Made by a program: the position numbers and the translations under genes
From: Candidatus Flemingiibacterium merdigallinarum
GTDB lineage: Bacteria > Bacillota > Clostridia > Oscillospirales > CAG-272
Length of the DNA: 35,132 nt
Direction: 5' to 3'
Assembly (NCBI GenBank): GCA_904386005.1
Contig: CAJFKR010000020.1
Location: 1-35,132, forward strand
Shown: one piece after another, positions 1 to 35,132 of the stretch
How positions within the stretch are numbered: the first letter of the stretch is position 1
How the letters are laid out: each line of letters begins with the position of its first letter
The notes under the pieces: model-generated
The model's database searches: none
Told to the model about the DNA's origin: nothing
What the model saw: only the letters and a program-made list of their open reading frames with translations

Positions 1-110
1 CCATAGCGGCGCGCCGCTTTTGGCAGGTTCGTCCGAAGGATGAACCTGCTGGGGTCACCCTTTCCCGAGCAGCGGCTTAATGCGTACGAACTTTATTGTT
101 TTTTTAGACT
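1..110. repeat. Possible diverged fragment of the MITE-like repeat core, with a strong hairpin
   Basis: The first about 22 bases (CCATAGCGGCGCGCCGC...) and bases about 60-95 (CCCTTTCCCGAGCAGCGGCT) resemble the middle of the repeat at 28960-29271 read on its minus strand (CCACAGAGGCGCGCCGCC ... CTTCCCAACCGGCGGCT). Between them sits a 12-bp hairpin (23-34 with 38-49, GAA loop, one G-T pair). No terminal repeat is seen, and the left side is cut by the window edge. The rest of 111-239 is AT-rich, with nothing recognised. Confidence 0.3.
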
Positions 111-239
111 TTTACAATCGCCTAATTTTCAAGATTTTTTCCGAAGCAAACGAGTGACCGAACCGCCTGCCTTATAGGATTTCCTTTGATTGGATATGTT
201 CAATTCCCGCAAGGCTAACTGTATCGTCATAAAATATGT

Positions 240-890
240 CTATTCTGTAGTCGGCATCAATGATGTGAATTCTTGCCAATCAGCGACAGCTTTATCGATT
301 TGTTCGCTGATATATATGTCAAATTGATCTTTCGAAGCAATATTACCGTTTATAATGTAAGCTATATCCTGATCCTCTGTAGATTCACAATACGCTATTG
401 GAATAATTGTATAACTGCCGCTAATAAAATCCATTTTAGCAATCCCATAATCAGACGCGCCGGCCGAATACATAAAAGTTCCGTCAGCCTTCAAATCGTA
501 GAATGACCTGTAAGTAAATTCATGTGCATAAATCCTCTCCTGATCACTGTGCAGAATCAGAGAGCCCCAATATTCGGTCGTCCCTTTGGATAACTGGATA
601 ACCATCTCGCAGGTGCCGTCCGAGTTCAAGTCAATAGCTGTGTAATTGTATACCGACAAACTCGAATCTACCAAATAATCACATAGATATACACTCTCGT
701 TTGTATTTGTGTCGAATATTATCGCGGTGCTGTCAAGTATCTCCTTATTGGAAATATCCTCGAAGGAATTATTGTCATTTGATTTGTCTACATCTGTTTC
801 GGTATTATGCGGTTCAGCGCAGCTGACCGCAACCACAGCAGTGCATAGTGCCGCAATCATGCAAATATAGTGATACCTCATGTTAACCAT
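240..890 (-). CDS. Small exported lipoprotein of unknown function
   Basis: The 216-residue ORF has a short hydrophobic N-terminus followed by a lipobox (AVSC, Cys about 24), so the product should be a membrane-anchored lipoprotein. After the Cys comes a Ser/Asn/Asp-rich linker. At about residues 88-96 a DLNSDGTCE stretch looks like a Ca-binding DxNxDGxxE loop of the kind found in FG-GAP/VCBS-like exported proteins; the remainder is beta-rich with Tyr and Gly. Start choice is open: ATG at 890 or ATG at 881 (MRYHYIC), neither with a strong ribosome site. It is the last gene of a minus-strand stretch, 98 bases after the sialidase remnant, and appears separate from it. No enzymatic motif is visible. 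Function unknown. Confidence 0.7.
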   Translation of the reverse strand: MVNMRYHYICMIAALCTAVVAVSCAEPHNTETDVDKSNDNNSFEDISNKEILDSTAIIFDTNTNESVYLCDYLVDSSLSVYNYTAIDLNSDGTCEMVIQLSKGTTEYWGSLILHSDQERIYAHEFTYRSFYDLKADGTFMYSAGASDYGIAKMDFISGSYTIIPIAYCESTEDQDIAYIINGNIASKDQFDIYISEQIDKAVADWQEFTSLMPTTE

Positions 891-951
891 TTCAATTATG
901 GCATTCCGTCAAATCCGCAATCCATATCTGTCAGTCATCACACAAGCCAGG

Positions 952-983
952 ATACTCCCACGGGTGTTAACCCGCGGGAGTAT
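952..983 (-). terminator. Strong hairpin just after the sialidase remnant, terminator-like but without a T-tract
   Basis: ATACTCCC (952-959) pairs with GGGAGTAT (976-983). After one A-C mismatch, CGGGT pairs with ACCCG around a GTTA loop. It begins four bases beyond the stop codon at 988. No T-run follows on the minus strand, so it may protect the 3' end or act as a weak terminator. Confidence 0.5.
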
Positions 984-987
984 ACGC

Positions 988-1685
988 TCATTCTCCGCAA
1001 AAATCAATACGCCGTATGAGCGTGCCCTTGAAGTCCGCGCGCTCGGCCATCGTCTGCAGGTGCAGATAGCTTATGCCAAGTGGCGCGGCATTCTTCATCC
1101 TTACCTTAAATAACTCTTCCCCGTCGCTTGTCACAGTCGCGATTCTGTCCGCGATAACCGTTGACACCTCGTGCCATACTCCCGGCTTCAAAACGCGCGC
1201 GTCCAGCTCATACTCGTAGTTAGCGTAGAGCCCCGCGTATTCGTCGCTCGGATTAATCCAGTGGTCGCAGAGCCGCACGCGCACTCCCTCGCCCTCGATT
1301 CGCAGCTGCATTTTCAGCTCGCCCGAGACGGCAGCCGGAAAGTTCCAGACCGCGCCTTGCAGCTCGTTTACCAGCCGCTCGTCGTGGATGCGGCAGATCT
1401 GCAGAGCTTCGCCGCCGGTGCAGTCAGGGTCGGGGACAAGCAGCGCGCCGTCGGTGCGGTTCCACGCGCAGTGACCGTTGAAGCCCTTGCCGACATGGCA
1501 GTCGCTCAGGCTCTTCACATACATCTGTGTCGAGATATTTCCAAGCCCTAAGTTGAAGTCCTCACTCCGCGACCTGTCATACAGCCACCTCACATCGAAT
1601 ATCGCGAGCCGTCGCGATATCGCGTTCTGACCATACGCAACCAAAATTTTCCCATATGGCAGCTCGAGTGCCTGAAATTGGTGGA
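988..1685 (-). pseudogene. C-terminal remnant of a sialidase-type (BNR propeller plus LamG-like) protein
   Basis: The ORF track extends to 1827, but residues 1-48 are antisense to well-conserved AraC sequence and are not believable. From about residue 49 (HQFQALELPYGKILVAYG, followed by RRLAIFDVRWLYD) the sequence reads like the last propeller strands of Firmicute sialidase-family glycoside hydrolases. A jelly-roll/LamG-like C-terminal domain follows, ending in the typical YLHLQT...GTLIRRIDF. The N-terminal propeller with its Arg triad and Asp boxes, the signal region and any ribosome site are missing. The fragment abuts the AraC gene head-to-head at about 1685. It is best read as a gene truncated at the 5' end by a deletion, probably not expressed. 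An assembly join is the alternative. The family call is from memory of the motif pattern. Confidence 0.6.
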
Positions 1686-2509
1686 TGCTCTTGTCGGCAG
1701 ACGAAACGCTCCCTCCGCGCACCCGGAAATCCGACGCGTCGGCGACAAGGTCAGTCGAGTGCCACGCGCCGCTGCCCGAGCCGCCGCCGCATATACACAG
1801 CTGCTTCGAATTCATGTATTGCGTCAACGGTTATATTGACGGCTGTATCGATGACGTCAGCTTTCGGTTGCGCCCCGGGCAGCTCGCCGCGGTGTCGAGC
1901 TTTGTCACACACGAATACGAATCATACAACGCCGACGCGCTGCTATTGATAATCCCGCGCCGTCTGGCGGTCGGCTACGAAAAGACCTTTGAGCGGCGCT
2001 CATTTGAAAAGGTCGTGGTCGACGACGATGAACAGTATACCCTGCTCCACCAGCTGCGGGCAATATATTCGATACATATGCGACTCGGCTGCTGCTCGGG
2101 TATGGATGGGATTGCATACGAGCAGCTTATAGCTTCAGTTTGCTCGGCTTTTTTAGGATTGGCTGTATATTGCTGCGGTCTGCGCGAAAACATAGCGGTG
2201 AATTCATCTCTAATCGGAGCACTCGATTACATTCATTCACATTATAATGAGGAGATACGCATACCCGAGCTTGCCCGACTGATGCTGTGCAGTCAGCAGA
2301 CCCTATCTGACCAGTTCCGCGAGCTGTTCGGAATGACAATCAAAAGCTACATAAACCATCTGCGTGCGAACGCGGTCTGCACGATGCTGTCGACCGACGC
2401 GTCGCTTACCCTGTCCGAGGCAACAGAGCGCGCCGGCTTTGGCTCAATACGCAGTATGCTGCGAGCCTACCGCCGCGAATACGGCTGCACTCCATCCGAA
2501 AACCGATAA
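1685..2509 (+). CDS. AraC-family transcriptional regulator, 5' end possibly truncated
   Basis: The protein has a cupin-like sensor part (PPHIHSCFEFMYCVNG at about residues 35-50, where a His-x-His plus Glu begins the AraC sugar-binding barrel). A C-terminal double helix-turn-helix follows at about residues 175-274 (ALDYIHSHYNEEIRIPELA; second HTH SLTLSEATERAGFGSIRSMLRAYRR). The first HTH and the arm helix are complete. Residues 1-25 are Arg/Ser-rich, antisense to the sialidase remnant, and lack a ribosome site, so the native start has probably been lost or lies at an undetected point before residue 26. A terminator follows 35 bases downstream. AraC genes commonly sit divergent from the glycosidase they control, which fits the sialidase remnant as the former partner. 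Whether it is still expressed is uncertain. Confidence 0.7.
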   Translation: MLLSADETLPPRTRKSDASATRSVECHAPLPEPPPHIHSCFEFMYCVNGYIDGCIDDVSFRLRPGQLAAVSSFVTHEYESYNADALLLIIPRRLAVGYEKTFERRSFEKVVVDDDEQYTLLHQLRAIYSIHMRLGCCSGMDGIAYEQLIASVCSAFLGLAVYCCGLRENIAVNSSLIGALDYIHSHYNEEIRIPELARLMLCSQQTLSDQFRELFGMTIKSYINHLRANAVCTMLSTDASLTLSEATERAGFGSIRSMLRAYRREYGCTPSENR

Positions 2510-2543
2510 ATCACAAGTCAGCACACCATTATCAAGCAAACAT

Positions 2544-2572
2544 AAAAAAGCTCCGAGACCGGAGCTTTTTTA
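2544..2572 (+). terminator. Rho-independent terminator after the AraC gene
   Basis: AAAAAAGCTCCG-AGAC-CGGAGCTTTTTT: a six-bp GC stem extended by A-T pairs, with a T-run on the plus strand and an A-run upstream. It could therefore also terminate the minus-strand DtxR-type gene from the other side. Confidence 0.85.
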
Positions 2573-2672
2573 TTGTAAATGGTATTCACACAGGTGATTA
2601 AGCCTTAGCTCAGCGCAGACTATATTCACATTGGCATTCAATCAACGCCCTGTTGGCAAGCCACATTATATG

Positions 2673-3044
2673 TCAGCCTTTGTCAACCCCGATGAGTCGT
2701 TTTATCGCCTCGAATGATTCGTCGCTGATGTCATGCTCAATTTTGCAGGCGTCGGCAGCCGCGGTCTCACGGCTGACTCCGATTCTCACCAACAGGTCGG
2801 TCAAAATAGTATGACGCTCGTATATCTTGACGGCGATGCTCTCGCCCTCGTCGGTCAGCTTGATATAGCCCTCCGGGTCGACGGTGATATACCCGCCGTT
2901 CTTCAGAAGTCCTACTGCCCGGCTCACACTCGGCTTCGAATAGCCCATATATTCACAAATGTCGATCGAACGCACGCTGCGGTTCTCATTTGACAGTATA
3001 TATATGGTTTCGAGATACATCTCACCTGATTCCAACAAATGCAC
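2673..3044 (-). CDS. DtxR/MntR-family metal-dependent repressor with an iron-type metal site
   Basis: This 123-residue winged-helix protein consists of an N-terminal HTH (about residues 22-60; recognition helix around SKPSVSRAV) and the dimerisation/metal domain; it has no C-terminal SH3 domain, as in short Firmicute members. The primary metal site can be read directly: Met9, Cys100, Glu103 and His104 (CKIEH), plus His78. In DtxR/IdeR the ligands are Met10, Cys102, Glu105 and His106, whereas B. subtilis MntR uses Asp8, Glu99, Glu102 and His103. The site is therefore iron-type. The ancillary-site equivalents of DtxR Glu83 and His98 appear to be Thr82 and Ala96. The start is GTG, seven bases after GGAGGG. 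The feoAB operator 22 kb away is a plausible target; its own promoter carries a different palindrome. Confidence 0.88.
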   Translation of the reverse strand: MHLLESGEMYLETIYILSNENRSVRSIDICEYMGYSKPSVSRAVGLLKNGGYITVDPEGYIKLTDEGESIAVKIYERHTILTDLLVRIGVSRETAAADACKIEHDISDESFEAIKRLIGVDKG

Positions 3045-3093
3045 CTCACAGCCCTCCTGTCATATATAATCACATTATATAATTTCATATATA

Positions 3094-3122
3094 ATGATAT
3101 CATATAATTGTGAATAAGTCAA
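3094..3122 (-). promoter_or_regulatory. Promoter of the DtxR-type gene, with a palindrome over the -10 box
   Basis: On the minus strand TTGACT-N17-TATCAT lies about 50 bases before the GTG start. The -10 box is part of the perfect palindrome ATGATATCAT (3094-3103), which could be an autoregulatory site. It does not contain the GTTAG/CTAAC half-sites seen upstream of feoA. Confidence 0.65.
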
Positions 3123-3140
3123 GTCAAATCACATTCTGTC

Positions 3141-4019
3141 TCATGTATTAGGCGTCGGGGTGATCATAAATTCGAACTCATCCTGACTGCGTATCTGCTC
3201 GCGGTACTTCGCCGGCGTGATGCCGCAGAAGCGTTCGAAGCATTTGATAAAGTAGCCGCTTGACGAATAGCCGCAGCGCTGCGCTACCTCGGCGAGCGAT
3301 AAATCCTCCTGAAGCAGAATTTTCGAGCGGCTGATCCTGATGGCTGTGATATAGTCGCCAACCGACATATCCACCGCCTCGCGGAAGTCATGCGTCAGCT
3401 TCGCGCGGCTGATGAAAAAATGGTCGGCTAGTTTATTAAGATTCAGTTTTTCGGCATAATGAGCCCGTATATAGTCGCATAAATCGTCAATATACCGCTT
3501 CTGCCGGTTGAGCTTATGCGGATATAGCTCTGGGCTGTCGACACTGGTAATCGCGGATATTTCATTTAACAGCAATAGCAGCAGATATTTTCGCCGCCGG
3601 AGAGAGGTTTCGCCTTCGCAGGGTCGATTTGAAAAATCCCGATAAAGCATCCTGACCACCTCGCAAAGCCTAATAAGCTCATTCTCGTCAAGTCCGCGAG
3701 CGAAAAAGGTCTTGGGTATCAGCTCATATTCGCTGTCGATATAGCTCGCGTCAATCGACAGACAGTAGCGCGCGTACTCGAGCATAGGATTGTTTGTCTG
3801 CTCGTGTATCAGCCGCGGCGGGATGTAAAGCAGATACGGAGCGTTCATACGTATAATAATATCGTCCGTGGCGATAGTGGATTCGCCGCGCTCGACTATC
3901 AAAAGCTCGCCGGTGTTGTGCGTATGCGGTTTAGTCGATCTTACATTCGCAACCTGGTCAACTACATAATCAATGAAAAAATCATTATATAAAAACTGAT
4001 ATGGTGCGACTTTTGACAT
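3141..4019 (-). CDS. AraC-family regulator, divergent from the solute-binding lipoprotein gene
   Basis: The 292-residue protein starts with ATG nine bases after GGGGG. The N-terminal cupin sensor has PHTHNTGELLIVERGESTI at about residues 31-50, the usual His/Glu ligand pattern, and a second loop LIHEQTNN. The C-terminal domain (about 185-292) contains both HTH motifs: LNLNKLADHFFISRAKLTHDFREAV and LSLAEVAQRCGYSSSGYFIKCFERFCGITPAKYRE. It faces away from the solute-binding gene across a 376-base gap, the usual arrangement for a sugar-responsive activator of an uptake gene. The ligand cannot be named from sequence. Its 3' end lies 96 bases from the DtxR-type start and no clear terminator is seen between them. 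Confidence 0.9.
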   Translation of the reverse strand: MSKVAPYQFLYNDFFIDYVVDQVANVRSTKPHTHNTGELLIVERGESTIATDDIIIRMNAPYLLYIPPRLIHEQTNNPMLEYARYCLSIDASYIDSEYELIPKTFFARGLDENELIRLCEVVRMLYRDFSNRPCEGETSLRRRKYLLLLLLNEISAITSVDSPELYPHKLNRQKRYIDDLCDYIRAHYAEKLNLNKLADHFFISRAKLTHDFREAVDMSVGDYITAIRISRSKILLQEDLSLAEVAQRCGYSSSGYFIKCFERFCGITPAKYREQIRSQDEFEFMITPTPNT

Positions 4020-4241
4020 GATATTACCCCCATTAAATATATTTCACGCGAGCTGCTTTACGTACTTAGTAAAATAAACTTTGACAGCAAATTTCTAAAT
4101 TTATATCGGCTTTATGAAAATTATCATGACAAAGTATAGCGTCGTCTTTCAGCCGCTTGCCGCGGTACAATAATTATAGCACCGAATTCATTTCTTGTCA
4201 ATATTTTAGCCGATATTGCAATTTTGCTGTCCGATTATATG

Positions 4242-4270
4242 TTGACAAAACGACGTTAATATACTAAAAT
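4242..4270 (+). promoter_or_regulatory. Promoter of the solute-binding lipoprotein gene
   Basis: TTGACA-N17-TAAAAT, giving a leader of roughly 120 bases before the ATG at 4396. The remaining 4020-4241 part of the divergent gap is AT-rich; no clear AraC half-site pair could be picked out by eye. Confidence 0.75.
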
Positions 4271-4352
4271 ATAGATAAATAAATTTTAAGTCTTTATGCG
4301 ACTGACTGCTCTGACACGACAAGACAGCTACAATTATTGGTCATATATATTT

Positions 4353-4391
4353 AAGAAAGGATGCTTTTTACCCGTAAAAGCTATGGATTAA
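4353..4391 (+). promoter_or_regulatory. SD, hairpin and two-codon ORF element (looser copy)
   Basis: AAGAAAGG is followed by the inverted repeat GCTTTT-TACCCGT-AAAAGC (4363-4381), then by ATG-GAT-TAA (4383-4391) and, four bases later, the real ATG at 4396. The layout matches the copies at 7614, 14245 and 35050, but the stem is only six bp with a seven-base loop. No better ribosome site for the gene is present. Confidence 0.45.
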
Positions 4392-4395
4392 CATC

Positions 4396-5871
4396 ATGAA
4401 ACACTACCGCCAATTATCGCTCATGACGGCTATATTGCTAACCCTGCCGCTCATCGCCTGCGGCGAGACCGCCGTTCCTGCCGACGAAACAGCCACCGCT
4501 ACCGCTTCTGACACCACCACATCGCCAAGCTCCGAATATACCGACCCCGGAATCGACTTTGGCGGCGAGACCTTCACCGTGGCCGCTCACGTCTGGGAAA
4601 CCCCATGGCAGCTCGCCAACTATAACGAAGTGTTCATAGACGAGGAAAACGGCGATTTCCTCAATGACGCTATCGTCAAGCGCACACAGCTGATTGAGGA
4701 GCAGTTCAACCTCAACCTCGACATATACCCGATCGCCGAACGAAATAAGCCGACCGAGTTGGTCACAGCCGCGCTCGCCGGCGACGACGTGTATAAGTTC
4801 GGGCTGGTCATGTCGGCTTCGCTGCCGACTATGCTCGGTACGGAAGGTATGCTCGTCGACCTGAACAGCGTTCCGACGCTCGACTTCACGCATTCATGGT
4901 GGGATCAGAACGCAATTGACGAGCTGAATCTGTTCGGCGTCCAGTATGCCGCGCTCGGCGACGTCAATCTATATGCCAAAGGCGGTCCGGTCGTCAACTT
5001 CTTTAATAAGGTAATGATTGAATCGAACGGGCTTGAAAACCCGTATGAGCTCGTACGTTCAGGAAAGTGGACGCTCGACAAGATGATCGAAATGGCGACC
5101 GCGGTCTCGCGCGACCTTAATTCAAACGGCGTGCCCGACATAGACGACTGCTTCGGATTTATGGGTGAGACCGACTCGATGTTCTATTTGCTGACCGGCT
5201 GCGACGTCCGCTTCTCCGAGCATGACGACGAAAAAATTGAAATCACGATTATGTCCGAGCGCTCGGTCGACGCGATCGCCAAAATCGCCGACCTGCTGAA
5301 TGACAAACACGTGACATTGTTCGACGGCGACTGTCCAGCCGGCTACAGCAATGTGTACTTTGAGATTATGATTCCCACTCTCGGCAATAATCGCGCGCTG
5401 TTTTTCTCGAATAACCTGTTAGCGTCGCTGAATATGCGTGACATGGAGGTCGACTTCGGCATCCTTCCGCTGCCTAAATACAATGAGGAACAGGAGAATT
5501 ACGTCTCATTTTCAAATACATGGTTCAACGACTATGTAATAATCCCGTCGACCAACACCGACCTTGAGCGCACCGGCGAGGTTATCGAAGCGATGTGCTA
5601 CTACTCGCAGCAGTATGTCGTACCGGCGTTCATCGACAACGCGGTCATGAACAAGACGATACGCGACGACGATTCAGGCGAGATGATCGAGCTTGTATTC
5701 GATACAATGGAATACGACATCGCGCTCATTTTCAACTGGGGCGGCATACAGGGCACGGTCACCGGAATGAAATCAAAATCCGGTCAGAGCTACGCGTCGG
5801 TATACGAAGCATCGAAAGCGGCTATCCTCGCCGCGGTCGACGAGACAACCGAGGAGCTGAAGAATCGCTGA
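4396..5871 (+). CDS. Extracellular solute-binding lipoprotein (ABC-type, family 1-like)
   Basis: The 491-residue product has a signal peptide with a lipobox ending at Cys22 (PLIAC), then a Thr/Ser/Ala-rich linker to about residue 50. A two-lobe periplasmic-binding fold follows (GETFTVAAHVWETPW; ELVTAALAGDDVYKFGLVMS; an acidic DLNSNGVPDIDD loop; FSNNLLASLNMRDMEVDFGILPLPKYNEEQ). This is the pattern of the orphan solute-binding lipoproteins common in gut Clostridia, which bind sugars or oligosaccharides for ABC importers. No permease or ATPase gene is adjacent, so it would have to use a transporter encoded elsewhere or act as a sensor. The gene is preceded by a consensus promoter and an unusual SD-hairpin leader and followed by a terminator, so it is monocistronic. 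The divergent AraC gene is the likely regulator. The substrate is unknown. Confidence 0.88.
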   Translation: MKHYRQLSLMTAILLTLPLIACGETAVPADETATATASDTTTSPSSEYTDPGIDFGGETFTVAAHVWETPWQLANYNEVFIDEENGDFLNDAIVKRTQLIEEQFNLNLDIYPIAERNKPTELVTAALAGDDVYKFGLVMSASLPTMLGTEGMLVDLNSVPTLDFTHSWWDQNAIDELNLFGVQYAALGDVNLYAKGGPVVNFFNKVMIESNGLENPYELVRSGKWTLDKMIEMATAVSRDLNSNGVPDIDDCFGFMGETDSMFYLLTGCDVRFSEHDDEKIEITIMSERSVDAIAKIADLLNDKHVTLFDGDCPAGYSNVYFEIMIPTLGNNRALFFSNNLLASLNMRDMEVDFGILPLPKYNEEQENYVSFSNTWFNDYVIIPSTNTDLERTGEVIEAMCYYSQQYVVPAFIDNAVMNKTIRDDDSGEMIELVFDTMEYDIALIFNWGGIQGTVTGMKSKSGQSYASVYEASKAAILAAVDETTEELKNR

Positions 5872-5884
5872 CATAAAACATAAA

Positions 5885-5919
5885 CACAGCCGGTGACTGG
5901 TGTCTCCGGCTGTGCTTTT
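5885..5919 (+). terminator. Terminator of the solute-binding gene
   Basis: CACAGCCGG (5885-5893) pairs perfectly with CCGGCTGTG (5906-5914) around a 12-base loop, followed by CTTTTATTTG. Confidence 0.85.
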
Positions 5920-5995
5920 ATTTGTCAAAAAAACGCGCAATGTGCGATTTGTTCAGCACGTATTGTATAAAAAATAATTATTTTGTGGAAAACTA

Positions 5996-6024
5996 TTGCT
6001 TTTTCAATGTAAATCTGATAAAAT
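5996..6024 (+). promoter_or_regulatory. Promoter of the first MATE gene
   Basis: TTGCTT-N17-TAAAAT about 140 bases before the ATG at 6167. The leader between them shows no recognised riboswitch. Confidence 0.55.
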
Positions 6025-6166
6025 AGTTAGAGTTGAAATTATTATTAAGTAAAGTCTTCGTCTGAAACGCGATTTCGGACTGTCCTTTGAAACTCATATC
6101 ATGCAAGCTTGATGTTGCTATTTTGCGTGATATCAGCCGATAAGGGAGAGAGGGGTTGTCACGATT

Positions 6167-7597
6167 ATGAATTTATTAAGAAGACTGTACGCTCCCGACT
6201 ATATGGTCAAACCAAGCATGAGACAGCAGGAGCAATACTCGACCGAGGAGATTTACAAATCCTTCATCAAGGTCGCGTGGCCGGCTACCGCCGAATCGTT
6301 TTTGCTCGGTCTGGTCAACTTCATCGACTCTATCATGGTAAGTACTCAGGGACATATCGCGGTTGCCTCTGTAGGACTTACAAATCAGCCCCGCATGATC
6401 TTCTACGCGATATTTTTCGCAATGAACATTGGAGTCACCGCGATTGTCAGCCGACGGCGCGGTGAAAACCGCAAGGAGGACGCGAACAAGGTGCTCGCTC
6501 AGGCGGTATCGCTCTGCTTGATACTCGGTATATTTTTAGTCGGCGCGGCTATCATCTTTGCCGAACCTTTGCTTATATTCGCCGGAGCGAAGTCGGACAC
6601 TCTGCCTGACGCTATAAGCTACTTCCGCATAACGCTCGTCGGTCTGTATTTCACCGCGATAAGCATGATGATCAACGCCGCGCAGCGCGGTGCCGGCAAC
6701 ACGCGCATTTCGATGACGACGAACATGACCGCGAATATTGTCAACTGTATTTTCAACGCACTGCTCATCAACGGACTTTTCTTCTTCCCGAAGCTCGGAG
6801 TCACCGGCGCGGCTATAGCTACTATGCTCGGAAATATCACCGCCTGCTGTATGTCGATTTATTCGGTCGCGCCGTTTGTGAAGTCGCATAAAGACCGTTT
6901 CCTCAATCTGCACGCAAAGTCGCTGTTCAAATTTGATTCGGAAAATGTAAAATTGATCGGACGCATATCAAGCTCGGCGGCAATTGAACAGGTATTCATG
7001 CGGCTCGGTTTCTTCGTAGTCTCGAAGATGGTCGCGGAGCTTAGCACGGTCGAATTCGCGACACATACCATCTGTATGAATATTACCAACCTGTCGTTCT
7101 GCTTCGGTGACGGACTCGGAGTCGCGGCGTCGGCGCTGGTCGGACAGAACCTCGGCAAGAAGCGTCCGGATCTGTCGATAATCTACGGCAAATCGGCGCA
7201 GCGCATCGGATTTCTTCTCGCGATGATGCTGTTCTGTCTATTCACGCTCGGCGGAAACATGATGATAAACCTGTTCATGACCGAGGAAGCCGAAGCGGCG
7301 AAGATTGTCGAAATCGGCGTCAAGGTGCTGATCATTCTCGCGTTCATCTCCCCCGCGCAGATTTCACAGGTCATATTCAGCGGCTGCGTCCGCGGCGCGG
7401 GCGACACGCGCTACGCGGCGATTGTCAGCCTTGTGACGATCGCGGTTGAGCGTCCGCTGCTCACTTTCATATTCTGCTACACCTGCGGTCTCGGCGTTAT
7501 CGGCGCGTGGATTGCGATGCTGGTCGACCAGTATCTGCGCCTTACCTTGATGGCTATGCGCTTCTCGAGCGGCAAGTGGGCGAAAATCAAGGTTTGA
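6167..7597 (+). CDS. MATE-family multidrug/organic-cation efflux transporter
   Basis: The 476-residue polytopic membrane protein has about twelve hydrophobic helices in two related halves. MATE hallmarks are visible: the first-helix region KVAWPATAESFLLGLVNFIDSIMVS, the middle AAQRGAGNTRISMTTNMTANIVN with the usual RG.G.TR loop, and the mirrored second-half motif SGCVRGAGDTRYA. It exports organic cations or other small molecules using Na+ or H+ (family knowledge). The ATG lies after GAGAGAGGGG with an 11-base gap. The hydrolase lipoprotein gene follows 54 bases later with a hairpin between them, so the two may be co-transcribed. The second MATE gene at the other end of the window is a different subgroup, not a recent duplicate. 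Confidence 0.92.
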   Translation: MNLLRRLYAPDYMVKPSMRQQEQYSTEEIYKSFIKVAWPATAESFLLGLVNFIDSIMVSTQGHIAVASVGLTNQPRMIFYAIFFAMNIGVTAIVSRRRGENRKEDANKVLAQAVSLCLILGIFLVGAAIIFAEPLLIFAGAKSDTLPDAISYFRITLVGLYFTAISMMINAAQRGAGNTRISMTTNMTANIVNCIFNALLINGLFFFPKLGVTGAAIATMLGNITACCMSIYSVAPFVKSHKDRFLNLHAKSLFKFDSENVKLIGRISSSAAIEQVFMRLGFFVVSKMVAELSTVEFATHTICMNITNLSFCFGDGLGVAASALVGQNLGKKRPDLSIIYGKSAQRIGFLLAMMLFCLFTLGGNMMINLFMTEEAEAAKIVEIGVKVLIILAFISPAQISQVIFSGCVRGAGDTRYAAIVSLVTIAVERPLLTFIFCYTCGLGVIGAWIAMLVDQYLRLTLMAMRFSSGKWAKIKV

Positions 7598-7613
7598 TAT
7601 AACATTACATGAT

Positions 7614-7651
7614 AAGGAAGCCCTCGCTGCGGCGAGGGCAATGGTCTAAAT
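7614..7651 (+). promoter_or_regulatory. SD, hairpin and two-codon ORF element
   Basis: AAGGAAG is followed by the perfect hairpin GCCCTCGC-TGCG-GCGAGGGC (7620-7639), then ATG-GTC-TAA (7641-7649). The real ATG begins at 7652, two bases after that stop. No T-run follows the hairpin, so it is unlikely to be a terminator. The nearest SD for the hydrolase lies on the far side of the hairpin. Confidence 0.6.
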
Positions 7652-8515
7652 ATGACAAAACTGATAGCTGCCTTGCTGGCGGCGATTATGCTGCTTGTGG
7701 CGGCAGCCGGATGTTCACAGCCAGCCCCCGATCAATATGAATCGACCGAGCGAAACGAAATAGTCTACAAATCGATCGACGGAACTGACCTCGGACTCGA
7801 TATATTCTACCCCACCCGACGCGTCTATTCTGACAATCCGACCGTCCTTGTGATACACGGCGGCGGTTGGATTTCGGGCACGCGCGACGAATTCTACCGC
7901 GACTTTGAGCCAATGATAACCGAGCTGCGCTCACGGGGAGTGACTGTTGTCGGCGTCTCCTACCGGCTCGCGGTTGATGGCCGTACCTGGCGCGACTGTC
8001 TCGACGACTGCGAGGACGCGCTCGAATTCCTCATCGACAACGCCGACAGCTATGACATTGATGTCGACAATATCGGCGTTATCGGCTATTCAGCCGGCGC
8101 GCAGCTCGCGCTGATGTGCGCGGTCGAGACTGACGACCAGGTCAAATACTGTGTATCCTTGTCAGCCCCGACCGTGTTTTCCGACAGTAAGGACAGCAAA
8201 TATTACTCGGAGGCATTAAGCTACTACATTTCGCGCGCATTCGACAATGAGTCGACATACGATATGTATAAAGCCAGCCCGATTATCCTGTTGAGCCGGC
8301 GCTGCAAGACCGACTTCCTGATTGTCAACGGCTCGGACGACGTGATTATCCCACCGGCGCACTCGGAGGCTTTCTACAATGAGGCGATTTCGTTTGCAAT
8401 CGACACCGAGCTGATGATTGTCGACGATCTAACGCACATCTACCCGATATATCCCGACTTTGCGAACCTCTGCTCGGACATCGCCGACCGCATAGTTGAA
8501 AATCTAACCGATTGA
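7652..8515 (+). CDS. Alpha/beta-hydrolase lipoprotein (esterase/lipase-like, BD-FAE type)
   Basis: The 287-residue protein has a signal peptide and lipobox (AAAGC, Cys21), so it should be tethered outside the membrane. The hydrolase fold is complete: an oxyanion HGGGW at about 70, the nucleophile elbow GYSAG at about 146-150, an acid in NGSDDVIIPPAHS, and His in DDLTHIYP near the C-terminus. This matches carboxylesterases of the BD-FAE/acetyl-esterase group that strip acyl groups from plant or host glycans or small esters. Its translation start sits two bases after the stop of a two-codon ORF behind a hairpin. No terminator is apparent after its end at 8515. The natural substrate cannot be read from sequence. 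Confidence 0.88.
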   Translation: MTKLIAALLAAIMLLVAAAGCSQPAPDQYESTERNEIVYKSIDGTDLGLDIFYPTRRVYSDNPTVLVIHGGGWISGTRDEFYRDFEPMITELRSRGVTVVGVSYRLAVDGRTWRDCLDDCEDALEFLIDNADSYDIDVDNIGVIGYSAGAQLALMCAVETDDQVKYCVSLSAPTVFSDSKDSKYYSEALSYYISRAFDNESTYDMYKASPIILLSRRCKTDFLIVNGSDDVIIPPAHSEAFYNEAISFAIDTELMIVDDLTHIYPIYPDFANLCSDIADRIVENLTD

Positions 8516-8670
8516 ATCAGGAACTGTTGCGTTTGAATTTCAAGCCAGAATATTGAGCGTGTGCTTTCGGTTGGCATTGAGGCTAACCGTACAGATACTG
8601 TCTTTATCACACATTATTTTTATCCAAATTCCACCAAACGAGTTTTTTCAAAAAAAAATGCGAAAACCTA

Positions 8671-8699
8671 TTGACAAACGTGTCTGTTTATGATATAAT
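8671..8699 (+). promoter_or_regulatory. Perfect consensus promoter of the tRNA operon
   Basis: TTGACA-N17-TATAAT, 21 bases before the first tRNA base. The upstream A/T-rich stretch (8640-8660) could act as an UP element. Confidence 0.93.
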
Positions 8700-8720
8700 A
8701 TTGCTTGTGATGAGGAAGTT

Positions 8721-8797
8721 GGCCGGGTAGTTCAGCTGGTTAGAACGCTAGCCTGTCACGCTAGAGGTCGTGGGTTCGAACCCCATCTCGGTCGCCA
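8721..8797 (+). tRNA. tRNA-Asp (anticodon GTC)
   Basis: Acceptor GGCCGGG pairs with CTCGGTC (two G-U pairs). The anticodon loop reads CTGTCAC with GTC, the T-arm is GTGGGTTCGAACCCCAT, the discriminator base is G, and CCA is encoded. Confidence 0.96.
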
Positions 8798-8823
8798 TTG
8801 CTTGCGCAATAGCGCAGGCATTC

Positions 8824-8899
<76 letters not shown>

Positions 8900-8900
8900 A

Positions 8901-8929
8901 AAACGCTCCGCGTATGCGGAGCGTTTTTT
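8901..8929 (+). terminator. Terminator of the tRNA operon, probably bidirectional
   Basis: CGCTCCGC-GTAT-GCGGAGCG followed by TTTTTT, with an A-run before the stem. It can also serve the minus-strand genes ending at 9033. The stretch 8930-9032 holds nothing else recognised. Confidence 0.9.
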
Positions 8930-9032
8930 GTTTTGTATTCGAGTCTTGTTTTATGTTTACCGTTTAGGAAAAACGTAACACTCATTGTATATATTCGCAG
9001 CTTGTTTCATGTTTGTCGCTCGTTAAAAAGCA

Positions 9033-9734
9033 TCACTCACCTCCCGCCTCTATCTCCGCTATCTTGCCGCGCAGGTCGGAAATCGTGTCGATTCCCTCCC
9101 ACGTCGAGTCAAACATCGACGGTATAATCTCAGCCGAGCCGCTCGATAATGTCGACCGGCTATCGCCCGACACATCCGAAACCTCTGCCATTGGGTTGCG
9201 GATCACATAATTCTGATTGTCGCCCAAGTCAACCACCGGCAGGATGTATGTTCCGCCGATCTCGAGCTCGGGAAACGACGTCTCAACAATGTATCCGGCA
9301 TATGTTCCACCCTTCGTGAATACGGTCATTGTGTCACCGGATTCAATTGTATCGCCCTTAAAGACTTCGATTATCTCCACATCATACGGCGTGCGCAGAT
9401 GGCGAAGCTGTTCTGCTATCGGCACATCGCTGCCAGGATCGAACGTCCTGTTGTAGAGATAGCTGTCGGACATCGATGTTACCTTGGCGAGCACAAGATA
9501 GTCGCAGGTCGAATAGATCTCGTCGATATCCCGATATGGGAGCACACGCGAGCTGATATTTATCTCCTCATAATGATCGACGGATGTAGTTTTTTCCTCG
9601 CCAACCGCTGTGTCTGTTGCGTCACTCGTCATGACGACAGGCAATTGCCTGACATGCGGCAGACTGACCGACAACAGTGCCGCTCCAACAAATATTACAA
9701 GGATTGACAATGTTATGAATATCGTCTTTTTCAT
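9033..9734 (-). CDS. Exported, membrane-anchored protein, paralogue of the upstream lipoprotein
   Basis: The 233-residue protein starts with an ATG about 8 bases after AGGAGG. Residues 5-27 form one hydrophobic helix with no lipobox Cys, so it is probably anchored by an uncleaved signal. The rest is extracellular and beta-rich. It shares with the gene at 9808 the blocks SYLYN, RTPYDVEIIEVFKGD and FDSTWEGIDTISDLRGKIA at the same relative places, so the two arose by tandem duplication. VEIIEVFKGD followed by GDTMTVFTKGG resembles exported beta-barrel proteins of Firmicutes with an unknown role. It is probably translated from the same transcript as the upstream paralogue (73-base gap). Function unknown. 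Confidence 0.75.
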   Translation of the reverse strand: MKKTIFITLSILVIFVGAALLSVSLPHVRQLPVVMTSDATDTAVGEEKTTSVDHYEEINISSRVLPYRDIDEIYSTCDYLVLAKVTSMSDSYLYNRTFDPGSDVPIAEQLRHLRTPYDVEIIEVFKGDTIESGDTMTVFTKGGTYAGYIVETSFPELEIGGTYILPVVDLGDNQNYVIRNPMAEVSDVSGDSRSTLSSGSAEIIPSMFDSTWEGIDTISDLRGKIAEIEAGGE

Positions 9735-9807
9735 GTCAGTAATCCTCCTTTCATATCAAACCGGAGTGTATATTGGCTTGCGCCTTTCTGCCATCTGCGA
9801 GCCGCGA

Positions 9808-10494
9808 TCAGTCATAGCCCGCCGATATATCATCCGTCGCGATATTATCTACTGCTCCCGCAAGATATTCGCGCAGGTCGGCGACCGTGTCGATACCCTC
9901 CCAGATTCCCTCGAAATAGGTCGGTGTAAGTATGTCGTCGTCTGACAGTATGCCATCGTCGCCGAGGTCGACTTCGGCGACCCCCTGTCCCATAATCGCG
10001 TATTCGTCGTTCAAATCGAGATATCCGATAGGCATTACATAGACCTTGCCCACCGTAGGCGGCGGGTAGTTCCCCTTGGCGTAATATCCGCCCATCTCAC
10101 CGCCGGAGGTGACCGCGGTCAGCTTCTCGCCGACTTCGTCGCCGCCCTTGAACACCTCGAGTATCTCCAGCTCATACGGCGTGCGCATAGACCTGAATTG
10201 ACGCTGCAATGACAGCTTGTCGTCGGTTTGAACGAATTCCTTGCCGTAAAGATAGCTCTCGCCGCGCGACTCGACTCGGCAGACAACGAAATAACTGCAC
10301 ATACCGACTTCTGAAGCGAGACTTTTAGGAGCGAATACGCACCCGCCGATATCGATGACCTTATCTTCGTCAATAGTTTCGACATCGTCGGCGCTTGTTT
10401 CGATTGCGGTCGTCGACTCGGCTTCTGCCGTCCCCGAACAGCCGACGAGACAATAAATCAGCAGCATGATTATACAAAGATTCAGCAAACGCAT
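9808..10494 (-). CDS. Exported lipoprotein, paralogue of the downstream gene
   Basis: The ORF track begins at 10530, but the ATG at 10494 is preceded by GAGGTG at a seven-base spacing and gives a clean signal peptide with lipobox LVGC (Cys19), so I use 10494 (228 residues). After an acidic Thr/Glu linker, the domain carries SYLYGKEF, RTPYELEILEVFKGG and FEGIWEGIDTVADLREYLA, matching the neighbour block for block. It is transcribed from a consensus promoter with a leader of about 20 bases. A role in surface binding or in sensing is possible, but no catalytic motif is visible. Function unknown. Confidence 0.78.
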   Translation of the reverse strand: MRLLNLCIIMLLIYCLVGCSGTAEAESTTAIETSADDVETIDEDKVIDIGGCVFAPKSLASEVGMCSYFVVCRVESRGESYLYGKEFVQTDDKLSLQRQFRSMRTPYELEILEVFKGGDEVGEKLTAVTSGGEMGGYYAKGNYPPPTVGKVYVMPIGYLDLNDEYAIMGQGVAEVDLGDDGILSDDDILTPTYFEGIWEGIDTVADLREYLAGAVDNIATDDISAGYD

Positions 10495-10520
10495 AACTCT
10501 GCACCTCGCTTTACAATTTG

Positions 10521-10549
10521 AATATACCATACATATTTACATTTGTCAA
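10521..10549 (-). promoter_or_regulatory. Promoter of the two paralogous exported proteins
   Basis: On the minus strand TTGACA-N17-TATATT, 27 bases before the ATG at 10494. Confidence 0.82.
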
Positions 10550-10606
10550 TACTATCCGTACTAAATTTTGCTTATATTAATAATTTGTTTGTCTCTTTTG
10601 ACGGCA

Positions 10607-10639
10607 AAAACCCGCCTGCCTTTCGGCAAAGCGGGTTTT
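10607..10639 (-). terminator. Terminator of the phosphoglucomutase gene
   Basis: AAAACCCGC (10607-10615) pairs with GCGGGTTTT (10631-10639); an inner GCC/GGC pair tightens the loop. T-runs on both strands; on the minus strand it follows the pgm stop at 10722. Confidence 0.85.
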
Positions 10640-10721
10640 ATATTTATAATAAGGACTTCAAATCAACGAATTAAATTCGATTGTCGACAATTTGTGTGAG
10701 TTTATATATTTATTTACAAAC

Positions 10722-12440
10722 TCATTCGGTCCAGGTCTCGGTGACCTTCGCATACGCGGCTATCTTTGCATTCGCGTCGTCAAGGTCCTTGCCGTGCGCC
10801 AGAATGTAGGTCTTGATTTTCGGCTCGGTGCCGGACGGACGGATGACAATTACATCGTCAGCCTCGGTCTTGAAGTAGAGCACGTTCGACGTCGGCAGTC
10901 CGGTCGATGTGACCTTGCCGGTGTCGATGTCAAGCACGATGTCCTTTAGATAGTCGCGGCGCTCGACGACACGGTATCCGGCAAGCTCGGACGGCGGGTT
11001 GTTTCTTAGTCTGTCCATCAGCCGCGCCATCTTCTCGAGCCCGTCCAGACCCTCCATGTAGATGTTCGACGCGCCCTCGTTGTAGTAGCCGTAGTTCTCG
11101 TAGAGCGCGGCGAGCGCGTCACAGAGCGTCATGCCCTTGGTCTTGTAGTAGGCTGCCATTTCGCAGAGCAGCATCGACGCGACGACCGAGTCCTTGTCGC
11201 GCGCGTATGTGCCCTTGAGGTAGCCGTAGCTCTCCTCGAAGCCGAAGATATATGTGTCGTGTCCGGTGACCTCGTATTTCTTGATGACCTCGCCGATGAA
11301 CTTGAAGCCGGTCAGCACGTTAAAAAGTCTGACATTGTGACGGCGGCAGATCTCGGTAATTATTTCGGTCGTGACTATCGTCTTGACCGCGTAAGGATTC
11401 TCGGGCATACCGGTCTGCTCGTACGCGGTGATGATGTAGTCGAGCTGCAGCGCGCCGACCTGATTGCCGGTAAGGCAGACGAATTTGCCGGTCTTGTCGC
11501 GCGACATTATGCCCATGCGGTCGGCGTCCGGGTCGGTCGCGACGATAAGGTCGCTGCCTACCCTTTCGGCAAGCTTGATTCCCAGCTTAAATACCTCTGG
11601 ATACTCGGGGTTCGGGAAATCGACCGTCGGGAAGTTGCCGTCGAGCACCATCTGCTCCTCAACCGGATAGATATGCTTGAGTCCGATCCGCTTCAATGCC
11701 TCGGGTACGAGCTTGTAGCCCGCGCCATGCAGCGGTGTGTAGACGATCTTGAGGTCGTCCGCGACCTCGGCGACGACCTTCGGGTTGACCGCCTCGGCAA
11801 GGACATTCTTAAGATAAATTTCGTCGAACTCGTCGGGAATATACTCGACAATGCCGGAGGTGAGCGCGTCCTCGAGCTTCATCTGCTTCACGTCGTCGAA
11901 GATATCGGCGGCGGCGATGAACTCGGACACGGTTTTCGCGTGATCGGGCGGGAGCTGCGCGCCGTCCTCCCAGTACGCCTTGTAGCCGTTGTACTGCTTC
12001 GGATTGTGCGACGCGGTGATGTTGATTCCGGCAATGCAATGAAGCTCGCGCACCGCGAACGACAGCACTGGAGTCGGACGGATTCCGCGGAACAGGTGAA
12101 CCTTGATTCCGTTCGCGGCGAGCACACAGGCGGCAGTCTCGGCGAACAGACGCGAGTTGTTGCGGCTGTCGCAGCCGACCGCGACGCCCATCGCGGCTTT
12201 GCCCTCTTTGTTGATGAGGTCTGCGAGTCCCTGCGTAGCGTGCGCTACGGTGTAGACGTTCATCGCGTTTGTACCGGCTACCATAGTGCCGCGCAGTCCG
12301 CCGGTGCCGAATTCAAGGTCCTTGATAAACCGGAATTCGATCTCCTCGTCGTTGTCGGCGATGGCGCGAAGCTCGGCTTTTGTAGCTTCGTCAACCTTGT
12401 CTGACGCAAGCCAGCGCTCGTAGTTTTCTCTGTAGGTCAT
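10722..12440 (-). CDS. pgcA: Phosphoglucomutase/phosphomannomutase (alpha-D-phosphohexomutase)
   Basis: The 572-residue cytoplasmic enzyme interconverts glucose 1- and 6-phosphate (or mannose phosphates), feeding UDP-glucose, wall-glycan and glycogen synthesis. All four functional loops are visible: the phosphoserine loop TASHNP (Ser144), the Mg-binding DPDADR, the sugar-binding EESYG, and the phosphate-binding RPSGTEPK near the C-terminus. An N-terminal FGTGGLRG also fits. Length is close to B. subtilis PgcA (about 580). The ATG lies eight bases after GGAGG. It is a single-gene unit with its own terminator, divergent from the truncated kinase. The symbol follows the B. subtilis homologue by similarity only; substrate preference is not resolved. 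Confidence 0.93.
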   Translation of the reverse strand: MTYRENYERWLASDKVDEATKAELRAIADNDEEIEFRFIKDLEFGTGGLRGTMVAGTNAMNVYTVAHATQGLADLINKEGKAAMGVAVGCDSRNNSRLFAETAACVLAANGIKVHLFRGIRPTPVLSFAVRELHCIAGINITASHNPKQYNGYKAYWEDGAQLPPDHAKTVSEFIAAADIFDDVKQMKLEDALTSGIVEYIPDEFDEIYLKNVLAEAVNPKVVAEVADDLKIVYTPLHGAGYKLVPEALKRIGLKHIYPVEEQMVLDGNFPTVDFPNPEYPEVFKLGIKLAERVGSDLIVATDPDADRMGIMSRDKTGKFVCLTGNQVGALQLDYIITAYEQTGMPENPYAVKTIVTTEIITEICRRHNVRLFNVLTGFKFIGEVIKKYEVTGHDTYIFGFEESYGYLKGTYARDKDSVVASMLLCEMAAYYKTKGMTLCDALAALYENYGYYNEGASNIYMEGLDGLEKMARLMDRLRNNPPSELAGYRVVERRDYLKDIVLDIDTGKVTSTGLPTSNVLYFKTEADDVIVIRPSGTEPKIKTYILAHGKDLDDANAKIAAYAKVTETWTE

Positions 12441-12501
12441 CTCTATTCCTCCGTAAAATTTATTATTGTATATTCTGACTTAATATTAATGCCGGCTGTG
12501 G

Positions 12502-12530
12502 TTGAAATATTCATATTATAACGATATAAT
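12502..12530 (+). promoter_or_regulatory. Promoter of the truncated kinase gene
   Basis: TTGAAA-N17-TATAAT, 28 bases before the ATG at 12559. A weaker minus-strand TTGTTA-N18-TATAAT overlaps it and may drive phosphoglucomutase. Confidence 0.65.
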
Positions 12531-12558
12531 TATTGTAATAACAATTGGGGGGATTTGT

Positions 12559-13041
12559 ATGCCGCTTGAAGCGAGCCGGCTCAGCACTGACGAGATAAAA
12601 TCGCTTATCAAGGACAACTGGGGGTACAACGTCACAGAAATAATTCATTTGCCGCTCGGCAGCGCGAACTGCTATCTGATCGACGGCGATATTCGCGGTT
12701 TTTTAAAGGAATTCCAGAGCGGCTTTGACATATCCGTTGTCAGACGCGAAGCCGAACTTGTCGACTGTATTTCGCGCCGTGGAATTCCATGCGCGCGCTT
12801 TTACCGCACACGTACCGGCGACGCGGCGTTAAATTATCGCGGGCAGGTGTTGAGTCTGTCGCGCTATATCGACGGCGAGACGGTCGACTACACAAATCCA
12901 CTCCCCGAAATATACCGGCAGCCGGAGATACAAATCGAGGCCGCGCAGATGCTCAATTTTGCATTCAGGCGCACCGAAATCTGTCGTGAGCTCGAGCGAA
13001 ATGCCGGTGAAATCTCCGAGTCGCTGCGAAAATTGGTATAG
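12559..13041 (+). pseudogene. APH-fold (aminoglycoside/choline-kinase-like) kinase, N-lobe only
   Basis: The ORF track starts at 12502, but the ATG at 12559 follows GGGGGG, so the product is 160 residues. It resembles the N-lobe of APH/CotS-type small-molecule kinases: a nucleotide-loop region (HLPLGSANCYLIDG), a candidate beta-3 Lys in FLKEFQSGF, a candidate helix-C Glu in RREAELVDCI, and the hinge-like SLSRYIDGETV. The catalytic HxDxxxxN and the metal DxD of the C-lobe are absent, and family members are usually about twice as long. The stop codon lies inside the first unit of a 19-bp tandem repeat, so the C-lobe seems to have been lost by a rearrangement. A functional stand-alone N-lobe is unlikely. 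Confidence 0.65.
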
Positions 13042-13118
13042 GGAGATCCAATTGGTATATGGAAGTCCAATTGGTATAGGTAGGTCGAATTGGTATAGGG
13101 AAGTCGATATTGATATAG
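13031..13118. repeat. 19-bp tandem repeat, four full units plus one partial
   Basis: Units begin at 13031, 13050, 13069 and 13088, each AATTGGTATAxGxxxxTCx, followed by the degenerate ATATTGATATAG at 13107. Units differ at only a few positions. The truncated kinase stops inside unit one, and the TSCPD gene ends 19 bases beyond the array. There are no unique spacers. Confidence 0.92.
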
Positions 13119-13136
13119 TACTTTCTGAATTGCCCG

Positions 13137-13427
13137 TTATTCAGCCGCTTTGCTCGTCTCGGCTTCGGCGCCTCTCTCGGCTTTGAGCCGCTCGAGCGCG
13201 CGTGCGAGCTGGTCGGGACAGGAGGTCGGCTTGAAGCCGCATTTGATTCCCTTGAGTCGGGATATCGCCTCATCGACCATCATTCCGGCGACTAACTTCG
13301 ACACACCCTGTGTATTACCCGAGCAGCCGCCCTCAAACTCTACACTTTCAATTCTATCTCCGTCGACTACCACGTCGATGCGGCGCGAGCAAGTACCGCT
13401 CGTCTTATAGCTGATTGTATTTTTCAT
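13137..13427 (-). CDS. TSCPD-domain protein
   Basis: The longer ORF to 13544 is not needed: ATG at 13427 follows AGAGGA by eight bases and gives a 96-residue protein. It contains the small TSCPD domain (about residues 3-80), with Cys in SGTCSRR, in EGGCSGNT and in IKCGFKPTSCPDQLARAL, the last being the name motif. The domain also occurs at the C-terminus of some class II ribonucleotide reductases. The stand-alone form is widespread in Clostridia and without an assigned role; the conserved Cys may bind metal or act in redox. The last about 15 residues are a charged Ala/Glu tail. It is the last gene of the htpG-aroC operon. Confidence 0.9.
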   Translation of the reverse strand: MKNTISYKTSGTCSRRIDVVVDGDRIESVEFEGGCSGNTQGVSKLVAGMMVDEAISRLKGIKCGFKPTSCPDQLARALERLKAERGAEAETSKAAE

Positions 13428-13464
13428 CTGAAAGTTCCTCTCATTTAATGTATTCATTGTTATT

Positions 13465-14187
13465 TCAAAGCAGCTTCTGATACTTACCGAGCAGCGAGAT
13501 GAAGCCGAGATATTCGACCGGCTCGCCGAACCCGCCGCTGCCAATAAGACGCAGTCGGTGCTCTGTCAGCCATTCGACCCGATTGTAAATATCGAGCGGC
13601 TGCGTGTGATTGACCGCGTCGACCCCGACTCCGCCGAGCAGCACCACCGATTTTTCGGCCGCAAACTCAAAGAGCCGCTCGTCAATCCTCGGCAGGTACA
13701 CTCCCATAAATCCGCGCTCCGACGCTGACAGTATATCGTCCTTTGCCGCGTCGCCGAGCGCACGGCTCAAATATACGCAGGGCTTGCCGAATATTAAAGA
13801 CCTACCGCGTTCGCGGCTCGTGCCAACTCTTTCGACAATGTCAAGCTCGTCGATCATGACCGCGCAGATACTGTCGTCCATGAGAGCGTCCAGCTCGGAC
13901 GTCCGGTCAATTATGACGACAAACTTCATTCCCTCTGGTAAAAGCTCGCGCCGTTCTATAAGCTCGCGAAGCTCGTATTCCCGACCGTCGATGAACACCA
14001 CGTCGGATTTGACATAAGCGTACAGCTCGCACATCGTGTCGATATAGTGCTCCGCGCTGTCCCAAAGCTGTGCGCCCCGCCGCCAAATCAGCTGCTCGGC
14101 TATAACGCGCGGAATGAACGGTTCGGCGAGCGATACCCGCCCCGACTGACTATTGAGCGCGCGCAAAAATTCGCGATAATCCCGCAT
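13465..14187 (-). CDS. Uroporphyrinogen-decarboxylase-like protein of unknown activity
   Basis: The ORF track opens with a TTG at 14208, but the ATG at 14187 has AGAGGTGAG immediately upstream, giving 240 residues. Short stretches recall the UroD/methyltransferase barrel family: an opening RDYREFLRALNSQ, LAEPFIPRVIAEQLIWRRG in place of the usual substrate-entry loop, and a C-terminal LLGGVGVDAVNHTQPLDIYNRVEWL resembling the late UroD strands with a GG.D. It is shorter than UroD (about 340), and the catalytic Arg/Asp cluster is not evident. It sits between the PDT-like and TSCPD genes in one operon. The family link is tentative; a wholly different fold is possible. Confidence 0.6.
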   Translation of the reverse strand: MRDYREFLRALNSQSGRVSLAEPFIPRVIAEQLIWRRGAQLWDSAEHYIDTMCELYAYVKSDVVFIDGREYELRELIERRELLPEGMKFVVIIDRTSELDALMDDSICAVMIDELDIVERVGTSRERGRSLIFGKPCVYLSRALGDAAKDDILSASERGFMGVYLPRIDERLFEFAAEKSVVLLGGVGVDAVNHTQPLDIYNRVEWLTEHRLRLIGSGGFGEPVEYLGFISLLGKYQKLL

Positions 14188-14216
14188 TGGCTCACCTCTT
14201 TTTAACAATTATAAAA

Positions 14217-14254
14217 TTAAGCCATGACTTCGCGTCAGCAAAATCTTCCTTTTT
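14217..14254 (-). promoter_or_regulatory. SD, hairpin and two-codon ORF element
   Basis: On the minus strand, right after the stop of the PDT-like gene: AAAAGGAAG, then GATTTTGC-TGAC-GCGAAGTC. This is an eight-bp stem kept intact by two G-U pairs. ATG-GCT-TAA (14225-14217) follows directly. The next gene starts 29 bases further on with its own ribosome site, so here the element is not needed for initiation. Confidence 0.5.
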
Positions 14255-15315
14255 TAGGCATCGGTGAGATTCAGATAGACCCCGAGCGGCTCGTACTGCG
14301 GAACCGACAGGTACATATACAGCGCGAATGTGTCCAGCTCGCCGCCATTGCAGTTGAGCACCACGTCATATGAAAACTCGTTATCACTATAGGTCAGCGG
14401 AATCGCGTCTACCTTGTATGGTCTCAGCCGGCAGAGCTCGGACGCGGCGAGCACACCGGCGAGCGTGTTTGTCTCATCCGGTACAAAGCTGAATTCGAAG
14501 AACAACGGCGAGCCGGATATCCCGCCAATCTGTGAGGGATATTCGATATTTTTAGAAAGCAGCGCGTATCTCGTCGTTACGCTCTGGTCGGGTGACGTGA
14601 TACCACAGGACAATACAATTTTTAACTCGTATTTATCTACAAGCCGGACAAATCCAATCAGCTTCGCGTCGCGAGAGCTGTCGAGCGGCAGAATGCACAT
14701 ATCGGCGCGACCGTAGTAAACCTCCTCGCATACCGACTCGAAGTCGGTGCAGTATACGACCGAAAGTTCGCCCAGCTGCTCACAGAACCTCCGGAACGCG
14801 CGGTCGGCATACGCGTTGCGCAGATATGCGACCTTCTTCGCCGAACCCAACTCAACGTCATTATCATTTGAATTTTTCAAACTATTAGACTTGACTATGG
14901 TTGAAGACTCTGTATTTCGTGACTTTTCATATCCGCTCGATTCGTCTGAATTGCCTTTAATCGCCTCATCTCCGGAGTATATGCATCGTTCAAGCCAGCC
15001 GATCGGTCTGTAATAATTAGATAAAAATCCGCATACCGCGAGCTTGTCGGCGAGCAGCTGCGCTCCCAAACAGCCGTCGATATATCCGACCGACTGTCCT
15101 GCCGTCTCCTCCGACGGCTTTTCTTTTGAAAAAATCTGACTAAACCGCTCACAGCGATCCTCACTCGTCAGAAGCTCGGGATCGCGCGCGAGCAACGCCG
15201 CGCGGTCGCAGAGATGCGCGAGCCGCCGCTCCTCGACCGATGTAAACTCCTGATTCAGCAGCGAAAGATTGTCGCTTATTATCCGATACAGCTCCGACGA
15301 TTGAAATCTCGGCAT
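14254..15315 (-). CDS. Divergent prephenate-dehydratase-like protein with an ACT-like domain
   Basis: The 353-residue protein starts with an ATG that shares one base with the aroC stop (TGATG), so the two are translationally coupled. Residues 1-118 are helical and unassigned. Residues 119-157 are an Asn/Ser/Asp-rich insert. Residues 160-260 read like a prephenate dehydratase (PDT) domain: KVAYLRNAYADRAF where PDTs have GPxGSFS, RADMCILPLDSS like the ADYGVLPIENS block, and VTTRYALLS at 245-253 aligning with the catalytic TRF segment. Residues 265-350 resemble an ACT regulatory domain. The glycine-rich first motif is lost and TRF is TRY. It may be a low-activity dehydratase or a regulator binding aromatic precursors. 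Position after chorismate synthase supports a role in aromatic amino-acid synthesis. Confidence 0.6.
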   Translation of the reverse strand: MPRFQSSELYRIISDNLSLLNQEFTSVEERRLAHLCDRAALLARDPELLTSEDRCERFSQIFSKEKPSEETAGQSVGYIDGCLGAQLLADKLAVCGFLSNYYRPIGWLERCIYSGDEAIKGNSDESSGYEKSRNTESSTIVKSNSLKNSNDNDVELGSAKKVAYLRNAYADRAFRRFCEQLGELSVVYCTDFESVCEEVYYGRADMCILPLDSSRDAKLIGFVRLVDKYELKIVLSCGITSPDQSVTTRYALLSKNIEYPSQIGGISGSPLFFEFSFVPDETNTLAGVLAASELCRLRPYKVDAIPLTYSDNEFSYDVVLNCNGGELDTFALYMYLSVPQYEPLGVYLNLTDA

Positions 15316-16604
15316 CAGAGCGTCCTCCCGCCGGCGTCGAGCAGCAGCCCCGCGAGCGCGATCGCCGCCGCCGACTCAACGACCGGCACGGCGCGCAGCG
15401 CGATGCAGGGGTCGTGCCGCCCCTTGATAGTCAGCTTGGCGTCCGCCTTACCCGCAAGGTCGACTGTGTCCTGCTCGATGTAGATAGACGGCGTCGGCTT
15501 CATCGCGACCGAGAATACAATCGGCATACCGGTAGTCATACCGCCGACAATGCCGCCGCAGTTATTGGTCTTGGTCACGACCTTGCCGTCGCGGTATTCG
15601 TAGGCGTCGTTCGCTTCCGAACCGTACATACGACAAAAGTCAAATCCGGCGCCGAACTCAATGCCCTTTACCCCGGGAATCGCGAACGCGAGATTGGATA
15701 TCTCGGACTCAACGCTGCCGAACATATGCTCGCCGAGCGCGACCGGCATATCCTCGCCCGCCACCGCGCACTCGATTATCGCGCCGACCGAATCGCCGCG
15801 CATCTTCGCCGAGTTTATAATCGTCGTGAATGCCTCCTCCGACATCTTGTCGAGCGTCGGGAAGGATCGCTGGCGCAGTCTGCGCAGCAGCTCGGGGGTG
15901 ACATTCGGATCGAATCGGCTGTCGCTGACATTGAGTATCTGCCGCACATGAGCCGCGACCTCGATTCCGCGAAGCGCGAGCAGCTGCATACACATGGCTC
16001 CGGCAAATACGAGAGGAGCGGTGAGCCGCCCCGAGAAATGCCCGCCGCCGCGCAGCTCGGTGTGCATACCGTATTTGATAAACGCCGGATAATCGGCGTG
16101 ATTCGGTCGGGGCAGCACCGGCTCGTTCTCCCTGCCGGCGGTATTTTTGTCATTTGAGCCTGCGCTCCCGTCATTCGAGCCGTCGGAATATCTGTCACTC
16201 GAAACTGAAATCCTGTCATCCGCGACGGAATTTTTATCGTTCGCGACAGAACTATTTTCATTTGTACCGGCTGCGTTCTTGTCGCCCGAGCCGCCGGTTA
16301 TATTCCTGTAGTCGCTCGAACGTTGATTCTCGTTTTCGATCACCGCGCAGATCGGGAATCCGTTTGTATATCCGTCGGACACGCCCGACAGTATTCGCGG
16401 TCTGTCGCTCTCGCTGCGCTTGGTCGACAGAGCCGCGAGTGACTGGTTCGCGCTGCCGGGAGCGCGCCGCTTCATCATTGCCGCGATCGCGTCAAAATCG
16501 ACCTTCATGCCGGCGGGAAAGCCGTCGATAACGACGCCGATAGCCTCGCCGTGCGATTCGCCGAACACCGACAGCTTCAGCTTTTTGCCATAGATAGAAG
16601 CCAC
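15315..16604 (-). CDS. aroC: Chorismate synthase with a low-complexity insert
   Basis: This enzyme makes chorismate from 5-enolpyruvylshikimate 3-phosphate, the last step of the shikimate pathway, using reduced FMN. All three signatures are present: GESHGEAIGVVIDG at 15-28, GGIVGGMTTGMPI in the middle, and GRHDPCIALRAVPVVE near the C-terminus. PRPNHADYPAFIKYG and GGGHFSGRLTAP also fit. At 429 residues it is about 60 longer than usual; the excess is residues 101-163, a degenerate Ser/Asn/Asp repeat placed just before PRPNHAD. The frame starts at GTG (16604), ten bases after GGAGG, 17 bases downstream of the htpG end. The enzyme is probably active, since the insert lies in a loop and no catalytic segment is broken. 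Confidence 0.95.
   Translation of the reverse strand: MASIYGKKLKLSVFGESHGEAIGVVIDGFPAGMKVDFDAIAAMMKRRAPGSANQSLAALSTKRSESDRPRILSGVSDGYTNGFPICAVIENENQRSSDYRNITGGSGDKNAAGTNENSSVANDKNSVADDRISVSSDRYSDGSNDGSAGSNDKNTAGRENEPVLPRPNHADYPAFIKYGMHTELRGGGHFSGRLTAPLVFAGAMCMQLLALRGIEVAAHVRQILNVSDSRFDPNVTPELLRRLRQRSFPTLDKMSEEAFTTIINSAKMRGDSVGAIIECAVAGEDMPVALGEHMFGSVESEISNLAFAIPGVKGIEFGAGFDFCRMYGSEANDAYEYRDGKVVTKTNNCGGIVGGMTTGMPIVFSVAMKPTPSIYIEQDTVDLAGKADAKLTIKGRHDPCIALRAVPVVESAAAIALAGLLLDAGGRTL
16134..16295 (-). repeat. Degenerate 21-24 bp tandem repeat inside aroC
   Basis: The protein reads as seven- to eight-residue units (VANDKNS, VADDRIS, VSSDRYS, DGSNDGSA, GSNDKNTAG), and the DNA units follow the same 21-24 base period. 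It keeps the reading frame and adds about 60 hydrophilic residues. Confidence 0.8.
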
Positions 16605-16620
16605 TGCGGCTCATCCTCCT

Positions 16621-18528
16621 TTATATGTTCAACAGCATATCGAAGCTCTCGCCGAGGAAATCCTTGAGCTCGTCGGCGGTGAGCTGTCTCTGCGCGAGCA
16701 GCGCGAGGGTGTAGATCTGCTTTGCCACTTTCTTCGCTTTGTCCGCGTCCGATTCAAGCTCGTCTGCCAGCCGCTTGATTAGCTCGCTCTGCGCGTTGAC
16801 TACAAGCGTAGCGTCGGTCGGGAACTTCATGTCCGAACCGTCGTTTCCAGCCATGCGGTACATCTTCATCATGTCCTCCATGCGGCGCGACTGCTCGGAG
16901 ATATTGAGGACAGCCGGTATCTTATCGTTCTTTAACAGCTCGAACGAAACCTTCAAGTCCTTGTTGCCGCTGACTTCTTTGAAGAGCTCGGCGAGCTTTT
17001 CGTTCTCCTCCGCTTTGCCGTCAGCCTTGAGCGCGCTCGCGACGTCGGCATCGATGCGGACGAATTTGACTCCCTCGTTCTCCTGCTCGATTACATTGAT
17101 GAACTGCGTGTCGATCAGCTTGTCGAGTACGACGACCTCGATTCCCTCCGACTCGAACATTGCGATATACTGCGCCTGCGACGTCTTGTCCGCGGTGTAG
17201 TAGACCGTCTTGTCGTGCTTGTCCTTAGCCTTTTCAAGATATTCGGGGAGCGTGACAAAGCGCGAATCCGCGGTGCGGTAGAGGATCGAGTCCTTGACTC
17301 GCTCGTAGAATTTGTGGTCGCGCAGGCAACCGTATTCGACAAACGTCTTCAAATCGTCCCACAGCTTCTCGTAGCTCTCGCGCTCATTGTTAAACATAGA
17401 ATTCAGCTTGTCCGCGACCTTCTTCACGATGTGAGCCGAAATCTTCGCGACATATCCGCTGTTCTGCAAATAGCTGCGCGATACGTTCAGCGGCAGGTCG
17501 GGACAGTCGAGCACGCCCTTGAGCATGAGCAGAAATTCGGGGATGACTTCCTTGATGTTGTCGGCGACGAAAACCTGATTGTAGTAGAGCTTGACCTGAC
17601 CCTCGAGGCTGTCGTATTCGTGCGCGAGGCGCGGGAAGTAGAGGATTCCCTTGAAGTTGAGCGGGTAGTCGGCGTTCAGGTGGATGTGGAAGAGCGGCTC
17701 GCGGTAGTCATTGAATACCTTGCGGTAGAACTCCGCGTATTCCTCGTCGGTGCATTCGGACGGGTTCTTCTGCCAGAGCGGGTGGATGTCGTTGATCGGC
17801 TTCGGCTCTGCTTTTTCTTTTGGCTCGTCGGCAGCCGTAGAGTCTTTTTCATCGTCCTTTTTCTCGTCCTCGGGCTTGACAACGTCGAGATAAATTTCAA
17901 CCGGCATGAACGAGCAGTATTTTTCGAGAATGCCGCGGATACGGTACTCGTCGAGGAACTCGTCCTCGTCCTTCATTATGTGCATGACGACGTCGGTACC
18001 GCGTTCGGCGCGGTAGTAGTCCTTGGTAATCTCATATTCGCCCGCCTCGGTGCAGACCCACTTGACCGCGCTCTCGCCGGTATACGACCGGGTTATTACG
18101 TCGACCGTGTCGCTTACCATGAACGCCGAGTAGAAGCCGAGACCGAAGTGACCGATTATGCCGTCGTTCTTCGCGTCCTCGTCGCTGCCCTCGTATTTCT
18201 GTATGAACTCGAGCGCGCCCGACAGCGCGATCTGACAGATGTAACGACGCACCTCGTCCTCAGTCATACCGATGCCGTTGTCCGAAACGGTGAGTGTGCG
18301 CGCCTCCTTGTCAAGCGTGACAGTGATGCGGTAATTCTCGTCGATGTCCTTAGCCTCGCCGAGCGAGACGAGCCGCTTCAATTTTGTGACCGCGTCGCAG
18401 GCGTTTGACACGATCTCACGGAGAAATATCTCCTTCTCCGAATAGAGCCATTTTTTTATAATTGGAAATATGTGTTCAATTTCGACGGATATACCGCCTT
18501 TTTCGGTGTTGTTCATCTCATCTGACAT
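16621..18528 (-). CDS. htpG: Hsp90 chaperone HtpG
   Basis: The 635-residue cytoplasmic ATP-dependent chaperone is complete. The GHKL ATPase domain (about 1-220) shows EIVSNACDAVTKLK (ATP-binding Glu/Asn), TLTVSDNGIGMT, and the lid region IGHFGLGFYSAFMVSD. A Lys/Glu/Asp-rich charged linker occupies about 226-245, longer than in E. coli. The middle domain has LPLNVSRSYLQNSGYVAKI with the catalytic Arg of the ATPase, and the C-terminal dimerisation domain ends in ALLAQRQLTADELKDFLG...MLLNI. The ATG follows AGAGGT by about seven bases. It is first in the operon htpG-aroC-PDT-like-UroD-like-TSCPD, an unusual partner set for a chaperone gene. Confidence 0.97.
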   Translation of the reverse strand: MSDEMNNTEKGGISVEIEHIFPIIKKWLYSEKEIFLREIVSNACDAVTKLKRLVSLGEAKDIDENYRITVTLDKEARTLTVSDNGIGMTEDEVRRYICQIALSGALEFIQKYEGSDEDAKNDGIIGHFGLGFYSAFMVSDTVDVITRSYTGESAVKWVCTEAGEYEITKDYYRAERGTDVVMHIMKDEDEFLDEYRIRGILEKYCSFMPVEIYLDVVKPEDEKKDDEKDSTAADEPKEKAEPKPINDIHPLWQKNPSECTDEEYAEFYRKVFNDYREPLFHIHLNADYPLNFKGILYFPRLAHEYDSLEGQVKLYYNQVFVADNIKEVIPEFLLMLKGVLDCPDLPLNVSRSYLQNSGYVAKISAHIVKKVADKLNSMFNNERESYEKLWDDLKTFVEYGCLRDHKFYERVKDSILYRTADSRFVTLPEYLEKAKDKHDKTVYYTADKTSQAQYIAMFESEGIEVVVLDKLIDTQFINVIEQENEGVKFVRIDADVASALKADGKAEENEKLAELFKEVSGNKDLKVSFELLKNDKIPAVLNISEQSRRMEDMMKMYRMAGNDGSDMKFPTDATLVVNAQSELIKRLADELESDADKAKKVAKQIYTLALLAQRQLTADELKDFLGESFDMLLNI

Positions 18529-18572
18529 AGCTTATACCTCTTTATATTAAAGAATATATTCAAAATTTTCCG

Positions 18573-18636
18573 GGAAATTCCGCACGAGCAAAATTTCCTC
18601 ACAATAAATTATACCGCAAAACCCGCGTAAAGTCAA
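18573..18636 (-). promoter_or_regulatory. Promoter and leader hairpin of the htpG operon
   Basis: On the minus strand TTGACT-N17-TATAAT (18608-18636). The about 70-base leader contains the inverted repeat GGAAATT...AATTTCC (18573-18598) in front of the AGAGGT ribosome site. No CIRCE operator is present. The stretch 18637-18698 shows nothing else. Confidence 0.72.
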
Positions 18637-18698
18637 CCGATACGCACTGAAAGTTACATAAAAATTAAATATTATTAATATGAACTCACACGGCATCT

Positions 18699-18727
18699 TG
18701 ACAACCGGATGAAAATAGTGTATCATA
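18699..18727 (+). promoter_or_regulatory. Promoter of the acyltransferase gene group
   Basis: TTGACA-N17-TATCAT, leader about 110 bases to the ATG at 18840. The leader contains a short AGGC-TAA-CGCCT-like inverted repeat. Positions may be off by one base. Confidence 0.7.
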
Positions 18728-18839
18728 ATACTAAACCCACGCAATGCTGATTAGGCTAACGCCTTTCGCGTTCAATCTAAGCCAATCCGCGCCCGATTAC
18801 ACCTATACATTCCACATCTGAGTTTACCGGAGACACAAC

Positions 18840-19910
18840 ATGACAAAATCACGCAGGGACGAGCTGTCCTGCCTCAATATAATTTTCTGCCTTATGGTAA
18901 TATTCGTCCACTCGGCGTCGGTCACAGTCAACGCGATGGACAAGACAAGCGCGCTCTACGCTCTGATGCTGACGCTCTGGCGGATGTGTCCCTGCGCGGT
19001 GCAGGGCTTCATCTTCCTTGCCGGCGTGAAGCTCGCCCTGTCGGCGGGCAAGCCGCTCGATTACCCGAAATATATACTGAAGCGGATACTGCGAGTCTGG
19101 GTTCCCTACGCGCTCGCGTCGGTCGTGTATTTCGTGTATCTCGCTCATATAGGCTATCTTACGCCTAGCACCGAGCTACTGATTCGCGGCATAGCCTTTT
19201 CGGAAATCACCGGACACCTGTATTTCGTCGTCGCGATAATGCAGTTCTATCTGCTCGCGCCGCTCTGGCGGGCGGTCGCGCGGCGGTTTGACCGCGCCGA
19301 GGTCGTAGTCGGAGCGCTGATTGTCTCCTATTTCATAAGCCAGCTGCTCGGCTACAACCTCGCCGATTTCCTTTATCTGTTCAATCAGAGCTATGTGTTT
19401 CCCTATTGCGACCGAATATTTACGACCTACCTTCCCTTTTTTGTCGCCGGACTCGCCGTCGGGCGCAGCTATGAGTATATAAAATCCGCGGCGTCAAGGG
19501 CGCTGCTGCCGACCTCAATCGTCTTTGCCGCCGCGCTCTTTTTCGACGCGCTGCTCGGTTATTTCAGCAGTACGGGCAGAGCTTATGTCTACTGGCTCGA
19601 GGTCGCGCACACCTTTTACGCGATAGCTGCCGTCTGCTTTTTGTATACGGTCAGCGTCAGAATCGGACCTTGGGTGATGCGGATTCCGGTCATGAAGTAT
19701 ATCGACCGCGCGTCCTATTCGATCTACCTCTGGCACCCGCTCGCGCTCTATGTATGCGACCGGATAATAACGCCGCTCAATCTTTCAATGAAGCCGGCTT
19801 TCGCGCTGAGAATGCTTTTCGGATATGTCCTGACCATCGCGCTCTGTTCGCTGTTTTCATTCGGAATGGGACATTTACGTACACTGATTACCACATATAG
19901 GGGAGAATAA
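18840..19910 (+). CDS. Acyltransferase family 3 membrane protein
   Basis: The 356-residue protein has about ten transmembrane helices typical of the acyltransferase-3 (PF01757) family, which moves acyl groups onto cell-surface sugars or antibiotics. The N-terminal region DELSCLNIIFCLMVIFVHSA carries the conserved His about 30 residues in (VHS), as in family members with an H in helix 1. GFIFLAGVKLALS and the late MKYIDRASYSIYLWHP motif are also family-typical. The ATG follows CGGAGA. The methyltransferase begins four bases after its stop, indicating co-translation. No peptidoglycan- or lipid-specific extra domain is present, so the acceptor is unknown. Confidence 0.9.
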   Translation: MTKSRRDELSCLNIIFCLMVIFVHSASVTVNAMDKTSALYALMLTLWRMCPCAVQGFIFLAGVKLALSAGKPLDYPKYILKRILRVWVPYALASVVYFVYLAHIGYLTPSTELLIRGIAFSEITGHLYFVVAIMQFYLLAPLWRAVARRFDRAEVVVGALIVSYFISQLLGYNLADFLYLFNQSYVFPYCDRIFTTYLPFFVAGLAVGRSYEYIKSAASRALLPTSIVFAAALFFDALLGYFSSTGRAYVYWLEVAHTFYAIAAVCFLYTVSVRIGPWVMRIPVMKYIDRASYSIYLWHPLALYVCDRIITPLNLSMKPAFALRMLFGYVLTIALCSLFSFGMGHLRTLITTYRGE

Positions 19911-19913
19911 CAA

Positions 19914-20696
19914 ATGAGTAATATTAACAATACCGACTCGGTAAAAAAACAATACGCAAACGCCGGCAGCCTGAGCGCCCGAATGTCGATACATGACAAA
20001 TACTCGACAAATAAGCAGGGCTTCAGGAATTGGATCTTCGCCAATTATAAAATTGAAGACGGTATGCGCATACTCGAGCTTGGATGCGGTACGGGCGACA
20101 TCTGGAAGTCGCGGCAGGACACCATAAATCGCGCTTCCGAGCTTATCCTCTCCGACTTTTCGGAGGGAATGCTCGCGTCGGCGAAGGCTGCCCTAAGCGG
20201 CTGCGAAAACATCAAGTACGAGCTGATAGATATCCAAGCGATACCATATGAGGATGAAGCTTTCGATATTGTCATAGCCAATATGATGCTCTACCATGTT
20301 CCGGTTATGGGTAAGGCGTTGTCCGAGGTCTATCGGGTACTTAAGCAAGGCGGCAAATTCTACTCCGCTACTTATGGCGAGCACGGTATTATGGAATATC
20401 TTGCCAAAATCTTCGCGCCCTACGGCGTTAGGGACGACAGCAGCAAAAGCTTCACATTGCAGAACGGCGATGTGATACTCAAGAGATATTTTAACAGTGT
20501 CGAAAAACTTTTGTACATCGACTCCCTCGCAGTCACCAATATCGACGACATGGTAGAGTATATCGCGTCAATGTCGAGCATGGCAGCTATCGGCGGTATG
20601 CCGAAAAGCAGGGTGAAAGAAATCCTATGCGAAAATATGACCGGCGACGTCCTGAACGTGCCAAAGGAATACGGTATGTTCGTGTCGACAAAGTGA
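19914..20696 (+). CDS. Class I SAM-dependent methyltransferase
   Basis: The 260-residue cytoplasmic protein has a Methyltransf_11/25-type Rossmann fold. Motif I is MRILELGCGTGDIW at about 43-56, with the acidic end of beta-2 in LILSDFSEGML. The motif II/III region is ELIDIQAIPYEDEAFDIVIANMMLYHV, followed by LSEVYRVLKQGGKFYSATYGEHG. The ATG follows GGGGAG by six bases and is three bases past the acyltransferase stop, so the two form an operon. The substrate may be the same surface or small-molecule target as that of the acyltransferase, but this is inference. The C-terminal about 100 residues, with YNSVEKL-like helices, probably cap the active site. Confidence 0.92.
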   Translation: MSNINNTDSVKKQYANAGSLSARMSIHDKYSTNKQGFRNWIFANYKIEDGMRILELGCGTGDIWKSRQDTINRASELILSDFSEGMLASAKAALSGCENIKYELIDIQAIPYEDEAFDIVIANMMLYHVPVMGKALSEVYRVLKQGGKFYSATYGEHGIMEYLAKIFAPYGVRDDSSKSFTLQNGDVILKRYFNSVEKLLYIDSLAVTNIDDMVEYIASMSSMAAIGGMPKSRVKEILCENMTGDVLNVPKEYGMFVSTK

Positions 20697-20790
20697 CGAT
20701 ATAAAGTATCCGCGAAGACAAATATTTGAAGCTGTGACCTTGGAGGCAACATTAAATTAATTCCTGCCAAAAACAACGGAGGTAATCAAT

Positions 20791-21801
20791 ATGCAGAAAT
20801 TCATAGTAAGCCGCGACGACACGATCTACGAAGCCTGGCCCGACCTCGCGATGGGAGCGGACGGTCGCCTGGTCTGCATATTCAGCGAGTGTACCGCGCA
20901 CACCAACCGCGAGCTCGCGCGGCTCACGATACGTATAAGTGACGACCGCGGCCGCAGCTGGTCGGACAAAATCTACCTGTCAGAGCGCGGTAAGCGCAAC
21001 GCGTATTTCAACTGCGCCCGTATATTCAGTCTCGCCGATGGCAGATACGCGGTCGTCTGCGACTTTCTCGAAAACGAATCGAATGTAGACAATATGCGCA
21101 ATTTCATCTGGTACAGTGACGACGGTGTGAACTGGAGCGAACCGACCGAGCTGCCGATTCACGGCATCGTGCCCGACTTTTATGAAACTTCAAACGGTCG
21201 CTGGATAGTCTCTGCGCACCACGCCCTGCCGGAAACCGGCAAGCTGACCGAATATTTCATCTACTCGGACGACAAGGGGCAAAGCTGGTCAGAGCAAGCC
21301 ATTCTCGCCGCCGACCCGCGATACAATCTCTGCGAGGCGTCGGTGCTCGAGGTCGCGCCGAACACGCTCGTCACTTATATGCGCGAGAACTCGGGTCAGG
21401 GCTGGGACTGCTTCAAAGCAATTTCATATGACAACGGCACGAGCTGGGAGGGCGTGTATAATGTTCCCCTGCCCGGCTGCCACCGTCCGAAAGCCGGTAT
21501 CCTCAATAACGGCGATATCCTTATAACCTATCGCTTCCTGCAGGGCGGGCGCAGCGCGACGCAGAATATGTTCGGCGCGGTCATGCCGCGCGACAGCGCG
21601 ACAATGACAGTGCGCGGCGAGCAGCTGGCGCGGATTTTCCCGATAGACTTCGACCGCAGCCGGACTCCCGACCTCGGCTACACCGGCTGGGTGCAGTTCG
21701 ACGACGGTGAGATTTACGTCGTCGACTACATAGTCGACGACGCTCCGAAGGCGCAGATTCGCGGCAGCGCGTTCCGCCTCGACGAGGTGCTGCTCGGTTA
21801 G
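20791..21801 (+). CDS. Sialidase-family (BNR/Asp-box) beta-propeller protein, cytoplasmic-looking
   Basis: The 336-residue protein has four Asp-boxes, S-x-D-x-G-x-x-W: SDDRGRSW, SDDGVNW, SDDKGQSW and SYDNGTSW, spread through the chain as in a six-bladed sialidase propeller. It lacks a signal peptide, so it probably acts inside the cell on imported sugars, or it is not a classic neuraminidase. Arg and Tyr/Glu residues (EASVLE..., TYRFLQGGRS, DRSRTPDLGYTGW) could form the acid pocket, but a full Arg triad cannot be proven by eye. The ATG follows AACGGAGG by about eight bases, 94 bases after the methyltransferase. It is in the same superfamily as the remnant at 988, but a different subgroup with no visible shared C-terminal domain. 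Confidence 0.85.
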   Translation: MQKFIVSRDDTIYEAWPDLAMGADGRLVCIFSECTAHTNRELARLTIRISDDRGRSWSDKIYLSERGKRNAYFNCARIFSLADGRYAVVCDFLENESNVDNMRNFIWYSDDGVNWSEPTELPIHGIVPDFYETSNGRWIVSAHHALPETGKLTEYFIYSDDKGQSWSEQAILAADPRYNLCEASVLEVAPNTLVTYMRENSGQGWDCFKAISYDNGTSWEGVYNVPLPGCHRPKAGILNNGDILITYRFLQGGRSATQNMFGAVMPRDSATMTVRGEQLARIFPIDFDRSRTPDLGYTGWVQFDDGEIYVVDYIVDDAPKAQIRGSAFRLDEVLLG

Positions 21802-21860
21802 GAAATATATGCAAAACCTATGATACGGACGTAAATCTATAAGAATAGTCACACTATTTT

Positions 21861-22002
21861 AACGTGAGTTCGACGAGGTTCTTTAGTTTGGTACAGCTAT
21901 ATTGTTTGCTTTCACTGGGGGATAACCCTACGAGTTGCTGACGCAACGTTGCTTGTTCAGTGAATTGTTTATTAACAGTGCTATATTTCCATCGAACTCA
22001 TA
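21861..22002 (-). repeat. Shortened copy of the MITE-like repeat
   Basis: The left part (AACGTGAGTTCGACG... through ACTGGGGG) matches about 67 bases of the 28960 element's minus strand with roughly seven differences. The right part (TTGTTCAGT ... CATCGAACTCA) matches its other end. The middle, including the long GC palindrome, is missing, and the outer four bases of the right terminal repeat have decayed. Strand is arbitrary. Confidence 0.8.
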
Positions 22003-22010
22003 CAATTATA

Positions 22011-22048
22011 TAAAAAGCCGCGCCTGTCCGGAATATCCGGACAGGCGC
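22011..22048 (-). terminator. Terminator of the esterase gene
   Basis: GCGCCTGTCCGGA-ATA-TCCGGACAGGCGC is a perfect 13-bp stem (22020-22032/22036-22048). On the minus strand it is followed by GGCTTTTTA. Confidence 0.9.
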
Positions 22049-22053
22049 TGTTG

Positions 22054-22839
22054 TTATTTCTTGATCGGCAGCCAGTTGAGCACATCCTGAATCCACTTGT
22101 CCCAGTAATACCAGCTGTGATTGCCCTCGCTGTCCTTGTAGACAAGGTCGTAGCCGAGCGACTTCAGATGGTCGCGCATACGCAGATTGTCCTTGTAGAG
22201 GAAATCCTCGGTGCCGCACCATTGATAGAGCTTCGGTATCGGCTTCGTGCCGTCCTTGATGAGCCGTTCCGCCACCGCGAACAGATCGTTGTCGCTGCCC
22301 TTGAACTCGGTCTCGTAGTCGCCGGCGAGCGACTCGGCGAAGCCGGGGCGCGAGCGGTCGTAGAAGGTGCCGAAGTCGAGCGCGCCCGACAGCGACGCGC
22401 CGCACGAGAAGGTCTCGGGCGCGCAGAGCGCGAGCTTGAACGCTCCGTAGCCGCCCATCGACAGTCCGGCGACAAACGTGTCCTCGCGGCGGGGCGACAT
22501 CTTCGGGAAGAAATCGCGCATGACGGCTACCAGCTCGTCCGACATAAACGTGAAGTAATTTCCGGCGTATTTCGTGTTCATGTACCACGACAGGTCGCCG
22601 TTCGGCATGACGACCGCGATTCCCTTTTCGGATGCGTAACGCTCGATCGACGTGCGGCGCTCCCAGATCGTGTGGTCGTCGCTCATGCCGTGCAAAAGAT
22701 AGAGCGTCGGATAGGTTTCGACCTTGTTCTCGATCGAGTCCATGCCGATCATCCCGCGCGAGCGCTGCGGCAGCACGACGTTTGCCTGTACCTGCTTGCC
22801 GAGTACCTCGGAGAAAAAGTATACATTCAGCAGAGCCAT
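22054..22839 (-). CDS. Esterase (tributyrin esterase / S-formylglutathione-hydrolase-like, PF00756)
   Basis: The 261-residue cytoplasmic alpha/beta-hydrolase is of the esterase-D type. The oxyanion region is LLHGMSDDHTIW, the nucleophile elbow is GLSMGGYGA (Ser about 150), an Asp lies in CGTEDFLY, and the catalytic His is in GNHSWYYWDKWI near the end. No signal peptide is seen. This family includes EstA tributyrin esterases of lactic-acid bacteria and acyl-carbohydrate esterases. The ATG follows AAAGGAATAATATC. It is a single gene with its own terminator. The gap 22840-23025 holds no gene; the feoB 3' side shows short hairpins but no clear T-run. Confidence 0.9.
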   Translation of the reverse strand: MALLNVYFFSEVLGKQVQANVVLPQRSRGMIGMDSIENKVETYPTLYLLHGMSDDHTIWERRTSIERYASEKGIAVVMPNGDLSWYMNTKYAGNYFTFMSDELVAVMRDFFPKMSPRREDTFVAGLSMGGYGAFKLALCAPETFSCGASLSGALDFGTFYDRSRPGFAESLAGDYETEFKGSDNDLFAVAERLIKDGTKPIPKLYQWCGTEDFLYKDNLRMRDHLKSLGYDLVYKDSEGNHSWYYWDKWIQDVLNWLPIKK

Positions 22840-23025
22840 GATATTATTCCTTTCGTACTATGGTCGTCGGCTCGGAATCCTGTCAGCCTTCGACCGTTTT
22901 TATACATTATAGCATAAATATCAGCATAATGCAAGCCATCGGCGAAATAATCCCACGCCGAAAAATATATTTCGCGGATTTGTCCGTCTGCTGACGCAAC
23001 GTGATAACGCGGGCTTATCAGCCGG

Positions 23026-25068
23026 TTAAAACAACGAGATAATATTGTATACCACCGCCGACATTACCCACGCGGTGCCAAGCTGCATTGCCACCGCGCC
23101 GAGCGTGAACCTGACCGAGCCGCTCTCGCGCTTTATCGTCGCTATCGTCGCGACGCACGGTATGTAGAGCAGTACGAATATCATCATCGCGTAAGCGTTG
23201 GCTGCTGTGAATCCGACCTCGCCGAGCGCTCCCGACAGCGCGGTCATACCCTCCGCCGACGAGATGTTGCCGATTCCGTACAGCACCGACATACTCGATA
23301 CGACGACCTCCTTTGCCGCGATACCCGAGATGAGCGCGACAATTATCTGCCAGTAGCCGAGTCCGGTCGGGGTCATTACCGGTACGAGGAATTTCGCGAT
23401 AGACGCCGCGAAGCTCTCGGACATATCGCTGACGAGTCCGGACATGCCGAAGTTTAAGAGGAACCAAAGCACAATCGACGCCAAGAATATCGTCGTTCCG
23501 GCTTTTGTCAGGTAGTCCTTGATTTTGTCCCAGACATAGATGAAAATCGTGTGCGCGTTCGGCGTTTTGTATTCGGGCAGCTCGATAAGCAGAGTGTGCG
23601 TTTCGTATTTCTTTGTCAGCTTCGAGACAATCAGCGCGACGACGATCGCCATGACCAGACCGATCACATACATCGAAAACGCCGCGATTCCGGCGAAACT
23701 GCCGAAGAACATCTGCGACAGCAGCAGATACACCGGCAGCCTTGCCGAGCAGGACATGAACGGTGTCACGAAGATCGTTTTCAGCCGGTCGCGCTTGTCC
23801 TCGAGCGCGCGCGACGCCATAACCGCCGGCACCGTGCAGCCAAAGCCGAGCAGCATCGGTATGAACGCGCGTCCCGACAAGCCGATTTTGCCCATCAGTC
23901 CGTCCATCACATACGCGACGCGCGACATATAGCCGCTGTCCTCGAGTATCGCCAGCGCGAAGAACAGGATCACGATATTCGGCAGGAAGGTGAGGATTCC
24001 ACCGACTCCGGCGATAATGCCGTCGACCACCAGCCCGCTTATCAGCTCGCCGGCGTTGACAGCCTCGAACAAGCCGCGCACCGCGTCCGAAAAGACCTCG
24101 AGCGCGATTTCGAAATAGCCCTTAAGCCAATCGCCGACCGTGAAGGTCAACGTGAACACCACCGCCATGATAACGAGGAACACCGGTATGCCGAGGACAG
24201 GATGTGTCAGCAGCCGGTCAATCTTGTCGGTCTTGGCGCTCTTTTCCTCCTTGTTGACGAGCACCTCGGCGATGACTTCTTCGATGAAGTCGTATTTTTC
24301 GTTGATCATTATGCTCTCGCAGCCGTCGGGCAGCTCGCAGTCAATCGGATACTGCTTAATAATCTCGGTGTCGTTCTCGAGATATTTAATCGCGTGCCAG
24401 CGCGGATTCTCGAGCTTCGGGTATTTCTTTGCGAGCGCGCTGCCAAGCTCGGCGATTTTTTCCTCAATCGGGTCGGAGTAGACAAGCGCGTATTCGCGGT
24501 GCAGCTCCTCGTTCGTCCCGACCTTGTGGTGGTGCTCGATGCGGTGGCGCGCCGACATATCCTTGTGGTGCAGCACCGCGTGCATCAGCGCTTCAAGTCC
24601 GGTCTTCTTGCGCGCGCTGACCGGAATCACCGGTATGCCGAGCACCTCCTGCATACGGTGCAGGTCGATTTCCATGCCGCGCTCCTCGACTATATCCATC
24701 ATGTTGAGAGCCATTACCACCGGCTTGTCCAGCTCGACAAGCTGCATAGTCAGGTACATATTCCGCTCGAGCGCCGACGCGTCGGCGACGTCGACAATCA
24801 CGTCGACCTCGTCCGAGAGTATGCACATTCGCGAGACGCGCTCCTCCATTGTGTATGAGGTGAGCGAGTAGATACCCGGCAGGTCGATGAGACTGAATTC
24901 CTCGCCGCGGAATTTGTAGCTGCCCTCTTTTTTCTCGACCGTCACGCCGGGCCAGTTCGCGACCTTCAGATTCGCGCCGGTATACGCGTTGAAGAGCGTA
25001 GTCTTGCCGCAGTTCGGATTTCCGATAAAAGCGACGCGCAATGCCTTGTGATTTGTACTGTTTTCCAT
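23026..25068 (-). CDS. feoB: Ferrous-iron transporter FeoB
   Basis: The 680-residue inner-membrane Fe(II) importer has an N-terminal G domain: G1 GNPNCGKTT at 16-24, G2/switch NWPGVTVE, G3 DLPGIYSL, G4 NMMD, and a G5-like SARKK. A helical NFeoB-C region follows, then the membrane part beginning with FLVIMAVVFTLTF. It contains the FeoB Gate/C repeats with conserved Cys in FGCTVPAVMASRAL and in FVTPFMSCSARLPVY. The ORF track begins at 25119, but those residues overlap feoA. The true ATG at 25068 overlaps the feoA end by one codon and uses the GGAGG inside feoA, so the pair is translationally coupled. No feoC is seen. Transcription is controlled by the palindromes upstream of feoA. Confidence 0.97.
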   Translation of the reverse strand: MENSTNHKALRVAFIGNPNCGKTTLFNAYTGANLKVANWPGVTVEKKEGSYKFRGEEFSLIDLPGIYSLTSYTMEERVSRMCILSDEVDVIVDVADASALERNMYLTMQLVELDKPVVMALNMMDIVEERGMEIDLHRMQEVLGIPVIPVSARKKTGLEALMHAVLHHKDMSARHRIEHHHKVGTNEELHREYALVYSDPIEEKIAELGSALAKKYPKLENPRWHAIKYLENDTEIIKQYPIDCELPDGCESIMINEKYDFIEEVIAEVLVNKEEKSAKTDKIDRLLTHPVLGIPVFLVIMAVVFTLTFTVGDWLKGYFEIALEVFSDAVRGLFEAVNAGELISGLVVDGIIAGVGGILTFLPNIVILFFALAILEDSGYMSRVAYVMDGLMGKIGLSGRAFIPMLLGFGCTVPAVMASRALEDKRDRLKTIFVTPFMSCSARLPVYLLLSQMFFGSFAGIAAFSMYVIGLVMAIVVALIVSKLTKKYETHTLLIELPEYKTPNAHTIFIYVWDKIKDYLTKAGTTIFLASIVLWFLLNFGMSGLVSDMSESFAASIAKFLVPVMTPTGLGYWQIIVALISGIAAKEVVVSSMSVLYGIGNISSAEGMTALSGALGEVGFTAANAYAMMIFVLLYIPCVATIATIKRESGSVRFTLGAVAMQLGTAWVMSAVVYNIISLF

Positions 25069-25069
25069 A

Positions 25070-25291
25070 TCAGTCCTCCGACACCTCGATACCTTCGGCG
25101 ATTTCGCGCCCAAAAGCAAACCTTGTGCCGCGCACCTTTACTATAACCGCGCCGCTTTTCTTTTTGTTTAACAGCTGTACCGGCGTCTTTTGTGTGAGTC
25201 CGAGCATTTCAAGCCGTCTTGCGGTGTCGTCCCTCAGCTTTATGCACGAAATTTTGCACTTTCCGCCGATCTTAATATCGCGTAATGTCAT
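25070..25291 (-). CDS. feoA: FeoA, SH3-like ferrous-iron transport protein
   Basis: This is a small FeoA domain (73 residues from the ATG at 25291): MTLRDIKIGGKCKISCIK..., ARRLEMLGLTQKTPVQLLNKKKSGAVIVKVRGTRFAFGREIAEGIEV. The GLTxGTxVxL-like turn and the RGxRxAxGRE end define the family. AGGATGG lies five bases before this ATG; the ORF-track ATG at 25300 has a poorer ribosome site. It regulates or assists the FeoB channel at the membrane. First gene of feoAB. Confidence 0.94.
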   Translation of the reverse strand: MTLRDIKIGGKCKISCIKLRDDTARRLEMLGLTQKTPVQLLNKKKSGAVIVKVRGTRFAFGREIAEGIEVSED

Positions 25292-25311
25292 AAAAACCAT
25301 CCTGAATTGAT

Positions 25312-25369
25312 GTTAGCTCAAGCTAACCTTTATCAATGTTAGTATAAACTAACTCGGACGATTTGTCAA
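25312..25369 (-). promoter_or_regulatory. feoAB promoter with two palindromic metal-repressor operators
   Basis: On the minus strand TTGACA (25364-25369)-N17-TATACT (25341-25346). Palindrome GTTAGT-ATAA-ACTAAC (25338-25353) contains the whole -10 box. Palindrome GTTAGCT-CA-AGCTAAC (25312-25327) lies just after the predicted start, about +8 to +23, and 26 bases centre-to-centre from the first. The TTAG/CTAA half-sites are those of DtxR/IdeR-type boxes (TTAGG..CCTAA). Confidence 0.85.
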
Positions 25370-25480
25370 TTGTCACTCTATACAAAATATCTGTCAAACG
25401 CGAAAAACAAAACGGCTATATCGGACACAAACGCATATGCGGCGAGCTACAAAATCAGCTCATAATCATAATAATCGCCC

Positions 25481-25559
25481 GAAAAGCTGTTCTCGTGATT
25501 TTCACGAATACCGGTCAATATAAATCTCGCGCATGGCAGCCTTGACCGAACAGCTTTTC
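25481..25559. repeat. 12-bp perfect inverted repeat enclosing a small hairpin
   Basis: GAAAAGCTGTTC (25481-25492) and GAACAGCTTTTC (25548-25559) are exact reverse complements, 55 bases apart. TCGTGA-TTT-TCACGA forms a second hairpin inside. No ORF of note. The remaining bases 25370-25480 of this 350-base gap hold nothing recognised. Confidence 0.6.
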
Positions 25560-25578
25560 ACATTGCATCAGCGCTTAT

Positions 25579-25617
25579 AAAAAGGCTCGCTTTCACCTGT
25601 ATGGCAAAAGCGACGCC
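25579..25617 (-). terminator. Terminator of the isomerase-Gfo/Idh operon
   Basis: GGC-TCGCTTT...AAAGCGA-c-GCC (25584-25617) makes a strong stem with a CC/GG inner pair and one bulged C. On the minus strand it is followed by TTTTT. Two further hairpins lie upstream (GTTT/AAAC with CCCG/CGGG at 25633-25659, and ACACAG/CTGTGT at 25691-25707), so the 3' tail is heavily folded. Confidence 0.72.
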
Positions 25618-25707
25618 TTATTCAATTACAAAGTTTCGCTCCCGTCTGTATCGGGAAACGCTGTCCGCAGCTCGCGGGCGATAAGCCCATACACAGAGCG
25701 GCTGTGT

Positions 25708-26772
25708 TTACTCGATGTCGACCGACTTGCCGGTAGCCGCGGACTTATAGAGCGCGTCGAGTATCTTCATAATCACGACGCCGTCTTCAGCGGGAGATTT
25801 GCACTCGGTCTTGTTTTGGCAGCAGTCGACGAAGTGGTCGATTTCGTACTGGAACGCGTCCTTGTTGTCGTAATAGGTGTTCAGATCCTTGAGCTGAACG
25901 TCGGTCATGAAGCCGTTCATCTCGCTGTAGAACTTCATCGTGTCGAGGCAGAGACCGCCCTTGGTGCCGTACAGGCTGCGCTCGCCCTTGGGCTCGCAGT
26001 TCAGCGCGTATGAGGTTTCGAGCAGAGTCGACGCGCCGTTGTCGTAGCGGATTATGCCGACCGCGTTCGACTCGACATCGCAGATATCCTTCTTCGGGTC
26101 AGCTCCCTCGGGATGCCAGCCGACGTTGGTTTTCAGCTGTGCGCGCTCCTTGTGCAGCTTGTCCGACGTGACCGCGAATACCGAAATCGGCTTCGGATTG
26201 CCCATCAGGTAGCGAGTCAGGTCGAGTGGATGTACGCCTATGTCGATGATAGGACCGCCGCCCGAGCGCGACTTGTCACAGAACCAGCCGCCCGGGTTGC
26301 CGTTGCGGCGCATATATGTAGCCTTCGAATAGTAAATCTCGCCAAGGTAGCCCTTGTCGATGAAATCCTTAGCGATTCTCGCCTCGTTCGAGTAGCGGGT
26401 GACAAAGCCGAGCATCAGGAGCTTGCCGTTTTTCTTCGCGGCCTCGAGCATAGCCTCGGCTTCAGTCGCGTTCATTGCCATCGGCTTTTCGCACATTACG
26501 TCGAGTCCGGCGTTCAGGGCAGCGATCGAGCACTCAGCGTGCGCGCAGTTCCAGACACAGACGTCGGCGGCGTCGAGTTCGGCACCGGCGAGCATTTCGT
26601 CAACGCTCGCGAAACGCTTCGGAATGCCGAAACGGTCCGCGGTCGCGTTGCACTTCGCGAAATCTATGTCGCAGATCGCCGCGATCTCGACGTTCGGATT
26701 GTTTTTATAGCTGTTAAGATGTACGCCTGCGATGTTGCCGGCGCCGACGAGTCCGACTCTCAATTTTGCCAT
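25708..26772 (-). CDS. Gfo/Idh/MocA-family NAD(P)-dependent oxidoreductase
   Basis: The 354-residue cytoplasmic dehydrogenase of sugars, inositols or their derivatives has an N-terminal Rossmann fold with GLVGAGNIAGVH at 7-18. The signature EKPMAMNATEAEAM (about 94-107) carries the catalytic Lys, and GGGPIIDIGVHPLDLTRYLMG in the C-terminal domain carries the Asp and His of the active site. The ATG follows GACAGGTGATATAAA. It is the second gene of an operon, 18 bases after the TIM-barrel isomerase, a common pairing in inositol or keto-sugar catabolism. The divergent AraC gene is the likely regulator. Exact substrate unknown. Confidence 0.92.
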   Translation of the reverse strand: MAKLRVGLVGAGNIAGVHLNSYKNNPNVEIAAICDIDFAKCNATADRFGIPKRFASVDEMLAGAELDAADVCVWNCAHAECSIAALNAGLDVMCEKPMAMNATEAEAMLEAAKKNGKLLMLGFVTRYSNEARIAKDFIDKGYLGEIYYSKATYMRRNGNPGGWFCDKSRSGGGPIIDIGVHPLDLTRYLMGNPKPISVFAVTSDKLHKERAQLKTNVGWHPEGADPKKDICDVESNAVGIIRYDNGASTLLETSYALNCEPKGERSLYGTKGGLCLDTMKFYSEMNGFMTDVQLKDLNTYYDNKDAFQYEIDHFVDCCQNKTECKSPAEDGVVIMKILDALYKSAATGKSVDIE

Positions 26773-26790
26773 TTTATATCACCTGTCCCT

Positions 26791-27645
26791 TTATTTATTG
26801 ATAATCCCTCTTAAGAAATCGGCTGCGAGCTTGATATCGGCTTCCGGAGTGCCGCCGACTTCGCGCTCTATCGTGAGATATCCGCGATAGCCGATGTCTT
26901 CGAGCGCCGCGAGGTACGCCGGGAAGTCGACCTGACCCTTACCGAGCGGAACCTCCTCGAAGTAACGCACGCCCTCGGCCTCTGCCGGAACCGGATGAAC
27001 CACATGGTAGATATATTCGGGATTGCCGTCGACAAACTTCACGCCGTCCTTTGCGTGGGTATGGACTATGTAATCCTTGAGATTATATACCGCCTTGACC
27101 GGGTCGTCGCCGGTGACCATGACGAGGTTGGCAGGGTCGAGGTTGACAGCGACTCCTCTCGAGCCAAGGCTGTCAAGGAAGGTCTTCAGTGTAGCCGACG
27201 TCTCGGGACCGGTCTCGATTGCGAAATGCGCGTCGATTGAATCAGCGAATTCGGCGAGCTTTGCGCAAGCTTCCTGCATAACCTTGTAACGCTCGTGCTC
27301 CGGGTCTGACGGAACCACGCCGATGTGAGTTGTAACGACGTCGCACTCAAGCTCCTTGGCAAGCTCAAGGATACGCTTTGACTTTTCGATGAGTTCGGGA
27401 TTCAGCTCGGCGTTGCCGAAGCCGCGTCCGAGGTCGCCGCAGAGCGCGGAGAACTTGAGTCCGTTGTCCTTAACAAACGCGAGCAGCTCCTTCGCCTTAG
27501 CTCCGGAGAGGTTTTCAGGCGCGTTCTCGCCGCTGGTCGCATACATCTGGAGACCCTGCAAACCGAGGTCGGCAGCCTTCTTGATAGCCTCGCGCGTCGG
27601 GCATCTGAACGACTCGACCATCGCGCCTATCGGAAACTTATACAT
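26791..27645 (-). CDS. Sugar phosphate isomerase/epimerase-like TIM-barrel protein
   Basis: The 284-residue AP_endonuc_2/xylose-isomerase-like barrel has metal-site strands FAIETGPE (Glu about 143), NLDPANL, HTHAKDG and LTIEREVG (final Glu), the usual arrangement of two Glu, one Asp and one His. Such proteins isomerise or epimerise ketoses, or act in inositol or glycoside 3-keto-sugar breakdown beside Gfo/Idh enzymes. The ATG follows AAAGGAGC by about eight bases. It is first in the operon with the oxidoreductase and is transcribed from TTGAAA-N17-TATAAT. Confidence 0.9.
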
Positions 27646-27672
27646 ACTATCAGCTCCTTTAACAAAATTGCC

Positions 27673-27744
27673 ATGTTATATAATAACATTTAGATATTGA
27701 TTTTTCCTCATGCTTATTATATAATATTAATAGAGATTTTTCAA
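27673..27744. promoter_or_regulatory. Overlapping divergent promoters with an operator-like palindrome
   Basis: Minus strand: TTGAAA (27739-27744)-N17-TATAAT (27716-27721), driving the isomerase operon. Plus strand: TTGATT (27697-27702)-N17-TATAAT (27720-27725), driving AraC. The two -10 boxes share ATTATATAAT, so polymerases must compete. ATGTTAT-ATA-ATAACAT (27673-27689) lies in the isomerase leader and could bind a regulator. Confidence 0.68.
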
Positions 27745-27928
27745 TAGTTTATTTTGCCATTGTTTGACACAATATTGCTATTGTATCAGCTCAGCCAATT
27801 CAAGCTCAAATGCCGCGCTTCGATATGGGAACGCTGAAAAATACAAACTATCGGAGGATATTGCGATACCGCAGCTCATCCTGCCGTATTTATTAAAGTA
27901 TATCCCCAAAGCCGATCATCAGAAAGGA

Positions 27929-28744
27929 ATGGCTACGTATATGCAGGACAACTATTACGAACCGCACGTTGTGCCCGACCCGTCGCGACCGTTCATTTTT
28001 CACAGCTACCAATTGAGCCGCGGCTGTATGCCGCACTGGCACGTCAATATTGAGCTGCTCTACTTCCATTCAGCCGGCAAGGTGATACGCGACCGCGCCG
28101 AATATCCGGTCCGCCCCGACGACCTCATAATATTCGGCTCCAACACGCTGCACGCTGTGCCGGTTGACGAAAGCAACAGCTACGATTGCCTGATCGTAGA
28201 CGGTAAATTCTGCACCGACAACAATATAAGTATATCGTCGCTCGACTTCGACTGCGTTGTGCGCGACCCGACCGCTTCGGCAAAATTCCGCGCGGTCGTC
28301 GATGAAATCGGTCACTTCGACGCGGAGAATCAAGAATTGTTTTCAGCCGCCGGAACGAAAGCCGCGATACTGTCGCTGATGGTCTATCTCTGCCGCAATT
28401 ACTCGCGTCCGTCGCATCCCTCGCGCGATCAGAGCGACGCGGTCAAACGCGCCATCGGCTATATAAACTCGAATCTCGCCAAAGCGATGACTGTGTCCGA
28501 AATCGCCGATTATGTCAAGGTCAGCAAATACTATTTCTGCCGCGAGTTCCGGCGCGAGACCGGCTACACGCTCATCGGCTATATCAACAACCTGCGCTGC
28601 CGCGAAGCCGAGCGGATGCTGCGCTCGGGTGAGGATACGGTCGGCGAGGTCGCGCGCCGCTGCGGATTCGACAATCTGTCGTACTTCACCCGAACCTTTC
28701 GCGCGGTCGTCGGCAAAACCCCGAGTGAGCTGCGTGAAAGGTAG
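27929..28744 (+). CDS. AraC-family regulator of the Gfo/Idh-isomerase operon
   Basis: The ORF track begins at a TTG (27764), but the first about 55 residues there are not family-like. The likely start is ATG at 27929 or 27941, after AGAAAGGA (neither spacing is ideal), giving 271 or 267 residues. The cupin sensor contains FHSYQLSRGCMPHWHVNIELLYF (His-x-His, Glu). A C-terminal double HTH follows: SNLAKAMTVSEIADYVKVSKYYFCREFRRETG and DTVGEVARRCGFDNLSYFTRTFRAVVGKTPSELRE. It is divergent from the isomerase operon with overlapping promoters, a classic arrangement for sugar-responsive activation. A terminator lies 170 bases downstream, after a cluster of GCAACTA repeats. Confidence 0.9.
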   Translation: MATYMQDNYYEPHVVPDPSRPFIFHSYQLSRGCMPHWHVNIELLYFHSAGKVIRDRAEYPVRPDDLIIFGSNTLHAVPVDESNSYDCLIVDGKFCTDNNISISSLDFDCVVRDPTASAKFRAVVDEIGHFDAENQELFSAAGTKAAILSLMVYLCRNYSRPSHPSRDQSDAVKRAIGYINSNLAKAMTVSEIADYVKVSKYYFCREFRRETGYTLIGYINNLRCREAERMLRSGEDTVGEVARRCGFDNLSYFTRTFRAVVGKTPSELRER

Positions 28745-28870
28745 TTGCTAGCGGCTAGCAACTAGCAACTAGTAAAGATATTGCGGGGCTGATTATTTCT
28801 GCGAACGCTAGGCGGAGCTGTCAATGACAGACGGTTGCTTGGGGCTGGCAACTAGCGAATAGCAACTAGT
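28742..28870. repeat. Cluster of GCAACTA heptamers and a TAGTTGCTAG hairpin
   Basis: TAGTTGCTAG-CGG-CTAGCAACTA (28742-28764) starts at the AraC stop codon. GCAACTA recurs at 28759, 28766, 28848 and 28862. No T-run follows the hairpin. Nothing else is recognised between here and the terminator. Confidence 0.65.
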
Positions 28871-28914
28871 CGGGCTTCGTTTTCGGATATCGTCGGGTTC
28901 AGGACTAAATTAAC

Positions 28915-28950
28915 AGCGGGAATCGGTTTTGATTGATTCCCGCTTTTTTT
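28915..28950 (+). terminator. Terminator after the AraC gene
   Basis: AGCGGGAATC (28915-28924) pairs perfectly with GATTCCCGCT (28935-28944), followed by a run of seven T. Confidence 0.88.
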
Positions 28951-28959
28951 GTGCTATTT

Positions 28960-29271
28960 AACGTGAGTTCGATGAAAATTATAACAATGTAATAACGCAA
29001 TCAACTGAACAAACAATATCATTTTCAAACAACCACGCACAAGCCGAGCCGCCGGTTGGGAAGCAGGGTCCCATTAGGCGGCGCGCCTCTGTGGTTCTAA
29101 CAATAAGCAGTTATATTATCTCTGTGAAGTTATATACAATTACACCATGACCCAAATTATCAAAAGTTTTCGGGTGGGGGTCTGGGGGAGCCCCTTTTTC
29201 AAAAGGGGCTCCCCCAGTAAAAGCGAACAATATAGCAGTACCAAACCAAAGAACTCCGTCGAACTCACGTT
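28960..29271. mobile_element. MITE-like non-coding repeat with terminal inverted repeats
   Basis: The left end is AACGTGAGTTCGATG and the right end is CGTCGAACTCACGTT (reverse complement AACGTGAGTTCGACG), 14 of 15 matching. Both sides are flanked by ATTT, a possible four-base target duplication. The 312 bases contain no convincing ORF but include a 17-bp perfect palindrome, CTGGGGGAGCCCCTTTT with its complement (29182-29217), and a GGCGGCGCGCC stretch. A shortened copy lies at 21861. Without a transposase it would need one encoded elsewhere. Confidence 0.78.
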
Positions 29272-29346
29272 ATTTACTTTTGCCGTGGATTGTGGGCGGC
29301 TTTGTACCTATCGTTACCGGCTATCGATTCGCGCCGCCTGATTCGG

Positions 29347-29844
29347 TCAGCTCATGCTTTCCACCGGCAGCATGAACGTCATTCCCTGCCCGCGGCTCCA
29401 TTCGTGTTCGTTGTCAAGGTGGAAGCCAACGCGCCAGTTGAAGCGATATCCGATCTGTGCAATCATATTATACACGCCGATTTCGTGCAGCCGCTTCGGC
29501 GACTGCTCCGGCGCGACGTGAAATATCGCCCAATCCGATTCGACCGCGCAAAGCCGGTACAGGCTTGCCGTGGGGATTACCTCTCTGACCCTATCAGCTT
29601 CGGCTTCGACGCAGACTGTGCAGCGACAGTCCGCGTCATTTTTTCCCTCATTTCCCGACAGTCCGACCCATACCTGCCCGAACGCGCCCTCGAGCGCGGA
29701 CAGTCTGCCGTCGCCGTTCAGCTCGTTGAGAAACTCGAATATATCCTTTCCATTCAGCTTCACAAAGCGACTGACGCCCGCGAATATCCGCGCGGGCTTG
29801 TGCTCGATCTCGATTATGAAGCCGTGTGATACACATTCGCTCAT
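29347..29844 (-). CDS. GyrI-like/effector-binding-domain protein
   Basis: The 165-residue protein starts with an ATG eight bases after GGAGG, 60 bases downstream of the SLH protein. It looks like a stand-alone GyrI-like (AraC effector-binding) small-molecule domain: an opening IIEIEHKPARIFAGVSRFV, a repeated half DCRCTVCVEAEAD, the typical TASLYRLCAVESDWAIFHVAPE strand-turn, and a late EIGVYNMIAQIGYRFNWRVG...EHEW that provides the acidic ligand. These proteins bind amphipathic or cationic small molecules, sometimes buffering toxins or drugs. It is in the same orientation as the SLH gene and perhaps co-transcribed, though two hairpins lie between them. Family assignment is moderately sure. Confidence 0.65.
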   Translation of the reverse strand: MSECVSHGFIIEIEHKPARIFAGVSRFVKLNGKDIFEFLNELNGDGRLSALEGAFGQVWVGLSGNEGKNDADCRCTVCVEAEADRVREVIPTASLYRLCAVESDWAIFHVAPEQSPKRLHEIGVYNMIAQIGYRFNWRVGFHLDNEHEWSRGQGMTFMLPVESMS

Positions 29845-29867
29845 CAGTCAGTCCTCCGTGTTCAATG

Positions 29868-29903
29868 CCGCCTCGTGATGGCGGTGTCAGTGTGCCGACA
29901 CTG
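29868..29903 (-). other. Two adjacent hairpins between the SLH and GyrI-like genes
   Basis: CAGTGT-GCCG-ACACTG (29888-29903) begins directly after the stop codon of the SLH gene. CCGCC/GGCGG (29868-29884) follows. No T-run is seen; they may stabilise or separate the two messages. Confidence 0.6.
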
Positions 29904-32750
29904 TCAGTTGACCCTCGACAGTATCGCGCAGGCTTCGGCGCGCGTAATCGAGTTCGTCGGACGGAAGGTGTTGTCGCCGTATCCGGTGACAATGCCCGAA
30001 GCAAAGCAGCGCGCGATTCCGTCATACGCCCAGTCGGCGATAAGGTATACGTCGTTGAATTTCAGCGGATTCGTCGTCTCGGGCAGGAGTATGCCGATGA
30101 CCTTGCATATCTCCTGACGAGTGATCGGCGCGTTCGCGTTGAATATTGTCACTCCGTTCTCGTCGATGCCGTAGCCGTTCATCATTCCGTTGGCGACCGC
30201 GGTGCGGATGTATACAACCTTGTCCTCGGGCGTGTCGGCTTCGAGCGTGATTCCGTCGTTTTCAAACGGCGTCGTGTCGAGCCCGAGCCAGCGCACCAGC
30301 AGCTTCGCGAATTCGCCGCGCGTAATCTGTCCGTCGGGGTTGTATGTAAGTCCGGTCTCGCCCGCGGTGCAGTCGCTGTCCTCAATGACCGTCATCTCAT
30401 ATAGCTTCGCGATGTCGGCATATGCCCAATGCTCGGCAATGTCGACAATCGGCGGTACATCGTCCGCCTCGCCGTACCAGATTATCGGGTTGTCGACTGA
30501 CAGGCTGCGCTCGCCGCTGCCGCTCTCATAGCTGCGAATCAGAGTCTTGAGAGTCAGCGCGCCGGTGCGTATCGATATCGGCAGCTCCGCGGTGAGCTCG
30601 CTGTAGCCGAGCTGCCGGTAGTAATCTTTCGTAACCTTGTATTCAAGCTCGTATTCATTACCGCTCTCGTCTACAACCACGCAGGTCATGCGCTCGGGCA
30701 GCTCGCCGCCGACCCAGAGCTTAATTCCTCGCGCGTCGGGTGAAATCGGGAAGCCTTTCTGTATTATAAGGTCCATGACCTGACTTGACGTCCGGTTCGT
30801 GTAGCTGTAGCCGATTCCCAGCGAGCCGTCCGACTTGTAGCCGCCCTCGATCGGAGCAAAGCTGATATTGCCCGCGCCGTCGCTGAGCGAAACCGAGAAA
30901 TTGCCGATATCGGTCGGGTCCTCAAAGTCGGAGATCACATCCGAGCCGGTGCCGACCTTGATACGCGCGTAGCTGACAAGGTCGCCGTACCAAATGCCGA
31001 TCTCAACCTCGCCCTCGACTCCGGCAAAGGTCTGGAAATTGCCGTCGGTCGTGAGATAGCCGATGTCGCAGAGGAGCGCGGCGTTCGGATACGCGCCCTC
31101 CTCGGGTACGATATGCGTACCGTTGAGGGTGTAGTAGAACGAACCCGAATCGCAGAGCACATTGCGGCCGTCCTTCTGCGCAACGATATTCAGGCCAACC
31201 AGCGATCCGGGAGCGGCGCGCGTGTATGACGGGTCAAGCGACAGGCTGTCGATGTCGTCGACCACGAACACTGACACCTCGCCGTCAATGATGCCATTGC
31301 CCGTGTCGTGAGACAGTACAAGCCGGTACTCGCCCGGGACATAGCCGGCGATAAAGCTGCCGCCGATAATGCTGCCGATATCGCTCGGGTAGACGACATC
31401 CGGGTCGAAAATCAGGCTTATCTCGTCGCTCGGTATCAGCTCGAGCGAGTATTCGTTCGTCACCGGCATATACGCGCGGTCGAGCGCGTACGCCGAGAAG
31501 TAGACGCGGCTGCCGCTCAATACGACCGGCGAGTTCGGAATCGCCGACAGCGACGCGGGTATATTGTCGGGAGTCTCGCTGCTCACAAGCAGTATGCCGT
31601 TCGCGAGCGAGCGGTAGCTGCCGTCGGACGGAGCGTTCACATATACGCAGTCGGAAGACGACGAGCTTTTGACCATGACCGTAGTCGAACCTCCGCCGTC
31701 AAGATTTAACGCGGTCACACATCCGAGCTCGTTCATCAGCGCCGCAAGCTCGGTTTCGGTTATGCCCTTGCTCGACTGCATACGTCCGTCGACCGCGAAG
31801 AACACGACCTTGCCGTCCGGCTTCAATCCCACCGCGGTGCGCGGATTCGAGACCTTTTCGTGGTCCTCGTCGATGATGCCCTCGGGAATGACGCCGTTGT
31901 CGAGTATGAGGTCGCCGCCGCCGATCGCGGTCACGACGTTCTCCCAGCCCGGCTCGCAGACTGTGTTAATCGTGACATAATCTCCGGCGCGGAAGCCGAC
32001 GAACAGCGGGTAATCCTCATACGAGCAGGCGACCGATATCACCGCGCAGCCCTCGGGTATCGACGTGTTGCAGTCGCCGCTGACCACCTCGCGGACATAT
32101 CCGGTGACCGAACCGCTCGCTCTGAGCTCTCCGCCGAGCTCGATTATGATTTCGAGCGACTCGCTCGACGACAGCGTCGTCGACGCGAAATCGTCGGTCA
32201 GCATATACACGCCCCAGATAGTCGGGAATTTGTTGATCTGGTCGATTTCGATCGGCGAGCCGGCGCGGCTGATATTCGTAATCGAAACCTTGACCGACGG
32301 CTTGCCTATGACCGCCTGTCCGTCGGCGGTAAAGCCAACGGCGTACTTCGAGTCGTCGGTCGAGACAAGCTCGCCGTTGTTGATCATGACTCCGAGCGGA
32401 ACTCCGGTCTGCATACTGTAGAAGTCTCCGTTGAGCGCGGCGAGCACGGTGCTGCCGTCATCGGCAGCGGCGTTCGTGAGCGAGTTCAGCCGGTCCTTGC
32501 CGTAGACCGTGCTGCCCCAGCTGACAATCGGCAGTGTACCTCCGGCGGGGTCGTATTCGAATATGTATGCGCTCTGCTCGCGTCCGGTCGAATCCTTGGC
32601 TTTGTACCGCGTATATTCGAGCCCGTCGCCGATAGTGTCTCGCTTTATCGAATATACCTCGCCGATACCGGTATACGACAACGCGGAAAGCGGAAACGAC
32701 ATCAGCATCGCGGCGGTCAGCGCCGCGAGCGTTATCCTGTATTTTTTCAT
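29904..32750 (-). CDS. Large S-layer-anchored phosphodiester-glycosidase-family protein
   Basis: The ORF track starts at 32783, but the ATG at 32750 follows AAGGAGAAGGAGC and gives a normal signal peptide (MKKYRITLAALTAAMLMSF...), 948 residues. Residues about 60-390 are an NAGPA (PF09992) phosphodiester-glycosidase domain: AALNGDFYSMQTGVPLG, NPRTAVGLKPDGKVVFFAVDGR and NLDGGGSTTVMV, with the conserved Asp residues. A long middle part follows, with beta-sandwich repeats and a jelly-roll, CBM-like region (about 590-750: FSVSLSDGAGNISF...). The C-terminal about 170 residues carry three SLH repeats (EHWAYADIAKLYE, ITRQEICKVIG, NTFRPTNSITRAEACAILSR) that bind the cell-wall polymer. It should sit on the outer surface and may uncap phosphorylated glycans. 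Substrate unknown. Confidence 0.92.
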   Translation of the reverse strand: MKKYRITLAALTAAMLMSFPLSALSYTGIGEVYSIKRDTIGDGLEYTRYKAKDSTGREQSAYIFEYDPAGGTLPIVSWGSTVYGKDRLNSLTNAAADDGSTVLAALNGDFYSMQTGVPLGVMINNGELVSTDDSKYAVGFTADGQAVIGKPSVKVSITNISRAGSPIEIDQINKFPTIWGVYMLTDDFASTTLSSSESLEIIIELGGELRASGSVTGYVREVVSGDCNTSIPEGCAVISVACSYEDYPLFVGFRAGDYVTINTVCEPGWENVVTAIGGGDLILDNGVIPEGIIDEDHEKVSNPRTAVGLKPDGKVVFFAVDGRMQSSKGITETELAALMNELGCVTALNLDGGGSTTVMVKSSSSSDCVYVNAPSDGSYRSLANGILLVSSETPDNIPASLSAIPNSPVVLSGSRVYFSAYALDRAYMPVTNEYSLELIPSDEISLIFDPDVVYPSDIGSIIGGSFIAGYVPGEYRLVLSHDTGNGIIDGEVSVFVVDDIDSLSLDPSYTRAAPGSLVGLNIVAQKDGRNVLCDSGSFYYTLNGTHIVPEEGAYPNAALLCDIGYLTTDGNFQTFAGVEGEVEIGIWYGDLVSYARIKVGTGSDVISDFEDPTDIGNFSVSLSDGAGNISFAPIEGGYKSDGSLGIGYSYTNRTSSQVMDLIIQKGFPISPDARGIKLWVGGELPERMTCVVVDESGNEYELEYKVTKDYYRQLGYSELTAELPISIRTGALTLKTLIRSYESGSGERSLSVDNPIIWYGEADDVPPIVDIAEHWAYADIAKLYEMTVIEDSDCTAGETGLTYNPDGQITRGEFAKLLVRWLGLDTTPFENDGITLEADTPEDKVVYIRTAVANGMMNGYGIDENGVTIFNANAPITRQEICKVIGILLPETTNPLKFNDVYLIADWAYDGIARCFASGIVTGYGDNTFRPTNSITRAEACAILSRVN

Positions 32751-32809
32751 GCTCCTTCTCCTTGAACCTGTAAAATGTGCCATTTGACTGGCACGCGGAG
32801 GTCTATCTC

Positions 32810-32838
32810 ATTATATCATAAAATGCTAAAAAAAGAAA
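32810..32838 (-). promoter_or_regulatory. Likely promoter of the SLH gene
   Basis: On the minus strand TGATATAAT, an extended -10 box (TGN-TATAAT), with a weak TTTCTT at the -35 place; about 60 bases before the ATG at 32750. Confidence 0.5.
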
Positions 32839-32920
32839 CCGCTTTTATACCAAAATTAATACTAAATTCACATAATAGGCAATTTTTGCATTACTGTGAA
32901 ATCTCTGTGTATAGCCCGAC

Positions 32921-33595
32921 TTAAAGTCTGCCGAGAGGACCGGTTTCGGTCGACTGCTGTACGATGCCGCTGTCAGCAAGCCCGAGCAGCCTATCCGCGG
33001 CTTCACAAATCAGCTCAGCCTGCATTGTCACCGCGGCAGGCTTGTAATGGAAGGTGTCGCCCATCATTTTATCCTTGTCAAGCGAATCGGTCGGCGTGAA
33101 CAGGTCGAGTGTCGCGAGCGATTTCTCTTCAGCGGTTTTGAGTATGTCCGAATTTATACGCTTCACAATCTCATTGCGCACCGGATCGTTCAGCGCGGTA
33201 CATAATAATAGCAGCAGCTTTGCGTCTGGCAGCTTCGCCCGCAGGAAGTCGACCGCCGCTCTGTATGCCGCGACCCATTCGCCGCGGTCGGTGACAAGGC
33301 TGTGCAGTCCGTTGTTGAAGCAGATCAGCGAGTAGCTGTATGCGCCGGCGATGAAGTCGAGCTCGCGGAAATAATCGGGGTCGGTGACGCACTTCGAGCT
33401 CGCCCAGAATGTGACATTTGCGCGGCTCGACAGGATCCTGCGCACCTCCGACTGATACGCGTTGCAGATCGAGTCGCCGATCAGCAGCACGCGCGGGTGT
33501 GTAGTATCGAGCGAATTGTAGGTGTAGGTCGTCGACCACTCGATTGCCTCGCGCACTCGGCTGGTCTGTTTCGGCTGAAAATCAGTGTAGTTCAT
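32921..33595 (-). CDS. SGNH/GDSL hydrolase-family protein
   Basis: The 224-residue protein has no signal peptide, so it is probably cytoplasmic. Block I is RVLLIGDSICNAYQ with the nucleophile Ser (about 42). Block III has the FNNGLHSLV region in place of G-x-N-D. Block V has GDTFHYKPAA, giving the Asp-x-x-His of the catalytic dyad. It belongs to the SGNH fold of acyl- and carbohydrate esterases. The ATG follows AAAGGAATTATAACAG. It lies between the SLH gene and the second MATE gene on the same strand, with gaps of 170 and 33 bases. Co-transcription with MATE is possible, with the SLH gene using its own promoter. A peptidoglycan or glycan deacetylase role is only a guess. Confidence 0.85.
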   Translation of the reverse strand: MNYTDFQPKQTSRVREAIEWSTTYTYNSLDTTHPRVLLIGDSICNAYQSEVRRILSSRANVTFWASSKCVTDPDYFRELDFIAGAYSYSLICFNNGLHSLVTDRGEWVAAYRAAVDFLRAKLPDAKLLLLLCTALNDPVRNEIVKRINSDILKTAEEKSLATLDLFTPTDSLDKDKMMGDTFHYKPAAVTMQAELICEAADRLLGLADSGIVQQSTETGPLGRL

Positions 33596-33627
33596 CTGTT
33601 ATAATTCCTTTCCTTATAATTCCAATA

Positions 33628-35022
33628 TTATTTCGCGATTCGCTTGATCCATTTATATCGATTGCAGTGTATCGCGACCGGCAGACACTTGAACACCTGA
33701 TCGCTGTTCAGCACCGCGACGATGAATACCGCCGGCATATGAAGTACATACGCCGAAATAAAGGTCAACGGCATGACTATTCCCCAGGTTGAAATCATGT
33801 TCATATACATGATGAACTTGACGTCGCCGCCGCCCTTGACGATACCGACGCTCGCCGGCATCTGATAGGACATTCCGACCATCGCGAACGACAGCACTAT
33901 CAGCATCCCGTCCGCAATCCGCAGCGCGTTGTCAGAAAGGTCGTACAGACTCAAAAAGGGGATTCGCAGAAAGAAGAGCGCGAAACCGAGGATGATTCCG
34001 AAAATGATGTACAGTATCTGCAAGGTTCGGCTGTAATCCTTGATTATAGTGTCGTCGTCCGGATTTTCGCCGATAGTCTTGCCGATTATGACCGCGGACG
34101 CGCTCGCCTCGCCTATCGCGATAATCTTGACATATTGGTAGATAGTAGTCGCGACCGAATTCGCCGCGATCGCGTCGTCCTCAAGATGACCGAGCACCGA
34201 GGTCTGTATCGGCGTCGCGACGCTCCACAGAAAATTCGACAGCGCCGACGGCCAGAGCACGCGCAGGAAATCGAATAACAGCGATTTCGAATATTTAATT
34301 CCATTTAGACAGAATAATTTTAACTTTTTATCTATGAAGATTATATAAAATAGAATTATCACAAGCTCGAGTATGCGCGAAACTAAGGTTCCGACCGCCG
34401 CACCGAATATACCAAGCTCCGGAAATCCTAACTTTCCAAATATCAGCAGATAGTTGATTCCGATATTTACAAGTAGCGATACAAGCGACACCTTAAGCGC
34501 AAGATGTACCGTCTCGACCGAGCGAAGCGACGACAAGAGAATCGTGCTGATTATGTAGAGCGGATAGGTGAAGCAGATCAGCTTTAAATACTTCGCTCCC
34601 TCGGCGATGTAGTCGGCGTTCTCGGTGAAAATCGACAGCACCCCCGCCGGAAAGAAGCAGGTCCATATGAACACTCCGGCGGCGAATATTATGCCGATCG
34701 CGAGCGCGTAGAAGGTCAGCAGCCGTATCTCCGCCGACTTCTTTTTGCCCCAGTACTGTCCGCCGATTACGACTATGCTGTCGCCGACCGCGAGCGTCAG
34801 CTGCTGTACCATGAATTGTATCTGGTTCACGGTCGCGGCTCCCGACAGCGCGTTCTGACTGTACATACCGAGCATGATATTGTCGGCCATGTTGACGCTG
34901 TATGAAATCAAGTTTTGAAAAATAATCGCGGTCATCAGGCGGACTACCGTCTTGTAAAAGCTCTTATCGCGCGTTAATAGCGGGCGGCGAGCTGCTGTGG
35001 TTGCGTCCATGATTATGACCAT
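33628..35022 (-). CDS. MATE-family efflux transporter, second copy
   Basis: The 464-residue transporter has about twelve membrane helices in two halves. The start could be ATG at 35022, directly after a hairpin, or ATG at 35010 (MDATTAARR). MATE landmarks are LMTAIIFQNLISYSVNMADNIMLG at the first helix, SVETVHLALKVSLVSLLVNIGINYLLIFG in the middle, and a second-half LSFAMVGMSYQMPASVGIVKGGGDVKF. It is most like the multidrug subgroup and is clearly different from the MATE at 6167. Its leader holds two structured elements, the SD-hairpin unit and, further upstream, a three-way junction. The 5' end of the transcript lies beyond the window. Substrate unknown. Confidence 0.92.
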   Translation of the reverse strand: MVIIMDATTAARRPLLTRDKSFYKTVVRLMTAIIFQNLISYSVNMADNIMLGMYSQNALSGAATVNQIQFMVQQLTLAVGDSIVVIGGQYWGKKKSAEIRLLTFYALAIGIIFAAGVFIWTCFFPAGVLSIFTENADYIAEGAKYLKLICFTYPLYIISTILLSSLRSVETVHLALKVSLVSLLVNIGINYLLIFGKLGFPELGIFGAAVGTLVSRILELVIILFYIIFIDKKLKLFCLNGIKYSKSLLFDFLRVLWPSALSNFLWSVATPIQTSVLGHLEDDAIAANSVATTIYQYVKIIAIGEASASAVIIGKTIGENPDDDTIIKDYSRTLQILYIIFGIILGFALFFLRIPFLSLYDLSDNALRIADGMLIVLSFAMVGMSYQMPASVGIVKGGGDVKFIMYMNMISTWGIVMPLTFISAYVLHMPAVFIVAVLNSDQVFKCLPVAIHCNRYKWIKRIAK

Positions 35023-35050
35023 GACTTCGCGTTAGCGAAGTCTACCTTTC
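35023..35050 (-). promoter_or_regulatory. SD and hairpin element at the MATE start
   Basis: On the minus strand GAAAGGTA is followed by the perfect hairpin GACTTCGC-TAAC-GCGAAGTC (35042-35023) and directly by ATGGTCATAATCATGG. Here the ATG is in frame with the gene, unlike the ATG-NNN-TAA of the other copies. Confidence 0.6.
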
Positions 35051-35059
35051 TATGTCGAT

Positions 35060-35114
35060 GTTTTGTGACGGTTTGCGAAGCAAATCGCGGTTGAAGACCG
35101 CGAAGTCACAAAAC
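35060..35114 (-). ncRNA. Three-way-junction structure in the MATE leader
   Basis: The outer stem is GTTTTGTGAC/GTCACAAAAC (35060-35069 with 35105-35114, 10 bp). Inside, CGCGGT-CTTCA-ACCGCG and TTTGC-TTC-GCAAA form two hairpins, so the 55 bases fold into a compact junction. It is read on the minus strand upstream of the MATE gene. It does not match any riboswitch I can name, such as the guanidine or yjdF classes. Confidence 0.5.
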
Positions 35115-35132
35115 TCGTGTCTGAAAATTTAT

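Follow-up and report, generated by a model that had tools for sequence, protein, structure and literature searches.

Candidate split ribosome-binding sites carried by a dispersed palindromic repeat in the genome of Candidatus Flemingiibacterium merdigallinarum

Why should a hairpin be found again and again between a Shine-Dalgarno (SD) sequence and the start codon of otherwise unrelated genes? The question is raised by a 35,132-nt stretch of DNA from Candidatus Flemingiibacterium merdigallinarum (hereafter the window), for which a preliminary description had pointed out four places with the same order of an SD-like AAGG, an inverted repeat and an ATGG, followed by a real gene start. A mechanical scan returned exactly these four AAGG-hairpin-ATGG units, beginning at 4357 and 7614 on the plus strand and at 14251 and 35048 on the minus strand (to which the copies originally given at 14245 and 35042 belong), while 60 dinucleotide shuffles of the window contained 0.05 units on average and never more than one, which confirms that the four units are real. 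Three of them are indeed followed by a gene start, with 12-13 nt between the stem and the gene ATG, but the copy at 14245 is not, since the ATG of the next gene (about 14187) is preceded by a separate SD sequence of its own (AGAGGTGAG).

The plus-strand copy at 7614 comprises the SD core AAGG (7614..7617; the longer motif GAAAGG is conserved in nearly all copies), a hairpin GCCCTCGC-TGCG-GCGAGGGC (7620..7639), one extra A, and an ATG-GTC-TAA (7641..7649) that is not conserved as an ORF across the family; the gene served (7652..8515, +) codes for a lipoprotein-type alpha/beta hydrolase (BD-FAE, PF20434). This copy has diverged, its stem differing in sequence (E 0.04 in the model search described below), and the region 7614-7654 has a predicted folding energy of -19.0 kcal/mol. 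The copy at 4357..4386 (+), of class B type, consists of AAGG, the stem GCTTTT(T)/(T)AAAAGC and ATGG, and the gene served (4396..5871, +), which has no Pfam match, starts 13 nt past the beginning of the stem-proximal ATGG. The class A copy AAGGAAGATTTTGC-TGAC-GCGAAGTCATGG (14222..14251, -), which is not at a start codon, follows immediately on the stop codon that ends the preceding minus-strand gene. Compared with Rfam, the window gives matches only at the genes of tRNA-Asp (8721-8797) and tRNA-Thr (8824-8899).

The fourth copy, on the minus strand, reveals what the preliminary description had not covered, namely that the unit mostly forms the 3'-terminal part of a repeat that is dispersed and about 130 nt long. 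Read upstream from the start codon (35008..35010, hereafter ATG2) of a MATE-family gene (33628-35010), there is a 12-nt spacer ATGGTCATAATC (35011..35022) with an upstream ATG inside (ATG1, which shares the frame of the gene ATG lying 12 nt further on, so that there is no two-codon ORF at this copy), a hairpin P4, GACTTCGC-TAAC-GCGAAGTC (35023..35042), which scores highest among all model matches of the genome (E 2.1e-11), and the SD sequence of the element, SD' GAAAGG (35045..35050), recognized by sequence and by the spacing analysis given below. Further upstream there is a three-way junction, supported by covariation, of P1 (TTTTGTGAC/GTCACAAAA) around P2 and P3 (35061..35113), followed by the 3' half of a hairpin P0 (ATAAATTTTCAGAC, 35119..35132) that is cut by the end of the contig. 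The full element is thus composed of the P0 hairpin, the P1-P3 junction, a linker, SD' and P4, in this order, with the 20-nt P4 hairpin followed by about 12 nt and the gene ATG. Its core is GAAAGG, two bases, a P4 stem of 8-9 bp with a loop of 3-4 bases, ATGGTCATAAN or a relative of it, and ATG, and P4 exists in two sequence classes, GACTTCGC/GCGAAGTC and AGCTTTCGC/GCGAAAGCT. A recognizable upstream P0 is present in 42 examined copies, as GTCTGAAAATAAATTTTCAGAC, GTTTG...CAAAC or GCGTG...CACGC, and is usually followed by the junction; in many copies P0-P3 are eroded and P4 and SD' are kept (in a search that was seeded on P4). The ends of the element, GTCTGAAA... and ...GGTCATAA, carry no obvious inverted repeats, and the empty sites have diverged too far for a target-site duplication to be delimited.

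Across the genome, the pattern AAGGNNG-N19-ATGG has 62 matches, compared to 18 for a reversed control, and the hairpin is present in about 56 of the 62. A covariance-model search, proposed in the preliminary description as the way to check it, found many further copies placed at gene starts: with a model built from 32 copies, at least 129 matches at E<=10 and at least 106 at E<=0.1 were obtained among the 150 of 1792 first-look candidates that were scored, and these counts are probably lower bounds. The search of relatives yielded model matches in 18 of 196 sampled genomes of the same family, representing 12 of 71 genera, and the distribution is patchy, with no matches in most genomes of the family. 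The architecture is present in several other genera, and the order of parts is kept with other sequences in G073, G075, G099, G124, G131, G176 and G184. All 29 candidates scored in G073 were model matches (at least 29 copies). The split-site arrangement appears to have spread independently to high copy in another genus.

The placement at gene starts is pronounced: of the 125 copies tabulated, 108 are followed by an ORF whose ATG lies just 3' of the stem, at a distance of exactly 12 nt in 78. The claim of a conserved hairpin between SD and start codon is supported. Because the model itself was built from copies at starts, we also carried out a separate search with part of P0-P1, which is blind to the start codon. 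It gave 56 matches against one in the control; 34 have a P4 match downstream, eight are cut by contig ends, and some of the other 14 are chance matches in coding sequence. By our reading, roughly three quarters of the true, uncut matches are at a start codon. The genes that bear the element are unrelated and include those for RecG, a HisRS-like protein, MnmA, the SpoIIIAC/AD family, YbeY, peptide deformylase, a PyrK-like protein, ProC, TruB, DapB, PPi-PFK, YbaB and GMP synthase (GuaA). At one locus (L107:1510-2000) two consecutive cluster genes, for an FtsL/DivIC-like protein and then an S1-domain protein, carry one copy each, so the element also works inside operons.

The spacing in these genes is unusual. 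Ordinary genes of these loci have AAAGG at 7-13 nt and GGAGG at 5-8 nt from the ATG, whereas in genes with the element the linear SD-to-ATG distance has its mode at 34 nt, beyond the ordinary 7-13 nt; with P4 excised, the mode is 14 nt, at or just past the upper edge of ordinary spacing. At sites that lack P4, SD and ATG are 13-14 nt apart (GAAAGGTATGGTCATAACTATG in the sibling G005 at L137, GTGAAAGAAATGATCATAGTTATG at L237), and in about six copies tandem P4 hairpins lie between SD and ATG. The spacing, the P4-less sites and the tandem hairpins are what a looped-out hairpin predicts. The likeness to T4 gene 38, drawn already in the preliminary description, is apt: according to PMC3014915, which cites Nivinskas 1999 and Malys and Nivinskas 2009 for the T4 split sites, a hairpin brings the SD-AUG spacing from 22 to 5 nt in gene 38 and from 27 to 11 nt in gene 25, with supporting mutations. 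The arrangement described here shares with them the distant SD, the intervening hairpin that would shorten the path (from 34 to 14 nt) and the covarying stem, with the spacing-restoring structure indicated by sequence and prediction only (P4 pairs, excised spacing 14 nt). It differs in that the T4 cases are single phage genes with reporter and probing data, whereas the element is associated with more than 100 unrelated bacterial genes, is carried by a dispersed repeat and is known here from sequence alone.

How the element came to lie in these sites is suggested by comparison with sibling species, in which the sites are empty, a feature not noticed before. Targeted orthologue searches were made for four genes (SerA, PFK, DapB and TruB). 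The SerA orthologues of the same genus, 82-91% identical, have an ordinary SD-spacer-ATG and no element (GAAAGGTAACTATTATA-ATG in G005, GAAAGGAATCTCCAAAA-ATG in G001), while in the genome of the window GAAAGGACA is followed by the element and AAAA-ATG. In the case of PFK, ATGGAGGAAT precedes the element in the genome of the window and G002 has GGAGGAAAAGAAA-ATG; in the case of DapB, where the copy lacks P0-P3, the site is empty in four siblings; in the case of TruB, relatives have overlapping genes without the element, and the stop codon of the upstream gene comes from the element. With the element absent from all siblings, its gain in this lineage, at a point between the original SD and the ATG, is the simplest reading of the sequences. 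Within the 16 nt that precede P0, 20 of 41 copies contain an SD 5-mer, compared to 5.4% of random positions, which indicates that the element sits behind an old SD. Many dispersed copies at sites empty in relatives are also what is seen with MITEs, and we infer that the repeat has spread as a mobile element. At truB (L125, upstream of 1553), it is the P0 hairpin that provides the stop codon of the upstream gene (GATAAAGTCTGA), and the old SD has decayed compared to the relatives.

Taken together, we consider it likely that these are split ribosome-binding sites similar to those of T4 genes 25 and 38, occurring genome-wide on a palindromic repeat of mobile type. In this reading the unit is the 3'-terminal part of a dispersed, roughly 130-bp repeat situated inside ribosome-binding sites, where the element, placed between the original SD of the host gene and its start codon, would replace the old SD with its own. 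P4 would fold and loop out, reducing the SD-ATG path from 34 to about 14 nt, and the shortened path would let the 30S subunit bind the SD and the gene ATG together. Folding of P4 in the mRNA and initiation at ATG2 across it are inferred from sequence and modelling. GAAAGG would be expected to pair with the anti-SD, as in Clostridia generally; the assemblies of the genus gave no match to the 16S 3' end pattern.

The claim that the stems differ in sequence and keep their pairing is supported by covariation. In an alignment of P4 fitted to the model, with 97 distinct rows, 96.6% of cells pair and 62 cells are changed on both sides, compared to 19.5 in shuffles (none of 500 as high); in an alignment of 17 full elements made regardless of structure there are 29 doubly changed cells compared to 7.1 (again none of 500), with both-side changes in P0, P1, P2 and P4. 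Relatedness is not removed by the shuffling; with slid partners, in which it is kept, no more than eight doubly changed cells are obtained. When RNAalifold was run on a MAFFT alignment made without constraints, it yielded only P0, P2 and part of P4, since P1-P3 differ in length; the structure was therefore set by hand and compared with shuffles and slid partners. According to ViennaRNA, the mean pairing probability of P4 is 0.86, and ATG2 is predicted to be partly unpaired only (mean 0.41).

Alternative explanations concern, on the one hand, the role of ATG1. The interpretation given in the preliminary description, which is partly supported by our results, suggested that the hairpin drives initiation at an ORF of two codons (ATG-NNN-TAA), from which the gene is reached by re-initiation. 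Such ORFs exist in the window at 7641 and 4383; among 104 gene-start copies, however, there is a single one (the copy at 7614, with the window copy at 4363 as a second outside that tabulation), and ATG1 is lost in 25, being replaced by GTGG, AGGG, TTGG, ATAG, AAGG, ACGG and others. On these counts re-initiation as a general mechanism was rejected, and its probability is next to negligible. In 67 of the 104 copies ATG1 shares the frame of the gene, with no stop codon in between, which could be taken to mean that the gene starts there with four extra residues (MVI.) and that ATG2 is an internal Met. The frame, however, follows from the usual 12-nt spacer, and in addition to the 25 copies without ATG1 there are 12 in which it is out of frame or stopped (11 out of frame or ending in an ORF of 3-5 codons, and the two-codon ORF), while orthologous proteins begin at ATG2. 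The distance from SD to ATG1 is 22 nt when linear and 2 nt when folded, both outside the ordinary range, so that in the folded form ATG1 would be too close for initiation and the gene ATG would be at 14 nt. We regard a start at ATG1 as highly improbable; the ATG right after P4 is probably not functional as a start, and translation would begin at ATG2. Gene callers will nevertheless often pick the in-frame ATG1, four codons too early.

On the other hand, the hairpins may have nothing to do with translation. If the repeat were a selfish palindrome whose hairpins act solely at the DNA level, as single-strand hairpins for mobility, its placement at start codons would reflect a target preference and looping in mRNA would be incidental. 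All four hairpins covary, including P0-P3 that have no clear role in SD spacing, and DNA hairpins that mobility requires could likewise make palindromes covary; element sites differ among sibling species, and some copies lie away from start codons with P4 intact. In 14 such copies the pairing probability is 0.91, compared to 0.86 at starts, so that conservation of P4 is not clearly due to selection on translation and may result from recent spread instead. Against this stand the spacing, which nears the ordinary range only with P4 removed, the many copies that keep P4 and SD' with P0-P3 eroded (the search being seeded on P4), and the failure to find a Y1 transposase in the genome or, above the cut-off, in siblings; we judge this explanation unlikely. 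A regulatory leader, on whose hairpins a protein, a small molecule or temperature would act in a regulon of more than 100 genes, would account for a structured, covarying leader common to many genes at a position where translation could be controlled. The genes, however, are unrelated housekeeping ones (RecG, ProC, TruB, MnmA, DapB, PFK, YbeY, SpoIIIAD, deformylase, GuaA), their orthologues in sibling species lack the element, as would not be the case in a riboswitch-like regulon, and no Rfam family matches, which makes a leader very unlikely.

The split site on a mobile-type repeat, which we prefer, has partial parallels among known elements. A match to a known RNA family was rejected, as at the gathering score the window and 15 element loci match tRNA only, and a permissive Rfam search gave sub-threshold noise only. 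An origin from plasmids or phages was rejected too, since blastn of a full element gave no match in either collection. REP/RAYT sequences are likewise palindromes (20-40 bp) of high copy number, and some copies have GGTAG ahead of the P4 stem; in the element, however, the GTAG tag is not conserved (AAGGAAG, AAGGAGG and AAGGATG are common) and the position of a GTAG/CGTC end tag varies, while GAAAGG is conserved. A REP/RAYT identity was rejected on this account and, together with an IS200/IS605-derived one (PATE), because a Y1 transposase (PF01797) was not found in the genome of the window or above the cut-off in siblings, although the draft assembly may miss it. Rickettsia palindromic elements (RPE) are small palindromic repeats of about 105-146 bp, present in many copies and tolerated inside functional gene regions (PMC2229807, PMC10969869), but they lie in reading frames and are translated, whereas the element occupies the spacer between SD and AUG and supplies an SD of its own. 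BOX, ERIC, Correia/NEMIS and similar MITE-like repeats are also structured, intergenic, about 100 bp long, of high copy number, gene-oriented and transcribed, but the reviews consulted mention no placement at ribosome-binding sites or start codons, whereas the distance between the end of the element and the start codon is fixed. A literature search of incomplete coverage found no repeat with these properties.

Hairpins that bridge SD and start codon are known from a few phage genes, and here they apparently occur in more than 100 unrelated genes of one genome. The novelty lies in this scale and in the carrier, namely a structured, dispersed repeat that rebuilds the ribosome-binding sites it sits in. 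We propose, as a tentative and somewhat doubtful extension, a lineage-specific mobile element specialized for ribosome-binding sites, which supplies a new SD and saves the gene by the looped-out hairpin, so that more than 100 genes per genome would be translated via split sites, possibly with tuning or insulation of translation. Should the split-site arrangement be confirmed, the genome would hold a natural library of more than 100 such sites, which differ in their stems and include tandem hairpins and losses, and in which the tolerance of the 30S subunit to structure between SD and AUG can be tested; the repeat would also clearly exemplify an element that survives by rebuilding the site that it disrupts.

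Many contigs break inside P0-P1 of the element, including that of the window (35049-35132), those that start there (C9, C12, C19, C23, C24, C28 and C126) and those that end there (C1, C54, C56, C80, C84 and C86). The element therefore breaks short-read assembly and its copy number is underestimated, and a full-length partner element could be missing from the draft. The tandem hairpins between SD and ATG are found at L103, L113, L116, L119, L130 and L102:4295-4369, with the first stem of the TACTTTGC/GCAAAGTA type. In another copy (G000:C48:7118-7305, the L246 region, seen in L223) the P2 arm is expanded to about five tandem copies of GAAGTCTTCGACTTCGTTT, which indicates that the hairpins of the repeat can multiply in place.

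Follow-up and report, generated by a model that had tools for sequence, protein, structure and literature searches.

The window analysed here, the whole stretch of 35,132 nucleotides from Candidatus Flemingiibacterium merdigallinarum, carries a feoA-feoB gene pair preceded by two palindromes and, about 22 kb from the pair, a gene coding for a DtxR-family protein. The relevant features are the following:

2673 to 3044, minus strand: two-domain DtxR-family repressor, 123 aa (PF01325, E 3.1e-11; PF02742, E 2e-14), proposed to act in trans
23026 to 25068, minus strand: feoB (PF02421, PF07670, PF07664, PF17910)
25070 to 25300, minus strand: feoA, 76 aa (PF04023, E 6e-15)
25312 to 25327, no strand: putative operator 2, palindrome GTTAGCTCAAGCTAAC, 13 bp downstream of the -10 box, of a pattern also found before iron genes genome-wide
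25338 to 25353, no strand: putative operator 1, palindrome GTTAGTATAAACTAAC, an exact match to GTTAGYNNNNRCTAAC which encloses the full -10 box
25341 to 25346, minus strand: predicted -10 box TATACT, 17 bp from the -35 box
25364 to 25369, minus strand: predicted -35 box TTGACA of the feoAB promoter

Both feo genes described in the earlier note are real, as judged from the matches to PF04023 and PF02421. The open frame of feoB extends to 25119 (TTG), and its start is likely the ATG at 25068, directly after feoA. For feoA, the true start may be an internal ATG at 25291, endowed with a better-placed Shine-Dalgarno sequence.

Promoter and palindromes upstream of feoAB

The putative feoAB promoter, recognized by its match to the consensus (11 of 12 positions), reads TTGACA-17-TATACT on the minus strand. 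The two palindromes are found where the earlier note had placed them, with their centres 26 bp apart, and TATACT falls wholly within the one at 25338-25353, again as claimed. The other is indeed located downstream of the -10 box, at a distance of 13 bp rather than the about 15 originally given. In both palindromes the outer arms pair and the centre is asymmetric. GTTAGYNNNNRCTAAC is matched exactly twice in the window, while the count over 100 dinucleotide shuffles is 0.00. The layout with the -10 box inside the palindrome recurs in a genome of the same genus (G097).

Base frequencies around 113 sites outline a single unit, TTAGY-N4-RCTAA, with no second overlapping unit. The sites do not therefore conform to the 19-bp TTAGGTTAGSCTAACCTAA box bound by two dimers, and the putative operator corresponds, in its sequence, to the single-dimer half of an IdeR box (PMC10317159). 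Its placement relative to the promoter varies: in several relatives (e.g. L104, L110, L216, L243) the palindrome takes up precisely the 17 bp that separate TTGACA from TATAAT, while in others it begins about 8-9 bp after the -10 box. Within the family, 18 of 32 close site pairs are exactly 34 bp apart; pairs with this spacing are found at the feo promoters of relatives, for example L147, L178, L202, L232 and L238.

Distribution of the sites in the genome and in the family

The genome (3.49 Mb in 153 contigs, 94% complete) was scanned for sites, and 12 exact GTTAGYNNNNRCTAAC matches were obtained, compared to none for the reversed pattern used as a control. The earlier note had proposed, as a check, that the sites should cluster at iron genes; this is what was observed, all 12 being intergenic and upstream of iron or iron-linked genes or operons, at six loci:

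Locus 1, the window: feoAB; two sites
Locus 2, contig C11: feoA-feoA-feoB-DtxR-like-HMA, beside a FecCD/SBP ABC transporter; five sites
Locus 3, contig C80: methyltransferase-flavodoxin-flavodoxin-FecCD ABC-SBP; one site
Locus 4, contig C73: FeoB-associated Cys-rich protein, 58 aa (PF12669); two sites
Locus 5, contig C19: ABC ATPase/FtsX pair (exporter); one exact site and one with one mismatch
Locus 6, contig C19: serine O-acetyltransferase; one site

Most of the sites in this genome begin shortly after the near-consensus -10 box of a TTGACA-17/18-TATAAT-like promoter. The link to iron of the LolD/FtsX-type ABC exporter and of the serine O-acetyltransferase, both preceded by sites (L018:8921-13189, G000:C19), is unexplained. 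Sites with one mismatch on C36 and C69, located at immunity/HTH, glycosidase and YidC-type genes, were taken as chance occurrences. No site was found upstream of a third feoAB-like pair (L025, G000:C47:14957-18412), which may be devoted to another metal or depend on another regulator. At locus 2, a short direct repeat, agctatagatttctggtc, occurs in two copies in the region that separates feoA from feoB, amid three of the putative operators (L017:7836-7872, G000:C11). Neither a Fur-family match, sought in this one genome, nor a Nramp manganese transporter (mntH) was found in it.

Over 119 genomes of the family, 307 exact sites were counted, versus 40 for the reversed pattern, and 104 genomes contain sites. 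Orthologues of the window DtxR protein are present in 114 of the 119, mostly one per genome. Of the orthologues, 102 are distinct and come with flanking DNA, and on these linkage to feo was evaluated: feo genes are found within 1.5 kb in 28 cases, and 31 have a feo operon and/or sites just upstream, a count which includes three orthologues truncated by contig ends. When this linkage is mapped onto the orthologue tree, 6 changes are forced by well-supported forks and 16 by parsimony; the linkage is thus scattered over the tree, and was not inherited from one ancestor only.

Linkage was also evaluated on a second sample, partly overlapping the first, of 80 named metagenome-assembled genomes, mostly from the gut and labelled as Clostridia, Oscillospiraceae or Ruminococcus. 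The orthologue is divergent from feo in 35 of the 80, and the shared intergenic region contains a site (at most one mismatch) in all 35; an exact site is found at only one of the 45 orthologues not adjoining feo. The sites therefore accompany feo, often with the regulator gene next to them. Sites were also sought upstream of the regulator gene itself, and were found neither in the window nor in most of the relatives in which it is not linked to feo, so that the regulator does not generally control its own gene through these sites.

The DtxR-family protein and its recognition helix

The gene at 2673-3044 is real, and carries Met9, Cys100, Glu103 and His104 as the earlier note had reported. Both PF01325 and PF02742 scores exceed the curated cut-offs, as expected of the DtxR/MntR family, whose members join a winged helix at the N-terminus to a dimerisation domain that binds metal, and the best relatives in the PDB are IdeR and MntR. 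A second PF02742 protein was searched for in the genome, and only this one was found. The four residues align with Met10/Cys102/Glu105/His106 of the iron-type DtxR/IdeR primary site, and Met9 and Cys100 stand in place of Asp8 and Glu99 of MntR. Among the 102 orthologues, Cys100, Glu103, His104 and Glu12 are present in all, His78 in 101 and Met9 in 89; Asp or Asn at position 9 is confined to a subgroup of 13 genomes.

In IdeR, bases are contacted by Ser37, Pro39, Thr40 and Gln43, the latter doing so at position 1 of the CCTAA repeat (PMC10317159; PMC8464063). These residues align with Ser36, Pro38, Ser39 and Arg42 of the window protein. The relationship between residue 42 and the operator was evaluated by using the unbiased pattern GTTAGN6CTAAC, and counting half-sites according to the base at position 6, which matches the position of this contact. 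In genomes with Arg42 (n=13) there are 81 C and 9 T; in those with Val or Ile42 (n=13), 36 T and 20 C. In the window's own genome, with Arg42, 17 half-sites carry C and 7 carry T. Fisher's test gives p-values of 7e-12 for half-sites and 1e-4 per genome, both overstated, as the Val/Ile42 genomes (G017, G031, G033, G034, G036, G042, G043, G044, G087, G088, G092, G093, G101) form one clade. Few independent events are therefore represented, possibly one or two. The AT fraction of the central N4 shifts less, from 0.58 in Arg42 genomes to 0.73 in Val/Ile42 genomes, so that base composition accounts for only part of the covariation. The number of sites per genome differs weakly with residue 42, the informative measure being the base at position 6. 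The Q43A mutant of IdeR retains full affinity (PMC8464063), hence contact by residue 42 need not be decisive in every member of the family. In these same 13 Val/Ile42 proteins, Met9 is replaced by Asn or Asp, a change suggestive of an altered choice of metal.

Proposed control of feoAB and relation to known systems

The palindromes are very probably operators of the DtxR protein encoded at 2673-3044, which would control feoAB in trans. Support for this proposal, already put forward in the earlier note, comes from the lack of Fur, from the occurrence of orthologues in 114 of 119 genomes, from the linkage data (35/35 versus 1/45) and from the covariation of helix and operator. What speaks against it is that the regulator gene carries no such site upstream in this genome and stands 22 kb from feoAB. 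Binding itself, repression and the Fe2+ signal we infer as follows. The metal-loaded repressor, most likely with Fe2+ at Met9/Cys100/Glu103/His104, would bind TTAGY-N4-RCTAA with one dimer per palindrome; the -10 box and the transcription start would be occupied by the bound dimers, and RNA polymerase thereby excluded from feoAB. Upon a fall in iron, the dimers would be released, allowing expression of feoAB. Repression through these sites would extend, in a genome without Fur, to a larger iron regulon including the second feoAAB, the flavodoxin/FecCD ABC operon, the FeoB-associated Cys-rich protein and others.

Fe2+ is the likely signal, on the basis of the type of ligands and of the content of the putative regulon. 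Flavodoxin, FecCD ABC and FeoB-associated genes are typical of iron limitation, and this content, together with the absence of Nramp, favours iron. The same repressor and operators could respond in the cell to Mn2+, or to both Mn2+ and Fe2+, and the window feoAB may then carry Mn2+; this is unlikely, given the regulon, the lack of a Nramp manganese transporter and a primary site with Met and Cys, as in DtxR, rather than the Asp and Glu of MntR. What speaks for manganese is the likeness to MntR, seen in the 123-aa two-domain build, in Glu12 and His78, which resemble the second MntR metal site, and in the NCBIfam search, where MntR gives the top score, though below its cut-off. Moreover, both metals are handled by PgMntR and by T. 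denticola TroR (PMC4805248, PMC2628430), and some Firmicutes FeoBs cluster with the manganese FeoB2 of P. gingivalis (PMC8749426).

The statement of the earlier note that no other metal repressor is present holds within the window; elsewhere, the genome contains a second, diverged DtxR-like gene without the metal ligands:

C11:4771-5199 (L017:4771-5199), minus strand: paralogue B, 142 aa, located after the second feoB; its N-terminal domain is of DtxR type

The predicted fold of paralogue B (mean pLDDT 81) is of the MntR/DtxR type, with MntR as the top PDB match (E 2e-5). It has other residues in place of Met9, Glu103 and His104 and at helix positions 41-42, while SKPSV of the recognition helix is retained. 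Its placement in the tree is unreliable, the branch being very long. Homologues of B directly follow feoB in G021, G028 and G072 (L202:7676-8029, L203:3798-4151, L204:3963-4349). The slot just downstream of feoB is that of feoC in enterics, and paralogue B may act as a competitor blind to metal, as a component akin to FeoC or in some other way.

The main rival to a picture with one repressor is that paralogue B binds these sites, with or against the window DtxR protein. The five sites in its own operon, the fold, the retained SKPSV motif and a GTTAGY site immediately before the start of the homologues in G021 and G028 speak in its favour; it is nonetheless improbable, as homologues closer to B than to the window protein occur in few of the sampled genomes (G021, G028, G072), compared to sites in 104 of 119, as ligands and helix residues 41-42 are altered, and as linkage and covariation point to proteins of the window type. 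Use of the palindromes by another kind of regulator, such as a Fur-family protein missing from an assembly which is 94% complete and split into 153 contigs, is very improbable, considering that the genome has zero Fur-family matches, that the sites fit a DtxR/IdeR half-site rather than a Fur box, and that feo-linked DtxR orthologues are always accompanied by sites. Chance palindromes devoid of a regulatory role can be practically dismissed: although the reversed control reaches about 13% of the site count family-wide, shuffles and the reversed control in this genome give zero, placement at promoters is precise, with palindromes that fit the -35/-10 spacer exactly in a number of relatives, and over half of the close pairs share the 34-bp spacing.

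Taken as a whole, this is a conventional case with good support, in which a DtxR-type repressor, probably sensing iron, would act on feoAB through half-site operators in a genome without Fur, and apparently takes over the role that Fur usually has in iron uptake. In an incomplete search of the literature, no report of DtxR control of feoAB in this group was found. A probable regulator, its putative operator and a testable regulon become available for a large family of uncultured gut Clostridia, a group whose iron control is for the most part unassigned, and in this family the pattern GTTAGYNNNNRCTAAC marks iron genes. The sites also offer natural examples of single-dimer half-sites, a question raised in the IdeR literature (PMC10317159), and the covariation lends itself to a test in which a single residue and a single base pair are exchanged. 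A broader picture, rather doubtful as a whole, would have this family of gut Clostridia control iron without Fur, by a two-domain iron-type DtxR acting on half-sites; one clade would have undergone three joint switches, from Arg42 to Val/Ile, from Met9 to Asn/Asp and from C to T at the matching operator base, and, in some members of the family, the metal-blind paralogue after feoB would provide a second input on the same operators.

Among known systems, IdeR/DtxR of Actinobacteria, which act on the TTAGGTTAGSCTAACCTAA box, share with the window protein the Met/Cys/Glu/His primary site and a helix with Ser-x-Pro-(Thr/Ser)-Val, and their operators likewise overlap the -10 box or the start site. 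The window protein differs in that, with its 123 aa, it stops past the dimerisation domain and lacks the C-terminal SH3-like domain; only the first residue of the DtxR ancillary site His79/Glu83/His98 is kept (His78), Glu83 and His98 being replaced by Thr82 and Ala96, and Gln43 becomes Arg42. Position 1 of the repeat is here G or A, not C, and the sites are single-dimer units, often in tandem 24-35 bp apart, in contrast to the interleaved 19-bp IdeR box. MntR of B. subtilis and E. coli is similarly a short two-domain protein with the second-site Glu and His, but has Asp8/Glu99 where Met9/Cys100 are found here, and the present regulon concerns iron uptake in a genome without mntH. PgMntR of P. 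gingivalis and TroR of T. denticola, found in anaerobes, are also repressors of the DtxR family, and their metal sites are mixed or of the Fe/Mn type (PMC4805248, PMC2628430); the former differs by Asp19 and twin FeoA domains, the latter by an SH3-like domain and by its target, troABCD. In other bacteria, Fur-controlled feoAB provides a similarly iron-repressed promoter, governed by a regulator of a different protein family, for which this genome has no gene.
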